DNA of 64,000 bases. It comes from Pontiella desulfatans (lineage in GTDB: Bacteria > Verrucomicrobiota > Kiritimatiellia > Kiritimatiellales > Pontiellaceae). The notes under the pieces are model-generated. The model worked only from the letters and a program-made list of their open reading frames with translations. It ran no database searches and was not told where the DNA came from. The stretch is taken from contig NZ_CAAHFG010000001.1 of assembly GCF_900890425.1 (NCBI RefSeq), positions 4,030,001-4,094,000 of the forward strand. Direction: 5' to 3'. Each line of letters starts with the position of its first letter. The first letter of the stretch is position 1. Positions 1 to 64,000 of the stretch are shown piece by piece. Made by a program: the position numbers and the translations under genes.

Positions 1-346
1 TGTTGCGAAAGATGTCGGCAAAGCCGGGAATATCGCCTTCGATCGGCGCAATCACAACCTTGAAGCCCTGCTGGGCAACGGCCCACACGGCATGCTCGCG
101 GCTGGAACCGCAACCAAAGTTGTTCCGGCCAACGAGGATCGAGGCGCCCTGCGTCTTCGGCTGGTTCAGCACAAAGCCGGCGTTGTCGGAACCGTCGTCG
201 GTGTAGCGCCAGTCGGAAAACAGCGCCGGGCCAAAGCCGGTGCGCTTGATCGATTTCAGGTGCTCCTTCGGGATCAGCGCGTCCGTATCGATGTTCGCGC
301 GGTCGACCGCACAAACGATTCCTGTGAATGTTTCAAACTTTTCCAT
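1..346 (-). CDS. leuD: 3-isopropylmalate dehydratase small subunit (partial)
   Basis: Small subunit of isopropylmalate isomerase, which with LeuC converts 2-isopropylmalate to 3-isopropylmalate in leucine synthesis. Reading the minus strand from ATG at 346 gives [20 protein letters not shown], then [11 protein letters not shown] and the family signature [14 protein letters not shown]. The frame runs open to the window edge, so the C-terminal part (roughly 80 residues, judging by the family's usual size near 195-200) lies outside. The start codon overlaps the leuC stop by one base (TAATG), so the two are almost certainly translationally coupled, as expected for subunits of one heterodimer. The assignment is firm. 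Confidence 0.95.
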
Positions 347-1752
347 TAGTCGATCTCCCTTACGTCCACAAAACGTCCGTGAATTGCCGCTGCTGCGGCC
401 ATGGCCGGGCTAACGAGATGGGTACGGCCGCCGCGGCCCTGGCGACCTTCGAAGTTGCGGTTGGAGGTCGAAGCGCAACGCTCCTTGTCCTTCAGCTTGT
501 CGGGGTTCATCGCCAGGCACATGCTGCAGCCGGCATAGCGCCACTCGGCGCCCGCTTCGTGGAACACGCGGTCGAGGCGCTCGGCTTCGGCCTGGTAGCG
601 AACCTTTTCGGAGCCCGGAACCACCAGCACGCGGACTCCGTCGGCAACCTTCTTGCCTTCCATCACCTTCGCGGCGGCGCGGAGGTCTTCGATGCGGCCG
701 TTGGTGCAGCTGCCGATGAACACGGTGTCGATCTTGATATCGGTCATCTTCATGCCCGGCTCAAGGCCCATGTAGTCCAGTGCGGCGCGCACGTCTTCCG
801 GTGCATATCCCGCCACGGCGTCAAGGGCCGGAACGGTGCTGTTCACGCCCGTCACCATGCCGGGGCTGGTGCCCCACGTAACCTGCGGCTCAAGCGTTTC
901 AACGTCGATCACGAGCACCTTGTCGTAGTTCGCGTCGTCGTCGGAGAAGAGCGTCTTCCAATAGGCGATGGATTCCTCCAGCGCTTCGCCCTTCGGGGCG
1001 AACGGGCGGTCTTCGGCGGTGATGTAGTCGATGGTGGTCTGGTCGGGGGCAATCAGCCCCGAACGCGCGCCCGCTTCGATCGCCATGTTGCAGACGGTCA
1101 GGCGGCCCTCCATCGAAAGCTCCTCGATCGCTTCGCCGCAGAATTCGAATGCGCATCCGGTTCCGCCCGCGGTTCCGATTTTGCCGCAGAGTTCAAGCAC
1201 CAGGTCCTTGGCGGTGACGCCGGTCGGAATCTTGCCCTTGAATTCAACCTTGTATTGCTTCGGCATTTTCTGGCGAAGCGTCTGGGTGGCGAGCACATGC
1301 TCCACTTCGGAGGTGCCGATGCCGAACGAGATGGCGCCGAACGCACCGTGCGTCGCCGTGTGCGAGTCGCCGCAAACCACCGTGGTGCCCGGCAGCGTGA
1401 TGCCCTGCTCCGGGCCGATGATGTGCACAACGCCCTGCTTGTCGGACTCCATGCCATAGAAGGTGATGTTGTTGTCCGAACAGTTCTGCTGAAGCGCATC
1501 AAGCTGTGCCGCGGCAATCGGATCCGTCACATCCGCACGGACACGGCTGTCGGTCGGTACGTTGTGGTCGGTGGTTGCGAAGGTCAGCTCCGGATGGCGC
1601 ACCTTGCGGCCATGTAGCTTAAGACCTTCAAACGCCTGCGGGCTCGTGACTTCGTGCACGAGGTGGCGATCGATGTAGAGAAGCACTTCGCCGCCGGGCA
1701 ATTCCTTGACGACATGCTGGTCCCATATTTTTTCAAACAGTGTTTTTCCCAT
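346..1752 (-). CDS. leuC: 3-isopropylmalate dehydratase large subunit
   Basis: Large, iron-sulfur subunit of isopropylmalate isomerase (leucine pathway, aconitase superfamily). It has 468 residues, the usual family length. Visible motifs are [17 protein letters not shown] (about 126-141), the first cluster ligand in [13 protein letters not shown] (Cys349) and the pair in [12 protein letters not shown] (Cys409 and Cys412), which together hold the [4Fe-4S] cluster. ATG at 1752 starts the canonical N-terminus [15 protein letters not shown]. The gene leads the leuC-leuD pair. The upstream side holds only the Fic remnant, so the promoter should lie within 1753-1886. Confidence 0.97.
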
Positions 1753-1886
1753 AATTTTTACCTATATTTTAACGAACCGGGGATTATAGGTAGCCCATTC
1801 CCCCGTTCAAGCCATTCCTTGCGGTATTTAGATTAACTCGCAACAGCGCGTTTTCCTTTATCGGCAAGGAAATCTCATTCATCAGT

Positions 1887-2060
1887 TCAGTTGCCGAAAA
1901 CCGGGTTCCAGCGGCTCAGAATCAATGTCTGCCACAGCCGCCCAATTCTTCCGTTTCCGTCTTCAAACGGATGAATGAATTCAAACTCGTGGTGGAACAC
2001 CGCACCGGCCACCAACGGATGCAGCTCCGTCGCTTCCAACCATTGGAAAAGCTGCTTCAA
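1887..2060 (-). pseudogene. Fic-family protein remnant (C-terminal fragment)
   Basis: The minus strand in this interval encodes about 57 residues that include FIHPFEDGNGRIGRLWQTL, the HPFxxGNGRxxR signature of Fic-domain enzymes (AMPylases and relatives), preceded by HPLVAGAVFHHEFE, which is typical of the helix before the motif. The frame is closed by TAA at 2061-2063 just upstream of the similarity and ends early at NPVFGN. No Fic N-terminus is found in the short gap to isocitrate dehydrogenase. The break lies exactly at the terminal repeat of the neighbouring four-helix-bundle element, so insertion with flanking deletion is the likely cause. Confidence 0.8.
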
Positions 2061-2062
2061 TT

Positions 2063-2757
2063 ACGGACAAAAGGGACATAACCCGTTTATTCGCCTTTCC
2101 CGTTCTGTCCATTTTGTCTATGGTTTGTTCTAGCCTTGTAAAGCCGATCAGAAAAGCCTCCGTCCGACTCAAAATCCTCAGCCTGCCGAGCCAAAAGCTT
2201 TTCAACCAGATAATGCGCCTGGGCTGAAAGCACTGCACCGAGGTTCGCCGCCCGCTCCTCGCGGCTCTGTTGCCGATCCGACCGGTTTATCCAGCCAGCG
2301 GCCTCCGCCAAACTCTCGGGACGCAGGTTCCGCGCTTCGCCGAACAGGGTCGCATTCTCCGTTTCCCATAATGGAAGATGTTTGCGCTCCAGATATTTCT
2401 TATAGTCCTTATGCAACTCCCCCAAACTACCACGCGCAACATTGGTCAGATTCAATTCCAGCTTCTTGGTTGTGGCACTCAGCTCGCTGCCTTCACGGAT
2501 ATTCTGGAAACCGCTTCGCGCCGCCTGCACCATCTGGTCATGGTGCCGATCCTTCGGCGGGATATACAACTCGCAAAACCGGCAGGTGAAATCATAGCAC
2601 AGCTCCGCAAGTTGATACGCCCTCAGCTTTCGGAAACCGCTATGCTTCCCGAAAATCCGTTCCGACGAATCGGAACTCAATACATGCCGCTTTTCTTCCA
2701 TGCCCCAAACCAGTCTTGAACCACCTGAAATCAGACGGTTTTGTCACTTCTGTCCGT
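2063..2757. mobile_element. Putative 695-bp element with 16-bp terminal inverted repeats carrying a four-helix-bundle gene
   Basis: The left end (2063-2078, ACGGACAAAAGGGACA) and the right end (2742-2757, TGTCACTTCTGTCCGT) are inverted copies matching at 14 of 16 positions. Between them lies one gene (2087-2701), whose last codons repeat the same words (GACAAAATGGACAGAACGG, near 2098-2118, minus strand). The left end sits one base from the broken Fic frame. No transposase is present, and no target duplication could be recognised. The element status is inferred from the symmetric ends and the disrupted neighbour. Confidence 0.5.
2087..2701 (-). CDS. Four-helix-bundle protein (23S rRNA intervening-sequence protein family)
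   Basis: A 204-residue protein whose core (about 21-115) has the four-helix-bundle signature of the 23S rRNA IVS-encoded / Avd-like family: FRKLRAYQLAELCYDFTC, then DRHHDQMVQAARSGFQNIREGS, then LELNLTNVARGSLGELHKDY. The core fold is basic and nucleic-acid-associated in characterised relatives (Avd of diversity-generating retroelements). The C-terminal extension is charged and ends in NHRQNGQNGKGE, which is simply the translation of GGACAGAA/GACAAAA words. No rRNA gene or reverse transcriptase is nearby, so this is a solitary copy. ATG at 2701 is the only sensible start; its ribosome site is weak. The molecular role of solitary members is unknown. Confidence 0.75.
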   Translation of the reverse strand: MEEKRHVLSSDSSERIFGKHSGFRKLRAYQLAELCYDFTCRFCELYIPPKDRHHDQMVQAARSGFQNIREGSELSATTKKLELNLTNVARGSLGELHKDYKKYLERKHLPLWETENATLFGEARNLRPESLAEAAGWINRSDRQQSREERAANLGAVLSAQAHYLVEKLLARQAEDFESDGGFSDRLYKARTNHRQNGQNGKGE

Positions 2758-2803
2758 TCAACACGGGAAGTGAACCAGATCAAGAACTGGAAACAAAGCA
2801 AAT

Positions 2804-5044
<2,241 letters not shown>

Positions 5045-5150
5045 TCAGAGCCGATTTGTCTATGGGAAAGCGGGCTTTATGTCAAGACAGAGCGCCGGTT
5101 TACCCAGCAAATCCTGCCATCATCCAATCCTTGGATAAAAAGATCCTTGA

Positions 5151-5170
5151 AACTGTACGATCGTTCAGTT
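5151..5170. promoter_or_regulatory. Candidate LexA operator (SOS box)
   Basis: The 20-mer AACTGTACGATCGTTCAGTT is palindromic at 18 of 20 positions, with half-sites AACTGWACGA. It lies 28 bp upstream of the lexA-like start codon, where an autoregulatory operator would be expected. PVC LexA boxes are not uniform, so assignment as the LexA site is inferred from symmetry and position. It could also affect the divergent icd promoter. Confidence 0.65.
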
Positions 5171-5198
5171 ATCTATATTTCCAACAACAGGAGACTTC

Positions 5199-5789
5199 AT
5201 GCCCCGCAAAATCGACTTATCGGAAAAGATCAACCAGCTCCGCTCCTTCCACGAGGCGGAGGGGCGGGCGCCGAGCTATGCCGAGATGGCGGAGCTGTTC
5301 GGCTACAGCTCCAAGAACGCCGTCTACGCCCCCGTCAACAAACTGCTCGAACTCGGCTACCTCGAAAAAAGCGCCAATGGCCGCATTGTGCTGACCACCA
5401 AAATCACCGGCTCCACCAAGCTGCTCGGCTCCGTACAGGCCGGCTTCCCCTCGCCCGCCGAGGAAGAACTGGTCGATACCATCAACCTCGATCAATATCT
5501 CGTCCGCCGCCCGGAGGCAACCTATCTGCTAACCGTCAGCGGCGATTCGATGATCGAGGCCGGCATCCAGCCCGGCGACCTGGTGCTGGTGGAAAAAGGC
5601 GGCGTCCCGAAACAAAACGACATCGTCGTGGCGCAGATCGACGGCGAATGGACGCTCAAATATTTCGGGAAGGATGCCACCGGCGTCTACCTCGACCCCG
5701 CCAACTCGGCCTACACCCGCATGCGCCCCGAACGCTCCCTCAGCATCGGCGGCATCGTCAAGGCCGTCGTCCGCAAATACGCTAAATAA
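5199..5789 (+). CDS. lexA: LexA-like SOS repressor (self-cleaving, S24 family)
   Basis: A 196-residue transcriptional repressor with LexA architecture. An N-terminal winged-helix DNA-binding domain (about 1-65; APSYAEMAELFGYSSKNAVY) is followed by the self-cleavage site Ala81-Gly82 (VQAGFPSP) and an S24 catalytic core with nucleophile Ser117 in VSGDSMIEAGI and general base Lys154 in WTLKYFGKD. RecA filaments would trigger autocleavage and derepress the regulon. ATG at 5199 is preceded by CAGGAG and by the palindrome at 5151-5170. A Y-family polymerase follows 420 bp downstream on the same strand, with a small gene between, which is a typical SOS mutagenesis arrangement. It could be the main LexA or a cassette-specific paralogue. 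Confidence 0.92.
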   Translation: MPRKIDLSEKINQLRSFHEAEGRAPSYAEMAELFGYSSKNAVYAPVNKLLELGYLEKSANGRIVLTTKITGSTKLLGSVQAGFPSPAEEELVDTINLDQYLVRRPEATYLLTVSGDSMIEAGIQPGDLVLVEKGGVPKQNDIVVAQIDGEWTLKYFGKDATGVYLDPANSAYTRMRPERSLSIGGIVKAVVRKYAK

Positions 5790-5803
5790 TTTTGGAGAAA
5801 AAC

Positions 5804-6025
5804 ATGAAACAGCGCACGACAACCTACAACTCGCTCAGCGGATGCCTCGAAGCCCACTTCGGCGACCGGCGACCCAAGGCACCCTCCCGGGAATACCGCG
5901 AACCCGAACAGGGATTCCGAACCATCCAGTTCCAGTCCCTCCCGCTCAAACTCAACTACATGCGCCGCCGGACAAACAATCCGTTAACCCGGCTAACTAT
6001 CGGATTTTTACAGGACAATGGATAA
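5804..6025 (+). CDS. Hypothetical 73-residue protein between lexA and the Y-family polymerase
   Basis: A small ORF starting MKQRTTTYNSLSGCLEAHFG with a good ribosome site (TTTGGAGAAAAAC) only 14 bp after the lexA stop, so it is probably co-transcribed. It is basic and rich in Arg and Pro, with no recognisable domain, signal or membrane segment. Its last residues (GFLQDNG) are read out of the first ACAGGA repeat, so the C-terminus may be accidental. Genes in this position in other SOS cassettes encode accessory factors such as ImuA-like or UmuD-like proteins, but no similarity to those is visible. Confidence 0.6.
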   Translation: MKQRTTTYNSLSGCLEAHFGDRRPKAPSREYREPEQGFRTIQFQSLPLKLNYMRRRTNNPLTRLTIGFLQDNG

Positions 6026-6190
6026 CAGGACTATTCCCTGGAAAAACTGAGGATTATTTTGGACAGGATCATTGAATGACACAATGACTCCCTCCCCCCG
6101 CAAAAATAATCCTGTCATTCCATCATCCTGTCGTTATTCCTTCCTCCCCCGGCAGCGCGGGAAAAATAGTCCTGTCATCAATAGTCCTGT
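6010..6190. repeat. ACAGGA-word repeat cluster with three forward and four inverted copies
   Basis: Three forward copies of ACAGGA begin at 6010, 6025 and 6063. Four reverse copies (TCCTGT) begin at 6110, 6126, 6170 and 6185. Flanking bases are partly shared (ACAGGACAAT/ACAGGACTAT against AATAATCCTGTCAT/AATAGTCCTGTCAT). The array fills the gap between the small gene and the polymerase and could fold into a long imperfect hairpin. It has the same forward-then-inverted design as other intergenic repeats in this window. Confidence 0.7.
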
Positions 6191-6210
6191 GAATTCTCCA
6201 CCCCAAGTCC

Positions 6211-7521
6211 ATGCAACAAGAACAACCCATCGTCAACGCCTCGTTCCCGCAGGCAATATTGCACATCGACGGCGACGCCTTTTTCACATCGGTCGAGCAG
6301 TCCATGCACCCGCACCTGAAAGGCCGCCCGGTCGTGAGCGGCAAGGAACGCGGCATCATCGCCTGCGCCAGCTATGAAGCCAAGGCACTCGGCATCAAAC
6401 GCGGCGTCGGCCTGTGGGAGGCGCGCAAAATATGCCCCGACCTCGTCGTGCTGCCGAGCGACTACGAAAGCTACAGCATCTATTCCAAGCGCATGTTCGA
6501 GATCATGCGGCGCTACACGCCCGCGGTGGAGGAATATTCCATCGACGAAGGCTTCGCCGACATCACCGGCCTGCGCCGCCTCCACCACATGTCCTATCCG
6601 GACATCGCGAAAAAAATCCAGGAGACCATCTGCAAGGAGCTCGACCTGACGGTCTCGGTCGGGCTCAGCCTCTCCAAGGGGCTGTGCAAGATTGCCTCCG
6701 ACTACCGCAAGCCGCACGGCTTCACCGCCGTGCGCGGGCGGCACATCCACCTCTTCCTCCAGCGCATTCCGCTCGAGGAGGTCTGGGGATTCGGGCGCAA
6801 CACCGTTGCCCTGTTGCAAAAGCACGGCCTGCACACCGCCTACGACTTTGTCCTGCGCCCTTCAACATGGGCGCAGAAAATGTTGGGCAAACCCGGCCTC
6901 GAAATCTGGCACGAGCTGCGCGGCGTCAACCTCCTGCCCGTCACCCCCAACCCCAAGCCGGCCAACGTCTGCATCGGCAAAGGAAAAACCTTCACCACGC
7001 CCTCGGCCGACAAGGAATTCGTTTATGCCAAGCTCGTGCGCAACGTCGAATCGGCCTTCATCAAGCTACGCCGCCACAAGCAGCGCACCAAGGAAATCCA
7101 TGTTTCGCTGCGCTTCAAGGACTACAACCAGCTCGGACTCGGCGCACGGCTCAACCGCGCCACCGACTCCACCCAGGAAGTGCTGCCGATGGTGCGCGAG
7201 CTCTTCGAAAAGGTGTTCCGCCCCGGCCATGAATACCGCACCACCCAGATTTGGCTCACCCGCCTCGAATCCGCCGAGAGCACCCAGTTCGACCTCTTCG
7301 ACGATCGGCTGAAGATCGAACGGTTCGACCGGCTCGCCAAGACCATCGACGAAATCAACGCGCGCTTCGGCAAGCACAAGGTCTGCGCCGGCACCGCCCT
7401 GCAGATTCGCGACACCCCCGCCACCGCCCGCACCGAACTCCCCTGGCGCAAGCAAAACCTCCTCCCCGGCGAAACCGACCGCCAGCGCCTCTACCTCCCG
7501 CGCCTTAACCTTAAAATCTGA
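6211..7521 (+). CDS. dinB: Y-family DNA polymerase (DinB/Pol IV-like)
   Basis: A 436-residue translesion polymerase. Palm and fingers motifs are intact: HIDGDAFFTSVEQ (metal ligand Asp and steric gate region) and EEYSIDEGFADITG (catalytic Asp-Glu pair), followed by VSVGLSLSKGLCKIASDYRKP. The helix-hairpin-helix thumb contains VWGFGRNTVALLQKHG. The little-finger region ends at a beta-clamp-binding pentapeptide QFDLF (359-363). About 50 residues after the clamp motif are family-variable. It lies downstream of lexA, suggesting SOS control either through the lexA operator or from its own promoter within the repeat cluster at 6010-6190. The start MQQEQPIVN has only a poor ribosome site, so an alternative start a few codons later is possible. 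Confidence 0.92.
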   Translation: MQQEQPIVNASFPQAILHIDGDAFFTSVEQSMHPHLKGRPVVSGKERGIIACASYEAKALGIKRGVGLWEARKICPDLVVLPSDYESYSIYSKRMFEIMRRYTPAVEEYSIDEGFADITGLRRLHHMSYPDIAKKIQETICKELDLTVSVGLSLSKGLCKIASDYRKPHGFTAVRGRHIHLFLQRIPLEEVWGFGRNTVALLQKHGLHTAYDFVLRPSTWAQKMLGKPGLEIWHELRGVNLLPVTPNPKPANVCIGKGKTFTTPSADKEFVYAKLVRNVESAFIKLRRHKQRTKEIHVSLRFKDYNQLGLGARLNRATDSTQEVLPMVRELFEKVFRPGHEYRTTQIWLTRLESAESTQFDLFDDRLKIERFDRLAKTIDEINARFGKHKVCAGTALQIRDTPATARTELPWRKQNLLPGETDRQRLYLPRLNLKI

Positions 7522-7902
7522 GTCCGTTCACCCGCTCATCCACCATCCCGCCGGGCAGCAGACGATGCGGTCGCCGCGCGCCAGCAACCGGTCGAGGATT
7601 TTCTTTTCCGGCGGCGAACGATTTCCCGCCCTTGGGAATGTGCACCAACGCATGGAAATGATCGGGCATCACCACGTACGGGCGCCCTCATGGGTGCCCT
7701 CTTGGGCAGGCACAAGGCCTGCCCCTACGGATTCCCAAATGCGGCCAACCATTTCCCTGACCTCCTTGGACGCAAAGATTTCCCCGGCGTCGCGATGCGC
7801 ACATGCCGTAATGAAATAGGTGCCGCCGCCCGCCTAGTCGTGCCCCTTCAGCCGGATCGAACGGCGGTTGTGGATTGCGGGGTTGTATTGGGTTTTGTCC
7901 AT
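7522..7902 (-). pseudogene. REP-associated tyrosine transposase (Y1_Tnp/RAYT) remnant
   Basis: The minus strand from ATG 7902 reads MDKTQYNPAIHNRRSIRLKG and HD, then an in-frame TAG, then AGGGTYFITACAHRDAGEIFASK. After the REP-like palindrome the frame shifts and resumes as YVVMPDHFHALVHIPKGGK, the HUH metal-binding motif (HxH) of Y1 transposases. At least one stop and one frame disruption are therefore visible, and the usual segment between the two parts is missing. The catalytic Tyr region is not recognisable. The remnant lies between the convergent dinB and Sel1-protein genes. Confidence 0.8.
7687..7730. repeat. REP-like palindromic sequence inside the RAYT remnant
   Basis: An 8-bp perfect stem (GGGCAGGC at 7704-7711 and GCCTGCCC at 7717-7724, loop ACAAG) is preceded by a second GC-rich palindromic block containing GGGCGCCC. 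It interrupts the transposase frame. The pentamer TACGG is found on both sides and may be a target duplication. Such GC-rich hairpins are the known substrates of RAYT enzymes. Confidence 0.6.
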
Positions 7903-7906
7903 GGCC

Positions 7907-10900
7907 TTATTTTTTCTGCGATGCAAGGAACCATTGCCAGGCGGCGCGGTAGGATTTGGTTACACCGCGCCCCTTGAGGTAGCATTTGGATAGAGCCAAC
8001 TGGGCCTCCTTTTGCCCCTGCATGCCGGCCTTGCGGAAATTATTCGCCGCCTTGCGGTCGCTCTGCCGAACGCCGTCGCCTCGTTGAAAACAGAGCCCAA
8101 GACGGTACTGGGCATTGGCATTTTCCTGCTCGGCGGCTTTGCCATACCACGCTGCGGCACGGGCAATATTCTTCTCAACCCCGTCACCCTCCTCGAGGCA
8201 CAGGCCCATGCGGCATTGCGCAACATCGTTGCCGCCCTCCGCCGCCAACCTGAACCAGCTTGCCGCCTGCGCCATGTCCTTCCGCACCACGGTTCCATTG
8301 GCATGGAAGAGTCCCAACTTCAGCAGCGCGCCGGAACTTCCGGCATCGGCTCCTTTGCGGAACCACTCCAAGGCCTGCCCCAAATCTTTTGCAACATGGT
8401 GCCCCTGCTCATGGCACAGCCCCACATTGCGCATGGCCTCGGCATAGCCCTGTGCAGCCGACTGCATGAAGAGATCGAACGCCTTGCCATAATCCTGCGT
8501 CACGCCCTCGCCGTTAAAATAGGCCACGCCCAGGTTGTTCTGCGCGGCGGCTTTGCCCTGTTCCGCCGCAAGCGAATACCACTTGAACGCTTTTTCCAAA
8601 TTCCGTGCCACGCCATGCCCATGATCGTATGCCCACCCCAGATCGTTTTGCGCATCGGCCAGCCCTTCCTCCGCCGTCTGGCGGAAAAGTTGCGCCGACC
8701 GCTCCTGGTTGCGCCGAATGCCGGTGCCCCAATAATAGGCCACCCCCATCTGGTAACGCGCCTTCAAGTGCCCCTGCTCCGCTGCCAGCCGATACCAGCG
8801 GAAGGCTTCGGTGTCATCCTCCGCAACGCCCCGGCCCAGGGAATGACAAATGCCGAGCATGTATTGCGCGCCGGCCGATTGCTGTTCGGCGGCCAGCCGG
8901 TACCACTCCACGGCCAGCACCCCGTTGCTTTCCACGCCGAGCCCGGAATAGCAACGGTCGCCCATTTCGCACTGGGCGGAGATATAGCCGCCCTCCGCCG
9001 CCTTCGTGTACCACTCAACCGCAGCCGCGTCGTTGCTCTCCACGCCCTGCCCGAGTTCGTAGCGCACCGCCAGATTATATTGCGCCTGACCGCACCCCTC
9101 TTCCGCTGCCTCGCGGTACCACTTGACCGCCATCGCATAGTCACGTTCGCCAAGATCCCCATCGGCATAGAGCGCACCGATGTTGTTCTTCGCCAGTGCC
9201 GACCCCTGTTCGGCGGCCTTGGTGTACCACTCCAGCGCCGCCTGCATATTGGTCTCGGTTCCGTAGCCGTTGCGGCAACGCCAGCCCATGGCATACTGCG
9301 CGTCGGCATGGCCGTGTTCGGCCGCCGTGCGATACCAGCGCACCGACTCCGTCAGACTGGTTTCAACCCCAACACCATCGTCGTAGCAACCGGCCAGCCG
9401 ATACTGCGCGCTATCGACGCCCTGCTCGGCGGCATGCAGATAGTTCGAGAAACCGGCAGTGAGGTTGGTGGCCACACCCTGCCCGTGGATAAGGCACCAG
9501 CCCAGATTGTACTGCCCCCAGCCATGCCCCTGTTCCGCGGCGGCGGCATACCACTTCGCCGCCTCGGCATAGTCCCGCTCCACTCCCTTGGCAGAATAAT
9601 AGGTATTGCCAAGTTCGTTCTGCGCGTTCGCATGGCCGTTGCTGGCCGAATGCTGGAACCACTTCAGCGCCAGGGCCGCATTGGTCGCCACGCCTTCGCC
9701 GTTCCGGTAGCGCCACGCCAGGTTGCACTGCCCCATCGCATTGCCCTGCTCCGCCGCTTTCATGTACCACCGCACGCCTGCCTCGAAATCCGGATCGCCG
9801 AGCCATCCGTTGCACAGCATGGCTCCAAGGTTGTTCTGCGCGGTGGGATTCCCCTGCTCTGCCGCCAGCCGATACCACCTTCCGGCTTCCGAATAATCCT
9901 GCTCCACGCCAATGCCCTTTTCACAGTGCCAGCCCATGGTCTGCTGCGCGCTGGCTACGCCTTGCTCGGCGGCGGCGGTGTACCATTTGATCGCCGCCGG
10001 CAGGTTGGTCGCTGTTCCAAACCCTTGATCATGGCACACCGCCAATTCATACATGGCCGTCGTGTGGCCGAGCTCTGTCGCCTTGCGATACCATTCGAAA
10101 GCCTGCACGGGATCCGCCTCGACCCCCTCTCCGTATTCGTAGCACTGCCCCAGATTGTATGCGCCAAAACGGTTGCCCTGCCCTGCGCTCCTCCGGTACC
10201 AGTCCACTGCCGCAAAATCATCGCGGTTCGTGGCAATTCCCTCGTCCAGATAATAGCCCACCTTCACCTGGGCGGAAGCGTGCCCTTGCTCCGCCGCCTT
10301 GAGCAGGAAGGCCAACGCACTGGTGGCGTTCGGTTGCACCCCCAGCCCGTCCTCGTAGGCGCACCCCATGTTGTATTGCCCATAGGCATCGCCCTGTGCC
10401 GCCGCCTTTGAATACCATTCAACCGAGGCCGCCAGGTTGGTCTCTGTCCCGTATCCAGATTCATGGAACCAACCCACCTTGACCTGCGCCGACGACGACC
10501 CCTTTTCCCCCGCTTTCAGGAGCCATTCAAAGGCCTTCCCCGGATGTTCCTCCACACCATCGGCATATTGATAGCAAAGCCCCAGATTATACATGGCATC
10601 AACGTGCCCCTGTTCCGCGGCCTTGGCATACCACTCCGCCGCCAGCACGTCATCCTTTTCAACGCCCTCGCCATAGTCATAGCGAACGCCCAGCGAAAAC
10701 TGCGCCTTGGCATACCCCTGCTCCGCCGCCGCACGGTACCACCGGGCCGCTTCAACCATATTGGTTTCCACCCCCCGTCCCCGACGGTAGCAATTGGCCA
10801 AGGTATATTGCCCCGATTGGCTTCCGCCTTCGGCGGACGCCATGTACCACTTCACCGCCTCTTGCAGATTGGTCGCCGTGCCCTTGCCATATTCATAGTG

Positions 10901-11581
10901 ATAGCCCAGCGAATATTTCGCGTTCGCATAGCCGTTGGTGGCCGCGCGATACATCCAGGCAAAGGATTTATCGGCATTCCTTTCAACGCCTTCCCCTCTC
11001 GAGTAGCCGTGTGCCAGATAATATTGTGCCTTGGGATAATCCTGCTCGGCCGAGGCGCGGTACCATCGCATCGACTCGACATGGTTGGCCTCCCCGCCAT
11101 CGCCACGCCGGTAATAGCCGGCCAGGTTGCATTGGGCAACCCGGTTGCTTTGCGCCGCCGCGAGGGCATACCAGCGCTTGGCCTCGGCCGGATTCTTGTC
11201 CACCCCCTCCCCGACACCATAATGGTAGCCGATGGAATTCTGCGCCTTGTCATACCCCAGCTCGGCGGACTTCATTTTCCACTCGATGGCCAGCTGCAGG
11301 TTTGTTTCCACGCCCTGCCCCTCGGCATAGCGTGTACCCAGGCTATACATCGCCATTGCATGCTGCTGCTCCGCGGCCAACCGGAACCATTTCACCGCCT
11401 CCACGAAATTGGTTTCGGTTCCTTCCCCCCGACGGTAGCAAAGCCCCAATTGGTATTGCGCCTCGGCATCCCCCTGCTCGGCCGTCTGCCAAAACTCATC
11501 GATCCCCGCCGAACTGGCCAAGGCGAACAGCAACAACCCCACGCCCAAACAACCTTCTTTCATTAAACGTCCCCGATTCAT
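7907..11581 (-). CDS. Giant Sel1-repeat protein, secreted (33 repeats)
   Basis: A 1224-residue protein made almost entirely of Sel1-like TPR repeats of about 36 residues; I count 33 copies of the A-x-AQYxLGxxYxxGxGV pattern. The N-terminus MKEGCLGVGLLLFALASSAG looks like a signal peptide, so an envelope or periplasmic scaffold is likely. Sel1 arrays mediate protein-protein contacts, but no catalytic domain is present. The start is taken at 11581, whose ATGA overlaps the stop of the upstream Sel1 lipoprotein gene; ATG 11563 is an alternative that begins directly at the signal peptide. Together they form a two-gene operon of related repeat proteins. Confidence 0.85.
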   Translation of the reverse strand: MNRGRLMKEGCLGVGLLLFALASSAGIDEFWQTAEQGDAEAQYQLGLCYRRGEGTETNFVEAVKWFRLAAEQQHAMAMYSLGTRYAEGQGVETNLQLAIEWKMKSAELGYDKAQNSIGYHYGVGEGVDKNPAEAKRWYALAAAQSNRVAQCNLAGYYRRGDGGEANHVESMRWYRASAEQDYPKAQYYLAHGYSRGEGVERNADKSFAWMYRAATNGYANAKYSLGYHYEYGKGTATNLQEAVKWYMASAEGGSQSGQYTLANCYRRGRGVETNMVEAARWYRAAAEQGYAKAQFSLGVRYDYGEGVEKDDVLAAEWYAKAAEQGHVDAMYNLGLCYQYADGVEEHPGKAFEWLLKAGEKGSSSAQVKVGWFHESGYGTETNLAASVEWYSKAAAQGDAYGQYNMGCAYEDGLGVQPNATSALAFLLKAAEQGHASAQVKVGYYLDEGIATNRDDFAAVDWYRRSAGQGNRFGAYNLGQCYEYGEGVEADPVQAFEWYRKATELGHTTAMYELAVCHDQGFGTATNLPAAIKWYTAAAEQGVASAQQTMGWHCEKGIGVEQDYSEAGRWYRLAAEQGNPTAQNNLGAMLCNGWLGDPDFEAGVRWYMKAAEQGNAMGQCNLAWRYRNGEGVATNAALALKWFQHSASNGHANAQNELGNTYYSAKGVERDYAEAAKWYAAAAEQGHGWGQYNLGWCLIHGQGVATNLTAGFSNYLHAAEQGVDSAQYRLAGCYDDGVGVETSLTESVRWYRTAAEHGHADAQYAMGWRCRNGYGTETNMQAALEWYTKAAEQGSALAKNNIGALYADGDLGERDYAMAVKWYREAAEEGCGQAQYNLAVRYELGQGVESNDAAAVEWYTKAAEGGYISAQCEMGDRCYSGLGVESNGVLAVEWYRLAAEQQSAGAQYMLGICHSLGRGVAEDDTEAFRWYRLAAEQGHLKARYQMGVAYYWGTGIRRNQERSAQLFRQTAEEGLADAQNDLGWAYDHGHGVARNLEKAFKWYSLAAEQGKAAAQNNLGVAYFNGEGVTQDYGKAFDLFMQSAAQGYAEAMRNVGLCHEQGHHVAKDLGQALEWFRKGADAGSSGALLKLGLFHANGTVVRKDMAQAASWFRLAAEGGNDVAQCRMGLCLEEGDGVEKNIARAAAWYGKAAEQENANAQYRLGLCFQRGDGVRQSDRKAANNFRKAGMQGQKEAQLALSKCYLKGRGVTKSYRAAWQWFLASQKK

Positions 11582-13056
11582 TCCGCGTTCCCATGCTGGG
11601 TAAAACCATGGTGCGTCCCCATGGACTCCAGTTGCAGAACAGCGGACTCGTGCCCCTGCGCGGCGGCCTTCGAATACCATTCGTAAGCGGTGTTCATATC
11701 CAGCTCCACCCCCTGCCCGTTGGCATACATGTCCCCAAGCCAGTTCTGGGAATACTTGTTGCCCTGCGCCGCCGCCTTGGAAAACCATTCGAATGCCAGC
11801 GCATAGTCCTTCTCCACGCCGTCTCCGTTGTAATAGCACTCGCCCAGGCTGTCCTGCGCGCTCGCATAGCCCTTCTCCGCAGCCTCGCGAAACCAGTAGA
11901 CCGCCTGTTCATGGTTTTGCGCCACCCCTTCACCGTTCTTATAGCGATAGCCCAGTGAATTCTGTGCTTTTACGTGCCCCTGACCGGCCGCTTTGCGATA
12001 CCAGTACACAGCCTGCTCCATATCAACATCCACATCCTCACCAGAACGATAACGCTGGGCAAGGTTGTACTGGGCCGACACATGCCCATGTTTCGCCGCA
12101 ACACGATACCACTTGATCGCCATGGCCGCATCCTTCTCAATCCCATAGCCATGGGCATACCCCCATCCAAGGTTGTATTGCGCTTTAACGTGGCCGCGCT
12201 CCGCTGCCTCGCGAAACCACTTCACCGCCTCGACAGCATTCGTTTCCGTGCCGATTCCCTTTCGATAGCATTGGGCAAGACTGTATTGAGCTTTTGCATT
12301 TCCTCCAGCAGCCGATCTCGTATACCACTCAATGGCCTTGGGCAAATTGGTTTCGACGCCGGTTCCGAGTTTATAGCAAATGGCGATGTTGCGTTGGGCC
12401 TCGGCGTTTCCCTGTTCTGCGGCCTGTTCATACCAGCAGGCCGCCAACTCGAGATGGTTTTCGATATACTCCGCATTTTCAAAGAAACGCCCGAGATTGT
12501 TCTTGGCGGAGGCGCTTCCCTGTTCCGCCGCCAAGGCATACCAATGCGAGGCTTCGAATTCATTCCGGGCAACCGCAATCCCATTGGCGCAAAAATACCC
12601 GACCTTGAACTGGGCGCCAGAGTGTCCATCAAGAGCGGCTTTATGATACCATTCAAAAGCAAGGAACTCATCGATCTCCACACCCAGTCCATACTCGAAG
12701 CAACGCCCAAGAAAATAGGCCCCAAGGGTATCGTCTTGTTCCGCAGCCTTACGAAACCAATCGGCGGAAACCTTGAAATTCTGTTCAACGCCTCGTCCGT
12801 CTCGATACAATTCGCCCATTTTACATTGCGACCAGGCATCATCCTCCTCGATTCCCTTGCGATACCACGCAATGGCCTTGCCGATGTCCTGCTCGACTCC
12901 GTCACCGGTTTCATAGAGATAGCCCAGATGCCTTATCGACGAAATCTCGTTCCTTCGGCTTTCTTGCCCCAGATCTATTAACTTCTTTGTTGCCGTCGTT
13001 GCGCAACCAGTGAGTAAGACAACCAGAATCGAAAATGTGACGAGTAATCTAGACAT
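11578..13056 (-). CDS. Sel1-repeat lipoprotein (12 repeats)
   Basis: A 492-residue protein starting MSRLLVTFSILVVLLTGCAT, a lipoprotein signal with lipobox LTGC (Cys18), followed by about 12 Sel1-like repeats and a partial thirteenth at the C-terminus. Predicted to be anchored in a membrane and to act as an interaction scaffold; no partner can be named. ATG 13056 is preferred over GTG 13068 because GTGGGA lies at ribosome-site distance and the hydrophobic segment then starts at once. It overlaps the giant Sel1 gene by 4 bp (ATGA), so the two products are probably made together. Confidence 0.85.
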   Translation of the reverse strand: MSRLLVTFSILVVLLTGCATTATKKLIDLGQESRRNEISSIRHLGYLYETGDGVEQDIGKAIAWYRKGIEEDDAWSQCKMGELYRDGRGVEQNFKVSADWFRKAAEQDDTLGAYFLGRCFEYGLGVEIDEFLAFEWYHKAALDGHSGAQFKVGYFCANGIAVARNEFEASHWYALAAEQGSASAKNNLGRFFENAEYIENHLELAACWYEQAAEQGNAEAQRNIAICYKLGTGVETNLPKAIEWYTRSAAGGNAKAQYSLAQCYRKGIGTETNAVEAVKWFREAAERGHVKAQYNLGWGYAHGYGIEKDAAMAIKWYRVAAKHGHVSAQYNLAQRYRSGEDVDVDMEQAVYWYRKAAGQGHVKAQNSLGYRYKNGEGVAQNHEQAVYWFREAAEKGYASAQDSLGECYYNGDGVEKDYALAFEWFSKAAAQGNKYSQNWLGDMYANGQGVELDMNTAYEWYSKAAAQGHESAVLQLESMGTHHGFTQHGNAE

Positions 13057-13080
13057 GGCAAATCCCACGATCTTCCCGGC

Positions 13081-13611
13081 TCACCCCTTCTTGGCCTTGT
13101 AGAGCATCCAGGCGGCGAGGGTTTTGGCGTCGGCGATTTGGTTGGTGCGGATCATCTCGTCCATCTCGGCTTCGGAGAGGATGACGGTTTCGATGCGCTC
13201 ATCTTCATCGAAGGCGGTTGCGCCCTGCCCGGGGGAGAGTTTGGCGAAATAGATATCGATGCGCTCGGTGCAGTAGCCGACACTCGGATAGATGGGCCCC
13301 AGCAGCTCCAGCGATTCGGAGGAATAGCCGGTTTCCTCCTGCAACTCGCGCGCGGCGGAAACCTCTTCGGCCTCGCCGGGATCGCAATTGCCGGCCACTA
13401 CCTCGAAACAGATGCGCTCCATCGCCTTGCGGAATTGGCGGATGAACACAAAACGACCGTCCGGCAGCTGGGGAACAATCGCCACCGCCACGCCGTGCTG
13501 CACGATCTCGCGGATCGACGTCCGCCCATCCTCCAGCTCCACCTCCAGCACATCCACATTCAGGATGCGCCCCTCATAGACCGTTTTCTTCGAGATTGTT
13601 TTTTCGTGCAT
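13081..13611 (-). CDS. Nudix hydrolase, ADP-ribose pyrophosphatase-like
   Basis: A 176-residue Nudix enzyme, probably cleaving ADP-ribose or another nucleoside diphosphate derivative. The complete Nudix box G-x5-E-x7-REUxEExGU is seen as GNCDPGE...RELQEETGY (about residues 80-102). The upstream strand VEGRILNVDV-like beginning and the QFRKAMERICFEVVAG segment match the ADPRase subgroup (NudF type). ATG 13611 with AAGGAAGG upstream is chosen over the in-frame GTG 13629. It lies 23 bp past the perfect palindrome that ends the RDD gene, so it may be transcribed separately from the upstream operon. Confidence 0.9.
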   Translation of the reverse strand: MHEKTISKKTVYEGRILNVDVLEVELEDGRTSIREIVQHGVAVAIVPQLPDGRFVFIRQFRKAMERICFEVVAGNCDPGEAEEVSAARELQEETGYSSESLELLGPIYPSVGYCTERIDIYFAKLSPGQGATAFDEDERIETVILSEAEMDEMIRTNQIADAKTLAAWMLYKAKKG

Positions 13612-13633
13612 GATCCTTCCTTTCACCAACCAG

Positions 13634-13673
13634 CCGGACGGAAAAACTGACGGCCGTCAGTTTTTCCGTCCGG
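13634..13673 (-). terminator. Perfect 40-bp palindrome overlapping the RDD-protein stop codon
   Basis: Bases 13634-13653 and 13654-13673 are exact inverted copies (20-bp arms, no spacer). The TGA stop and last codons (SGRKN) of the RDD gene lie inside one arm, with A5/T5 tracts within the stem. It could act as a terminator or as an mRNA 3'-end stabiliser before the Nudix gene. There is no separate T-run after the hairpin, so its termination strength is uncertain. Confidence 0.6.
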
Positions 13674-14466
13674 AATGGATGGGGGTTTCGTTGAGGCGGT
13701 AGACGCTGCCGACTACGTTTCTAATGTATTGTTCATCGGAGATATCGTCGGTGACCTCCGCCGGGAATTGGACGAGCTCCTTGAAATGCTGCGCCAGTTC
13801 GCGGAAGACCTTGAGGCGCGACGCGTGGTCGAGTTGGTTTCGGCGCATGAGGGCGGAGAGCGCGAGCGAGGCTTCGCGGGGCGTTACCAGGGAGCAGAGC
13901 CGCGCCTCCAGATAGGGATGGTCTTTGAAGGAGTTGTATTTAATCCCGCCGAGCTGATCGACATCCGGCGACGCGATCATGGGCTGACGCACCACGACGG
14001 TGCCCGCCGCAAGATCCCCCAACCGCTGGGCCCTGGCGTTGAAGAGCGTCGTGACGCCGCCGACGAAATAGAACATGGGTAGCGAATCGACAAAACGCAG
14101 CAGGTTGCGCACAACAATCTGGCTAAAGTGCAGGCGGTGCCCGCCCTCGTCGACGACGCGCAGACGCAACAGGCGTTTGCCCAGGGTCTGCCCGTTCCAC
14201 AACCATTCCAGGCAAATACCATACCCAACGGTAACCACGAAATAGACGATGATCGAGAGCGCCATCACAAAATCAAGGCTAATGATGAAGGCCAGGGCAA
14301 GCACGAAGCGGACGATCATGGTGACAATGCTGATGGCCATGATATCGATGATCCAAGCGAGCATGCGGACGACCGGACTGGCGAGCATCAGCGAAAAGAC
14401 CACGCCCTCCGGCGTACGGATATTCAGCGTATGGAACCTGGTGTTAATCGCGCACCTCCCGCCCAC
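13657..14466 (-). CDS. RDD-family membrane protein
   Basis: About 260 residues with the RDD-family arrangement: SPVVRMLAWIIDIMAISIV (R..D of the first helix), further hydrophobic segments to about residue 95, then NGQTLGKRLLRLRVVDEGG and a last helix region, followed by a soluble C-terminal tail of about 100 residues. Such proteins are of uncertain function (transporter-like or membrane assembly factors). The likely true start is unclear: GTG 14466 has no ribosome site, whereas GGGAGG lies at ideal distance before an ATT at 14448, which overlaps the SpoIIM-like gene's TAA by one base and gives INTRFHTLNIRTPEGV. It is the last gene of the MoxR/DUF58 operon, ending in the 40-bp palindrome. Confidence 0.85.
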   Translation of the reverse strand: MGGRCAINTRFHTLNIRTPEGVVFSLMLASPVVRMLAWIIDIMAISIVTMIVRFVLALAFIISLDFVMALSIIVYFVVTVGYGICLEWLWNGQTLGKRLLRLRVVDEGGHRLHFSQIVVRNLLRFVDSLPMFYFVGGVTTLFNARAQRLGDLAAGTVVVRQPMIASPDVDQLGGIKYNSFKDHPYLEARLCSLVTPREASLALSALMRRNQLDHASRLKVFRELAQHFKELVQFPAEVTDDISDEQYIRNVVGSVYRLNETPIHSGRKN

Positions 14467-15436
14467 TGAACATGAGAAAAGCGAACAGCAGCACCAGCTC
14501 GACCGAGCCGACGGCGATTTTTACGGCATAGGGCAGCGCCGGTTCGTGGTCCTGCGAAAAAAAGGACTCCACCAAACCCGCCCAGACCAACAGGCAGGCA
14601 ACGCCACCGATCAGCGTAACCATGTCCGGCAGTATGGCGCGCAGCCGCATCTTCATCGAAAGGCGGTTGCCCCACCCCACCATTGCACTGGCCAGGAGCA
14701 GCCCGGCCTGCCCGGCAATCAGGATGGCGGGGATTTCCACGCTGCCATGCGGCAAGAGCCACCCGGTCAGGAAAACCCCCTCGCCCGCAATCAGGTAGTC
14801 GGCAATCACCGCACCAAGAATGACGCCGTTGTAGAACAGCAGAATAATCGTTCCGGCCCCCCAGCTAATCCCCAGCGCCATGAGGAGGATCGACACGCGC
14901 GTGTTATGCGTCATGAGATGGGCCGAGAAGGTGCTCTTGCCTTCCATACTGACGTCTTCCTGCTTTTCCTCCTTGGCCACGCGCTCGCTTGGATCGCCGT
15001 GCAGATGGCTGAAGGGCATGAGGGCGGCCTTGGCTTGCGGATCGAACATGACCGCCCCGCCGCCAAAGAGCGAACCGACCGCGGTGATGGCCAGCGCCAG
15101 CGAAAAACAACGCGCGCGGCGACGGAAGGTTTGCGGGAAGACCTTGAAGAACCAGTGCAATGGGCGGAACCGCATGCTGTTGGCCTGCTTTTCCTGGATC
15201 TCGCCGAAGGCGCGCGAGACGAGCGATTCGAGATAGGTTTGCAGCTCGGTCTGGGTGACAAATTCCCGGATCTGGACGAGGTCGGCGGAGGTGCGTTCGG
15301 CCAGATAGTGGAACTGCTTGAGCTCCTCCAGATTAAAGCTACCAAACGGTTCGCGCCCGATGCGTTCCAGCAACGCCTCCAGCTCATCCCAGACGGGCTG
15401 TTCCTTATCAATGAAACTTTGGAGATTGATGATCAT
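14444..15436 (-). CDS. SpoIIM-family (stage II sporulation protein M) membrane protein
   Basis: A 330-residue integral membrane protein. It has a soluble N-terminal helical region (about 1-100: LEALLERIGREPFGSFNLEE, LKQFHYLAERTSADLVQIRE), then hydrophobic segments beginning at CFSLALAITAVGSLFGGGAV and a C-terminal four- to five-helix region with the SpoIIM-typical HNTRVSILLMALGISWGAGT and LPHGSVEIPAILIAGQAG. Outside sporulating bacteria this family commonly sits beside RDD, DUF58 and MoxR genes, as here, and is taken to be part of a membrane-associated complex with MoxR. Its exact role is unknown. Sporulation is not implied. Confidence 0.9.
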   Translation of the reverse strand: MIINLQSFIDKEQPVWDELEALLERIGREPFGSFNLEELKQFHYLAERTSADLVQIREFVTQTELQTYLESLVSRAFGEIQEKQANSMRFRPLHWFFKVFPQTFRRRARCFSLALAITAVGSLFGGGAVMFDPQAKAALMPFSHLHGDPSERVAKEEKQEDVSMEGKSTFSAHLMTHNTRVSILLMALGISWGAGTIILLFYNGVILGAVIADYLIAGEGVFLTGWLLPHGSVEIPAILIAGQAGLLLASAMVGWGNRLSMKMRLRAILPDMVTLIGGVACLLVWAGLVESFFSQDHEPALPYAVKIAVGSVELVLLFAFLMFSGREVRD

Positions 15437-15446
15437 GGGTTTTCCA

Positions 15447-15563
15447 AATGAAGAATTAAGATTTAAGAATGAAGAATTGTAGAACTCAGGCGGCGTTGGC
15501 CTTTAAATAAACAAAGGCGTCGCAGACCCCCCATTCTTAATTCTGATTTCTTCATTCTCAATT
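15447..15563. repeat. GAAGAATTAAGA-word repeat, inverted pair
   Basis: Left arm 15447-15479 is built from AATGAAGAATT and AAGATTTAAGAAT words. Right arm 15533-15563 carries the same words inverted (ATTCTTAATTCTG, TTCTTCATTCTCAATT). A 53-bp GC-richer spacer separates them. It occupies the whole gap between the SpoIIM-like and DUF58 genes within the operon and contains no gene. Confidence 0.75.
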
Positions 15564-15570
15564 GCATCCT

Positions 15571-16911
15571 CTAAATTAGCTGGCGTTGTTTGATCTGCAT
15601 ATACTGTGTCACCAAGTCGGCGCTGAGGTGTTCGTTGTCGAGCAGGTTGAACTGGACGCCGATGTTGTGCAGGTGGAGTTCGAGTTCGTGCAGTTTTCGC
15701 CAGGCAATATGGCCCCCCAGGCGACCGTAAAGTTCGGCGACGGCCCCGGCGGGTTCGCCGGTGAATAGCGGCGATGCGCCTTCCGGGTTCATCATATTGA
15801 CGATGGCCAGGTGGTGGCGGCTCAGCACCGGGATGCTCTCCTTGAAGCGCTCGGCTTCGGCGGCATCGTCCAGGCTCGTGAGGAACACCAGCAGCGCGCG
15901 CTTGCGCAGGCGGGTGCGGACGAAGGAGACGAGCTCGTCGAAATCGGGCGAGGCCTCTTCGGGCAACAGGGTGTAGAGTGCATTGCGGCAGGTGTCGAAA
16001 TGCGCCTTGCCGCGCGAAGCCTTCAGAAAGAGATGCGGCTTGGAGCCGAACTCGACCAGGCCGAAGAGGTCGCCCTGCGATTCCGCGGCGACGGCGAGCA
16101 TCAGCGCGGAACCGATGTAGCGTTCCAGCAACGTGACCTGCTCGTCCGTATCCGGCACCTGCACCCGCCGCGCGCTGAGGCGGGAGGAGTCGAGAATGAC
16201 GTAGACTTCCTGCGTGCGCTCGATTTGATAGACCTTGGTGACGGGGTGCTGGCGCTTGGCGGTGGTTTTCCAATGGATGTCCTGATAGGTGTCGCCGGGG
16301 ATATATTCGCGAAGCTTCTCGAATTCGCGCCCTTTGCTGACCTGCCGCCAGAGGTGGCCGCCATAGTCGCCGCGGTTGAGGAAGAGCGCCGCCGCGCTTT
16401 TTCGCTCGCGGCGGAGGTTGGGATAGACCCGCATTTCGGAATCGACCGGCACCAGGCGCCGAACCCACCAGAAGCCCAGCGCCGAAGGCACTTCCAGGCA
16501 GCAGCTATCGAGCACATATTTCCCGCAGTCGATCGGTTCGACCATCCATTTGAGCTTGTACCAGCAATCCGCCTTCGGCAGCGCCATCCGGAAATGTTCG
16601 CGGTCGGACGTGACGCTGGCCGGCAGCGGCAGCCCAAAGCGGATGGCCTTGAACGACCGGCCAACACTTTTCACGCGCAATTCGATGGCCCCCTGCACCC
16701 GCTTCGAGAGCCGCACGATTCCGGGCGCCTCGATCTCGACCCCAACCAAGCGGCGACTACTTGCGGCCGCATCGGCCAGCACCAGCAAAAGTAGCCCCCC
16801 GACCCCAATGGCTCCGGCCAGGAACACGGCCGGGGAAAATGCCGCAACGACCGCATAGGGCACCAGGACCGCGGCGGTTGCAACCAGCAATCTGTTCGAA
16901 GGAACGATCAA
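15571..16911 (-). CDS. DUF58 domain protein (vWA-like), MoxR partner
   Basis: A 446-residue protein with two N-terminal membrane helices (about 8-50), a beta-rich middle and the DUF58 core GREFEKLREYIPGDTYQDIH followed by WKTTAKR (about 205-230), then a von Willebrand A-like domain with VYVILDSSRLSARR (DxS of a MIDAS-like site) to the C-terminus. DUF58 proteins pair with MoxR AAA+ ATPases and probably assemble or activate envelope or metalloprotein targets. Its ATG overlaps the MoxR stop by 4 bp (ATGA), supporting a coupled pair. The downstream gap to the SpoIIM gene is filled by the repeat at 15447-15563. Confidence 0.92.
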   Translation of the reverse strand: MIVPSNRLLVATAAVLVPYAVVAAFSPAVFLAGAIGVGGLLLLVLADAAASSRRLVGVEIEAPGIVRLSKRVQGAIELRVKSVGRSFKAIRFGLPLPASVTSDREHFRMALPKADCWYKLKWMVEPIDCGKYVLDSCCLEVPSALGFWWVRRLVPVDSEMRVYPNLRRERKSAAALFLNRGDYGGHLWRQVSKGREFEKLREYIPGDTYQDIHWKTTAKRQHPVTKVYQIERTQEVYVILDSSRLSARRVQVPDTDEQVTLLERYIGSALMLAVAAESQGDLFGLVEFGSKPHLFLKASRGKAHFDTCRNALYTLLPEEASPDFDELVSFVRTRLRKRALLVFLTSLDDAAEAERFKESIPVLSRHHLAIVNMMNPEGASPLFTGEPAGAVAELYGRLGGHIAWRKLHELELHLHNIGVQFNLLDNEHLSADLVTQYMQIKQRQLI

Positions 16912-17873
16912 CGCGGCACCGGGATTTCCTGTAGGATACGTTCAATGATTTCGGAAACGGTCATGCCTTCAATCTCGTATTCCGGGCGCAGGATGATGCG
17001 CAGGCAGAGGATGGGTTCGGCCATGGTCTTGATGTCGTCGGGCGTCACGAAGTCGCGCCCCTGAACGGCGGCATAGGCGCGCGCCGCCAGAATGAGCGCC
17101 TGGGTGGCGCGCGGGCCTGCGCCGACCAGCGTGCTGTCGTCATCGCGCGTGGCGCGCACCATGTTGACGGCATAATCGACGAGCTCGTCGCGCACGGCCA
17201 CCGCGCCAAGGGCCTCGCGCATCTGCCCCAGCTCGTTGGCGGGAACCACGGCATGGACCGCCCCCGACTCCAGCACATTTTCCGGAGCATCCGCACCGAG
17301 GCTGCGCTTGGCCAGTTCAACCTCCTCCTCCTTACCCAGGCAATCCATGGCGATCTTGAGCATGAAGCGGTCCTTCTGCGCTTCGGGCAGCGGATAGGTG
17401 CCTTCGTACTCCAACGGATTCTGCGTGGCGAACACGGTGAAGTCGGAGGAGAGCCGGTGCGTTTCGCAATCGATGGTCACCGAGCGTTCCTGCATCGCCT
17501 GAAGCAGAGCCGACTGGGTTTTTGCGGGGGCACGGTTGATTTCGTCGGCCAGGAGGAAGGTCGTGAAAACGGGCCCTTTCACCAGGTTGAATTCGTTGGT
17601 CTTCATGTTGAAGATATTGGTTCCGGTGATGTCGGCCGGCATGAGGTCGGGCGTGAACTGGATGCGCCCGAAGTCGCACCCCAGCACCTTGGCCAGCGTC
17701 CGCACCAGCAGGGTTTTCGCCACGCCGGGCACCCCCTCGATCAATGCATGGTTGCGTGTGACGATGGCGATGAGCGCCTTATCGACCACCTCCTCCTGGC
17801 CAATCACCACCTTGGCGATTTCGGCCTTGGCTTTCGCCAGCACTTCCTGAAGTTGTTCAATCGTATACGCCAT
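16908..17873 (-). CDS. MoxR-family AAA+ ATPase
   Basis: A 321-residue AAA+ chaperone-like ATPase. Walker A is GVPGVAKT (about 48-55), Walker B LLADEINRAPAKTQSALLQAMQ is preceded by the MoxR-typical NLVKGPVFTTF, and sensor 1 is ATQNPLEYEGTYPLPEAQ. The C-terminal lid contains VGAGPRATQALILAARAYA and FVTPDDIK, as in the family. It is thought to use ATP to remodel or assemble partner proteins, here most likely the overlapping DUF58 protein. It lies 2 bp after the DUF4350-like gene in a tightly packed operon. Confidence 0.95.
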   Translation of the reverse strand: MAYTIEQLQEVLAKAKAEIAKVVIGQEEVVDKALIAIVTRNHALIEGVPGVAKTLLVRTLAKVLGCDFGRIQFTPDLMPADITGTNIFNMKTNEFNLVKGPVFTTFLLADEINRAPAKTQSALLQAMQERSVTIDCETHRLSSDFTVFATQNPLEYEGTYPLPEAQKDRFMLKIAMDCLGKEEEVELAKRSLGADAPENVLESGAVHAVVPANELGQMREALGAVAVRDELVDYAVNMVRATRDDDSTLVGAGPRATQALILAARAYAAVQGRDFVTPDDIKTMAEPILCLRIILRPEYEIEGMTVSEIIERILQEIPVPR

Positions 17874-17875
17874 GG

Positions 17876-19021
17876 CTATTTCCTTTCGTTCAAAACCTTC
17901 GTTAACCGGTTATGGATTTCGACCGGGTGCTTGCTTTTATCGATCCCTTTGAGTTCGGACTCCAACCGTTGCATCCGCCCTTGCATGGAGGGCGTGCGCC
18001 GGAAGGTTGCCTTCCACTCCTGGATCATGGCCTCCATCAGCTTTTTCTGCGGGATATGCCGCATGAGCAAATTGGTGAAACCGTCCAGCGAGCGGACGCC
18101 GGTTCCAATATTCCCCGAATCCGAATCGTCTTCATGACGCGGGATGAAGCTGGAGCTTCGCTGCCAGACAAAAAGCCCGGCGAGCAGGAGCAAGGCAAAC
18201 AGGACGCCCTGCATACGGTAGCGGTTGACCAGCATCATCACCCCTTCCTGGCTGCTTACGCCCAGATGCATCTCGTCGAACAGAATGCGTTTCGGCGAAC
18301 CCAGGAGGCGAACCAGGAAGTCCGTACTCCGGTCGGTCACCATCGCCTCGTTGCAGAAGATGAAACTATCGGCCAGGAGCACCACCGTGCCCTCGCCCCA
18401 CTGGCGCTCGATCACGACGGGGTTTTCCAGGTAGCGATAAAGCACGTTCCATTCTTCGCCGAGCTCCCCGAACCAAAGCGCGGAATGGCACTGGATGGGA
18501 TACATCCCATCGGTTTCGGAAAAGGCGTATATTCCCTGATCGAGCTCCTTCAACTCCTTGCGGGTGTATTGCTCCAGCTCGACACTCCACTCGTCGCACG
18601 CATTCGTTGCGCAGGAGCTGCACTCGTTGGTGGAGCTCGCCGGTTGCCGTTTTCCGATGCGCGGCTCAACCGGGCGGAATGCAACCACGGCCCGACCGCC
18701 GGATTCGATGAACGGGACAACCTCCTCCTCGGCATCGTCCAAAAACGACTGGCTGTTGCACCCCAGAAACAGCGCCGTTGTGCCGGAAACATCGTTGGTC
18801 TCCATTGGCTTGAGTTGCTGGACGACCTCCACATCGGGAAGGGCCACGAGCGATTGGTAGAAAATCTTCGCGCCTTGCGGGTCGGCGCGGAACGAGGAAT
18901 AGGGTGGATACATGTCGCCGGAATCGAAACGCAAGGCAAAAAGCTGGTAGAGCCCGGCACCGAGCAGTCCGGCCAGCAACGCCCCCACCAGCAGCAACGC
19001 TCCGTTACGCTTCGACGCCAT
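17876..19021 (-). CDS. DUF4350-like membrane protein
   Basis: A 381-residue protein with an N-terminal membrane helix (LLLVGALLAGLLGAGLYQLF), an extracytoplasmic region of about 260 residues beginning with PYSSFRADPQGAKIFYQSL, which is characteristic of the DUF4350 family, and a second helix (GVLFALLLLAGLFVW) followed by a cytoplasmic tail. The middle part has the fold hints of a glutamine-amidotransferase-like domain (ALFLGCNSQSF, VPFIESGGRAVVAFRP). Function is unknown; genes of this type regularly precede MoxR and DUF58. ATG 19021 is chosen for its GAGAGG ribosome site; it overlaps the DUF4129-like gene by 17 bp. Confidence 0.85.
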   Translation of the reverse strand: MASKRNGALLLVGALLAGLLGAGLYQLFALRFDSGDMYPPYSSFRADPQGAKIFYQSLVALPDVEVVQQLKPMETNDVSGTTALFLGCNSQSFLDDAEEEVVPFIESGGRAVVAFRPVEPRIGKRQPASSTNECSSCATNACDEWSVELEQYTRKELKELDQGIYAFSETDGMYPIQCHSALWFGELGEEWNVLYRYLENPVVIERQWGEGTVVLLADSFIFCNEAMVTDRSTDFLVRLLGSPKRILFDEMHLGVSSQEGVMMLVNRYRMQGVLFALLLLAGLFVWQRSSSFIPRHEDDSDSGNIGTGVRSLDGFTNLLMRHIPQKKLMEAMIQEWKATFRRTPSMQGRMQRLESELKGIDKSKHPVEIHNRLTKVLNERK

Positions 19022-20711
19022 GGCGCAACCTCTCCATGTTGTGTTCCAGCAGCCCCACATCCTCGGCCGTTGCCGGATGCAGGCCATACCAGGCCCGTTC
19101 AAACAGCGCTATGTTTTCGCCGAAAACCGGAACGACGTCCGGGCAGCGGCGGGCGCGGCGATCCAGTTCGCGGCAATAGTCGAGGTTCGACTTGGAGTGC
19201 AGGATGGCCAAGAGTTCCTTGCGCGACAGCAAGGCCAGCCCGGCCAGGAACCAGGCACGCATCGCCTTGCGCAGGTCCCCCTGGGCGGAAAGCTCGCGCG
19301 CCATGGCAATCCATTCGTCCTCCGCGAGCATGGTTGCAATCACGTTTTCATCGTCGAGATCCAGCTTGATGGTAGACATCTCCGCCTCCTCCAGCTTGGG
19401 GGGCGGCGCCCGGCGTACCAGGAAAGCCCGAACCAGAAAAACAACCAGGACGCCCAACAGGATGATCAACAGCAGGACGGACAAACCCTTGAAAAACGCA
19501 GGATCAAGCCCGCTGCTTTTTTCTTTCCGCTGATGCGAGGGCGTAAAGCGATCGCCCAGCCATTCGAGAAAACGCTCGAACGCTTCGCCAATGGATTTGG
19601 CGGTGGATTCCATCCACGTGAAAACCGAATCCATGAACGTGCCGAAAAAGCCCTTCTCCTCATCCGATTCGACAAACTCGCGCGGCATGCGCCAGGTGAA
19701 CTCGCGGTTTTTCATGACGCGGTCGACCGATTCGTCCAGCTCCGAGCTATCGATGGTTTCCTGGTTACCGGGCACCCTGAAGGGTGGACTACATGCATCT
19801 TCCGATTGCGCAGTGTTTTCATTGGTGCATGTAGTCCAGGCTTTAGCCTGTTCCGTTGTCCCGAACAACAGCAACGCCATCAGTCCGGTGCGCACCATTC
19901 CGGCCGCGCGGCGGCGCGGCGGTATGCGCTTGAGGTCGGTCATCAGGTCTTCACCGGTCTCGATGGATTGGCAGGCATGGAAGCGCAGCACATAGACGGC
20001 CTTCACCAGCGGCTCCACCACGAGATAGGCCAAACCCACCACGATGGCCAAGAACGTCGTGTTGCCCAGCCAGTACCAACTGCGCGCAAACTCGGTTTCC
20101 ACTCCGAGCAGCGACTTGAGCAAACCCGGAGCCAAGGCGAGCACGGTAATGAGGTTGAGCACCACGAAATAGGCAAAGCCAACCACCACGGCAACCATGG
20201 TGTGGTTTTGCAGGGGCATGGGCATTGCCATGGAGCGCGCCGTGGCGGTGGACTCCCTGCCGGCGGTTGGGTCAACAATGCATAGGTTGTTGAAATAGGC
20301 ATAGATCCAGCCGAACGGGATGGCCACGATGGCCGAGAACGGAACCAGCACCAGCGCCCAGGAGGAATAGATGGCATGGAACCGGTACATCCGCAGGAAG
20401 CGCCTTGGAGTGATGGACTCGCCTTGCGCCTGCATCAGGAAGCTGGAGAGCCGTTGGCAAAAGAAGGCCTGCCACGTTCGCATCCAGATGTAGAGCAGGC
20501 CAACGCCGAGCGCCGCCCCGGCGCAACGGTCGCCCGCGAAGGGGCTGGCCGACATGTCGGCCAGGAAAAAGAGGATGCCGAGCAAATAGGGTATGGCACC
20601 GAGCTGGAACAACAGCATGGTTTGCAGCGGCACCGCGCGCAACAGATGGACTGCGCGCTCAATGAGGTCGAGCGCCCCTTCGGTCTCGCTGTTTTTTCCC
20701 CGGCGCGTCAC
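19005..20711 (-). CDS. DUF4129-like C-terminal domain membrane protein
   Basis: A 568-residue protein. The N-terminal half (about 20-300) carries six or so hydrophobic segments. It is followed by a periplasmic/soluble stretch with REFTWRMPREF (about 390-400), another helix (LLLIILLGVLVVFLVRAFLV) and a C-terminal DUF4129-like domain (DEWIAMARELSAQGDLRKAM, then RAWFLAGLALLSRKELL and ALFERAWYGLHPAT). The true start is GTG 20711: it overlaps the previous stop as GTGA and has TGGAGG at 5-bp spacing, while longer upstream reading is out of frame with the preceding real gene. DUF4129 proteins typically accompany MoxR/DUF58 and sometimes transglutaminase-like proteins. Confidence 0.85.
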   Translation of the reverse strand: MTRRGKNSETEGALDLIERAVHLLRAVPLQTMLLFQLGAIPYLLGILFFLADMSASPFAGDRCAGAALGVGLLYIWMRTWQAFFCQRLSSFLMQAQGESITPRRFLRMYRFHAIYSSWALVLVPFSAIVAIPFGWIYAYFNNLCIVDPTAGRESTATARSMAMPMPLQNHTMVAVVVGFAYFVVLNLITVLALAPGLLKSLLGVETEFARSWYWLGNTTFLAIVVGLAYLVVEPLVKAVYVLRFHACQSIETGEDLMTDLKRIPPRRRAAGMVRTGLMALLLFGTTEQAKAWTTCTNENTAQSEDACSPPFRVPGNQETIDSSELDESVDRVMKNREFTWRMPREFVESDEEKGFFGTFMDSVFTWMESTAKSIGEAFERFLEWLGDRFTPSHQRKEKSSGLDPAFFKGLSVLLLIILLGVLVVFLVRAFLVRRAPPPKLEEAEMSTIKLDLDDENVIATMLAEDEWIAMARELSAQGDLRKAMRAWFLAGLALLSRKELLAILHSKSNLDYCRELDRRARRCPDVVPVFGENIALFERAWYGLHPATAEDVGLLEHNMERLRHGVEA

Positions 20712-21022
20712 ACCGACCTCCAGATGTTGCCGGAATGGAACGAATCGGGAATGAGCAGGAGCAGTTGGCCGATGGCATAGAAGAAGATCCAGGCCAGCAG
20801 GATGCCGAAGGCGGCCTTGAACGTGTTTGCAATGGGGTTCCACACGCTGGCGGTTTTGCGGGCCTTGGTTTCTTCGGGCCTCTGCAGGCAGGAGGCGCAT
20901 ACGAGGCGGCCTTGGTGTTCGGTGACGCACTCGCGGCAAAAATAGTTGCGGCACTCCGGGCACCGGGCCACCGCCTCGCGTGCGAGGTGATGGAAGCATT
21001 TGGCTTGATGCAGGTCTGCCAC
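20708..21022 (-). CDS. Small B-box/zinc-binding membrane protein
   Basis: About 104 residues: a zinc-binding N-terminus with paired Cys/His (CFHHLAREAVARCPECRNYF, CRECVTEHQGRLVCASCL), resembling the B-box or rhomboid-associated zinc module, then one membrane helix (AAFGILLAWIFFYAIGQLLLL). The start is uncertain. GTG 21022 and TTG 21028 are both possible; TTG would overlap the previous stop as TTGA. The same zinc module recurs in the gene at 21563-22171, so the operon holds two paralogous zinc-anchored membrane proteins. Function unknown; probably a structural or adaptor component. Confidence 0.7.
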   Translation of the reverse strand: MADLHQAKCFHHLAREAVARCPECRNYFCRECVTEHQGRLVCASCLQRPEETKARKTASVWNPIANTFKAAFGILLAWIFFYAIGQLLLLIPDSFHSGNIWRSV

Positions 21023-21024
21023 GT

Positions 21025-21570
21025 TCAAACCGCCTCGACTTGCGCCACGGAGGGGATTGGAGGCGGCGTGTTTTTCGCAGTAATCACCGGGCGGGTTCCC
21101 TCGGCCTCCATTTCTTCGAGAGAAAACTCGCCCTGGGCCGCCCGAAGCAGGGGTTCGACCCGCTTCCAGAACCGGTTCGCGGCGGATACCCGGTTGAACA
21201 TGTGCAGGCGCTCCCGGTTGATGCCGGTTTGCAGCCAGCATTTGCAGGTGGGGCCCTTGAGCATATGGATGAACCAAATGACCAGGGTGGCACAAGACAA
21301 GCCGACCAGGAAGCCGGCTTTTTCAACTGAAAACATGAAACCCACCATGAACAGCAGCAGCACGGGCAAGAGCAACGCCCACAACAGATAAACCGGCGTG
21401 CGCATGATGACGATGGACTGGATGTCGGTGAAGTAGAACCGCTTGTATTCCTCGGCGCAGCCGAACTCCTTGACCACCATCAGATGATCCGGGGCCTTCC
21501 ACATGCGGTGGTGGGCAACCACGGCCCCGGTCCGGCGCGAAAACGTTTCGTATGCCACCGACTTATCCAT
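21025..21570 (-). CDS. Hypothetical two-helix membrane protein
   Basis: 181 residues with a central hydrophobic hairpin (about 59-105: PVYLLWALLLPVLLLFMVGF and GFLVGLSCATLVIWFI) between soluble ends; the C-terminal tail is acidic and Pro-rich. The N-terminal part (HLMVVKEFGCAEEYKRFYFT followed by DIQSIVI) resembles a PH-like bacterial membrane domain pattern, but I cannot assign a family. The gene overlaps its upstream neighbour by 8 bp and its stop touches the next start, so it belongs to the MoxR operon. Confidence 0.75.
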   Translation of the reverse strand: MDKSVAYETFSRRTGAVVAHHRMWKAPDHLMVVKEFGCAEEYKRFYFTDIQSIVIMRTPVYLLWALLLPVLLLFMVGFMFSVEKAGFLVGLSCATLVIWFIHMLKGPTCKCWLQTGINRERLHMFNRVSAANRFWKRVEPLLRAAQGEFSLEEMEAEGTRPVITAKNTPPPIPSVAQVEAV

Positions 21571-22171
21571 GGGTTAGGGTCCTGAACATGAACAGGGCGA
21601 ACAGCACCGAGCCGGCGGAGGAGCCGATGGCGAGAAGAATCGCCACCACCATCCGGGCCCGGAACCCGGCCGCGAGCTCGGGCTTGCGTTTCCAATAGCG
21701 AATGGCGACATAGATGCCGGCCAGGGCAACGCCCATGGGAACCACCACCGTGAACCACATGGGCAGCATGATGACCACGGACGCCACGGAAAGCATCATG
21801 GCCAGCTTGTCGAAGCGCATTTGCTTCGGCTTCAGGGCATGCATGCCCTCGGATTTGCGACGGAGCCCCAGGCAGGATGCGCACAGGGTTTCCTCTCCAA
21901 TCGGCAAAGAACACAACCCGCAAAGGAAGCGCCCGCAATCATCGCACACCTGCTCGGCCTTTTTGTCGGCATGGTGGAAACAAACCGCTTCGCTGAGCCG
22001 GGCCTCCAGCGCCTCGGCCGATTTCCCGATTGGCCGGTAGAGGGCCGGCAGCGCATGGATCGTCAGCTTGGTTTTGCATACATCGCAAGGGGCGGCCGCA
22101 TCTCCATGGTTGTAGAGATGGGCCGCGAACGGGTGTCCGCACGTTGGGCATTTGATGCAGAACCGGTTCAT
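21563..22171 (-). CDS. B-box-like zinc-finger membrane protein
   Basis: 202 residues. The N-terminus has a CxxC zinc ribbon (KCPTCGHPF and CDVCKTKL). A B-box-like module follows (CFHHADKKAEQVCDDCGRFL, then CGLCSLPIGEETLCASC, about 68-105), and then two or three membrane helices (LAMMLSVASVVIMLPMWFTV, VVPMGVALAGIYVAIRYW, MVVAILLAIGSSAGSVLFAL). It is a larger relative of the protein at 20708-21022. Likely an envelope adaptor acting with the RDD and MoxR-associated proteins; no catalytic motif is seen. It lies 7 bp after the GYF_2/RDD gene. Confidence 0.8.
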   Translation of the reverse strand: MNRFCIKCPTCGHPFAAHLYNHGDAAAPCDVCKTKLTIHALPALYRPIGKSAEALEARLSEAVCFHHADKKAEQVCDDCGRFLCGLCSLPIGEETLCASCLGLRRKSEGMHALKPKQMRFDKLAMMLSVASVVIMLPMWFTVVVPMGVALAGIYVAIRYWKRKPELAAGFRARMVVAILLAIGSSAGSVLFALFMFRTLTHG

Positions 22172-22178
22172 CGGGCGC

Positions 22179-22940
22179 CTATTTATAGATTACCCGCGTG
22201 TTGCACATATGGTCGTGCAAGGCGCGTTTTTGGTCATCGAGGCCGGCCATGATGTAGCCGATGTAGAGAATCATGCCGCTGAGGATGTAGGCGAAGTAGC
22301 GCCCCGTGGCCCGGCCATACGACAACGGGCTGCCATCGGACATGACCACCTTGATGCCCAGCGCCTTCTTGCCCACGGTTGCGCCATACTTGCCGTGCAT
22401 CAGGATCATGTAGAGCGCCGGAATCAGCAGCTGCAACAAATACATGACGGCAAACGCGACCCAGAACATGGCGCCGGGTTCACTTCCATCGGTCAGCAGC
22501 GGCATCATGATGCCCAGCACAAAACCAATCGGCAGGTTCGCGACATACATGATGATGCCATCGATGAACACCGCGCCGAAGCGGCGCCAGAAGCCGGCAT
22601 ATTGCATGACGGTTTCGCCGGAGATTTCCGCGTTTTCCTTGATCTGCTGGATAAAGTCCGGCTTGCAGCCGGCGCAAACCCGGGCGTTCTCGAAATCGAT
22701 CAACTGGTCGGCGGCGAACTCCTTGCCGCAAATGGAACAGGTCGGCCCGGTTGAAACCGACGCCTGCGCAATACCAGCCGCCAGGGTGTCGGGCACCTTC
22801 CCGTAGGGCATCCAATCCGACATGGTCTCGTTCCAAACGAGCGTCTCATCGGAGACCTCCCCCCGTGCCACAAAGTCCGGAAAGTCGCGATCCGCAATCG
22901 GCCCCGCCTTGTCCCCATCCTTCACATAATACCAGTGCAT
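22179..22940 (-). CDS. GYF_2 (DUF4339) and RDD domain membrane protein
   Basis: A 253-residue protein. The N-terminal GYF_2 domain (WYYVKDGDKAGPIADRDFPD, with ETLVWNETMSDWMPYG) is followed by a zinc ribbon-like pair (CSICGKEF, CAGCKPDF) and a C-terminal RDD domain (FWRRFGAVFIDGIIMYVANL, GKYGATVGKKALGIKVV). GYF_2 domains bind peptides, so this may recruit a soluble partner to the membrane. ATG 22940 has GGGGGAG at good spacing. It is the first gene of the minus-strand operon running to 13657, with its promoter in the 77-bp gap shared with the dGTPase gene. Confidence 0.88.
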   Translation of the reverse strand: MHWYYVKDGDKAGPIADRDFPDFVARGEVSDETLVWNETMSDWMPYGKVPDTLAAGIAQASVSTGPTCSICGKEFAADQLIDFENARVCAGCKPDFIQQIKENAEISGETVMQYAGFWRRFGAVFIDGIIMYVANLPIGFVLGIMMPLLTDGSEPGAMFWVAFAVMYLLQLLIPALYMILMHGKYGATVGKKALGIKVVMSDGSPLSYGRATGRYFAYILSGMILYIGYIMAGLDDQKRALHDHMCNTRVIYK

Positions 22941-23017
22941 CGAACTCCCCCTAGTTAACGAATTGACATTCCCACCTAAAACACATGAACTGCCCCGACA
23001 ACTGACTGTATAAAGAA

Positions 23018-24184
23018 ATGACAAACTACAAAACAAACGAAACACCGTCCAGAAAAGAGCTAGAAGATTTGGAAACCACCGGACTCGCCCCCTACGCCTC
23101 GAAAAGCGCGGACACCCTCGGCCGCAAGCACGCAGACCCCCCCCACCCGCTCCGCTCGTGCTTCGCGCGCGACCGCGACCGCATCTTCCACAGCCGCTGC
23201 TTCCGCCGGCTCGAATACAAAACCCAGGTGTTTGTGAACGGCACCGCCGACCACTTCCGCACGCGGCTGACCCACACCATGGAAATGTCCGCCGTGGGCC
23301 GCACGCTGGCGCGCATCCTCAACGCCAACGAAGACCTCACCGAAAGCATCTGCCTGGCGCACGACCTCGGCCACAGCCCGTTCGGCCACGAAGGTGAAAA
23401 GGTGCTCGACGACCTCATGAAGAACGAAGGCGGCTTCGACCACAACCTCCAGAGCCTGCGCAACATCGAAGTGGTGGAGTCGCCCTACCCCGGCTTCCGC
23501 GGGCTCAACCTGACCTGGGAGGTGCGAGCCGGATTGCTCAAGCACGAGGCGCATAGCGCAGGTGCCGCGCTCGACGGCCACCCGATCGGCCCGTTCCAAT
23601 CCCTCGAAGCCCAGATTGCCGACCTGGCCGACGACATGACCTACCATGCGCACGATGTGGACGACGGACTCGAAGCCGGCATCGTTACCCTCGCGCAACT
23701 CGAAACCACCGAATTCTGGCAACGGGCCGCCGCCGAAACCAAGGCGCGCTACGCCAACCTTTCCGAATTCCAGTTCCTGCGCGCCACCATCCGCACCATG
23801 CTCGAATTGCAGGTGGTCGATGTGGTGAACCACGCAAACCGGGCGCTCGACGAATTCAACCCGCAATCCATGCGCGATGTCATGTCCGCTCCGCGGCGCA
23901 TTGTCGACTTTGGCGCGGAGATGAAAAGCATCCTCGGCGAATTCAGCGCCTTCATGTTCGAGAACCTCTACTACCATCAAGGGGTGACCGAGGCCACCAA
24001 GCAATCCGTTGCCATGATGCGCAAGCTGTTCCTGCACTACATCGGACATCCCGCAACCATGGGGAACAAGGCCCAGGAGCGGATCGAAACCGAAGGCCTA
24101 TGGCGCACGGTCTGCGACTATGTCGCCGGTTGCACCGACCGCTACGCCATCGAGGAATACCAGAAATACGGGCTGGGGGCATAG
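23018..24184 (+). CDS. dgt: dGTP triphosphohydrolase-like HD protein
   Basis: A 388-residue HD-superfamily nucleotide hydrolase of the dGTPase-like type, which converts dNTPs to nucleosides and triphosphate and affects the dNTP pool. Visible motifs: HSRCFRRLEYKTQVFVNG and DHFRTRLTHTMEM (first His), CLAHDLGHSPFGHEGE (HD pair), and ADLADDMTYHAHDVDDGLEAG (final Asp). Length and order match the short type (dgt type 2). It stands alone on the plus strand, facing away from the MoxR operon and converging on the GatZ gene, with hairpins between. Confidence 0.93.
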   Translation: MTNYKTNETPSRKELEDLETTGLAPYASKSADTLGRKHADPPHPLRSCFARDRDRIFHSRCFRRLEYKTQVFVNGTADHFRTRLTHTMEMSAVGRTLARILNANEDLTESICLAHDLGHSPFGHEGEKVLDDLMKNEGGFDHNLQSLRNIEVVESPYPGFRGLNLTWEVRAGLLKHEAHSAGAALDGHPIGPFQSLEAQIADLADDMTYHAHDVDDGLEAGIVTLAQLETTEFWQRAAAETKARYANLSEFQFLRATIRTMLELQVVDVVNHANRALDEFNPQSMRDVMSAPRRIVDFGAEMKSILGEFSAFMFENLYYHQGVTEATKQSVAMMRKLFLHYIGHPATMGNKAQERIETEGLWRTVCDYVAGCTDRYAIEEYQKYGLGA

Positions 24185-24187
24185 AAA

Positions 24188-24237
24188 AGGCCGGCTCCCG
24201 ACGGAGAACCGGCCTCGTGCAACGCCCTTGCGGGCGG
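24188..24237. terminator. Bidirectional terminator hairpins between convergent genes
   Basis: AGGCCGG (24188-24194) pairs with CCGGCCT (24209-24215), extended by CTCC/GGAG across a two-base bulge. A second small GC-rich hairpin (CGCCC TTG CGGGCG) follows at about 24223-24236. Both lie in the 54-bp gap between the dGTPase gene and the GatZ-like gene. Confidence 0.55.
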
Positions 24238-24238
24238 G

Positions 24239-25552
24239 TTATTTGGACATGTTGCAGGAGCGGGCGTAGATGCCGATGACGTCCTGCGTGCGGTTGATGA
24301 TGATTTCCTCCACGTCGTTGGCAATGCTGCCCTCGCTCACCGCATTGTACTGGTTGGGCATGTATTGGCTGAGCAACGACAACGAGATCGGGGTTTCCTT
24401 CAAGTTGGCCACCAGCTTCGCAACCGCCGCCTGGATCCTTTCGTTGGGCCAGTAGTAGCGCGAACGGTCGGAAAAGCTATACTTGCGCTTATACGCCTGC
24501 GTGGCTTCGTCGCCCGGATAATATTTCTTCCAGTAGTTCGGCTGTTCAACCATCACCGCGTCGATCGTTTCGCGCAGTTTGGAGGTTTCAAGACCACGTG
24601 GCGCCAGCATTTCCTCTTCGATCATGGCCAGGGCAAAGAGCGCTTCGCGGTAGCCGAAGGTCAGCCACGGTCCGACCTTCAGGATGCAGAAGTGGTCTTC
24701 CACCAGCTTGGAAAGGCCGGTTTCGGACTGGTAGTCGGTGGAGTGCGCTTCGTAGACGAAACGATCCTGCTTCATGATTTCATCGCTGAGGCCCTTGGCG
24801 GCCTCGCGGTCGTAGTGGAACACCTGGTCGTCGCCAAACTCGACGCCCGGTTGAACCACAACGCCATAGACGCGCTGCCAGGCATCGGCCAGCCCTTCGG
24901 CCTCGAACGCCGCCTTGGTGACTTCGATGGTTTTGATGGCGTCGGCGGGTGTTGTTGGCGTGACGGTCTCTTCCTCTTCCTGGGCACCGCCGGGAATCGG
25001 AACCTCGGTGCCGATGATGTATACCGGCTTCGGCTGGCCCGCGCAAAACGCCGCGTGGGTTTCTTCGGCCACCTTGGCCATGGCGGCGGCGCGCGAAGCA
25101 ACAATCTCGTCGGCCAGCGGTTGATGGCGGTCGCCGGCATCGTCGGCGCAGAACATGGAGGCGTCGAGGTGGATCTTCTGATAGCCGGCCTTCACGTATT
25201 CCGCAATCAGCTCCAGCGCCTTGGCCATGGCCGGCTCGGCGTTTTCGGACTGCCAGGCATTCGGACCGAGGTGGTCGCCGCCCAGCAGGATGTCGTCCTT
25301 GCTGTAGCCCACCTTATCGGCAATGCCATGGACATAGGCCACGAAGTCGGCCGGCTTCATGCCGGTATAGCCACCGAACTGGTCCACCTGGTTGGAGGTC
25401 GACTCGATCAGCAGGATGGAACCGTCTTGCTTCGCCTGAAGCATGGACGCTTCCAAAACGGTGGACTGGGCGGAACAGACGGAATAGATGCCCGTCCCCT
25501 TCCCGGCGCGGTTGTCGGCCAGGATTTGTACATATTTATCTACAGCGCTCAT
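24239..25552 (-). CDS. GatZ/KbaZ-like protein (tagatose-bisphosphate aldolase non-catalytic subunit family)
   Basis: A 437-residue member of the GatZ/KbaZ family: GTGIYSVCSAQSTVLEASML at the N-terminus, LIESTSNQVDQFGGYTGM, LLGGDHLGPNAWQ, KIHLDASMFCADD and a GPWLTFGYREALFAL segment. Classical members support the class II aldolase GatY/KbaY; some relatives are reported as epimerases for tagaturonate or tagatose phosphates. No gatY/kbaY partner is present here, so an independent catalytic role is worth considering. It is the last gene of the sugar operon, after a zinc alcohol dehydrogenase, with an intergenic hairpin at 25599-25625 between them. Confidence 0.88.
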   Translation of the reverse strand: MSAVDKYVQILADNRAGKGTGIYSVCSAQSTVLEASMLQAKQDGSILLIESTSNQVDQFGGYTGMKPADFVAYVHGIADKVGYSKDDILLGGDHLGPNAWQSENAEPAMAKALELIAEYVKAGYQKIHLDASMFCADDAGDRHQPLADEIVASRAAAMAKVAEETHAAFCAGQPKPVYIIGTEVPIPGGAQEEEETVTPTTPADAIKTIEVTKAAFEAEGLADAWQRVYGVVVQPGVEFGDDQVFHYDREAAKGLSDEIMKQDRFVYEAHSTDYQSETGLSKLVEDHFCILKVGPWLTFGYREALFALAMIEEEMLAPRGLETSKLRETIDAVMVEQPNYWKKYYPGDEATQAYKRKYSFSDRSRYYWPNERIQAAVAKLVANLKETPISLSLLSQYMPNQYNAVSEGSIANDVEEIIINRTQDVIGIYARSCNMSK

Positions 25553-25562
25553 TATTACTCCT

Positions 25563-25598
25563 TCGGAGATTTAAGATTTGAAATGTCAGATTTGAGAT
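25563..25598. repeat. AGATTT-word quasi-tandem repeat
   Basis: Within the gap between the alcohol dehydrogenase and GatZ-like genes, the words AGATTTAAGATTTG, TCAGATTTG and AGATCT are repeated in one orientation, giving a low-complexity A/T-rich stretch. Unlike the other word repeats here, no separate inverted array follows; the hairpin at 25599-25625 is adjacent instead. Confidence 0.55.
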
Positions 25599-25625
25599 CT
25601 TCTAAATCGCGAAGCGATTTAGAAG
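25599..25625 (-). terminator. Perfect hairpin overlapping the alcohol dehydrogenase stop codon
   Basis: CTTCTAAATCGC (25599-25610) and GCGATTTAGAAG (25614-25625) form a perfect 12-bp stem with loop GAA. The TAA stop of the dehydrogenase (25619-25621) is inside one arm. There is no T-run, so transcript stabilisation or attenuation between the last two operon genes is as likely as full termination. Confidence 0.6.
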
Positions 25626-26653
25626 TTGATCATCACCTTCGCCCACAACTCTTCGTTGTTGTAGATGACATCGTAGGCATTCTGGATCTGCTCGACCGGG
25701 AAGGTGTGGGTCTGGAGGCCGTCAACCTTCACGAGACCGGCTTCCATCATCCAAGCGGCGGTCGTCCATTCGGCACCGGGGAACGGCGCGGAATAGTTCA
25801 TCCACGAACCGACCACATTGAGTTCCTTGCGGGTGATCGCCTCGAACTGCGGGGCCGTGAAGGTGATCGGCGCATGCGACGTTCCCACCAGCAGGACGGA
25901 GCCGCGGCCGCGGGCGACCTGCATGGCGGAAATCTTGGCCGGACCGGCGCCGGAGGATTCGAATACGACATGCGCACCGTCTTCAAGTTCGCGCGCGCAA
26001 ACGTCCTCGAGTGGCTCGGTGATCGGATTGCAGACGATGGTGGCGCCCATGGCCTTCGCCATTTCGAGCTTCCCTTCGGAAATATCCGAGGCAACGATTT
26101 CGCGGCATCCCATGGCCTTGAAAATCTGGATGGCCAGCAGACCGATGGTGCCGGCACCGGTTACGACGACATCCTTGCCGAGCAGGTTGTCGAGGCGCAG
26201 GATCGGGTGCAGGCAGACGGTGATCGGCTCGATGAATGCGGCCTGGTCGTAGGAAAGGTTGCCGATGGCGACGAGGTTCTTTGCAGGAACGCGCAGGAAT
26301 TCACCGAACGCCCCCTGAACGCGGGAACCGATGAAGCTGTAGCCCTTGCAGAGCGAATAGTTGCCCTGGGCGCATTTGTCGCACTTCATGCACGGCATGA
26401 GCGGCGCGGCGGAGGCGCGGTCGCCCACCTTCCACCCTTCGACGCTTTCGCCGACGGCAACAATCTCGCCGGCAAATTCATGACCCAGCACGATTTCGTC
26501 CCAGCGCGGATTCTCTTCCTGGATGCGGACAATGTCCGACCCGCAAATCCCGCAGGATTTCACCGCGATGAGCACCTCATCGGCGGCGGGGGACGGTTTT
26601 TCCATCTCGATGACTTCGACGTTCTTGATGCCTTTTCGCAATGCAGCTCTCAT
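25619..26653 (-). CDS. Zinc-dependent alcohol/polyol dehydrogenase (MDR family)
   Basis: A 344-residue medium-chain dehydrogenase similar to galactitol-1-phosphate or sorbitol dehydrogenases. Catalytic zinc ligands lie in SCGICGSDIVRI (Cys) and LGHEFAGEIVAVG (His-Glu). The structural zinc loop has CMKCDKCAQGNYSLC, and the Rossmann motif is VVVTGAGTIGLLAIQ. It likely oxidises a sugar alcohol to a ketose with NAD(P). ATG 26653 is preceded by TTGGAG; the in-frame TTG four codons upstream is less likely. It sits in the sugar operon between the FGGY kinase and the GatZ-like gene, separated from the kinase by a 209-bp gap with a repeat. Confidence 0.92.
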   Translation of the reverse strand: MRAALRKGIKNVEVIEMEKPSPAADEVLIAVKSCGICGSDIVRIQEENPRWDEIVLGHEFAGEIVAVGESVEGWKVGDRASAAPLMPCMKCDKCAQGNYSLCKGYSFIGSRVQGAFGEFLRVPAKNLVAIGNLSYDQAAFIEPITVCLHPILRLDNLLGKDVVVTGAGTIGLLAIQIFKAMGCREIVASDISEGKLEMAKAMGATIVCNPITEPLEDVCARELEDGAHVVFESSGAGPAKISAMQVARGRGSVLLVGTSHAPITFTAPQFEAITRKELNVVGSWMNYSAPFPGAEWTTAAWMMEAGLVKVDGLQTHTFPVEQIQNAYDVIYNNEELWAKVMINF

Positions 26654-26728
26654 AGAATTCTCCAAGGGTTAATTGCTCTTCTTATATAAAATATTTAGCC
26701 CGGATTACTGGATCGACGGGATGTTTTT

Positions 26729-26804
26729 GCAAAATCATTTAATGCAAAATGTTGGTCTCTCCGCGCGCATTGACAGTTCCTCATTTTGCACCAAATTATT
26801 TTGC
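26729..26804. repeat. GCAAAAT-word repeat, inverted pair
   Basis: Left arm 26729-26751 (two GCAAAAT words) and right arm 26782-26804 are inverted copies matching at about 20 of 23 positions, separated by a 30-bp spacer. They lie in the 209-bp gap between the FGGY kinase and dehydrogenase genes. The gap has no gene; it could form a stem of more than 20 bp in the operon mRNA. A single ATCCTGTTATCC word related to the ACAGGA family lies nearby (about 26836). Confidence 0.75.
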
Positions 26805-26862
26805 TTCAATTTGCCGTTGCAAGAAATCCAGTTCATCCTGTTATCCCGTCAAATGACTTCGC

Positions 26863-28368
26863 CTACTTGCCGAACTTTCGGTCGATCGCGGCGAGGGCGT
26901 CGTATTCGCCCCTGATGTTTTCGTAGAGGTTGCGGAAGACTCCGTACATTTCGCCATAGTACCGGTGGTTTTCGGCGTTGGGTTCGAAGTGGGCGCGAAC
27001 GGCAATCTTCCCGATGGCTTCCTCGAAGCTCTTGATGGCCCCCACGCCATAGGCGGCGGCAATGGCGATGCCGAGCGGCGGAAGATCGACGGCCCCCGGA
27101 ATCTCGATCGGCTTGCCGATGACATCCGAGAAAATCTGCACCCAGGTGGCGGAGTTGGCACTGCCCCCGGTGATCTTGACGGTGCTGATTTCCACGCCCT
27201 CCTCCTCGGCAATGCCAAGCACATGGCGGGAGCCGTAGGTGGTTCCCTCAATTAATGCGCGCACCAGATCCTGCCGGTTGGTGGTCGGCTTGAGCCCCAT
27301 GAGAACCCCGGAGGTGTTGTCGTTCCAGATCGGGCAACGCTGCCCCACCATGTAGGGCAGGAAGATGACGGAGCTTTTCGCGGTGACCGAAGAATCAATC
27401 AACTGGTCGAGATGCGCATAGCCCTCCTTCGATTCAAGAATCTCCTCGTTGAACCATTTGATGCCCGCGCCGCCAAAATCGACCCCCCCGGCCGTAATCC
27501 AGGTTCCGGGAACGATGTGCGGATAGACATGCAGGTTCTTGTTGTATTTCGGTTCGTCCAAACAAACGTTGTTGGTCGTAACGGTTCCGCCGGAGATAAA
27601 CACCTCCCCCCCCTTGGAAACTCCTGCGCCAAGGCCGGCGGCGACGTTGTCCATGGAACCGGCGATGACCGGCGTGCCTTCAAGCAGGCCGGTCTTAGCG
27701 GCGGCCTCGGCGGTCACGTGGCCCACCACGTCGGTGCAGTTGTAGATGGGCGGAAGTTTTTCGCGGTCGATGCCGCACCCCTCGAGCAGCACATCGGAAT
27801 ATTCGCAGGTCTTGGTGTTGCAGAACTGGGAAAGGCCGGCTTCGGATTTATCCATGGAATATTCGCCGGTCAGCTTGTAGACCAGATAGCCATTGGCATG
27901 CAGGAACATGTGGGTCTTTTCGTAGACGTCCGGTTCGTTCTCCTTGATCCACATGATCTTCGGCGCCGGGTTGCCCGCATCGGAAACGTTGCCGTTGATC
28001 TCCCAGGTTTCTTCCTTGAGGTTTTCGGCAATCCAGTCGGCCTGCTTCGAGGCGCGTCGATCCATCCAGATCAACCCCGGGCGAAGCGGGTCGCCGTCCT
28101 TGTCGACCGGGAGCACGGTCGTCGAAAAGGCATCGATACCGACGGCAATGACCTTCGCTGGATCGACGGAACTGGCTTCGAGCATCTCCTTGGTGTTTTC
28201 CTTGAGCGCGCGCCACCACTGGTAGGCGGGTTGCTCCGCCCAGCCCTGGTGCGGATAGCTGGTATCGTACGCCTTGCGCGCCGTTGCCACCACATTGAAA
28301 TCCGTATCGAACAGCACGGTCTTGCAGCTTGATGTTCCGACGTCCACACTAATGATATATTCGGCCAT
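26863..28368 (-). CDS. FGGY-family carbohydrate kinase (xylulokinase-like)
   Basis: A 501-residue sugar kinase. Phosphate-1 motif ISVDVGTSSCKTVLFD starts the protein, and DAFSTTVLPVDKDGDPLRPG with WMDRRASKQ follows. The adenosine region (VKITGGSANSATWVQIFSDV, then IGKPIEIP) and AAAYGVGAIKS are FGGY-typical. Relatives phosphorylate xylulose, fuculose, rhamnulose or erythritol; the substrate cannot be read from sequence. In context it probably phosphorylates the ketose made by the downstream dehydrogenase. It is separated from the phosphatase gene by a short repeat at 28391-28416. Confidence 0.93.
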   Translation of the reverse strand: MAEYIISVDVGTSSCKTVLFDTDFNVVATARKAYDTSYPHQGWAEQPAYQWWRALKENTKEMLEASSVDPAKVIAVGIDAFSTTVLPVDKDGDPLRPGLIWMDRRASKQADWIAENLKEETWEINGNVSDAGNPAPKIMWIKENEPDVYEKTHMFLHANGYLVYKLTGEYSMDKSEAGLSQFCNTKTCEYSDVLLEGCGIDREKLPPIYNCTDVVGHVTAEAAAKTGLLEGTPVIAGSMDNVAAGLGAGVSKGGEVFISGGTVTTNNVCLDEPKYNKNLHVYPHIVPGTWITAGGVDFGGAGIKWFNEEILESKEGYAHLDQLIDSSVTAKSSVIFLPYMVGQRCPIWNDNTSGVLMGLKPTTNRQDLVRALIEGTTYGSRHVLGIAEEEGVEISTVKITGGSANSATWVQIFSDVIGKPIEIPGAVDLPPLGIAIAAAYGVGAIKSFEEAIGKIAVRAHFEPNAENHRYYGEMYGVFRNLYENIRGEYDALAAIDRKFGK

Positions 28369-28390
28369 TTTTAAAACCTTTGGTTTTTTT

Positions 28391-28416
28391 AATACGTAAC
28401 TCGTAATGCGTAATTA
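28391..28416. repeat. GTAATGCGTAA-word repeat, left member
   Basis: AATACGTAACTCGTAATGCG followed by TAATTA words. Bases 28401-28414 (TCGTAATGCGTAAT) recur exactly inverted at 29073-29086 on the other side of the histidine phosphatase gene. The repeat overlaps that gene's stop codon (28414-28416). Confidence 0.75.
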
Positions 28417-29034
28417 TGCGCGGGAGACGGCGTTCTTGGCATCTCCTAGAAAAATGGATTCGACGGTGTGGGTCTCGCCGAGTCTGGTAAATTGGGTTTT
28501 CCAGATCTCGCCGTTCTTGGCGATTTCGCGGGGGTATTCGGGAAGGGTTTGTTCGAGGGTTGCCTTGATCATGCGCATGGTGACGGCGTGGGTAACGAAC
28601 AGGATATGGCCGCCTTCGAAGTCTGCGAGGTCTGCGAAAAAGGGTTCCAGCCGCCGGGCGATCATTTCGTAGGATTCGCCGCCGCCTTCGGGCACCCACG
28701 TCCAGCGCCGGGTGCGGTCGTGCATGTAGTCCGGACGTTCGTCGAGCTCGGCGTAGGTCATCCCGGCAAAAACACCGAGTTCCTGCTCGGTGATCCGCTC
28801 ATCCGTTTCGACCTCGAGCCCGAAGGCTTCCGCGATCGGTTGCGCCGTCTGCTGCGCACGGGTTAGCGGAGAGCAGACAATGCGGTCGAGCTTCCCGATG
28901 GCCGCAAACTCGGCCGCGATGGCCTGCGCGTCGGCCAAGCCCTTTTCAGTCAGCGGAAAGTCCTGCCGCGAGGCCAGGATATCCTTGAGGTTCGCTTCGC
29001 TCTGCGCGTGCCGGATAAAGTAGATGGTTTTCAT
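28414..29034 (-). CDS. Histidine phosphatase family protein (phosphoglycerate mutase-like)
   Basis: A 206-residue branch-1 histidine phosphatase. The catalytic RHAQSE motif is at residues 9-14 (YFIRHAQSEANL), the second Arg is in CSPLTRAQQTA, the acid is in ITEQELGVFAG and the second His is in LFVTHAVTM. Likely a small-molecule phosphatase acting on a sugar phosphate rather than a glycolytic mutase. ATG 29034 (MKTIYFIRHAQ) is chosen because the upstream extension is repeat sequence. The gene is bracketed by inverted copies of the GTAATGCGTAA repeat inside the sugar operon, as if inserted as a unit. Confidence 0.9.
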   Translation of the reverse strand: MKTIYFIRHAQSEANLKDILASRQDFPLTEKGLADAQAIAAEFAAIGKLDRIVCSPLTRAQQTAQPIAEAFGLEVETDERITEQELGVFAGMTYAELDERPDYMHDRTRRWTWVPEGGGESYEMIARRLEPFFADLADFEGGHILFVTHAVTMRMIKATLEQTLPEYPREIAKNGEIWKTQFTRLGETHTVESIFLGDAKNAVSRA

Positions 29035-29040
29035 GAAAAT

Positions 29041-29099
29041 AATGCGTAACCCGTAATGCGTAACCATTGAAAATTACGCATTACGAATTACTCGTTAAC
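29041..29099. repeat. GTAATGCGTAA-word repeat, hairpin member
   Basis: Forward words (AATGCGTAACCCGTAATGCG, then TAACC) at 29041-29064 are followed by inverted words (ATTACGCATTACGAATTACT, then CGTTAACG) at 29073-29099. It fills the gap between the mutarotase and phosphatase genes and can form a hairpin. Words of this kind recall the short tandem repeats known from cyanobacteria. Confidence 0.75.
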
Positions 29100-29101
29100 G
29101 A

Positions 29102-29536
29102 TTACCCAATCGGCGTTACACCCTTCTTGAGGATTATGTTGCCATATTTGGCGGTGGTTCCGGTGATCACGCAGGCATAGGCCTTTTCGGCGCGATCGTA
29201 GAACTCGAAGCGGCCGATGCGTTTAACGGCCGGCGCGTCGGGGGCATCCTTTTTGATGGCGGCCATGTAGTCGGCCTCCACCTGCGGATCGAGCTCGTCG
29301 CCTTCCACGGCGGCCATCATGATCAGCGGATCGTCATAGCTGTCGAGTTCGAAGATCGGGATGATGCCCTCGAGCAAGTCCGGAATCTGCAGGCCGTCGC
29401 CGCGCAGGACGTTCTTCGGGCAGAAGGTATGGCCCGGGAAGTGGGCGTCGGACAGAACGATTTCGTCGCCGTGTCCCATTTCGGACAGGATCTTCAACAG
29501 GTCGGGGCTAACGATGGGGTTGATTCCTTTAAGCAT
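29102..29536 (-). CDS. L-fucose mutarotase-like protein (FucU/RbsD family)
   Basis: A 144-residue RbsD/FucU-family pyranase, which interconverts anomers of a sugar. Start [20 protein letters not shown] and [14 protein letters not shown] contain the family's catalytic His residues, and the C-terminal [20 protein letters not shown] and GNIILKKGV match FucU. It lies 19 bp after the permease gene. The pairing of FucP-like transporter and FucU-like mutarotase argues for fucose or a related deoxy- or aldohexose as operon substrate. Confidence 0.93.
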
Positions 29537-29555
29537 TGTTTTTCTCCTTGGTGGT

Positions 29556-31484
29556 TTAAACGGTTTCTTTCTTGTGGTGGATGCTGAAGGTGCGCCAGCC
29601 GTAGAGGGCGATCACGACGAAGCAGATCAAAGGCAGCGCGAACGACGCGCGCACGCTGGCGAGCTCCATGAACCCGAGGTCGATCGCCGGCAGGTCGATG
29701 ATGCGCCCTTGCAGCGGCGTCATGATGCAGCCGCCGCCGATGGCGAGGATCAGCCCGGCGGAGCCGAGCTTGGCGTCGTCGCCGAGGCCGTCGAGCGCGA
29801 TGCCGTAGATGGTCGGGAACATCAGCGACATGCAGGCGCTGACGCCGATCAGGCAGTAGAGCCCGGCGTAGCCTTCCACGAAGATCGTGCCGGTGGTCAG
29901 CAGGATCGCGCCGGAGGCGAGGATGGTGAGCAGCGCGCCGGAGCTGATGTAGTGCATCAGGAAGGTGCAGACGAAGCGGCTGGAGACGAAGATGACCATC
30001 GCGAGGATGTTGCAGTTCTGCGCGGTGGCCTTGGAGAGGCCGAGCTCCATCGAGCCGTATTGCACGATGAACGTCCAGCACATGATCTGCGCGCCGACGT
30101 AGAAGGTCTGCGCAACGACGCCTTCGATGTAGGTGGCGTTCTTGAAGAGGCGCTTGACGGTGCCGCCGACGTCCATGCCGCCCTGGTCGTCCTGGTGCTC
30201 GCCCTGGGTCTTGGCCGGAAGCTTCCAGGCGAAGAGCGCCACGACGAGGATCAGGAAGCCGCCCATCAGCGCATACGGCGTGGAGACGATGCCGAGGTCG
30301 GCCTTCTGGATGGTGGAGAGGCCGGTGCCGGCGGCGGCGAAATAGTCCTTGAGCCCGTCGGTCGGGATGCCTTCGAGCGCACCCTGGGCGGCGGCGAGCT
30401 CCTGGCGGACCTGGGCGACGAGGGCGGTGGCCTTGGCGGCGTCCACCGTGGCGGCGGGGCCGAACATGGCGGCGAGCCCGGCGGCGGGCGCAACGGCCTC
30501 GGCGAAGTGCTGGTCGATGTTTTCCCACTCGCCGGCCTGGGCCAGCAGCGGCTGCTCCCGGTTCAGCGCGAGCGTCAGCTCCAGCCCGCGGTCGCCGACG
30601 AATAGATCGTTGCGCTGGGCTTCGGCCGGGGTCGGCTGGGGCTTGCCCTTGATCTGCAGCACGACGGCCACGGCATCGGCGGCGGCCTTGAACTTGTTGC
30701 CCTTGGGCTGGGCGGCGAGGGCGGCGGCGACCTCGTCGGCCTGCGCGGCGTTGGCGTTGTCGAGCAGGAAGGTGCCGTCTTTCAACGACGCCGAGAGTTC
30801 CCCGGCCTTCTTGTAGAGCTTCTTGCTGTCCTGCCAGTCGGCGGTGGCGACCACCGCGGCCAGGGCGTCGGCGGTGCCGATCTGTCCGGCAAGTTCCTGC
30901 AGGTGGACGGGCGTGCCTTCCTTGGCCAGCGTCTCCATCTGGCGGCGGGCGGTCTCGCTGGTGCCGTCGAGGCTGGCGAGGATGAACATGCTGGCCACGA
31001 ACATGCCGACGATCGAGCCCATCGGGTTGAACGCCTGGGCGAGGTTGAGCCGGCGCGTGGCGGTGGCTTCGTCGCCCATCGAAAGGATGTAGGGGTTGGC
31101 GGTGGTTTCCAGGAAGGAGAGGCCGCTGGTCATGATCAGGTAGGAGAGCAGGAACAGCGGGTACGACATCGCCAGGCCGCTGGGAATGAACATCAGGCAG
31201 GCGAACGAGTAGAGCGCCAGGCCGAGCACCACGCCCTTCTTATAGGAAAACTTCTTGATGAACAGCGCCGCCGGGATCGCCATGAGCGCATAGCCGCCGT
31301 AGAACGCCGCCTGCACCAGCGAGCTCTCGAAGTTGGAGAGCAGCAGGATGTTCTTGAACGCCGCCACCATCGGGTTCGTGATGTCGTTGGCGAACCCCCA
31401 CAGCGGGAACAGGATCGTTACCAAAACAAACGTCAACAGCAGTTCCGGCGGAACCACCGGTGTTTTCTTCCCTGAATTATCCAT
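29556..31484 (-). CDS. FucP-like MFS sugar permease with a large loop insertion
   Basis: A 642-residue major facilitator of the FucP (sugar:proton symporter) family, whose usual length is about 430. The N-terminal half has [20 protein letters not shown], the family signature, and [20 protein letters not shown] with [14 protein letters not shown]. After TM5 ([12 protein letters not shown], about 161-172) an Ala- and Lys-rich region of about 225 residues (173-398) replaces the normally short loop before TM6 ([20 protein letters not shown]). The C-terminal six helices are intact, including [20 protein letters not shown]. The insert has no transmembrane segment and would be extracytoplasmic by FucP topology. 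It is the main transporter of the sugar operon. Confidence 0.9.
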
Positions 31485-31526
31485 CTCTTCTCCTTAGGTT
31501 TAAAAACAGACCTGCGATCAACGAGA

Positions 31527-31556
31527 GGAACCCGGCACCCCGCCGGGTTCCCTTTT
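31527..31556. terminator. Strong hairpin between the aldo-keto reductase and permease genes
   Basis: GGAACCCGGC (31527-31536) and GCCGGGTTCC (31542-31551) form a perfect 10-bp stem with loop ACCCC; T5 follows on the plus strand (31552-31556). For the minus-strand operon it lies downstream of the reductase without a T-run, so it may serve as a partial terminator or a processing/stability element that separates reductase from permease expression. Confidence 0.6.
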
Positions 31557-31570
31557 TCCAACCGTTGGAA

Positions 31571-32620
31571 CTAGTCGGCGATGATGTCGTCTTCGTCCCA
31601 AAGGTCTTCCCAGGTCTGTCCATCTTTCCATAGGAATACCTGACCCTTGATCAAGCGGCAATTCTTATCGATTGCGGCGAGTTCGGTCATTTCTTCGCTG
31701 GAGATGGCCATATAGTCCGGCAACGCGCATTTGAGGTTGGAGCGGTATTCCGGTTCGAAGACGGAGAACGGAATTGGAATCTGGCCCCGCTGGACTGCCC
31801 ACTTGATGCAGACCACCGCCGGGTGCACACCGAGACGTTCCGCAATCTTCTTAACCACCGGATCTTCGATATCGACGGTGTCGGTTTCGGTTTTGTCGCG
31901 GTCGGGCCGGGTCGGGGAGCCAATCGGGCAGAAGCCGATGGGTTGGATCTCCTTGGACACGTAATAATCAAACAGCGCCTGCTGCTGGAAGTGCGGGTGC
32001 AGCTCCATTTCGGTGACGGCCGGCTTGATCTTGCAGTCGCGCAGCAGCAGCTCCATCTTGGCCTGGGTCATGTTGGAAGTGCCGATGGTCTTGACGAGGC
32101 CCATTTCGACGAGCTGTTCCATCTGCGCCCAGGTTTTCATGAAGTTTTCATGGATGTAGGGTTTGGCGTCGGGGCTGCGGGAATCCACCGAGCAGCCTTT
32201 GGCGTGGAAGTTCGGGAAGGGCCAATGGACGAGATAGAGGTCGAGGTAGTCGAGCTGCAGGTCTTCGAGCGATTGCTTGCAGGACTTGATCACTTCGCCT
32301 TCGCCGTGCATGTCGTTCCAGACCTTGGAGGTGATGTAGAGCTCTTCGCGCGGAACGCCGCCATCCTGGATGACTTTCAGGGCAACACCGATCTCCTTTT
32401 CGTTGCCATAGACCGAAGCGCAGTCGAATGCGCGCTGGCCGAATTCGGCCGCGCCGACCACCGCGTTGGCGATCTGGACGTTGGTGAAACGGTCGGAACC
32501 GAACGTGCCCATGCCAATGGCCGGCATGGCTTCGCCATTGTTCAGCTTTTTCTTCGGAACGATGTTCGGGTCAACGCCATCTTCCGCCATGACGAACGTG
32601 GTTTTCAATTCTTCTGACAT
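31571..32620 (-). CDS. Aldo/keto reductase
   Basis: A 349-residue AKR. The catalytic tetrad is visible: Asp and Tyr in FDCASVYGNEKEIG, Lys in ITSKVWND and His in LYLVHWPFPNF. The substrate barrel continues through TIGTSNMTQAKMELL, and the NAD(P)-binding end is seen near IPIPFSVFEPEYRSN. Closest in layout to xylose/aldose reductases (AKR2 type). It is the first gene of the sugar operon, divergent from the AraC regulator, and could reduce the imported aldose to its alditol. ATG 32620 has an AAGGAGAGC ribosome site. Confidence 0.92.
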   Translation of the reverse strand: MSEELKTTFVMAEDGVDPNIVPKKKLNNGEAMPAIGMGTFGSDRFTNVQIANAVVGAAEFGQRAFDCASVYGNEKEIGVALKVIQDGGVPREELYITSKVWNDMHGEGEVIKSCKQSLEDLQLDYLDLYLVHWPFPNFHAKGCSVDSRSPDAKPYIHENFMKTWAQMEQLVEMGLVKTIGTSNMTQAKMELLLRDCKIKPAVTEMELHPHFQQQALFDYYVSKEIQPIGFCPIGSPTRPDRDKTETDTVDIEDPVVKKIAERLGVHPAVVCIKWAVQRGQIPIPFSVFEPEYRSNLKCALPDYMAISSEEMTELAAIDKNCRLIKGQVFLWKDGQTWEDLWDEDDIIAD

Positions 32621-32817
32621 GATGCTCTCCTTGGTTGGTTAACTTGTTTTCCAAAAACGGCGCGCGGCATCCCCTGCGCAGTCATGAAGTGCATAAGCTA
32701 GCGGCTCGTCCCCACTGCGCCAATGCACCAACTTGACCATATGATGGACATTTTTGACTTTACACGGCCCATCAAAAAAACCACGTTCCGAACACAACAA
32801 CCCGCAACCGGTAAAAT

Positions 32818-33690
32818 ATGCTGAAAAACGAAGCCCCCTTCATTTCCACCCAGGTCACATCCGGGGAATACTACTATCTAAATTTGACCCCCGAGAAGAG
32901 TGCAAAGGAGGTCGTGGTTTGCGGTGGACGCGAGCAATGCTCGCCCAGCTACCGGATAGAACGGAACAGCTTTCGCTATTTCTCGATTGAGTTTGTCTCC
33001 TCCGGGCGCGGCAGGCTGACCATGAACGGTAAAACCTATCCCTTGCGCCCCGGCGCCATCTATTGCTACGGCCCGCGAACGAAACATGTCATTGAAACCG
33101 ATCCGGAAAATCCGATGCTGAAACACTTCGTGGATTTTTCCGGAAGCGAGCTCGTTAAACTCATGAAGAGTACCGATTTCAGCAAAGGCGAGCCGCTGTT
33201 TGTTTCGCGCCCGTTCCGCATCCGAAGCATCTTTGAAAACCTGATCACCACCGGAAACACCGAAAGCCGGAACCGCGCCGCCCTATGCGCCCTGCTGCTG
33301 CGGCAGCTCATCCTGCAGGCCGACGACTATGCCATGGAACCTGCGGCCGCGTTCTCGCCCGCCTGGCAAACCTACCTGCGTTGCCGGCAATACATCGAAC
33401 GCAACGTTCTTGAGCTGCCCAACATCGGAACCGCCGCCGCCGCGTGCTTTGTTGACCAGGCCTACCTCTCGCGCCTGTTCAAACGCTTTGCCGAGGAATC
33501 GCCGCTGCAATTGCTCACCCGTTTAAAAATGAGCAAGGCCGCCGATCTGCTGAGTGCCGGCGACCTGCTGATCAAGCAGGTCGGCGAAGAAGTCGGCTTT
33601 GCCGATCCCTACCACTTTTCGCGCGTCTTCAAACGCGTCTATGGCATCCCGCCCGAAACCTTCACGCAAACCGCCCGCCGCGAAGGGTAG
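32818..33690 (+). CDS. AraC-family transcriptional regulator
   Basis: A 290-residue regulator. The N-terminal cupin-like sensor contains GRGRLTMNGKTYPLRPGAIY and CYGPRTKH (about 62-97). The C-terminal double helix-turn-helix (about 190-287) contains CFVDQAYLSRLFKRFAEESP, LLTRLKMSKAADLLSAGDLL and VGEEVGFADPYHFSRVFKRV with the closing YGIPPETF. It is divergent from the reductase across a 197-bp gap at 32621-32817, so it probably activates the fucose-like sugar operon in response to the sugar. It is followed by a convergent sulfatase gene. Confidence 0.92.
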   Translation: MLKNEAPFISTQVTSGEYYYLNLTPEKSAKEVVVCGGREQCSPSYRIERNSFRYFSIEFVSSGRGRLTMNGKTYPLRPGAIYCYGPRTKHVIETDPENPMLKHFVDFSGSELVKLMKSTDFSKGEPLFVSRPFRIRSIFENLITTGNTESRNRAALCALLLRQLILQADDYAMEPAAAFSPAWQTYLRCRQYIERNVLELPNIGTAAAACFVDQAYLSRLFKRFAEESPLQLLTRLKMSKAADLLSAGDLLIKQVGEEVGFADPYHFSRVFKRVYGIPPETFTQTARREG

Positions 33691-33978
33691 AGAGGCAGGG
33701 CGCACGTCTTGCCCCGGAGAAACCCGGAGCGAAGCACAGCGCCACGGCAAAGTCCGGATCTGGCAAAGTCCGCACGACGGAAAACATCATACTTATGCAA
33801 GTAGGGTATTCCGGTTCCGCCTTCTATATATGAGCATTATGACATATCACACTTATGCAAGTATGATAATCGCCTGTCATCTAGCGCATGTTCAGAAATG
33901 ATGCATCCGCTTCAATTCAGCGGCACCACCATCTGTCCCCTGCCCGCGAAGCACCCTTGCGGCACCACACCTGCGCCG
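33691..33978. other. Intergenic region with two copies of ACTTATGCAAGTA spaced by 60 bp
   Basis: The gap between the convergent AraC and sulfatase genes has no credible gene. Two imperfectly palindromic copies of ACTTATGCAAGTA begin at 33791 and 33851, exactly 60 bp apart, with an A/T-rich stretch (TCTATATATGAGC) between. The remainder is GC-rich, with partial inverted repeats and no obvious terminator. The repeated motif could be an operator pair or remnant promoter, possibly for a small RNA. Confidence 0.5.
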
Positions 33979-35526
33979 CTAATCCTTCGTGCTGCCCCAC
34001 CAGTCGGGGCTGGGTTTTTTGGACTTGTCGAGGAAGTTGGCGTGTTGCTTTTCCAGCTTGGGCATCCGGTCGTCACGCGCCTTGGCAATCTTTGCATCGA
34101 ACGCTTTCTGCGAGAACCGCGGGTCGCGCGCGGGGAAGGTGGCGCCGGTTTCGGCCAGCCATTCGTTCAGCCGCTTGCCTAGCTCATCCACTTTTTCAGG
34201 ATGCAGGGAGGAAATCTCGTGCTGCTCACCGATGTCCAGGGCAAGGTTATAGAGCTCGCTGCGTCCGTCTTCGTGGTAGTAGATGAGCTTCCAATCCTTG
34301 GATCGGATGATCGACGAGGGTTCACCCCCCTGGTTTCCATAGTGCGGGTAGTGCCAGAACAGGTCGCGCTCCTTGATGCCCCCGCCCTTGAGCACGGGCA
34401 CCAGGCTAACGCCATCGACGTGCTGCTTCGGCATGGGATCGAGACCGGCGAGTTCGAGCATGGTGGGATAAAAGTCCATCCCAATGGCCGGCACCTGCGT
34501 GGATGAACCGGGTGGGGTCATGCCGGGAACATGGATGATGTAGGGCTCGCGGATGCCGCCTTCCCACTGGCGGCCCTTGCCGCCGCGGAATGGAAGCAGG
34601 CTGGTCGAATAGGCATCGCCGGAGGAAACGCCCCCGTTGTCGCCGGTGAAGATGACGACCGTGTTTTTGTCGAGCCCGGTTTCCCTGAGCTTGTCCATTA
34701 CGATGCCGACGGCGGTATCGAGCGATTCCACCATGCCGGCGTAGATCGGGTTGTCCTGCACCTGGCGCACGGGCAGGCGTCGGTCGAATTTGAAGCGGGT
34801 GTCGTTGTCGGCCAGCCCCATCTCCTTGGCCTTGTCGCGGTATTTGGTGCAGAGTTCCTCGGTGGTTTGGATGGGGCCATGGACGGTATAGAACGAGAGG
34901 TAGGCCATGAAGGGCTTTCCCTTGCTCTGTTCGATGAACGAGGCGGTTTCCTCGGCCAGGCGCAGGGTCAGCAACTCGCCGTTGGGGCCGTCTTCCATGT
35001 TCGGGTTTTTATAGGGTGAAAAATAGCCCCCCTTGGGGGAACCGGCATCGAATCCGCCTATGTTGATCTGGAAGCCGTGGTCTTCCGGCCAAGACCCCTT
35101 GGAACCGAGGTGCCATTTTCCGGCAAAGAAGGTGGAATAGCCTGCGGCGCGCAGGGCTTCCGCGATGGTGGTGTCTTCGTGCGGTAGGTTGTGGACATAT
35201 TCCACCGGCATGACCGGATCGTTGCGGTTCCATTTCATGCCATGGGCGGAACCGATCCATTGGGTAATGCCGTGGCGGGGCGTGGCCTTGCCGAGCAGGA
35301 TGCTGGCGCGCGACGGGCTGCAAACCTGGCAGGCGGCATAGCCTTGGTCGAAACGCATGCCGGAGGCCGCCAACGCATCGATGTTGGGTGTTTCGTGGAA
35401 GGTGCTCCCCTCGTATCCGAGATCCCGGCACCCGAGATCATCGACCAGAAAGAATACAAAGTTCCGCTTTCCGGCAACCGCCGTTCCCAACGCGGCACAT
35501 AGTGCCAACACCACCCAATGCTTCAT
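33979..35526 (-). CDS. Secreted type I (formylglycine) sulfatase
   Basis: A 514-residue sulfatase with a signal peptide (MKHWVVLALCAALGTAVAG). The metal-binding Asp pair is in FFLVDDLGCRDLGYEG, the formylglycine precursor in CQVCSPSRASILLGK (Cys69 of CSPSR), followed by ITGDNGG-like TGDNGGVSSGDAYS and the GKWHLGSKGSWPEDHGF helix. It would remove sulfate esters from marine or animal glycans in the periplasm. It requires an anaerobic or aerobic sulfatase-maturing enzyme not seen here. Placement next to the fucose-like operon suggests desulfation of a sulfated fucose- or galactose-rich polysaccharide. The start ATG 35526 is preceded by GGGAGCAGGATC. Confidence 0.94.
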   Translation of the reverse strand: MKHWVVLALCAALGTAVAGKRNFVFFLVDDLGCRDLGYEGSTFHETPNIDALAASGMRFDQGYAACQVCSPSRASILLGKATPRHGITQWIGSAHGMKWNRNDPVMPVEYVHNLPHEDTTIAEALRAAGYSTFFAGKWHLGSKGSWPEDHGFQINIGGFDAGSPKGGYFSPYKNPNMEDGPNGELLTLRLAEETASFIEQSKGKPFMAYLSFYTVHGPIQTTEELCTKYRDKAKEMGLADNDTRFKFDRRLPVRQVQDNPIYAGMVESLDTAVGIVMDKLRETGLDKNTVVIFTGDNGGVSSGDAYSTSLLPFRGGKGRQWEGGIREPYIIHVPGMTPPGSSTQVPAIGMDFYPTMLELAGLDPMPKQHVDGVSLVPVLKGGGIKERDLFWHYPHYGNQGGEPSSIIRSKDWKLIYYHEDGRSELYNLALDIGEQHEISSLHPEKVDELGKRLNEWLAETGATFPARDPRFSQKAFDAKIAKARDDRMPKLEKQHANFLDKSKKPSPDWWGSTKD

Positions 35527-35666
35527 GATCCTGCTCCCTTTACTTGCCGGCTCCGTCGGCAAAAAGCTCTTCCAGCCTCTGCTCCGCCATGCCATCCGCC
35601 GAAAAATCATCGGGACATGTATACGGGAACCAACAAGGGCCGCAAAGAGGATTTGCCGCCGACTTG

Positions 35667-36008
35667 TCAGGCCTTCTTTACGAATTCCGATTTCAACCGC
35701 ATGGCGCCGAAGCCGGGGATTTTGCAGTCGATGTTGTGGTCGCCCTCGACCAAGCGGATGTTTTTGACCTTGGTGCCCACCTTCAAGTCGGAGAAAGCCC
35801 CCTTGACCTTCAGCCCTTTCACAACGGTAACCGCATCGCCATCCGCCAACAGGTTTCCATTCGCATCAAGAACGCGCAGTCCGTCCGGGCTTTCGGCCGG
35901 CTCGCCACCCGGCCCCCACTCATGCCCACAGTCCGGGCAAACCATCATTCCCTGGTCTTCATAGGCATATTCGGAACCACATTTCGGGCATTGTGGAAAA
36001 TCACTCAT
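35667..36008 (-). CDS. PhnA/YjdM-family zinc-ribbon protein
   Basis: A 113-residue member of the PhnA (YjdM) family. It has an N-terminal zinc ribbon ([20 protein letters not shown], then CGHEW, about 7-32) and the C-terminal SH3-like domain ([20 protein letters not shown]). Despite the alkylphosphonate label, the role of this family is not established. ATG 36008 is preferred to the in-frame start eight codons upstream because of the GGAGAAG ribosome site. It is monocistronic between sulfatase and tRNA-Val. Confidence 0.93.
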
Positions 36009-36032
36009 CTTTCTTCTCCGTTCACTGGGCAC

Positions 36033-36062
36033 AAAAAAAAGGCTGGAACCGAAGCTCCAGCC
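36033..36062 (-). terminator. Intrinsic terminator after tRNA-Val
   Basis: On the minus strand GGCTGGA pairs with TCCAGCC (36041-36047 with 36056-36062) and is followed by T8 (36033-36040), immediately downstream of the tRNA. A textbook intrinsic terminator. Confidence 0.85.
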
Positions 36063-36070
36063 CTTGAAAA

Positions 36071-36147
36071 TGGTGGGCGTTGACGGTCTCGAACCGCCGA
36101 CCCCCTCGGTGTAAACGAGGTGCTCTAGCCAACTGAGCTAAACGCCC
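36071..36147 (-). tRNA. tRNA-Val (anticodon TAC)
   Basis: The minus strand folds as a standard cloverleaf: acceptor GGGCGTT/AACGCCC, D-arm GCTCAGTTGGCTAGAGC, anticodon arm CCTCG-TTTACAC-CGAGG with anticodon TAC, and T-arm with GGTTCGAGACC. CCA is encoded (36071-36073). An intrinsic terminator follows directly. Confidence 0.97.
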
Positions 36148-36254
36148 ATTTTCCTGAAAGGAGCGCACATAGTACCCATTCCATTTTCCGAGTCAAGGGG
36201 CGATGCAAAAAAAACTGCAAAGTCGTTTCCGGCTCGCAATCCTACCGATTGCGA

Positions 36255-36400
36255 ATGGATTGGTGGATGTTTGGATTGCTGGATGACTGCAACAGCTGCA
36301 TCGAAAAAAACGCCATGTCACCTGGATGGTTTAACCCATCTACCTTCGCATCGCAGTTTCCTCCTGAATTCCAATATTCCTCCCATCCAATCATCCAAAA
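36255..36400. repeat. GGATTGGTGGATG-word repeat, inverted pair
   Basis: Left arm 36255-36286 consists of ATGGATTGGTGGATG and TTTGGATTGCTGGATGA words. Right arm 36371-36400 has the inverted words (CCAATATTCC, CCCATCCAATCATCCAAAA). An 84-bp spacer lies between. The whole 36148-36563 gap between tRNA-Val and the next gene holds no gene and only this element, apart from the promoter presumably just before 36564. Confidence 0.7.
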
Positions 36401-36563
36401 CCGCGAGATTACGGTGCCTGTCGTATCCTGCCGGACAAACGATTCCATCTCAACGGGTGACATTTGCCTCCGAGCATTGTAAATTCCCGCCTTTTACTAT
36501 GAATCGTTCAGGCGCCTAGCCTGCCTAACGGGAACTTAAATTTAAATACAAGGAAAGCAGACC

Positions 36564-37400
36564 ATGCTCGCACTGCTCATATCGGTGGCGTTTTCTGTCA
36601 CATGCATTATCGCCTGCATCACCACAAATGTAAGCACGGGGGGGACGATTGCCGCAGGCATTGCCGGCTTCTTCGCCCCGCATTTCATCATTGGCTATTT
36701 TGTCCGGAAAAGGACGGAGGCGGTGAAGAAGGAGCTCGAGGAACTTGTCCTGGATGGACAAAAGCGAATCAACCGCAAAGTCCAGCAATTCCAAAGCAAG
36801 CCCGGAGGCAACATCAAACTCATCCAGCGCCAGATCGAGAGCGACCAGAAAGAGATTTCGAAGAAATCCCTCGAATTCATCGACCGATTCGAGACCTTCA
36901 AGAAGTGGAACCTGCTCATGGACCGGCAAATCGCCACCATGCGCCTGCAGTTCCTCTACCAACTCAAGGAGTTTGACGAAGTCGACAAACTCATTGCTTC
37001 GGGGGGACTGTTCACCGGCCCCCTGATGATGGAGCCTATGCAGGTGGCCATGAAAATGGCGCGGCAGTTTAAAAACGAGGATAGCGAAGGCGTGGAGAAA
37101 ACCTTCAATCGCCGCCTGAAATGGTTCCGGGGAAGCCGGGCCACGCTGCTTTATGGCGTCATGACCTGGGTCTATATGAAAGAAGGCAAAACGGAAGAGG
37201 CCCGGCAACTGCTGAACAAGGCGATGGAAAGCACCGGGAACGAAGCCTTTGCCCGGAACTGGGAACAGCTTTCGAACCATAACGTGAAAAAGTTTTCCAA
37301 CGCCGGGCTAGGCGAAGAGTGGTTCGCCCTCTACCTGGAAAATCCGCCCATGCCCAAACAGCAACGCATGCGCGGAAATGCCCAGGGACGCAGGTTCTAA
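36564..37400 (+). CDS. Hypothetical membrane-anchored helical protein
   Basis: 278 residues. Two N-terminal hydrophobic segments (LALLISVAFSVTCIIACI and IAAGIAGFFAPHFIIGYFV) are followed by a long charged helical region (about 50-115, probable coiled coil: KKELEELVLDGQKRINRKVQ and ESDQKEISKKSLEF) and a C-terminal part with a TPR-like hairpin (GVMTWVYMKEGKTEEARQLL, NKAMEST). No family is recognised. The ribosome site AAGGAAAGC precedes ATG 36564. It is convergent with tRNA-Arg and appears to be monocistronic. Confidence 0.8.
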   Translation: MLALLISVAFSVTCIIACITTNVSTGGTIAAGIAGFFAPHFIIGYFVRKRTEAVKKELEELVLDGQKRINRKVQQFQSKPGGNIKLIQRQIESDQKEISKKSLEFIDRFETFKKWNLLMDRQIATMRLQFLYQLKEFDEVDKLIASGGLFTGPLMMEPMQVAMKMARQFKNEDSEGVEKTFNRRLKWFRGSRATLLYGVMTWVYMKEGKTEEARQLLNKAMESTGNEAFARNWEQLSNHNVKKFSNAGLGEEWFALYLENPPMPKQQRMRGNAQGRRF

Positions 37401-37423
37401 GCTCCCCCAACAACAGGGAAAAC

Positions 37424-37500
37424 TGGCGCACCCGGCAGGATTCGAACCTGCAACCCTCTGATTCGAAGTCAGATGCGCTATCCAATTGCGCCACGGGTGC
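37424..37500 (-). tRNA. tRNA-Arg (anticodon TCG)
   Basis: Minus-strand cloverleaf: acceptor GCACCCG/CGGGTGC, D-arm GGCGCAATTGGATAGCGC, anticodon arm TCTGA-CTTCGAA-TCAGA with anticodon TCG, and T-arm CAGGTTCGAATCCTG. CCA is encoded at 37424-37426. It lies between two plus-strand genes. Confidence 0.97.
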
Positions 37501-37661
37501 TGTGGTGTAAATGCCTATAGAAATAGAGGTTTTCCAGGAACCGAACAAGCGGATTCGGACGGCCATGCGTTCGCGGGAACTTTTTTGCAATCTGGGGTTG
37601 GACGCCCGTGATTGTTCCTCTATATTCCCCGCTTTCCCAAACCAACAAAGGAAAAGGATTT

Positions 37662-38534
37662 ATGAAGAAACTGGTTATTGGATTGCCGAAGGGCAGCTTG
37701 CAGGAATCGACGTACGCCCTGTTCAAGAAGGCTGGATTCAGCATCAAGGGCGGATCGCGCTCCTATTTTCCGTCGATCGACGACGACGAGATTGAAATCC
37801 GCATTCTGCGGGCTCAGGAAATGAGCCGCTATGTTGAGCATGGTATGCTCGACGCCGGAATTGCCGGCCTCGACTGGGTTGAAGCCAACGGTTCCGACGT
37901 GGTCAACCTCTGCGACATGGTCTACTCCAAGCAGAGCAAGAGCCCCATCCGCTGGGTTCTGGCCGTTCCGAACGATTCCGAAATCGCTTCCGTAAAAGAC
38001 CTTGAAGGTAAAAAAATTGCCACCGAAGGCGTTGGCATCGTCGAACGCTGGCTCGAAAAGAACGGCGTGAAGGCCGAAGTCGAGTTTTCCTGGGGCGCAA
38101 CAGAAGTAAAGGTCCCGGATTTCGTCGACGCGATCGTCGACATCACCGAAACCGGTAGCTCCCTGCGCGCCAACAACCTGAAGATTGTTGAAACGCTGAT
38201 GGAATCCTACACCCAGTTTTTCTGCTCCAAGGACGCTTGGGCGGATGAGTGGAAGCAGCAGAAACTCAAAAAGATTGCCCTGCTGCTGAAGGCTGCACTG
38301 GATGCCGACGACAAGGTCTTGCTGAAGCTGAATGTGAACGAAAAAAACCTCGAGACCGTTAAAGCATTGCTGCCTGCCCTGCATTCCCCGACGGTCAACT
38401 CGCTCACCGACGAAGGTTGGTATGCGATCGAAACCGTGGTTGACGAGTCGGTTGTACGCGAAATCATCCCGGACCTCAAGGGTGCGGGCGCTGAAGGAAT
38501 TATTGAAATTAGCTTGAATAAAGTAGTGGCATAA
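37662..38534 (+). CDS. hisG: ATP phosphoribosyltransferase (long form)
   Basis: A 290-residue HisG, first enzyme of histidine synthesis, condensing ATP and PRPP. N-terminus MKKLVIGLPKGSLQESTYAL, catalytic region LDAGIAGLDWVEANG and the PRPP loop VDAIVDITETGSSLRANNLK. The extra C-terminal domain of about 75 residues (TVNSLTDEGWYAIETVVDES) marks the hexameric, histidine-regulated long form. ATG 37662 has AAAGGAAAAGG upstream. No other his gene is adjacent. Confidence 0.96.
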   Translation: MKKLVIGLPKGSLQESTYALFKKAGFSIKGGSRSYFPSIDDDEIEIRILRAQEMSRYVEHGMLDAGIAGLDWVEANGSDVVNLCDMVYSKQSKSPIRWVLAVPNDSEIASVKDLEGKKIATEGVGIVERWLEKNGVKAEVEFSWGATEVKVPDFVDAIVDITETGSSLRANNLKIVETLMESYTQFFCSKDAWADEWKQQKLKKIALLLKAALDADDKVLLKLNVNEKNLETVKALLPALHSPTVNSLTDEGWYAIETVVDESVVREIIPDLKGAGAEGIIEISLNKVVA

Positions 38535-38574
38535 CTATTGTACTTGCCCTTTTAAGACACAATCAGGAGAAAAC

Positions 38575-38664
38575 ATGGGTACCATCAAAAAATGGCGTAA
38601 GACCAAAATGTCGAACCACAAACGTCGCAAGCGTCGTCGCGCGGATCGTCACAAAAAGAAATAG
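38575..38664 (+). CDS. AURKAIP1/COX24 (mS38-like) domain micro-protein
   Basis: A 29-residue, extremely basic ORF reading MGTIKKWRKTKMSNHKRRKR then RRADRHKKK, with a strong ribosome site (CAGGAGAAAAC). The KKWRKxKMxxHKxxKRxRxxRHKK pattern matches the COX24/AURKAIP1 domain of mitochondrial ribosomal protein mS38 and its bacterial counterparts, such as the small subunit protein bS22 of mycobacteria. It is probably a ribosomal protein near the decoding centre. It follows hisG by 40 bp and is closed by two terminators. Confidence 0.8.
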   Translation: MGTIKKWRKTKMSNHKRRKRRRADRHKKK

Positions 38665-38687
38665 GCACTGATTGCCTGATCCATTTC

Positions 38688-38773
38688 AAGGCTGGGTTTC
38701 CACCCGGCCTTGCTTTGTTTTTCAATCCTTGGAAATCCGTAGAGGATGCGATTTCCAAGGATTGTTTTTTTTT
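38688..38773 (+). terminator. Tandem intrinsic terminators after the micro-protein gene
   Basis: First hairpin AAGGCTGGGT/ACCCGGCCTT (38688-38697 with 38702-38711) leads into a T-rich tract. Second hairpin has a perfect 15-bp stem (38723-38737 with 38750-38764) followed by T9. Strong termination for the plus strand facing the convergent fmt gene. Confidence 0.85.
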
Positions 38774-38799
38774 GCATCGTGCGCATTGCGCAACCACGG

Positions 38800-39720
38800 C
38801 TATGCGAGTCGCGACCCTGCAGCAAGGGGGGATCCATTCAGGAAAGCGGCCGACGGCATTCGCTTCTTCCCGAGAGGCTGAACCTCGATAATGCGCAGCC
38901 CTCCCTCGCCCGTCGCCACAAGCAGCTGATCGTCCAGCAATTCGCCGGGATCGCCCCGCCCATCTTCAAGCTCGGCCTTCCAAACCTTGAGGGCCTCCCC
39001 GTTCGGTAGCTTGCAGAAACTCCCCGGCCACGGATCGAATGCACGGATGCGGTTCCGGATGGCTTCCGCAGACTGCGCCCAATCGATCGCCCCGTCTTCC
39101 TTGGCAAGCTTGCGGATCTCCACCGCCTGCGCTTCATCCTGAACCGTCCGGGCGACCGTATCGTTGCGGATATCATCGATGGCCTCGAGCAACAATTCCG
39201 AACCAAGCAAGGAAAGCTTGTCGTGCAGGGTAGCGGAGGTTTCGTTGACCCCGAGCGGAAAGGTTTCCTGGCGAAGAATATCTCCGGCATCCATTTTTTT
39301 TGCGAGATAGATGATGCTGACGCCCGTTTGCGCGTCGCCGTTCAGAATCGCCCACTGAATAGGTGCCGCCCCCCTGTATTTCGGCAATAGCGATGGATGA
39401 ACGTTGATTGCTTCATACCGGGCTAGTTCGATCACCCGTTGCGGAATGTATTGGCCGTAGGCAACCACCACCAGGAGATCGGGTTCCAGCGCGGCCAAGG
39501 CGGCCACGGCATCGGGATCGCCGATCTTTTCGGGAACCATGACGTTCAGCCCCTCCTGCTCGGCAAAGGCCTTGAGCGGAGACGGCGTTGGCATGCGCTT
39601 GCGCCCGGCCGGCCGGTCGGGCTGCGAGACCACCCCCACAACATCGTCCATCCCTCCCTGCAAAATGGCGCGCAGGGAAGGCACGGCCAGCTCGGCCGAC
39701 CCCATGAATACGATACGCAT
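38800..39720 (-). CDS. fmt: Methionyl-tRNA formyltransferase
   Basis: A 306-residue formyltransferase, which formylates initiator Met-tRNA with 10-formyl-THF. N-terminus MRIVFMGSAELAVPSLRAIL, SQPDRPAGRKRMPTPSPLK, the catalytic INVHPSLLPKYRGAAPIQWA (Asn and His), TGVSIIYLAKKMDAGDILRQ, and the C-terminal tRNA-binding OB-like domain with FDPWPGSFC. Normal length. No def gene is next to it; it is preceded by the glycosyltransferase gene at 20 bp. Confidence 0.96.
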   Translation of the reverse strand: MRIVFMGSAELAVPSLRAILQGGMDDVVGVVSQPDRPAGRKRMPTPSPLKAFAEQEGLNVMVPEKIGDPDAVAALAALEPDLLVVVAYGQYIPQRVIELARYEAINVHPSLLPKYRGAAPIQWAILNGDAQTGVSIIYLAKKMDAGDILRQETFPLGVNETSATLHDKLSLLGSELLLEAIDDIRNDTVARTVQDEAQAVEIRKLAKEDGAIDWAQSAEAIRNRIRAFDPWPGSFCKLPNGEALKVWKAELEDGRGDPGELLDDQLLVATGEGGLRIIEVQPLGKKRMPSAAFLNGSPLAAGSRLA

Positions 39721-39740
39721 GCGAATCGCCTCCGTGTTCT

Positions 39741-41513
39741 TTATTCCGCAGCCGGCGTAGCCGCGCTCTGACCCGACCAGCGATCGCGGTCGCTCAGGAA
39801 TATCTGGTCTTGCCGGTTGAGCGCAACCCCTTCCTTGAGCGGGAAGTCAGGCGGGGGTCGACCGCTCATGACAGGCAGCCAGCTCTTTTCCGGACCATCG
39901 AGCAGTTGCTTCACGAACGGCTTGTTCTTCGTGATGGTCGTGAAGTACATGCCGCTGATGTATTGCTTATAGTCGTTGATTTCGTAGAATTGATCGAGAT
40001 CCTTGGGAAGCAGGATGGAGACGCGGTTGCCGTACCACGCGGTTGCCCAGGGCATGTCGGTGCACATGACTTCGCGTTCATTAAGCATTTCACCAACGCG
40101 GGCAATGATCGGTGCGTGGTATGGCGGATAGGGGTGGTTTTCGTGCGGAGGCATGAGCGTGAGGCCGAACGGAATGATTGCCAACACAACGATAAGGCAT
40201 TTCAAGCCAAGGTTGTAGATGCGCACCCCGAGGTCGAGACGATCAATGAGGATGTAGAAGAAGGCCAACCCGTACAGAATGATGAAAGGCCAGAACGCAT
40301 GGATCATATGGATGGAGGACTCCGAAAAGAAACCGGCCAGTACCACCATGAGCAAGAGCGATATCCCCAGGCCCCACCTCAAATAATTCACCTGGGGCCG
40401 GACGAAGTGATAGAAGAACGTCACAATGAACATGGCCATCAGGATGCCGCCGCCGAGGGCCGGGATGACGGAATCGTGTTTCCCTGAATAGTTCAGGATC
40501 CACTTTTGCTTCAACGCAGTAACCATGCTGCTGGGAGCAATGTCGGGATGGTATTCGCGATCGAGGCTGTTATCCGGAAAGCGCGGGGAATCGGCCAATG
40601 CCGTATAGCCCACCATCCCGGCGGGATTTCCACTTACTTTGACATTCCGTACCAGCCAAGGCGTGATCAACATGGTGTAGAGCAAGAGGAAAACCACGAC
40701 GAAGCGGGTTCCTCCGCGGAAGCGCCCGCACATCAGCCAAGCAAAAAGGCACAGCCCCGGCACCGCAGCCAATGCAATATATCGCGTCAGAAAAGCAATC
40801 GCGGCACAGAAGATCGATACGATGAACGGGGTAATCCAGTACAGCTTGGGATCGCCGTCACGCTTGTTCAACATCGAGACCACCAAGGCATGAAAGGAGG
40901 CCGCAATGAAGAAGATGGCCATGGATAGGTTCAATCCCGAAATCGAGTCCTGCCAGACCAGATCGCTCAAATAATAAATCGTCATGCCCATAAAACCGAT
41001 TTCACGCGAAAACAGGCGCTTGCCCAGGGAAAACACGATCCAGCCTGTGAGAATGGCAAACAAATGGTTCAAGGGCAGAATCACCCAGCGCTCGGCATCC
41101 ATGGCCACACCGCGTCCGCCTTCCGGCATGGCGAAGGGATCCACCCCGATGAAATCGAACATTTTGAAGCCCACAGCCAACAATGCGGGATACGCCGGGG
41201 CATGGTACATATCGGGATGCCCGGCAATCAGGGGATTTTCACCCGCGGTCCGCTGCTGCACCTTCCACATGGTCAACGGTCTTACCGCCTTGGTAACCAT
41301 GCCACCCTGGATCGACATATTGCGCCCAAGCTGAGCATAGTCCATGGCCTCCTCCGTCTTCAACCCACGGAACTGCGTGGCCGTATAGACCATCACAATC
41401 ACAAGCAGGAGAAGAACATAGAGGGTCACCCGGATGATTTTCAGGCCGGTGCCCGTATCGATACTGTAAACGATATCGTGAAGTGTCGACTCAAACGACC
41501 TATTATCCGCCAT
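39741..41513 (-). CDS. GT39/ArnT-like membrane glycosyltransferase
   Basis: A 590-residue polytopic protein resembling dolichyl-phosphate-mannose or ArnT-type glycosyltransferases (GT-C fold). An N-terminal helix is followed by an acidic extracytoplasmic loop with EEAMDYAQLGRN (the D/E motif) and HPDMYHAPAYPALLAVGF, then around ten helices and a C-terminal extracytoplasmic domain. It would transfer a lipid-linked sugar to an envelope acceptor. Specificity cannot be inferred. It lies upstream of fmt on the same strand, with a 118-bp gap to the PNPOx gene. Confidence 0.8.
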   Translation of the reverse strand: MADNRSFESTLHDIVYSIDTGTGLKIIRVTLYVLLLLVIVMVYTATQFRGLKTEEAMDYAQLGRNMSIQGGMVTKAVRPLTMWKVQQRTAGENPLIAGHPDMYHAPAYPALLAVGFKMFDFIGVDPFAMPEGGRGVAMDAERWVILPLNHLFAILTGWIVFSLGKRLFSREIGFMGMTIYYLSDLVWQDSISGLNLSMAIFFIAASFHALVVSMLNKRDGDPKLYWITPFIVSIFCAAIAFLTRYIALAAVPGLCLFAWLMCGRFRGGTRFVVVFLLLYTMLITPWLVRNVKVSGNPAGMVGYTALADSPRFPDNSLDREYHPDIAPSSMVTALKQKWILNYSGKHDSVIPALGGGILMAMFIVTFFYHFVRPQVNYLRWGLGISLLLMVVLAGFFSESSIHMIHAFWPFIILYGLAFFYILIDRLDLGVRIYNLGLKCLIVVLAIIPFGLTLMPPHENHPYPPYHAPIIARVGEMLNEREVMCTDMPWATAWYGNRVSILLPKDLDQFYEINDYKQYISGMYFTTITKNKPFVKQLLDGPEKSWLPVMSGRPPPDFPLKEGVALNRQDQIFLSDRDRWSGQSAATPAAE

Positions 41514-41631
41514 TGGTGCTCCAGAAATTGGTGATTCTTCTTTTCAAAACGAACGGACTAGTATTCATGAAAATGACCGGAATACAAGTTCCGGCCATTG
41601 GAAAAACCCTTAGGAAAAACCTGAACTATTT

Positions 41632-42057
41632 TCATCCCATTTCGAGCACTTCCGGCTGCATTTCCGGCGGTGTCCATAATTCGATCCGATAGGGCCTGAT
41701 GACCACCACTCCATAGTTGGGATCATCCGCGCCGTTGAAAATGGACTCCAGCGAAGGGTTCCAGAATGCATCCTTCGTGGCGGCATCTGTCACAATCTCC
41801 GCTTTACCCTGAACCTGGAAATAGGGTCTCATATCCAACGGGCTCAGCACACCGCAGGTCAAATGGACTTCCGGATTCTGCCTAATCTGCTCCGCCTTCC
41901 GAGCTCCCAGATGAGTGGCGCAACGCAAAACGAGTTCTTCGTCGCCCCCGATCATCACGTAGCGCGTCCACGGGAGACCATCGGTCGTGATGCTCGCTAG
42001 ACTAGCCAGCTGCAGGGGCCTTAGGCCTTTGGTAATCCTGCTCTTCAGCTCACTCAT
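41632..42057 (-). CDS. PNPOx-like flavin-binding-fold protein
   Basis: A 141-residue protein of the pyridoxamine 5'-phosphate oxidase-like split-barrel superfamily: ASLASITTDGLPWTRYVMIG then LRCATHLGARKAEQIRQNPE and VQGKAEIVTDAATKDAFW. These often bind FMN or F420; substrate unknown. It resembles general stress protein 26 relatives. The start ATG 42057 has AAGGAGAGC and overlaps thiL by 8 bp. Confidence 0.85.
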   Translation of the reverse strand: MSELKSRITKGLRPLQLASLASITTDGLPWTRYVMIGGDEELVLRCATHLGARKAEQIRQNPEVHLTCGVLSPLDMRPYFQVQGKAEIVTDAATKDAFWNPSLESIFNGADDPNYGVVVIRPYRIELWTPPEMQPEVLEMG

Positions 42058-42964
42058 TTCGCTCTCCTTGGTTATGATTTGAAAAATGCTCATATGCCTT
42101 CGACTCCACGACCTCCCCATCCAACCGCAAGACCCCACCCTCTTCGGTGATCTTCCCAATCAGTGGCAACCCTGAGCCAAAGCGATCCTTCCACTGGGCC
42201 TGCAACGATCCAGGATCAGAGGTCGTCAACAACAACTCAAAATCCTCACCATCGTAAAGTGCTGCATTCAGTCCATCTACCACAGGGATTGCCTCCGCAT
42301 CCAAGTCTGCGCCGACCTTGCTTTGGGCAAGGATATGGCGAAGATCGGTCGCCAACCCATCGCTGACATCCATCATGGCGTTCACCAGCCCGGTCTCGCG
42401 CAGGAAAATGCCCTCCTCCACCCGCGGAATAAAATCCAGATGCTTTCCGGCCGAACTTCCGCCGAGGACACCGGTAACGCAAACTGAATCGCCGGCTTTG
42501 GCCCCGGAACGCAACAACGCACTACCCGATGGCAAAAGACCCGTTCCGAAAAGATGGAGTTCAAGCTGGGCTCCCTTGGACAGGTCGCCACCAATAATGG
42601 TTGCGCCGAACCGGCTGCAAAGTGCACTCATACCAACATAGATGCCCTCAAGATACTCCATTTCTGTGCCGGGGGCTGCGACCACATTAACCAACAACCA
42701 CTGCGGCCGGGCCCCCATGGCCGCAATGTCGCTCAGCACACGCCCAACCGCTTTATTGCCAATGCGCTCTGGGATTTCCCCATGCAGGAAATGCACCCCC
42801 TCAACAACAGGATCGGTCGTAAACACCTGGTCCATTCCGACTCCGGGCATGCAACAAACCGCACAATCATCCCCCGCACCAACCAGCAATCCGGCATCAT
42901 CTCCAAGCATGGAAACCAAACGACGAATAACCTCATGTTCTCCCATTGCCCCAATCGCAGTCAT
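42050..42964 (-). CDS. thiL: Thiamine-monophosphate kinase
   Basis: A 304-residue ThiL, which phosphorylates thiamine phosphate to thiamine pyrophosphate. Motifs of the PurM/ThiL ATP-binding family: GAGDDCAVCCMPG, FTTDPVVEGVHFLHGEIP, RIGNKAVGRVLSDIAAMGARP, IIGGDLSKGAQLELHLFG and MMDVSDGLATDLRHI. It is the first gene of a two-gene unit with the PNPOx-like gene. No other thiamine gene is adjacent. Confidence 0.93.
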   Translation of the reverse strand: MTAIGAMGEHEVIRRLVSMLGDDAGLLVGAGDDCAVCCMPGVGMDQVFTTDPVVEGVHFLHGEIPERIGNKAVGRVLSDIAAMGARPQWLLVNVVAAPGTEMEYLEGIYVGMSALCSRFGATIIGGDLSKGAQLELHLFGTGLLPSGSALLRSGAKAGDSVCVTGVLGGSSAGKHLDFIPRVEEGIFLRETGLVNAMMDVSDGLATDLRHILAQSKVGADLDAEAIPVVDGLNAALYDGEDFELLLTTSDPGSLQAQWKDRFGSGLPLIGKITEEGGVLRLDGEVVESKAYEHFSNHNQGERNE

Positions 42965-43077
42965 TCACAAAGAGTAGCCAAATAGATCTCGCACACAATC
43001 TTTTTGATGAAATCATATAAGGTGACAGGCACATAATTTATTGACAAGGCAATGACTGGGTGCTCTTATTTTTCGTG

Positions 43078-44082
43078 ATGAGAAAACCTCGCATATTGGG
43101 AGAACGACAGATCAACCATTATCACGTGATGTCTCGTGTTGTTAATGGAGACTTTGTCTTCGGCGACAAAGAAAAGGAATTCTTCAGATACAGCATGCGC
43201 AAACTCGAGCATTTCATGGGCATTAGGATCTTGACCTATTGCATCATGTCGAACCACTTCCACCTTCTGGTGGAGATCCCCCATGCGGAACACATTGATG
43301 ACGATGAGCTGAAAAACCGGATCATGCAGTTCTACCCACCTCGCCGGGCGCTTGAAATTTTGGCGGAGTTCAATGAAGCCAGAGCCTATTCGGAACAAAC
43401 CGGAAATCAGGCATGGCTAAACAAACTGCGGAACCAATACTTATCCCGAATGGGAAACCTATCGGCTTTCAGCAAGGAGCTGAAGGAACGCTTCACAAAG
43501 TGGTACAACCGGCGCAATGCCCGTCGAGGCACGCTTTGGGAAGAGCGGTTCAAGAGCGTCCTGGTGGAAAGCTCGGAGTCCACCCTACTTACGATGGCCG
43601 CATACATCGACCTTAATCCGGTACGGGCCGGTTTGGTTGATGATCCGCGCGACTACCGCTATTGTGGTTATGCAGAATCGGTTGCGGGAAACAATGAAGG
43701 CCGTGCCGGTTTGATGAAACTGCTCGATATGCACGGGCAAGGGCTCTCGTGGCGCACGGCTGGTTCAAGCTATCGGAAATTGCTGTTTATGCGCGGAGAG
43801 GAATCGGAATCAAAGCCAGGATTCAACAAAGCTAAGGTTCAGCAGGTGATTGAAGAAGGAGGGGAGCTATGCCTCCAGGAAGTACTTCGATGTAGAATCC
43901 GATACTTTTCCGATGGAGTGGCCGTTGGGAGCCGCTTGTTTGTTGAAGACGTTTTCGAAAGGCATCGCGATCTATTCGGGGAACGTCGGAAAACCGGGGC
44001 ACGGAAACTCCCCGGAAACTGCTGGCAAGGACTGTGCAGCCTCCGGAACCTTCGGCTCAATGCCATAACCGCTCCGGGCTGA
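43078..44082 (+). CDS. Y1-type transposase (REP-associated/IS200-like HUH family)
   Basis: About 334 residues. The HUH motif is in YCIMSNHFHLLVEIP, and the N-terminus has QINHYHVMSRVVNGDFVFGD. The downstream YIDLNPVRAGLVDDPRDYRY and CGYAESVAG are characteristic of this transposase subgroup, with an extended C-terminal domain of about 120 residues. ATG 43078 (MRKPRILGER) is preferred to the upstream TTG/GTG options. The sequence AAGGTGACAGGCACA at 43019-43033 just upstream resembles flanks often seen beside this family. The ORF is intact, unlike the RAYT remnant at 7522-7902. Confidence 0.88.
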   Translation: MRKPRILGERQINHYHVMSRVVNGDFVFGDKEKEFFRYSMRKLEHFMGIRILTYCIMSNHFHLLVEIPHAEHIDDDELKNRIMQFYPPRRALEILAEFNEARAYSEQTGNQAWLNKLRNQYLSRMGNLSAFSKELKERFTKWYNRRNARRGTLWEERFKSVLVESSESTLLTMAAYIDLNPVRAGLVDDPRDYRYCGYAESVAGNNEGRAGLMKLLDMHGQGLSWRTAGSSYRKLLFMRGEESESKPGFNKAKVQQVIEEGGELCLQEVLRCRIRYFSDGVAVGSRLFVEDVFERHRDLFGERRKTGARKLPGNCWQGLCSLRNLRLNAITAPG

Positions 44083-44088
44083 CCCCGC

Positions 44089-45372
44089 CTATTCGTGGCG
44101 AAGCGCGTCGATCGGGTCCATCATGGCGGCACGGCGTGCGGGATAGATGCCGAACACCACCGAAACGGCAACAGAGACCGAGAAGGCAACGGCAAATGCG
44201 GGGAAGGTCAGAACTGTTTTCACATTGGTCACGGCCGTTATGGCCAGAGGAATGATGGCACCAAAAACCAACCCGATCACCCCGCCTGAGATCGAGAGGA
44301 TCAACGTCTCCATGAGGAACTGGAGGACGATATCGCGGCGGCGCGCTCCCAGCGCTCGCCGGATGCCGATCTCGCGGGTACGTTCACTGACGGTCGCCAG
44401 CATGATGTTCATGATGCCAATGCCGCCGACAATGAGTGATATGGCGGCAATGGATCCCAGCACGATATTGAACAGCCGGCGCGTTTCGCGCGCCTGGCGG
44501 ATGAGTTCAAGTGGAACCACAACACTGTAGTCTTCCTTCTTATGGTTTTTCTTGAGCAACCGTCGTACGGCATCGACTGCGCGCACCACATTTTCCTGCT
44601 CGTCGATCGTCAGAATCAACTCGTGCAGTTCAATCTTCTCGAAGGTGCCGCCGCCGTCTGCCCATTGCATGAAAAGGTCGCCGCGCTTCTGGAGATAGGT
44701 ACGCAACGGAATGTAGACGTTTTGGTTTTCGCCATCGAGCCAGAGTTCGCCCCCGGATGGCAATTCGCCCTGGGCAATATCGCCGACGATTCCGACCACC
44801 GTGTAGGCATCGTTATCGATGGAAAGCGTTTGGCCAATGGGGTCGTAACCGGCAAAAAGCAGTCGTGCGAGCCGGGTTCCGATCACACAGACCGGAGTTC
44901 CGAATTCCATATCGGAGCTGGAGAGAAACCGACCTCGCACCATGCGGTAATTCTGGACGCGCAGATACCATGGAGTGGTTGCAACCACATCGGTCTGCAG
45001 CTTCCGCGCCTTGAAGCGAACATCGTAGCGCAACCGTTTCATCGGCGTACTCGACACCAGGTTGGGCACAAAGCGCGACAAATCCGAGGCATCCTTGTAG
45101 GTCAGGCCATAGGAGGCAACCATCGTTCGCCGCCCCCCGCCCCCTTTATCCTCCGAGGGGACCTTGATGCTTTGAAGCAGAATGTTCTGGCTGCCCATGC
45201 GCTGGATTTTTTCCTGTATTTCACGGTTGGCGCCTTCGCCCACGCTGAGCATGGCCACCACGGAACAGACGCCGAAAATGATGCCCAGCATCGTCAAGCC
45301 GGCGCGCAGCTTATACTGGCCGAGGTTCTTGACCGCCAGCTTGATCATCCGCTCTATGCGCATCGATTTCAT
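44089..45372 (-). CDS. ABC transporter permease (MacB/FtsX-like)
   Basis: A 427-residue MacB-type permease: one N-terminal helix (RAGLTMLGIIFGVCSVVAML), a large periplasmic domain (about 60-290) and three C-terminal helices of the FtsX domain, including IVGGIGIMNIMLATVSERTR and EIGIRRALGARRRDI, ending at AMMDPIDALRHE. The start ATG 45372 overlaps the ATPase stop as ATGA. With the separate ATPase, HlyD and TolC-like proteins it makes a MacAB-TolC-like tripartite efflux or lipid/peptide export system. Confidence 0.93.
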   Translation of the reverse strand: MKSMRIERMIKLAVKNLGQYKLRAGLTMLGIIFGVCSVVAMLSVGEGANREIQEKIQRMGSQNILLQSIKVPSEDKGGGGRRTMVASYGLTYKDASDLSRFVPNLVSSTPMKRLRYDVRFKARKLQTDVVATTPWYLRVQNYRMVRGRFLSSSDMEFGTPVCVIGTRLARLLFAGYDPIGQTLSIDNDAYTVVGIVGDIAQGELPSGGELWLDGENQNVYIPLRTYLQKRGDLFMQWADGGGTFEKIELHELILTIDEQENVVRAVDAVRRLLKKNHKKEDYSVVVPLELIRQARETRRLFNIVLGSIAAISLIVGGIGIMNIMLATVSERTREIGIRRALGARRRDIVLQFLMETLILSISGGVIGLVFGAIIPLAITAVTNVKTVLTFPAFAVAFSVSVAVSVVFGIYPARRAAMMDPIDALRHE

Positions 45373-46070
45373 GGTTTCGGCGCCCCGTTCCAATCGTTGG
45401 AAAGGATTTTGCCATCCAGGAAGCGAACCACGCGTTGGGCGCGATGCGCAATATCGTCATCGTGGGTAACCATCACGATCGTCTTGCCCTCGGCGTGCAG
45501 CTCGTCGATCAGCTCAAGAATTTCAGCGCCGGTCTTGGAATCGAGATTGCCGGTGGGTTCGTCGGCCAGCATTAGGAGAGGATCGCACACCAGGGAACGG
45601 GCAATGGCGACGCGCTGCTGTTGCCCCCCCGAAAGCTCCATGGGCTTGTGCTTCAACCGGTCTGAAAGCCCCATACGCTCGGCAAGGGCTTCGGCCTTCA
45701 CCCGAGCCTCCGACTCCGGAACGCCTTGGTAGAACAAAGGCACCTCGATGTTCTCGAGTACGTTGAGCTGCGGGATCAGGTTGTAGGACTGGAAGATGAA
45801 ACCGATCCGCAGGGAACGGATTTCCGAAAGCTGGTCGTCCGTCTTGTTCGCCACGCTTTCCCCGCCCAGCAGATAGTCGCCGCCGGAAAGATGATCGAGA
45901 CACCCGAGCAGGTTGAGCAGGGTCGATTTGCCCGATCCCGACGCCCCCATGATCACGGCATATTCGCCGGGATCGATCCGCAGGTTGATCCCGCGCAGGG
46001 CAGTCACCCGCAAAGAGCCGTTCACATATTCCTTAACGGCATCTCTCAGCTCGACGATCGGGACGCTCAT
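45369..46070 (-). CDS. ABC transporter ATP-binding protein (LolD/MacB-like)
   Basis: A 233-residue ATPase with Walker A GASGSGKST, signature LSGGQQQRVAIARSL and Walker B LLMLADEPTGNLD. The Q-loop is in GFIFQSYNLIPQL and the H-loop in VMVTHDDDIAHR. It belongs to the LolCDE/MacB subfamily and powers the mechanotransmission-type permease encoded next. Both ends overlap neighbouring genes by 4 bp (ATGA), giving strict co-expression. Confidence 0.95.
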   Translation of the reverse strand: MSVPIVELRDAVKEYVNGSLRVTALRGINLRIDPGEYAVIMGASGSGKSTLLNLLGCLDHLSGGDYLLGGESVANKTDDQLSEIRSLRIGFIFQSYNLIPQLNVLENIEVPLFYQGVPESEARVKAEALAERMGLSDRLKHKPMELSGGQQQRVAIARSLVCDPLLMLADEPTGNLDSKTGAEILELIDELHAEGKTIVMVTHDDDIAHRAQRVVRFLDGKILSNDWNGAPKP

Positions 46071-47608
46071 TCCTGAACCTTGGTTTCCTCTTCCTTGGAT
46101 TCCTCGGCAAGCGGACTCTTTTTCAATTTGGAATCGGCTTCGAGTTCCACCTCGGCATAGAGCAACAGCTCTTCGCCCTCCTCCACCCCGTGAACAATTT
46201 CGATGGACTGCGTGTTGTATTTCCCAATGCCGACCTCGCGCAGCTCCTTGCGTCCGCGCTTTACCGTATAGACAAAGTGTTTCCCTTCGCTCGAAACCAC
46301 CGACTGGATCGGGACATAAAGCACATCCCGCAATTGATCCGTCACAATTTCGACGGTTGCCGACATGCCCGGCTTTAGCTGGCCATCCGCGTCCGAGGCA
46401 ACATCAACCATGATGGTATAGGTTTTCACGCCCGAGCTGTACCAGTTTTGCGAATCCGGAACGGCGCTGATTTTTTCCACGCGCCCACGAAGAATCAATC
46501 CCGGCACCGCATCCAATGTTGCAACCGCCTCCTGCCCGAGGGTCACTTTATCGATCATCGCCTCGGGGATCCCGACTTTCAGATCCCATGCGCTCAGATC
46601 CGGGAACGATAGGATGGCCTGGCGGTACTGGATCGTGGCGCCCTTTTCAATTTTCGCCATGCTCCCATAGCGGTTGGGCTTGGGGTAGAACACCTGTCCG
46701 CTGAAATCGGCATAGGATTTGGTATTGGCGAACTGTTCCTCGCGGGTAACGAGCTGGTTCCGCTCGATTTCCAGCCGGGTTTTTTTCGAAAGGATCGCAG
46801 CTTCCTTGCTTTCGATATCCGATAAGATGGTCTTTTCAAGCCGCCGCAGCGCATCTTTCGCATTCACCACCGCGTTATCCAGCTCCTTCTGCCGCTTGGT
46901 GTGGGTGTATTCCTTCAAGATCTTCAGGTCGGCGGTTTTGTTCCGGACCTCAACCTCCTTGCGCTGCACGCCGAGCCGGTCGGATTCCAGGTCGTTCTTG
47001 TTCGAATATCCCTTGTCGTAAAGCTCCTGCGTGCCTTCGAGTTCGCTTCGCGCTTTTTCATATTCCGCCTTGGCCAGCATGATATCCGATTCTGCCTTGT
47101 CCTTCATCTGGGTATATTCGACTTCGTTGTATTTTTTCAGATCCAGCTCCGCGAGTTCGACCTTCAGCTTGGCACTTTCCACATCGGTTGCGCTTTTAAG
47201 GCGGGCAATCTCGAGGTTTTCCTGCGCCAACTTCAGGCTCGCCTCGGCTTCGGCAACATCGGACTGCTGGTCCAGATAACGATCCATCAGCTCGTTCGAC
47301 TCGAGTTCAAACAGCAGCTGGCCGTTCGTCACGGAACTGCCATCCTCAACCACTTCGATAATCTTGGCATCGCGATAGGCCTCGTTGAGGATATCCCGAC
47401 TGCTCTTGGCCCTCAATTCGCCCGACTGAAGGATGCTCACCACCAGGTCGCCCCGTTGCACACGGCAGAGGTGGGCGCTATCCATATCGACACGGTCGGC
47501 GTCCTTGCCCGGTTTGAGGACAAGCGCAACCACCACGGCCATGGCGATGCCAATCCCGATCTGGAGCTTACGGCGTTGCCATGGTTTCTTCGTCGTTTGA
47601 CTGTTCAT
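46067..47608 (-). CDS. HlyD/MacA-family periplasmic adaptor
   Basis: A 513-residue adaptor with an N-terminal membrane anchor (KLQIGIGIAMAVVVALVLKP), a lipoyl half-motif near GDLVVSILQSGELRAKSSRD, a long coiled-coil hairpin (about 95-290; DQQSDVAEAEASLKLAQENL and following), the return lipoyl/beta-barrel region (KIEKGATIQYRQAILSF) and a membrane-proximal domain. The C-terminal tail is rich in Glu and Lys. It bridges the MacB-like ABC pair and the TolC-like outer membrane channel. Its 5' end overlaps the channel gene by 41 bp. Confidence 0.92.
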   Translation of the reverse strand: MNSQTTKKPWQRRKLQIGIGIAMAVVVALVLKPGKDADRVDMDSAHLCRVQRGDLVVSILQSGELRAKSSRDILNEAYRDAKIIEVVEDGSSVTNGQLLFELESNELMDRYLDQQSDVAEAEASLKLAQENLEIARLKSATDVESAKLKVELAELDLKKYNEVEYTQMKDKAESDIMLAKAEYEKARSELEGTQELYDKGYSNKNDLESDRLGVQRKEVEVRNKTADLKILKEYTHTKRQKELDNAVVNAKDALRRLEKTILSDIESKEAAILSKKTRLEIERNQLVTREEQFANTKSYADFSGQVFYPKPNRYGSMAKIEKGATIQYRQAILSFPDLSAWDLKVGIPEAMIDKVTLGQEAVATLDAVPGLILRGRVEKISAVPDSQNWYSSGVKTYTIMVDVASDADGQLKPGMSATVEIVTDQLRDVLYVPIQSVVSSEGKHFVYTVKRGRKELREVGIGKYNTQSIEIVHGVEEGEELLLYAEVELEADSKLKKSPLAEESKEEETKVQE

Positions 47609-49244
47609 ACCACATTCCCTTTGGGTCGATTTCAAAACGTTCGATCGCATTCCAGAAACGCAACCGGTTGATGGTGTAGTCCACCAGCGCAATCGTGGCG
47701 GCGTTCTTCGAGTTCAGCAGGTCATCCTCCGCATCCAGCAGGTCGCGCGTCAGCGCCTTGCCCTGCTTGAGCAGCAACTGGGTGTTTTCAACCCGCCGCG
47801 TTGAAAGCTGCACACTCAGAAGCCGGTTCTTGTAGACGGAACGGTTGCGCTCCAGCTTGCGCCACAGGTCGCGCACATCGCGTTCCACGTCCGATTCGTC
47901 CTCTTCCAGCCCACGGATTTCCCGGTCGAGACCGATCTGGGCAACGCGGTATTTATTCCGCTTCTCCGTCCAGTCGAACGGCAGGCCAAGCTGCACACCT
48001 AGGTTTTGCGAAACATCGGTTCCACCGTGCGGCCCATCCTTCCCCGCGCTGTCGAACTGCTTCTCCACATCGTAGGAGACATCCAGATCCGGGAGGAAAT
48101 TACGGCGCTGGATCTCCAGCTTGCGCTCCTGGTCCTCCACCTGCTCGCGCTTGTTGACCAAATCAAGACGGTTCGAGAGGGCCGACCGCATCGACTCCTC
48201 GAACTCGATATCGATCTCCACCAAGCCCTGCAACTCGAGGCGCACCAATTCGTTGGTGTCCGGAATGATATTGAGATCGACCGGCAGGCCCAAGGTGTAG
48301 CGGAAATCGTCGAGCGCCTCTTCATAGCTTGCCTTCGAGAGCGACCACCTGTCGGCGGCATCAAGCTCGCTCTGCAGAGCCTGGGCCGCCTGGAAATCGG
48401 CGATGCGCCCGGCCTTGGCATACGACTCGGTCTGCTCGCGGTTGGCCACGGAGCTTTCATAGTTTTTGCGCTGGTTGATCAACTGGTCGCGCGTCCGCAG
48501 GGTGGAATAGTATTGCGAAGCCACATCGATCACGAAATCCTGCTGGTAACGCTTGAACTCGCGGACGGCATAGACCATGTCGCGTTCGGCCTGCCGCAGC
48601 GGTTCCTTGGTCACCAGCGGGCCGAATCCATTGAGCAACGGCTGCACGATATTCAAGGAAAGCGCATTGTTTCCATCCGACATATCCGGGTTGGTGTAGT
48701 ATTTAAGCAGGTTCTGGGTAAAGCCCAGGCTAACCTTGGCGCCCGAAGCCAGCGTACGCGTCACCCCGGCCTTGACCTGGGCGTTCACCCCGTTGTCGCC
48801 AAAACTCTCGGCGGTTCCATCGTTCTTGGTGGTGTACGAAGTCCCGGCGCTGGCCGAGGCGCTGAAGTCCCAGTTGAAGTCCTTTTGGATTTCGGTCAAT
48901 CCCAATGCCTGGATGAAAAGGCTTTCCTTGCGCGTTTGGTAGGAACGGCTGTTGGCCATGGCCACGGCCAACGTGTCCGCCAACGAAAGCACCTCCGCCT
49001 CCTCCTGCGTCCGATCCATGGCCAGCAACTGGCGAACCAGCCCCGCATCGTTGGTGCCGATGGTAAACGGATCGGCACCGCCCAATCCAGCATGCTGCGC
49101 ACCGGCAATGTTTCCGTAGGCGGCCTTGTCGGCCCGTTTCTCGGCATAGTTCCCGATTTTCGTGCACGAAGCCACCAGCGAAACCACCCCCAGCAACACC
49201 GCGGCGTTCACAACTCCCGATCTTCTTTCTCCCATAACAAGCAT
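47568..49244 (-). CDS. TolC-like outer membrane efflux lipoprotein
   Basis: A 558-residue outer-membrane factor with a lipoprotein-type leader (GVVSLVASC, lipobox VASC) and the repeated helical OEP domains (VREFKRYQQDFVIDVASQYY, LINQRKNYESSVANREQTES and DLVNKREQVEDQERKLEIQR). It is the first gene of the tripartite efflux operon (47568 down to 44089). The start is either ATG 49244 or ATG 49235. The upstream control region (49245-49312) abuts an insertion sequence, which may have altered its promoter. Confidence 0.9.
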   Translation of the reverse strand: MLVMGERRSGVVNAAVLLGVVSLVASCTKIGNYAEKRADKAAYGNIAGAQHAGLGGADPFTIGTNDAGLVRQLLAMDRTQEEAEVLSLADTLAVAMANSRSYQTRKESLFIQALGLTEIQKDFNWDFSASASAGTSYTTKNDGTAESFGDNGVNAQVKAGVTRTLASGAKVSLGFTQNLLKYYTNPDMSDGNNALSLNIVQPLLNGFGPLVTKEPLRQAERDMVYAVREFKRYQQDFVIDVASQYYSTLRTRDQLINQRKNYESSVANREQTESYAKAGRIADFQAAQALQSELDAADRWSLSKASYEEALDDFRYTLGLPVDLNIIPDTNELVRLELQGLVEIDIEFEESMRSALSNRLDLVNKREQVEDQERKLEIQRRNFLPDLDVSYDVEKQFDSAGKDGPHGGTDVSQNLGVQLGLPFDWTEKRNKYRVAQIGLDREIRGLEEDESDVERDVRDLWRKLERNRSVYKNRLLSVQLSTRRVENTQLLLKQGKALTRDLLDAEDDLLNSKNAATIALVDYTINRLRFWNAIERFEIDPKGMWYEQSNDEETMATP

Positions 49245-49406
49245 AAGACGACGAATCTATGGAAACGCGGACAGACGTTCAATGAATATTGAGCAAATTC
49301 AATTCAAGCGAGTTGCCTCAAATTAAATGACACCGAAGCATCCGATAGGATGCGGGCGGAAAGGATTCGTTGACTCACAAAAAATCACACCCTGTATACA
49401 GGGAGG

Positions 49407-50639
49407 ATGAAAGAGATGAGTTGCGAAACCAGAATGGAATACATCGCGGTACAAAAACGCCGCTATAGGCGCGCGGAAAAGGCCTACAAGACCCGGTTGC
49501 TCGATGAAGTATGCGCGGTATGCGGCTATGATCGCAAGCATGCCACCAAGCTGCTCAACGACTCGTTTACGCCCTCCAGGGGCAAACGCGGCCGCAAAGG
49601 CGAGTACGACTCTGCTGAATTGCGCAAGACCCTCAAAACTCTGTGGCTTCGTTCTGGACAACTGTGCGGGAAGCGCCTCAAGCCTGCTATGCCACATTGG
49701 CTGAAGCACTATGAAAAACATTACGAACCGCTATCGACCGAATGCCGTGAAAAGCTACTGAGAATCAGCCCGGCAAGCATCGACCGGGTGCTCAAACCCT
49801 TCAAAGCGCAGTACCAGCGAAGGCGCAATACCGGTACCAAGCCCGGCTCGCTGCTCAAGAATCAGATCCCAATCCGCACCTCCACCGAGGACATCGACCG
49901 GCCCGGCTATCTCGAAGCCGACACAGTAGCCCACTGTGGCGGATCGATGAGCGGGGACTTCATCTGGTCGATCACCTATACGGACATCATAAGCACCTGG
50001 ACGGTAACCCGCGCGGTCTGGAACAAAGGCGCTGAAGGCGTGATGCACCAAACCCACGACGTGGAAAACAAGCTGCCCTTCGCCATCCTGGGCTTCGACT
50101 GCGACAACGGCAGCGAGTTCCTCAACCACCATCTCACGCGCTACTTCCTGCAACGCAAACAGCCCGTCTGTTTTACACGCAGCAGACCGTACCACAAGAA
50201 CGACAACGCCCATGTCGAACAAAAGAACTGGACGCACGTGCGCGAGTTGCTCGGCTACGACCGGCTCGACAACCCGGCCATGATCAGAGAGCTCAACGCA
50301 CTCTACCGCGACTGGGAACGGCTCAACAACTTCTTCAAACCCTCGTTCAAGCTAAAAAGCAAGGTTCGCGTCAAAAGCCGGTACAAAAAGAAATACGATG
50401 CCCCCGCCACGCCCTTTGACCGCCTGAAGGTCAGCGGCATCCTTGGCGAACAACAGGAGGCTGCTCTGCAACGCGAATACGAAACGCTCGACCCTTTCGA
50501 GCTGGGCAATCGCATCCAGCGCCGACGTCGCAAGATCGAAAAAATGAAGAAAACCGGCGAGTCCGCCGCAGTCGGGGAACCCGGGTTCCCCGACTGCCTC
50601 CCCACCTTGACAACCCCCGAATTAGAGGGTACCCATTAA
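49407..50639 (+). CDS. DDE integrase-type transposase
   Basis: A 410-residue transposase with an N-terminal DNA-binding region (LLDEVCAVCGYDRKHATKLL, then NDSFTP) and an integrase-core DDE domain. The acidic residues are in GYLEADTVAHCGG, LGFDCDNGSEFLNHH and NDNAHVEQKNWTHVREL, resembling the ISNCY/IS481-like integrase families. The gene is intact, so the element may be active. A perfect 30-bp palindrome (50568-50597) lies inside its 3' coding part. Confidence 0.9.
   Translation: MKEMSCETRMEYIAVQKRRYRRAEKAYKTRLLDEVCAVCGYDRKHATKLLNDSFTPSRGKRGRKGEYDSAELRKTLKTLWLRSGQLCGKRLKPAMPHWLKHYEKHYEPLSTECREKLLRISPASIDRVLKPFKAQYQRRRNTGTKPGSLLKNQIPIRTSTEDIDRPGYLEADTVAHCGGSMSGDFIWSITYTDIISTWTVTRAVWNKGAEGVMHQTHDVENKLPFAILGFDCDNGSEFLNHHLTRYFLQRKQPVCFTRSRPYHKNDNAHVEQKNWTHVRELLGYDRLDNPAMIRELNALYRDWERLNNFFKPSFKLKSKVRVKSRYKKKYDAPATPFDRLKVSGILGEQQEAALQREYETLDPFELGNRIQRRRRKIEKMKKTGESAAVGEPGFPDCLPTLTTPELEGTH
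50568..50597. repeat. Perfect 30-bp palindrome in the transposase gene
   Basis: GCAGTCGGGGAACCC is followed directly by its exact inverse complement GGGTTCCCCGACTGC. It encodes AVGEPGFPDC near the transposase C-terminus. It may protect the element from outside transcription or be a structural target; coincidence is unlikely at this length. Confidence 0.75.
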
Positions 50640-50770
50640 TGCAGTCAAACGACTCCTCATCCGCACCTCTACGGTGTCATTTATTTTTGAGGCAACGCGC
50701 AAGCCCAAGGTTCACAAGCCGCAACCCGTGTGCTACAAACCCTTCCGAAGAATGGAAAACGGATGATCCC

Positions 50771-51649
50771 ATGAAGCAGGTGCTCGTACTCATAAACCCC
50801 AAATCCGGCGTCGGCGGCCCCTACCGCTACATTACCGCCGTACAAAATGCGTGGGACAACGACGAGCACGACGTCTTCTACCAATTCAGCCAATCCGCCG
50901 CCGACGGCGCCGCCAAGGTGCGCCGCGCGATCGAGTACGGCATCGATACCGTGCTGGTGGTCGGAGGCGATGGCATGGTGAACACCATCGGCTGCGAATT
51001 GGTCGGCACCAACGTCAGCCTCGGCGTCATCCCCGCCGGTAGCGGCAACGGTTTCGCGCGGCATTTCAAGATTCCCCTGCAGCCCGTCGCCGCCGCAGAG
51101 GCGCTGCTCCACGGCCATACCGCCCCGATCGACGTCGGCAAAGTGAACAACCGCCTTTTTTTCGTGACCTGCAGCATGGCCTGGGACGCGGCCCTGGTTG
51201 AATCGTTCGAGAAATACCCCTTCCGCGGCCTGGTGCCCTACGTGCTGGCCGGCGCACAGCAGCTGCTCGAATACCGGGCGCAACCCTTCCACGTCGATCT
51301 CGACGGCGAACTCCTGGAACTCAAGCACCCGCTCATCTTCACGGTGGCCAACCTCTCGCAGTTCGGCAGCGACTTCCTCGTGGCCCCCGATGCGCAGGCC
51401 GATAGCGGGAACCTCGAACTCGTCGCCATCGAAAAAAAGGATGTGCCGCTGGTGCTCACGCAAGTGCACCGCTTCATCGAAAAAACATTCCACCACCATC
51501 CGCTCGTCACCAACCGGCATTTCAAGAAAATGACCGTGCGGCGCGAAACCCCCTCGCCCATCCAGGTCGACGGCGAACTCCTGCAGGCCGAAACCGAAGT
51601 TCACATCGAAGTGCTTCCCAGCGCCCTCAACGTCATCATCCCCAACTAA
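50771..51649 (+). CDS. Diacylglycerol kinase-family lipid kinase
   Basis: A 292-residue lipid kinase (DAGK catalytic fold, YegS/BmrU-like). N-terminus MKQVLVLINPKSGVGGPYRY, glycine-rich LVVGGDGMVNTIGCELVGT and VIPAGSGNGFARHFKIPL, and the C-terminal beta domain (IQVDGELLQAETEVHIEVLP). Substrate may be diacylglycerol, phosphatidylglycerol or a sphingoid base. ATG 50771 is chosen because the upstream extension runs through the IS end. It is transcribed toward tadA with a 61-bp gap. Confidence 0.92.
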   Translation: MKQVLVLINPKSGVGGPYRYITAVQNAWDNDEHDVFYQFSQSAADGAAKVRRAIEYGIDTVLVVGGDGMVNTIGCELVGTNVSLGVIPAGSGNGFARHFKIPLQPVAAAEALLHGHTAPIDVGKVNNRLFFVTCSMAWDAALVESFEKYPFRGLVPYVLAGAQQLLEYRAQPFHVDLDGELLELKHPLIFTVANLSQFGSDFLVAPDAQADSGNLELVAIEKKDVPLVLTQVHRFIEKTFHHHPLVTNRHFKKMTVRRETPSPIQVDGELLQAETEVHIEVLPSALNVIIPN

Positions 51650-51710
51650 AACCCTGCGGAAAGGTCGCGCATTGACAGGCATGCGCAATACGCAGTACGA
51701 ATTATCCCCC

Positions 51711-52223
51711 ATGGACAACTTTTCAGAAGACACCCTCTTTATGCGCATGGCCTTGCGCGAAGCCGAACAGGCCGCCGCCGAGGGCGAGGTGCCTTGCGGG
51801 GCGGTCATCGTCCTGGACGGCGAGGTCATCGGCAAGGCGCACAACCAAACCGAAACCCTGAAGGATCCGACCGCGCACGCCGAAGTGCTCGCCATCACCC
51901 AGGCCACCCAGGCCGTCGGCAACTGGCGGCTCAACGGCGCGGTCATGTATGTGACGAAGGAACCCTGCCCGATGTGCGCCGGTGCACTGGTGCTCTCCCG
52001 CATGAAAAAGGTGGTCTGGGGCATGACCGACCCCATCCGGGGCGGCGCCGTCTCCAAGTTCAACATTCTCAACGAGGCCGACCTCAACCACGCCGTTGAA
52101 ACCGAGGCCGGCCTGATGGAGGCCGACTGCAAAGCCGTCATGCAGGGTTTTTTCCAAGACCTGCGCCTACGAACGAAGGAGCAACGGCAACAGCGAAAAC
52201 TGGACGGGGAAGAAACCGGCTAA
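51711..52223 (+). CDS. tadA: tRNA adenosine(34) deaminase
   Basis: A 170-residue TadA, which converts A34 to inosine in tRNA-Arg(ACG). The zinc-binding and catalytic HAE is in DPTAHAEVLAITQATQ and the PCxxC in EPCPMCAGALVLSR. The start is ATG 51711 (MDNFSEDT); the stretch upstream contains quasi-repeat words (GCAATACGCAGTACGAATTA). It converges on mnmA, another wobble-base modification gene, 21 bp away. Confidence 0.93.
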   Translation: MDNFSEDTLFMRMALREAEQAAAEGEVPCGAVIVLDGEVIGKAHNQTETLKDPTAHAEVLAITQATQAVGNWRLNGAVMYVTKEPCPMCAGALVLSRMKKVVWGMTDPIRGGAVSKFNILNEADLNHAVETEAGLMEADCKAVMQGFFQDLRLRTKEQRQQRKLDGEETG

Positions 52224-52244
52224 AGAAACGGCGACGGATACGTT

Positions 52245-53324
52245 CTATGGGACTTCGTCGATCCAACCGCCACCCAAAACCTCGCCATCCCGGTAAAAAA
52301 CGGCGGCCTGGCCCGGGGTCAGCGCAAACTGCGGTTCGCCGAAGACCACCGAGCCCTTTCCATTGCCCACTTTGACGGTCGCGACGGCCCCGTTGGAGCG
52401 GTAGCGCGGACGAACCTCGCAGTGCAAGTCGCCCTCGGGAGCCTTCCCGGAAATCCAGTGGATATCGGCCAGCGTGCATTCGGACTTCATGACGCCGGGG
52501 CGCGGGGCCACCTCGACCACGTTGTTTTCCTTGTCGAGCCGCTTAACGTACATGCGTTCACCCAGGGCAATGCCCAGCTTGCCGCGTTGCCCCACGGTAA
52601 AGCGGTGCAACCCGTCATGATGCCCGACAACGTTTCCGTATTGGTCGTGGATTTCGCCGCGCCGCATAACCGATGGATCGCGCTGTTCGACAAAATCGGG
52701 AAGTTTTCCCTCCTCCACAAAACATAGATCCTGGCTTTCGCCGCGCGGCACGATCGGCAGGCCGCGCTCCTCGGAATAAGCCTTCACCTCCGGTTTCGGC
52801 AGGTCGGCCAACGGGAAGAGAAGGAATGCGAGCTGCTTCTGGCTGAGGCGATGCAGGAAGTAGGATTGATCCTTGTTGGAATCCTGCGCGGCCAGCAAAT
52901 GAAACATCCCGTCGTCCTTCTTCCGGACACAGGCATAATGCCCGGTGGCGAGATGGTCGCAATTCAGCTGGAGTGCCCGATCCATCAAAAAGCCAAACTT
53001 CACAAACGAGTTGCAGTAGATGCAGGGCGAAGGCGTTCGCCCGGATGCATAGGCCTCGACAAAGGGATCCACGATTTTATCGGTGAAGATTTCCTGGGCG
53101 TTGACGACATAGTGGCGAATGTCGAGATAAGCGCACACCCGGCGCGCACGCTCGACATCCTCGAGCGAACAGCAACGGGAGCCATCCTTCCACATATGGG
53201 CGGTCAGGCCGATCACCTCATACCCCTGGTCAACAAGCATGGCGGCGGCGGCGGAGCTGTCGGTTCCCCCGCTCATGCCGATGGCCACACGACCTTTTGT
53301 ACTGTTTTGGTCTTGTTCGGACAT
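52245..53324 (-). CDS. mnmA: tRNA-specific 2-thiouridylase
   Basis: A 359-residue MnmA, which 2-thiolates U34 of tRNA-Lys/Glu/Gln. The ATP pyrophosphatase PP-loop reads GMSGGTDSSAAAAM (usually GMSGGVDSS). The first catalytic Cys is in TPSPCIYCNSFVKF and the second in GESQDLCFVEE, with the tRNA-binding region HDGLHRFTVGQRGKLG. ATG 53324 (MSEQDQ) is preferred over an in-frame TTG upstream. The normal MnmA length (about 360) is kept. Confidence 0.95.
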   Translation of the reverse strand: MSEQDQNSTKGRVAIGMSGGTDSSAAAAMLVDQGYEVIGLTAHMWKDGSRCCSLEDVERARRVCAYLDIRHYVVNAQEIFTDKIVDPFVEAYASGRTPSPCIYCNSFVKFGFLMDRALQLNCDHLATGHYACVRKKDDGMFHLLAAQDSNKDQSYFLHRLSQKQLAFLLFPLADLPKPEVKAYSEERGLPIVPRGESQDLCFVEEGKLPDFVEQRDPSVMRRGEIHDQYGNVVGHHDGLHRFTVGQRGKLGIALGERMYVKRLDKENNVVEVAPRPGVMKSECTLADIHWISGKAPEGDLHCEVRPRYRSNGAVATVKVGNGKGSVVFGEPQFALTPGQAAVFYRDGEVLGGGWIDEVP

Positions 53325-53365
53325 GCGCGGAACATAGACATGCTCCGCGGGCAAGGCAAGACCGG

Positions 53366-53620
53366 CTAGGTGTTAAATTGCCTTTTGTGCGGATCGAACG
53401 GCTCGGATCCCTCAGGAATATAGGATTTGTGGTTCGGGTTGCTACACAGCTCCATGCCCGCATACATGGCCAGGTGGCGGCAACTCCGGTTGTTCCCGCA
53501 AAGACACACCGAATACTGGGGAAGATAATCCGATGTGACACAGTCGGAAAAGTCCTCTTTCCATATACTCGTATATTCCGGAGCTTGCTCTTTTTTCCTT
53601 TTCCCAAAGATCCACCACAT
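53366..53620 (-). CDS. Small Cys-rich hypothetical protein
   Basis: An 84-residue protein starting MWWIFGKRKKEQAPEYTSIW, with a Cys/His cluster (SVCLCGNNRSCRHLAMYAGM followed by ELCSNPNHKSYIPE) that could bind zinc or an iron-sulfur cluster. No family is recognised. GGGGGG upstream of ATG 53620 serves as a ribosome site. It sits 42 bp upstream of mnmA on the same strand, so the two may be co-transcribed. Confidence 0.65.
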   Translation of the reverse strand: MWWIFGKRKKEQAPEYTSIWKEDFSDCVTSDYLPQYSVCLCGNNRSCRHLAMYAGMELCSNPNHKSYIPEGSEPFDPHKRQFNT

Positions 53621-53723
53621 GGAACCCCCCACCTTTACTCGCTCTTTCACCGACCAGGCCGAACAGACTTTCAAAGAGAAAGCCCGGGGTAAAGCGAATC
53701 CTTCATGAATTTTTAGTATTTTT

Positions 53724-53744
53724 TACTAGACTGCCGAGCTAGTA
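53724..53744. promoter_or_regulatory. Candidate operator upstream of the small DNA-binding-like gene
   Basis: TACTAG (53724-53729) and CTAGTA (53739-53744) form a perfect 6-bp inverted repeat with a 9-bp spacer in an A/T-rich region, 46 bp before the next start codon. Further TACTA and AGTA words follow (TATTACTACTAACC). Spacing would suit a dimeric repressor; assignment is by inference. Confidence 0.4.
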
Positions 53745-53789
53745 CATATTACTACTAACCATTCTTTAACAAACAACGAGGTATATTAC

Positions 53790-53972
53790 ATGGCTACAAA
53801 TCCTATTGGAAAAAACACAAAGACCATCGGTATTAACATGTCCAAGGAAATGGCAGATGAACTGGAAAAGCGCGCGTGCTCCATGCATCTTTCCACCAGC
53901 AAATACTGCAAGGTAATCCTGACCGAATGGCTTTCCTCCGGCAAGAAACTGACGCTGCAGGAAAGAAAATAG
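53790..53972 (+). CDS. Small ribbon-helix-helix-like protein
   Basis: A 60-residue protein with the pattern of an RHH DNA-binding unit: strand KTIGINMSKEMADELEKRAC (about 11-30), then MHLSTSKYCKVILTEWLSSG. The ribosome site is ACGAGGTATATT, and an intrinsic terminator follows, so it is monocistronic. No toxin gene accompanies it. It could be an autoregulated transcriptional repressor acting on the inverted repeat at 53724-53744. Confidence 0.7.
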   Translation: MATNPIGKNTKTIGINMSKEMADELEKRACSMHLSTSKYCKVILTEWLSSGKKLTLQERK

Positions 53973-54007
53973 ATTTTCCTTGTTAGTTATTAATAAGGCT
54001 GACCAAG

Positions 54008-54035
54008 GGGGCTCCTTTCGGGGAGCCTTTTTTTT
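54008..54035 (+). terminator. Intrinsic terminator
   Basis: GGCTCC pairs with GGAGCC (54010-54015 with 54022-54027) and is followed by T8. It ends the small RHH gene. Confidence 0.88.
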
Positions 54036-54172
54036 GCTTTCGGCCATTTCCCGGAACCGCCCGACGGGCCAGACCCAATTCTAAAAAATGCCAAGGTTAG
54101 TCTTTGACATCCCCACCATCAGGGGTTAAGTTCCGCGATCATTTTTGAAAAACCAACGACGGAGAGTTTATC

Positions 54173-54328
54173 ATGTCCATGCATAGCAGTTTGAAAGGCG
54201 CGGCGAAGATCCGCACCAAACGCAACGTTCTCAAGCGTTTCGAGCGAATCGAAAGCCTCAAGAAAGACGGACGTTGGAAAGAAGGCGACCGCGCACACGG
54301 CCTGCCGAAAACCAAGCCCGAAGATTAA
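54173..54328 (+). CDS. Small basic protein (Verrucomicrobia/Chlamydiae family)
   Basis: A 51-residue basic protein MSMHSSLKGAAKIRTKRNVL, KRFERIESLKKDGRWKEGDR, AHGLPKTKPED. It follows the conserved pattern S(L)K...RNVLxRxERIExLKxxGxWxEGDxxxGLPK of the 'small basic protein' family (TIGR04137), known from Verrucomicrobia and Chlamydiae and suspected to be ribosome-associated. The ribosome site is GGAGAG. A strong terminator follows directly, so it is highly and separately expressed. It is a useful taxonomic marker for the PVC superphylum. Confidence 0.85.
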   Translation: MSMHSSLKGAAKIRTKRNVLKRFERIESLKKDGRWKEGDRAHGLPKTKPED

Positions 54329-54351
54329 TTCGGAGTAGGATTGATTTGCAG

Positions 54352-54385
54352 AGCACTCCAGGCGCAGCCGGGAGTGCTTTTTTTT
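54352..54385 (+). terminator. Intrinsic terminator
   Basis: AGCACTCC (54352-54359) pairs with GGAGTGCT (54371-54378) and leads into T8. It separates the small basic protein gene from the pseudouridine synthase gene. Confidence 0.9.
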
Positions 54386-54397
54386 ATTAGGTGCCCC

Positions 54398-55144
54398 ATG
54401 CAGGAACAGATACGACTTCAGAAATACCTGGCCGATTGCGGCCTCGGCTCCCGGCGCTTCTGCGAAACGCTGATCACCGCCGGACGGGTTAGTGTTGACG
54501 GAAAAACCGTCACCGAGCTCGGCACCAAGGTGGCCCCGGACACGCAGACCGTGGTTTGCAACGGCCAAACCCTGGCCAAGGAACCGCCCGTCACCATCCT
54601 GCTCAACAAACCGCCGAAGGTCATCTGCACCTCCGACGACCCGCAGGGGCGCACCACCGTGCTCGACCTGCTCGACGACCTCCCCGAACGCGTCTACACC
54701 GTCGGCCGCCTCGACTTCATGAGCGAGGGGCTGATCATGGTCACAAACGACGGAAACCTCGCCCACGCCCTGATGCACCCGAGCCACCATGTGGAAAAAA
54801 TCTACAAGGTATGGATCGACGTACCTCTCGGCTACCACCAGCTCAAGAAAATGACCCGCGGCATCCCCAATGGCGGCGAAACCCTGCGCGTGCTCGCCAT
54901 CGACGAAGGCCGCCACACCAAACAGGGTGTCGAATACACCATAACCCTCGGCGAAGGCAAGAACCGGCACATTCGCCGCCTAATGGAGCACTTCGACAAA
55001 AAGGTGTTCCGCCTCATGCGCATCGCCATCGGCCCCATCCGGCTCGACGAGCTCAAACCCGGCGAATGGCGCCGCGCCAAACCCGCCGAACTCAAGCTGC
55101 TCCGCAAGGCCATTGCAGAGAAAAAAGGGAGCAACGGCCAATAA
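54398..55144 (+). CDS. 16S/23S rRNA pseudouridine synthase (RsuA/RluB family)
   Basis: A 248-residue enzyme. The N-terminal S4 RNA-binding domain (IRLQKYLADCGLGSRRFCET) is followed by the RsuA-type catalytic domain with VGRLDFMSEGLIMVTNDG (catalytic Asp in GRLD) and EGKNRHIRRLMEHFDKKVFR. It isomerises a specific uridine of rRNA; choosing between RsuA, RluB, RluE or RluF is not possible from motifs alone. ATG 54398 lies 13 bp after a terminator, so its promoter would overlap that hairpin or the gene depends on read-through. Confidence 0.9.
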   Translation: MQEQIRLQKYLADCGLGSRRFCETLITAGRVSVDGKTVTELGTKVAPDTQTVVCNGQTLAKEPPVTILLNKPPKVICTSDDPQGRTTVLDLLDDLPERVYTVGRLDFMSEGLIMVTNDGNLAHALMHPSHHVEKIYKVWIDVPLGYHQLKKMTRGIPNGGETLRVLAIDEGRHTKQGVEYTITLGEGKNRHIRRLMEHFDKKVFRLMRIAIGPIRLDELKPGEWRRAKPAELKLLRKAIAEKKGSNGQ

Positions 55145-55196
55145 TATCAATCACGTCCGTCCTCACGATCGTGAGTACAGACGTGACAGCGATATT
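55143..55196. repeat. 54-bp imperfect palindrome after the pseudouridine synthase gene
   Basis: Core 55151-55186 is inverted-repeat at 32 of 36 positions around CTCACGATCGTGAG, and outer AATATC/GATATT (55143-55148, 55191-55196) extend the stem. It overlaps the stop codon. No T-run follows, so it may be an mRNA 3' stabiliser or terminator. Confidence 0.6.
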
Positions 55197-55319
55197 CAGC
55201 GCGTGGAAGTGGAATGACTCGCTCGCCCCCCTATACCGCGACGGATCAAGGGTTAGTAAAACCCCGTAAAACCCGCTTGACTAATTCCCGCAAAACACTA
55301 CCGTGTTGCTCATATTTAA

Positions 55320-55420
55320 ACATTGAGAGCGGCGTGAGGGAACTGGCCCTGAGATCGCCCGGCAACCTGAGAACTCGCTAAGGTGCCAAGGCCAGGCTTT
55401 GCTGCGCAAAGCAACGATGT
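55320..55420 (+). ncRNA. SAM riboswitch (S-box family)
   Basis: The aptamer core matches the S-box consensus: GAGGGAACTGGCCC, then CCCGGCAACC, then AAGGTGCCAA. P1 is ACATTG (55320-55325) paired with CGATGT (55415-55420). It lies 200 bp before the O-acetylhomoserine sulfhydrylase gene, a standard S-adenosylmethionine-repressed target. A short stem (TTCCC/GGGAA at 55422-55436) immediately after could belong to the expression platform. The remaining leader up to 55623 contains a word repeat and a T-rich segment near 55560. Confidence 0.9.
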
Positions 55421-55489
55421 GTTCCCCATAAAGGGAAAATGTTCGGTGTCTTTCCTCAGAGTATCCCCCACTCCGCCATGGAAAATTGT

Positions 55490-55599
55490 GAACCACGGAT
55501 TGACACGAATGATGATGGCTTGTTTGCTTCAAGACTCCGCCCTCCAATTAGGGAGTTTTGTTTTTACTTCCATTTGAAATCTGCGTGCATCTGTGGTTC
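55490..55599. repeat. AACCACGGATTGACACGAAT-word repeat, inverted pair
   Basis: Left arm 55490-55518 (GAACCACGGATTGACACGAA and following) and right arm 55570-55599 (ending GCATCTGTGGTTC) are inverted versions of the same words (GAACCACrGAT, CACG). A 51-bp spacer contains CCCT..AGGG and a T-rich run. It lies in the leader between riboswitch and coding region, so folding may influence methionine gene expression. Confidence 0.7.
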
Positions 55600-55623
55600 T
55601 AAAAACGGAAAGGAAAGAAACCC

Positions 55624-56886
55624 ATGAGCAAACTGGAAACGAAATGCCTGCACGCCGGCTACACCCCGGAAGCCACCACGAAATCGCAAGCCGTTCCGCT
55701 GTACCGGACGGCGGCCTACCGCTTCGACAGCACCGAACATGCGGCCAACCTATTCGCCCTGAAAGAGCTAGGCAACATCTACACCCGTCTGATGAATCCG
55801 ACCACCGACGTGCTTGAGCAGCGCATTGCCGCGCTTGAAGGCGGCGCGGCCGCCCTCGCCCTCGCTTCCGGCACCAGCGCCATCTTCTACAGCATCATCA
55901 ACCTGGCGCAGGCAGGCGACGAGATTGTTTCGGCCAACAATCTCTATGGCGGCACCTACACGCAGTTCAACGACATCCTCCCCTCCATGGGCATCAACGT
56001 GAAATTCGTTGATCCGTCCGATCCAAAAAACTTTGAAGCGGCGATCAACGAAAAGACCAAGGCGGTCTTCTGCGAAACCATCGGCAATCCCGCGCTGGAA
56101 CTGGTCGATCTCCAAGGCATTGCCGACGTGGCGCACGCCCACGGCATTCCGCTGATTGTCGACTCGACCTTCACCACCCCCGCCCTGCTGCGCCCGCTTG
56201 AACACGGCGCGGACATCGTGGTGCATTCGCTCACCAAGTGGCTGGGCGGCCACGGCACCGCCATCGGCGGCGCGGTGGTCGATTCCGGCAAGTTCGATTG
56301 GACAACCGGCAAGCATCCGCTGCTCTCCGAGCCGGATCCGAGCTACCACGACATCCGCTACGCCACCGATCTCGGCGACCTGGCGCCGCTCGCCTACATT
56401 TTGCGCATGAGGCTCGTCCCGTTGCGCAACCTCGGCGCGTGCATTTCGCCGGACAACGCCTGGATGGCGCTGCAGGGCATCGAAACCCTCGGCCTGCGCA
56501 TGGAGCGCCACTCCGAGAACGGTCTGGCTGTTGCCGAACGCCTGAAGAAGAGCGACAAGGTCGAGTGGGTCAAGTATGCGGGTTATGATGATAAGGCTTC
56601 AACCTACCTGCCCAACGGAGCCGGCGGCATGGTGGTCTTCGAGATCAAGGGCGGCGAAGAAGCCGGCCGCAAGTTTATCGAAGCCCTCGAACTCTTCTCG
56701 CACCTGGCGAACGTTGGCGATGCCAAGAGCCTGGCGATCCACCCGGCCAGCACAACGCACTCGCAGCTCACCGCGGAGCAGCAGGCGGGCGGCGGAATCA
56801 CCCCCGGTCTGATCCGCCTTTCCGTAGGGCTTGAACATATCGACGATATCCTGTCTGATATTGACCAAGCTCTGGCAAAGATCTAA
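55624..56886 (+). CDS. metY: O-acetylhomoserine aminocarboxypropyltransferase/sulfhydrylase
   Basis: A 420-residue PLP enzyme of the Cys/Met metabolism family, forming homocysteine from O-acetylhomoserine and sulfide. Motifs: ALASGTSAIFYSIINLAQAG, NNLYGGTYTQFNDILPSMGI, VDSTFTTPALLRPLEHGADI and the PLP lysine in VVHSLTKWLGGHG (Lys205). Close homology to cystathionine gamma-synthase exists, but the adjacent metX and length favour direct sulfhydrylation. Regulated by the SAM riboswitch upstream; ribosome site AGGAAAG precedes ATG 55624. Confidence 0.93.
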   Translation: MSKLETKCLHAGYTPEATTKSQAVPLYRTAAYRFDSTEHAANLFALKELGNIYTRLMNPTTDVLEQRIAALEGGAAALALASGTSAIFYSIINLAQAGDEIVSANNLYGGTYTQFNDILPSMGINVKFVDPSDPKNFEAAINEKTKAVFCETIGNPALELVDLQGIADVAHAHGIPLIVDSTFTTPALLRPLEHGADIVVHSLTKWLGGHGTAIGGAVVDSGKFDWTTGKHPLLSEPDPSYHDIRYATDLGDLAPLAYILRMRLVPLRNLGACISPDNAWMALQGIETLGLRMERHSENGLAVAERLKKSDKVEWVKYAGYDDKASTYLPNGAGGMVVFEIKGGEEAGRKFIEALELFSHLANVGDAKSLAIHPASTTHSQLTAEQQAGGGITPGLIRLSVGLEHIDDILSDIDQALAKI

Positions 56887-56908
56887 TCAGCCGGTTACCG
56901 GAATACAG

Positions 56909-56935
56909 GGCCATCCCTGCGGGGGTGGCCTTTTT
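56909..56935 (+). terminator. Hairpin with T-run between metY and metX
   Basis: GGCCATCCC pairs with GGGGTGGCC (with one offset base) and is followed by T5, within the 60-bp metY-metX gap. It would lower metX expression relative to metY or act as a partial terminator. Confidence 0.7.
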
Positions 56936-56946
56936 GTGGGGATGCA

Positions 56947-58092
56947 ATGGAAGTTAGAACACAGTTTTTCACCTACGGCGCAGACGAGGAATCGCGACTG
57001 GTGCTGCACGACGGCACCGACTTCGGCCCCGTTACACTCGCCTATGAAACCTACGGCGAACTGAACGAGGCCAAGGACAATGCGATCCTGGTCTTCCACG
57101 CGCTTACGGGATCCCAGCACGTTGCGGGTTTCAACCCCGCAGTTCCGGGCATCGGCGACCGATGGACGGACGAGTGCCAGCCCGGTTGGTGGGATGGGTT
57201 TGTCGGTTCCGGCAAAGCGATCGACACCGACCGGTTCTTCGTGGTGTGCGCAAACTTTTTCGGAGGTTGCTACGGCTCCACCGGCCCCGCCTCCATCAAT
57301 CCGGAAAGAGGCAAACCCTACGGCGGCGACTTTCCGCAGATTTCCTTCGGCGACATTGTCGACTCGCAGCTCCCGCTGTTCGACGAGTTGGGCATTGCCC
57401 GTTTCCACGCGGTGGTCGGCTCCTCGCTGGGCGGATTGCTGACCATGAATTTCGCCACGCGCTATCCGGAAAAAGTCGGCCGCATCATTCCCGTGGCCTG
57501 CGGCCTGCACTCGACCACCCTCACGCGGGTGCACAACCTGGAGCAGATCCTCTCCATCGAAAACGACCCCAACTTCTGCAACGGGCACTACTATGACGGC
57601 CCCGCCCCGCTGCGCGGGCTGGCGCTGGCCCGCATGATTTCGCACAAGACCTTTGTCTCGCTGCACGACATGGAGGCGCGCATGACCGACAAGTGCGAAC
57701 AGGAGCAGGACGAATTTTCATGGTACAAGATCAAGACGCCGCTCGAATCCTACATCCTCCACCAAGGGCGCAAGCTGGTGCGGCGCTTCGATGCCAACAC
57801 CTACCTCAACCTGATTTCCGGATGGAGCAACTTCAACTTGCTGCTCGACTCGGGATGCGCCACCTACGACGACCTGTTTGAAGGCTGCCGCGATCAGGAA
57901 TACCTCGTCTTCAGCATCAGCTCCGATGTCTGCTTCTATCCCGAGGAACAGGAAGCCATCCATCTAGAGCTGGTTAAGGCGGGCGTGAAATCGGAATATA
58001 TTACGGTGGAATCCGACAAGGGCCACGACTCCTTCCTCATCGAACCCGAACTCTATTCCGCCTCCATAAAGCATATGCTTGAAAAAGAGTAG
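56947..58092 (+). CDS. metX: Homoserine O-acetyltransferase
   Basis: A 381-residue alpha/beta-hydrolase-fold transferase acetylating homoserine for methionine synthesis. The nucleophile elbow is VVGSSLGGLLTM, the oxyanion region FHALTGSQHVAG, and the Asp/His of the triad are in VFSISSDVCFYPEEQ and ESDKGHDSFLIEP. The sequence SINPERGKPYGGDFPQI is typical of MetX. It lies downstream of metY; together they make homocysteine by direct sulfhydrylation. Specificity for acetyl rather than succinyl follows from the pairing and is not proven by motif. Confidence 0.93.
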   Translation: MEVRTQFFTYGADEESRLVLHDGTDFGPVTLAYETYGELNEAKDNAILVFHALTGSQHVAGFNPAVPGIGDRWTDECQPGWWDGFVGSGKAIDTDRFFVVCANFFGGCYGSTGPASINPERGKPYGGDFPQISFGDIVDSQLPLFDELGIARFHAVVGSSLGGLLTMNFATRYPEKVGRIIPVACGLHSTTLTRVHNLEQILSIENDPNFCNGHYYDGPAPLRGLALARMISHKTFVSLHDMEARMTDKCEQEQDEFSWYKIKTPLESYILHQGRKLVRRFDANTYLNLISGWSNFNLLLDSGCATYDDLFEGCRDQEYLVFSISSDVCFYPEEQEAIHLELVKAGVKSEYITVESDKGHDSFLIEPELYSASIKHMLEKE

Positions 58093-58095
58093 CCC

Positions 58096-58980
58096 GTGAA
58101 CTATTCCCTTGCCACCAGCGCCTTCGCCTTGTTGCTCTGTTCCTGCCAGAGTCCCATGCGATCAGGAGAGCAATGGCAACACGGCACCTACAAACGAAAA
58201 ACGGACATCAAGTTCAACGGACTGTCCCGCAGCTATCTTCTGCATATTCCCGAAACGATGCCACCCAACGGTTGGCCACTCGTTGTTGTGCTACATGGCG
58301 CATTCAGTACGGCGAAGGAGATGGAACGGCAAAGCGGGTTCAGCGCACTGGCCGACCAAGAGGGATTCAGCGTGGCCTATCCCAACGGCATCGGCCTGTT
58401 CGGTCAGCTTCAGCACTGGAATGCCGGGCACTGCTGTGGCAAGGCGGCAAAAGACAACGTCGATGACGTCGGCTTCATCAGCGCCGTGATCGACAATGCC
58501 GTACAGGCGTGCCCCATCGACAAAAACCGCATTTATCTGATCGGTTATTCAAACGGAGGCATGATGGCCTACCGTTATGCGGCGGAACAAACCGGACGCC
58601 TTGCCGCCGCAGCCGTATTCGCCGCAGCCATCGACAGCACCGTTGAAGGCGAAGACGATGCATGGACGCCTCCGCAGCCGACGCGCCCCCTACCCATCAT
58701 GATCCTGCACGGCAAGGCCGACGACATCGTGCCGCTCCAAGGTGGCGCGAGCCCGGCAAAAGCCAATGGACGCCACTATGCCTCGGTGGCAGCGGCCAAG
58801 AGGTTTTGGAACAGCAACAATGGCACAACGGCGGAAGTACGGGTCGAGTTCCTCGAAGATTGGGGGCATATGTGGCCGGGGCCCTGGTTCACCAACCGCG
58901 AGGACGCTCCAGAAGCCATGCGCGGATATGATGCCGCAAAAGTGATCTGGAATTTTTTCCGTCCGTACCGACTACTGTAG
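58096..58980 (+). CDS. Secreted PHB-depolymerase/feruloyl-esterase-like lipoprotein
   Basis: A 294-residue alpha/beta hydrolase of the LpqC / esterase_phb type. A lipoprotein signal (FALLLCSC, lipobox near Cys17) is followed by WPLVVVLHGAFSTAKEMERQ, the family's WNAGHCCGKAAKDNVDDVGF motif, the nucleophile elbow IGYSNGGMMAYRYAAE and the acid/His region ILHGKADDIVP and DWGHMWPGPW. It likely cleaves feruloyl, acetyl or polyester bonds of external substrates. The start is GTG 58096, only 3 bp after metX, with coupling possible although the functions are unrelated. Confidence 0.85.
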   Translation: MNYSLATSAFALLLCSCQSPMRSGEQWQHGTYKRKTDIKFNGLSRSYLLHIPETMPPNGWPLVVVLHGAFSTAKEMERQSGFSALADQEGFSVAYPNGIGLFGQLQHWNAGHCCGKAAKDNVDDVGFISAVIDNAVQACPIDKNRIYLIGYSNGGMMAYRYAAEQTGRLAAAAVFAAAIDSTVEGEDDAWTPPQPTRPLPIMILHGKADDIVPLQGGASPAKANGRHYASVAAAKRFWNSNNGTTAEVRVEFLEDWGHMWPGPWFTNREDAPEAMRGYDAAKVIWNFFRPYRLL

Positions 58981-59835
58981 CTTTTCCAGCAACTCGCGGG
59001 CGTCGCTTTGGCAATAGAGGTTCCAGAAAACGGGGCCGGGGGCTTGCGCCGCATCCTGGGCTAGCACCCATTGCAGGTCGGCCATGGCGGCGGCGCGGTC
59101 CCCGGTCTTCCCATAGTAGTATCGCGCCCGGCCCCAGCGGTTCAGCAACCAGTCCGGACCGCAAGCCACCGCCTTTTCAAAATAGGCTTCCGATTTTTCC
59201 ATGTCGCCGCCGGCAATGGCCGGCATGAGATAGTAGATGCCATAGGTGAAATGAAGCTGGCCGCCGCCCCAGTCCGGACCGAGCGCATAGGCCCGCGCCA
59301 GAACCTGCTCCGCCCGGCGCACCCAGCGCAGGTTGAAAGGTTTCAGCGTTTTATTCAGGCATTCATCGAATTGATAAAAGAGCGCGGTTACCCAGAAACT
59401 CATGGCGGGCAAATATGTTTCATCGAGCACGGCGACGGCGTCCCACGTTTTTTTTCCAGCTTCGATTTCCCGACGGAACTCCGGCGACGTCATCATGGCA
59501 ATCTCGTTAAAGTGCAGCGCCTTGACATAGGCTGCCTTTTTCTTGCGCACGCTCGTTTCGTAGGCCGCCCCCTTGAAAATATAAAGGTTGCTCAACCTCG
59601 CCAAAATTTCGAGGTCGGTGGTGTCTTGTTCCAGCACTTTTTCCAAGGCCTCAATGGCTTGGTCGACCTGTTCGGCATCGGTGGCCTGGTTGATCTGGGA
59701 AAGGGCTGCTTCGCGGGAACCCGATGCGTTGTGCCGATGGCCGGCCCCCTGCTGGGTTTGGGGGGAAGGAACCGAAATGCAACCGCACAACGAAAACAGG
59801 ACTAAACTGGTGAGGAGAGGATTAATCGCATTCAT
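58972..59835 (-). CDS. TPR lipoprotein resembling the TRAP transporter TatT component
   Basis: A 287-residue lipoprotein with signal MNAINPLLTSLVLFSLCGCI (lipobox LCGC, Cys19), then TPR-like helices (ALEKVLEQDTTDLEILARLS, RAEQVLARAYALGPDWGGGQ and KSEAYFEKAVACGPDWLLN). The layout with long helices and the HFTYGIYYLMPAIAG motif resembles TatT (T-component of TRAP systems), but no TRAP genes are adjacent. ATG 59835 is preferred to ATG 59883. Its 3' end overlaps the convergent esterase gene by 9 bp. Confidence 0.7.
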   Translation of the reverse strand: MNAINPLLTSLVLFSLCGCISVPSPQTQQGAGHRHNASGSREAALSQINQATDAEQVDQAIEALEKVLEQDTTDLEILARLSNLYIFKGAAYETSVRKKKAAYVKALHFNEIAMMTSPEFRREIEAGKKTWDAVAVLDETYLPAMSFWVTALFYQFDECLNKTLKPFNLRWVRRAEQVLARAYALGPDWGGGQLHFTYGIYYLMPAIAGGDMEKSEAYFEKAVACGPDWLLNRWGRARYYYGKTGDRAAAMADLQWVLAQDAAQAPGPVFWNLYCQSDARELLEKLQ

Positions 59836-59929
59836 GAATGCGTTGTACACCTTTTTTGAACGAAGAGAAGCCTTTGATTTCATGTTTTGAACACGGTACG
59901 TTGTGCCCATTGCAAAGAAAGGAGTTCAA

Positions 59930-60688
59930 ATGATCGTTGTTTTATCCCCCTCCAAAAGCATGGATATGGAACCGGGCAAGGTTGCCGAATTCACGCAACC
60001 GGCATTCCTCGACCAATCGCAGAAGCTGGTTTCCAAGGTGCGGAAAATGTCCAAGGCCGAGTTGATGGAGTTCATGGCGGTCAGCGAAAAACTGGCCGAC
60101 CTCAACCGCCAGCGCTTCAAGGATTGGCAACCGCCCTTCACCCCCGCCAACGCCAAGCAGGCGGTGCTGGCCTTCACCGGCGATGTCTACGATGGGCTCG
60201 ACGCGTCTTCGCTCAAGAAACGCGACCTGACCTATGCCCAAAACCACCTGCGCATCCTGTCCGGCCTATATGGTTTGCTGAAACCGCTCGACCTGATCCA
60301 GCCCTACCGCCTTGAAATGGGCCGTCCGCTCGAAACGCGCGGCGCAAAGAATCTCTACGAGTTCTGGAAGGCGACCGTCACCGAAGAACTCAACCGGACT
60401 CCGGGCGACCTGCTGGTCAACCTGGCCTCGAACGAATATTTCAAGGCCATCGACAAACGCACGCTCGACAAACCGATCGTCTCGCCGGTCTTCAAGGATG
60501 AAAAGAACGGCCAGTTCAAAATCATCAGCTTCTTCGCCAAGAAGGCGCGCGGCACCATGGCGCGCTTCATCATCGAAAACCGCGTGAAGGATGCCGATGG
60601 CCTGCTGAACTTCAAAGAGGACGGCTACCGTTACGCAGCCGCCCTCTCCAAACCGGACGCGCCCTGTTTCACGCGCCCGGAACGCTAG
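59930..60688 (+). CDS. yaaA: Peroxide stress protein YaaA
   Basis: A 252-residue YaaA (DUF328), which limits intracellular free iron under hydrogen peroxide stress in E. coli. N-terminus MIVVLSPSKSMDMEPGKVAE, then AVLAFTGDVYDGLDA, AQNHLRILSGLYGLLKPLDL and QPYRLEMGRPLET, with KGARGTM-like KKARGTMARFIIENRVKDAD at the C-terminus. A strong ribosome site (AAAGGAG) precedes ATG 59930. Monocistronic. Confidence 0.94.
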   Translation: MIVVLSPSKSMDMEPGKVAEFTQPAFLDQSQKLVSKVRKMSKAELMEFMAVSEKLADLNRQRFKDWQPPFTPANAKQAVLAFTGDVYDGLDASSLKKRDLTYAQNHLRILSGLYGLLKPLDLIQPYRLEMGRPLETRGAKNLYEFWKATVTEELNRTPGDLLVNLASNEYFKAIDKRTLDKPIVSPVFKDEKNGQFKIISFFAKKARGTMARFIIENRVKDADGLLNFKEDGYRYAAALSKPDAPCFTRPER

Positions 60689-60692
60689 CGCC

Positions 60693-61112
60693 CTAGAGCT
60701 CCCTAAGCCGGTAGAACAGGGCCGCCTCGGTTGCGGGAATCGAAACCGGATTGGTTGATCCGCTGGCGGAATCCACCCAGTTGCTCTGGAGGTTGAAGGT
60801 TTCCTGCAAAATCCAACCGGGATCGGCGGGAAGCCAGGAAACCACCGCATTGGTTCCGCCATCCACCACAATGTCCAGCCACGGGGCCCCGGCGGATTGT
60901 ACCGCCTGCGGCACCCAGAAGCCGCCGTGGACGGCATAGGAACCGCCGGCCATGTTGCCGGAGTCGGCCTGCCCAATGGTTCCGCGCAGGGTATAGCTAC
61001 CCCCGGCGGAGTTTCCGCCGCCGCCATCGATCGTCGACCAGTCGATGGAATACTGCGCCATGGCGGCCAGGGCGGCCACCGACACAGCGAAAGCTATTAG
61101 TTTGATTTTCAT
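60693..61112 (-). CDS. Secreted protein with GGxY/GGFW repeat motif
   Basis: A 139-residue secreted protein with signal MKIKLIAFAVSVAALAAMAQ and the paired motif IDGGGGNSAGGSYTLRGTIG followed by QADSGNMAGGSYAVHGGFWV, a pattern widespread in Verrucomicrobia-type secreted proteins. The C-terminal half has a short beta domain (VVSWLPADPGWILQETFNLQ) resembling FN3-like or cell-surface modules. GAGGAGG upstream fixes ATG 61112. It lies directly after the metalloprotease gene with an 11-bp gap, so it is probably co-transcribed. Confidence 0.75.
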   Translation of the reverse strand: MKIKLIAFAVSVAALAAMAQYSIDWSTIDGGGGNSAGGSYTLRGTIGQADSGNMAGGSYAVHGGFWVPQAVQSAGAPWLDIVVDGGTNAVVSWLPADPGWILQETFNLQSNWVDSASGSTNPVSIPATEAALFYRLREL

Positions 61113-61123
61113 GTCCATCCTCC

Positions 61124-62608
61124 TCAGTTGGTCAGCGGACTGCCGATTTTGATCCGGGTTTCCGTGCCGCTCCGGGCATGGAAGCCGGGCTGCAACACCA
61201 CCTTGTTGCCGGAGATCAAGCGGACACGCGAACCGGCATTGGCCGTGAAGCTTCCTACAGTCAGCGTATCGGTCACGATCTTATCGGCCGTCTCGTCGTT
61301 GTTCACCGTGTTGCCGTTCAGCGCCACGGAAGTGACGGGCGTGGTCTGGTGGTTGACCACGGTGGCATCGCCGTCATCCAGTGCGCTTTCGTTGTCCTGC
61401 GCAAAGTTGGCGCCGTTGATGGCGGTGCCCATGGCGACCGTGGGCGAGACCGGCGAGTTGACTGCGGGATTCGACCAATAGTTCAACCGTGTGGCGGAGT
61501 TGCCCCCCGTGACCGCCATGATGGTGCGCCAGGTGGTGTTCCCCTGCCGGAAACCGTGGCCGTAGGCGAACGGAGTCAAGGTGCCGTCGGTGTCGTGGCG
61601 GCAGCCCTGGCAGTGCCCGAACTCGTGAATGAACGAATAGTTGCCGGTGGCGCAACTATACGTCGTGCACTGGAACATGTTGGCGGCGGAGGTGTAGTCG
61701 AAACCATAGGCCCAACCACACCAGGCCGTGTCGCGGCCATCCACGATCAGACAGCACATATCGGCATCGTATTCGTTCCGCAACGTGTGCACTTCGTCGG
61801 CAAACCCGTCCCCGTTGCTTTGGAAATTATCGACATCGTTCTCGATGGCGGTGGTTTCCGTGGCTCCGGTTTCGTAGAGGCAGGCCAGCTGCAGCCGCGC
61901 CGCCACAAGGCTGTTGGCATAGCCCTGGTTCGACTCCGCGATCGCCAGGTCGATATGCTCCTGCATCGTGCGGTTGTAGTCGGCCAAGGTTTTGGCCTGG
62001 CTACTGGACGTGTAGGCCACCAGGATCCGGATCCGGTTGGCCGTCGGCGTATCGCCCAGGGCGCCATCGCCTTGCGGCCCATCGTCGGGAACCGCATCGC
62101 CGGCGTCTGCCGGAAGGCTGGTCGCCCGGGTTGGCCGGGCGGAGCCGTCGTTGCCACACGACGGGAAGGCCGATTGATCCAACTCGACGATGGCCACTGC
62201 GCCATCGTCCATGGGATACAATTCGAAAACCCCATCCATGGAGGCTATCTTCCCGCTAATCCGGTCGCCGTTGATGATCAGAGCCACACTGCCCTTGCCA
62301 TCGCGCAGGTTGCCGAGCCATGTTTTGTTCCGCGCCCCGGTGAAACCGATATCGGTTTTGTCGGCCACCATGGGCGTATCCGCAAACGGGTTCAGTGTTA
62401 GAGCATCGGCCGCCAACGAAGCCCTGTTCAGCACGGCGGTTCGGATGCGCTTGGTGGTGGCCCGCATGTGTATCCGCTGGGCGAAGGCTTCCATCGGCGC
62501 GGACATCACCGCATCGCCCTGCCCGAGGAAGAGCGAAGGAGGGGGCTCGTTTGCCCACGTTGCCAGCGCAACCCCCAGCATTAGATTAAGAATTATTGCA
62601 GTTTTCAT
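61124..62608 (-). CDS. Secreted reprolysin-like zinc metalloprotease (metzincin)
   Basis: A 494-residue secreted protease with signal peptide MKTAIILNLMLGVALATWAN, a propeptide-like region, and a metzincin domain with zinc motif HEFGHCQGCRH (around residue 328) and Met-turn TIMAVTGG. The preceding segment RIRILVAYTSSSQAKTLADY is typical of bacterial reprolysin-like (M12B) proteins. The C-terminus ends in a beta-coathanger-like sequence (ISGNKVVLQPGFHARSGTET) associated with cell-surface proteins. Probably cleaves extracellular protein. Confidence 0.9.
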   Translation of the reverse strand: MKTAIILNLMLGVALATWANEPPPSLFLGQGDAVMSAPMEAFAQRIHMRATTKRIRTAVLNRASLAADALTLNPFADTPMVADKTDIGFTGARNKTWLGNLRDGKGSVALIINGDRISGKIASMDGVFELYPMDDGAVAIVELDQSAFPSCGNDGSARPTRATSLPADAGDAVPDDGPQGDGALGDTPTANRIRILVAYTSSSQAKTLADYNRTMQEHIDLAIAESNQGYANSLVAARLQLACLYETGATETTAIENDVDNFQSNGDGFADEVHTLRNEYDADMCCLIVDGRDTAWCGWAYGFDYTSAANMFQCTTYSCATGNYSFIHEFGHCQGCRHDTDGTLTPFAYGHGFRQGNTTWRTIMAVTGGNSATRLNYWSNPAVNSPVSPTVAMGTAINGANFAQDNESALDDGDATVVNHQTTPVTSVALNGNTVNNDETADKIVTDTLTVGSFTANAGSRVRLISGNKVVLQPGFHARSGTETRIKIGSPLTN

Positions 62609-62625
62609 GGCAATGCCTCCTCCGG

Positions 62626-64000
62626 CTAGTCGACCAACCGGGCTTCGAGTTCGGCGATGCGTTTTTCCTGCTTGATGGTGTAGAGCGTGAGTTCCTCGAT
62701 CTTTTCCATCATGCGCTTTTGCATTTGCCCGATCGACAGGCCTTCTTCCGCAACAATCTCGGCGGAGGGGATGCCCGGCAGGCGCTTGTTGGCCTTGATG
62801 TGCTCCTCGACTTCCGCCAGGGAACGCAGGTTGTAGTCCGGTTCGAAGACATAGTCCGGCCAGCTGCCCGAATCCTGCACCAGCACCTCTTCGCAGGCAA
62901 TCTGCCCATCCACGGAAAGCTCATAGCCGCTTGCCCGCGTGCGGGTGTTGATCGTCACGAAATCGCCACCGATAGCGACCTCCATCGCGACAGCGTTTTC
63001 GTTCGTCGAGTCCGAGCTGAATACGAATGAGTCCTTGGTGTCATCATAGAACATTCCCCAGCCTGGATAGGTCGGTGAGTGGGACGCAACGGCCCGGGGA
63101 GCATTAAAGGTACCGGACTCATTGATATACAGCATGGGATCGGTGCTGTTCGGGAAACCGACCGAACCATTGACCGTTAACTCGGTAAAGGTTGACGCCG
63201 TACCGATGCCCACCTGTCCACTGTCATTGGCCACCAGGGCGGTTGTGAAGTCCGGATACAGGATAATGGAACCTGGCTGATCGGTGCCGATATACAAGTC
63301 ATCGTTGTAGGCTTGGCTCCACGCCTTCCGATCCCCACCACCATGCATTTCGAGAATAGGATTCGAAGGTGCATGAAGTTCCAAGACGGTCAGTGAGTTG
63401 GAGATCACCACCAGGCCATCGATAGACGCGTCTCCAGCGATAGCCATGTTGCCATCGACAGCAACGCCGCCCTCGAACGAACCGGCCAGGTTTTCCGCAC
63501 CGTTTTCGGCCCGGGCATAGAGCGCAATGTTTTGCGTTCCGGCACCGTCGGCCACGAACGCGGCGCCATAGTTGACGTTGCCGGAATCCTTGTTCCAACC
63601 CGCAACGGCGGCCCCGTCGCTACCCAGGTCGTGCTTGATGCCGACCACACCGGCATTGACGACCGTGCTGACGGGAAAACTAACGGGCGCCAAGGTTGGA
63701 CTTAAGACGCCCAGCAAACCTTCGGCATACACACTGCCGCCAGACCCATCTGCTCCCCGCACGGCACCATGTCCGCCAGTGTACTGCTGCACGTTCAGGC
63801 CATGGCCGTCCGGATCGGTATACTGCCCCAGCGCCACATCGCCACTGCGGTAGATCGAACCGCTTAGACCGCTTCCTAGGAAGTAGGCCCAATCGCCGTC
63901 GTCCACCAACGGTGAAAGATCAACGTTCAGCGTTCCGCCGGCATCCGTGATGCCCAGCGTGCTACCGGTTAATCCGGCGCTGAAGTTAAGTTCGTTAAAG
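62626..64000 (-). CDS. Surface/tail-fiber-like protein with S74-type chaperone-like C-terminus (partial)
   Basis: At least 458 residues; the frame stays open to the window edge (visible upstream: ITDAGGTLNVDLSPLVDDGD). The protein is Gly- and Asp-rich with beta-helical, fiber-like repeats. It ends with the domain SVDGQIACEEVLVQDSGSWP, LRSLAEVEEHIKANKRLPGI, PSAEIVAEEGLSIGQMQKRM and a coiled-coil KIEELTLYTIKQEKRIAELE, the tail-fiber-type C-terminal (S74-like) module found in surface and phage-derived fibers. It is located 17 bp upstream of the metalloprotease gene, suggesting a secreted three-gene unit. The start lies outside. Confidence 0.85.
   Translation of the reverse strand, partial: FNELNFSAGLTGSTLGITDAGGTLNVDLSPLVDDGDWAYFLGSGLSGSIYRSGDVALGQYTDPDGHGLNVQQYTGGHGAVRGADGSGGSVYAEGLLGVLSPTLAPVSFPVSTVVNAGVVGIKHDLGSDGAAVAGWNKDSGNVNYGAAFVADGAGTQNIALYARAENGAENLAGSFEGGVAVDGNMAIAGDASIDGLVVISNSLTVLELHAPSNPILEMHGGGDRKAWSQAYNDDLYIGTDQPGSIILYPDFTTALVANDSGQVGIGTASTFTELTVNGSVGFPNSTDPMLYINESGTFNAPRAVASHSPTYPGWGMFYDDTKDSFVFSSDSTNENAVAMEVAIGGDFVTINTRTRASGYELSVDGQIACEEVLVQDSGSWPDYVFEPDYNLRSLAEVEEHIKANKRLPGIPSAEIVAEEGLSIGQMQKRMMEKIEELTLYTIKQEKRIAELEARLVD

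Follow-up and report, generated by a model that had tools for sequence, protein, structure and literature searches.

A four-helix-bundle gene between inverted ends in the icd–leuC spacer

The window, that is, the whole 64,000-nucleotide stretch of Pontiella desulfatans DNA analysed here, contains near its start a gene for a 204-aa four-helix-bundle protein with a suffix domain (2087..2701, minus strand; TIGR04258 and TIGR02436). It is located between icd (isocitrate dehydrogenase; 2804..5041) and leuC (346..1752), both also on the minus strand, and is accompanied by a 57-codon fragment of a Fic gene (1890..2059, minus strand), recognized by DNA identity to an intact Fic gene. The left outer end, on the 3' side of the gene (2063..2083, plus strand), consists of about two 9-bp units, GGACAAAAG and GGACATAAC. 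The right outer end, on the 5' side (2737..2757), is inverted with respect to the left one, its minus strand reading ACGGACAGAAGTGACAAAACC. The left end, ACGGACAAAAGGGACATAACC, and the reverse complement of 2737-2757 are identical at 18 of 21 positions, a match of which the 14 out of 16 given in the preliminary description is a subset; the inverted ends are real. Equal or better inverted matches were found in 7 of 1,500 random pairs with the same geometry within the window. Since this match alone has a p of ~0.005, it is the comparative evidence that carries the case.

A further copy of the end words, in the opposite orientation to the left end, is present within the 3' end of the gene (2102..2123, minus strand), which bears out the repetition given in the preliminary description, and the two fold into a hairpin as DNA (z -2.6). 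Across nine genomes, the word GACARAANNGACARAAC has four occurrences, each of them at a gene of the window gene's clade. As the window ends have only about two units each, with no array above the periodicity threshold used below, the 9-bp period of this element is taken from its clade: lag 9 is the best lag in a flank at five loci of that clade (L007, L008, L011, L012 and L013). The right boundary is overlapped by a 12-bp perfect inverted copy (2755..2766) of the 3' end of icd (2821-2832), which may be either a terminator or the footprint of a template switch.

In four related genomes (G001, G008, G018 and G042) icd is directly followed by leuC, the empty site for this element. Given this adjacency, the window holds an insert of ~0.95 kb, the icd–leuC spacing in its genome, comprising the element and the 170-bp Fic fragment. 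The fragment (1890-2059) has 81% DNA identity to an intact Fic gene near 1.577 Mb of contig C1 in the same genome. The loss of the Fic frame had been placed exactly at the left end of the element; the homology does stop sharply at 2059, 4 bp short of that end, but the Fic piece is also broken on its other side, at 1890. A search for empty sites, especially one with an intact Fic gene, had been suggested; the empty site found is the icd–leuC spacer without Fic. No Fic gene was present at this site in any relative inspected, so the proposed interruption of a Fic gene at this locus is unsupported. The Fic fragment is part of the insert and came with or beside the element; consequently, the icd–leuC comparison does not fix the exact ends of the insertion event. 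The four-helix-bundle gene, described initially as the sole cargo, is the only intact gene carried by the insert, whose inverted ends are conserved.

The encoded protein is a distant relative of the 23S rRNA IVP family

The 204-aa protein scored 46.2 bits against TIGR04258 (four helix bundle suffix; curated cut-off 40) and 26.6 bits against TIGR02436 (four helix bundle; curated cut-off 24). Its score against Pfam PF05635 (23S_rRNA_IVP), 26.0 bits, is under the gathering threshold of 33.8 and, as judged by sequence, it is a distant branch of that family. The gene is under purifying selection, with dN/dS of 0.04-0.05 against two homologues, at saturated dS. Searches of Rfam, PADLOC and PHROGs returned no matches, and a sequence search against solved structures returned only noise.

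An AlphaFold2 model built from seven sequences had a mean pLDDT of 62. When this model was compared using VIA-align, S23p structures occupied the top rows, with 2gsc at Z 9.9 (110 residues, 2.6 Å) and 2rld at Z 9.0, values in a range that helical bundles can reach through a common arrangement. Foldseek with the same model gave nothing significant (E 2.3, with the S23p structure 2rld at rank 36). The range aligned by VIA-align reaches the suffix domain and takes in its first helix, which would then be the fourth helix of the bundle. The protein in 2gsc, Xcc0516, forms a pentameric ring (PMC4990558). A subgroup of the suffix proteins has a topoisomerase DNA-binding C4 zinc ribbon at the C terminus, as in L019 (1453-2217; Pfam 41.9 bits, cut-off 32). 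A similar fusion was observed in L029, L030 and L034, the Pfam score being the one obtained for L019.

Close relatives occupy different sites and keep the inverted ends

Proteins 81-87% identical to that of the window occur in other families of the same order and in other named bins, at different sites: reading the flanks by eye, L008 has hemD and hemB as neighbours and L043 has restriction genes. Copies with 66-71% identity are found beside comM (L010 and L035), a restriction gene (L011) and radC (L013), also by eye. Words resembling GGACAGAA are present outside the gene, in inverted orientation, in most of L007-L013 and L035. An empty site is available for L008, since hemD directly precedes hemB in G038 (L285). 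The preliminary description was to be abandoned if the flanks of homologous genes lacked conserved inverted ends; such ends are present. Together with the empty sites, they make this family a good candidate for the mobility or nucleic-acid-binding factor that had been proposed. Viral contigs yielded no relatives.

Protein class determines array period

We analysed 188 distinct loci from the class of the source organism, 103 encoding suffix proteins and 85 encoding plain (S23p/IVP) proteins, plus one frameshifted gene. A gapped inverted alignment of all flanks together was too weak for degenerate arrays, whereas a periodicity analysis succeeded; arrays were called where stretches had at least 17 of 24 matches at a given lag. 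Plain genes have 7-bp arrays, with a minority of 8 bp: lag 7 was detected in 39 of 85 upstream and 48 of 85 downstream flanks. For suffix genes, lag 9 was detected in 25 of 102 upstream and 27 of 101 downstream flanks, and about half of the suffix loci, including that of the window, had no array above the threshold. Dinucleotide shuffles yielded 0-1 arrays, and in sequence 500-720 nt away no lag gave more than 2. Both ends of a locus usually had the same period: 41 plain loci had 7,7, another 8 loci had 8,8 and 12 suffix loci had 9,9, and discordant pairs were few. The two apparent exceptions, L026 and L228, which are plain but have period 9, seem to be damaged copies from the suffix class.

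In the 76 loci with both arrays, the two ends of a locus shared on average 7.0 six-mers in inverted and 1.9 in direct orientation, compared to 0.40 with other loci. Between unrelated sites, 9.0 six-mers were shared when the proteins were at least 75% identical and 0.68 when identity was under 30%. On this word sharing, the words are inverted, specific to the locus and track the protein rather than the site. An apparent stray match to an array word was observed at L292, seemingly inside a coding gene.

When mapped on a four-helix-bundle domain tree, which has few columns and is weakly resolved, the period labels required 8 changes, compared to ~46 for shuffled labels. Period 8 arose several times among plain proteins, and no residue setting it was found in these proteins. 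The median array length was 4.9, 4.6 and 3.7 units for periods 7, 8 and 9, respectively, with a total near 35 nt throughout; given this constant total, the period 9 arrays do not clearly favour a ring in which each subunit takes one unit. The ordinary 16-bp terminal inverted repeats initially assigned to the window element are better described as tandem word arrays, whose period in the suffix protein class is 9.

Empty sites on plasmids and in 23S rRNA

A plain-protein query retrieved 25 plasmid records, chiefly cyanobacterial. All nine inspected, from Cyanobacteriota, Gemmatimonadota and Alphaproteobacteria and including two 97% identical copies in one strain, have inverted arrays, eight with period 7 and one with period 8. 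Three could be paired with an empty site. The element of Calothrix brevissima (L269), compared with the empty Tolypothrix site (L279; flanks 95 and 87% identical), replaces ~11 bp at the stop codon of an integrase gene and provides a new stop. That of Nostoc (L274) is inserted between nrdB and nrdA, as shown by the empty Calothrix site (L281). In Azospirillum lipoferum 4B, both states occur in the same strain (L277 and L278; flanks 99% identical), and the element takes the place of a hairpin tip in 23S rRNA.

None of these three sites shows a target-site duplication; 10-20 bp are replaced instead, and classical terminal repeats with target-site duplication were rejected on this basis. Direct repeats of 30-107 bp lie outside the element at L043, L038 and L010. 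We did not count them as target duplications: at L043 they are segments of a restriction gene that recur close by, and they are missing from L035, which shares its comM site with L010. In L273, a Pseudanabaena plasmid element between cas6 and cas4, the arrays (AAAAGCT/AAAAGCC) have some ten or more copies on each side.

Relationship to known systems

In the intervening sequence (IVS) of the Coxiella 23S rRNA gene, GACAGAT heptamers precede an S23p ORF, and the insert is excised by RNase III (PMC4990558). The 23S IVSs with an S23p/IVP ORF, known from Coxiella and Leptospira, and the window element likewise consist of a four-helix-bundle ORF in a short insert with inverted ends. The window element differs from them in being located between the protein genes icd and leuC rather than in an rRNA gene, in the suffix domain of its protein and in the period of 9 of its clade's words. 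The Coxiella account reports heptamers on one side only and does not link period to protein type (PMC4990558). Since the Azospirillum plasmid element (L277), with its empty site, is itself a 23S rRNA IVS, the classical rRNA intervening sequences and the four-helix-bundle elements look like one kind.

Intergenic heptamers have been reported in Xanthomonas (GGGAATC, often in inverted pairs), in Nostoc and other cyanobacteria (STRR-type) and in Beggiatoaceae (TAACTGA) (PMC4692102, PMC4679880). They resemble the arrays found here in being short tandem 7-bp words, but were described without an associated protein; in our analysis, the heptamers observed on cyanobacterial plasmids form the ends of four-helix-bundle elements. 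Genes of the 23S_rRNA_IVP family next to cas4 and cas6 in cas loci have been read as having a CRISPR-Cas-associated function (PMC3936711). L273, a member of the same family, is flanked by cas6 and cas4 and has an array at either end; we read it as an element insertion.

A small protein with cognate hairpin repeats is also the arrangement of REP elements and their RAYT transposases; the likeness extends to the small protein and its cognate repeats, although no HUH transposase is present in the unit seen here. Avd of diversity-generating retroelements resembles the S23p fold (PMC10053308), but no reverse transcriptase is apparent in the unit seen here.

Our search of the open-access literature found no paper joining IVS heptamers, intergenic heptamers and IVP genes of cas loci, or reporting periods 8 and 9; nor did the literature on the suffix domain, Avd and heptamers yield a prior account of the link between array and protein. 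For thirty years, S23p/IVP proteins have been turning up in rRNA inserts, in CRISPR loci and restriction operons, and alone, and we know of no function for them. Matched word arrays with a class-dependent period supply a candidate binding substrate as well as element boundaries, are a possible origin of the widespread bacterial heptamer repeats and, with a word length fixed by class at 7, 8 or 9 bases, make the function of this long-unexplained family testable.

A probable IVS-like element whose protein may recognize its own repeats

We consider it likely that this is a selfish mobile element of the IVS type. It would consist of one four-helix-bundle gene with an array of a short word on each side, the two arrays being inverted and their period set by protein class, and its protein would recognize its own repeats. 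Insertion as a unit is shown by the occupied and empty sites. Binding of the arrays by the protein, their wrapping around a ring, stem processing outside rRNA and the copying step are what we infer. A ring-forming protein would bind its own element through the repeated word, which it probably recognizes in a nucleic acid that is single-stranded or folded as a hairpin. Pairing between the inverted arrays in the transcript would loop out the insert as a stem and so make insertion in rRNA hairpins or just after stop codons tolerable; such pairing would hide the insert in RNA, analogous to the RNase III excision of the Coxiella IVS (PMC4990558). Copying to new sites may be carried out by an outside enzyme supplied in trans. 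The fixed periods would be accounted for by a ring whose subunits each take one unit, but a constant total of ~35 nt fits the array lengths equally well. A counterpoint to the mobile-element reading is that no cutting or copying enzyme is encoded.

We are evenly divided on a broader proposition: that this kind of element spans phyla, encoding only a ring-forming four-helix-bundle protein whose ring reads a period code of 7, 8 or 9 nt in the inverted end arrays, with protein geometry setting the repeat length, and that it includes the rRNA IVSs and the cyanobacterial heptamer repeats.

The arrays could instead be operators or translational control sites through which the protein regulates itself, the unit being moved by general recombination and not itself mobile. 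The adjacency of the arrays to the gene and the tracking of the protein by the words are compatible with this, as is a co-directional downstream gene in 76 of 107 cases (heuristic gene calls). An inverted, word-matched array past the 3' end would, however, be unexpected for an operator, and clean occupied/empty pairs, one of them in 23S rRNA with 99% identical flanks, show insertion of the unit. Self-regulation is, on balance, unlikely to explain the arrays. Somewhat less probable still is a non-autonomous transposon moved in trans by an ordinary transposase, with the four-helix-bundle gene as a passenger. Inverted ends, small size, empty sites and the lack of an encoded nuclease would suit such a transposon, but its end words should follow a common transposase, whereas those observed vary by locus and follow the supposed passenger, whose class sets the period, and the three empty sites on plasmids show no target-site duplication. 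A last alternative, that the words match by chance or form a plain terminator hairpin, is suggested by the p of ~0.005 for the window match alone and by the hairpin behind the window gene. It is very improbable, and for the family the comparative tests refute it, given the conservation in relatives elsewhere, the exclusive words and class-locked periods far above shuffles.

Recurrent neighbours and other repeats

Certain locations are used repeatedly by four-helix-bundle elements: operons for restriction or CRISPR systems, and the positions just past the stop codons of particular conserved genes. Reading the neighbours by eye, we observed elements at hsdR–hsdM (L021, L028 and L069) and at cas genes (L067 and L273), as well as directly after the stop codons of purL (L014, L017, L018 and L024) and leuS (L019, L025 and L020). 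The leuS site is used by different subclasses (L020 compared to L019). The palindrome TTCCAANNNTTGGAA, common between genes of this order (L007, L011, L012, L014, L016 and L033), belongs to another repeat family. Finally, two similar four-helix-bundle genes lie 7 kb apart in one genome (G000:C1:918852 and 926140; L053 and L052, respectively). Each is split at the same place into two open frames, of 73 and 103 aa, and their words look like period 8.
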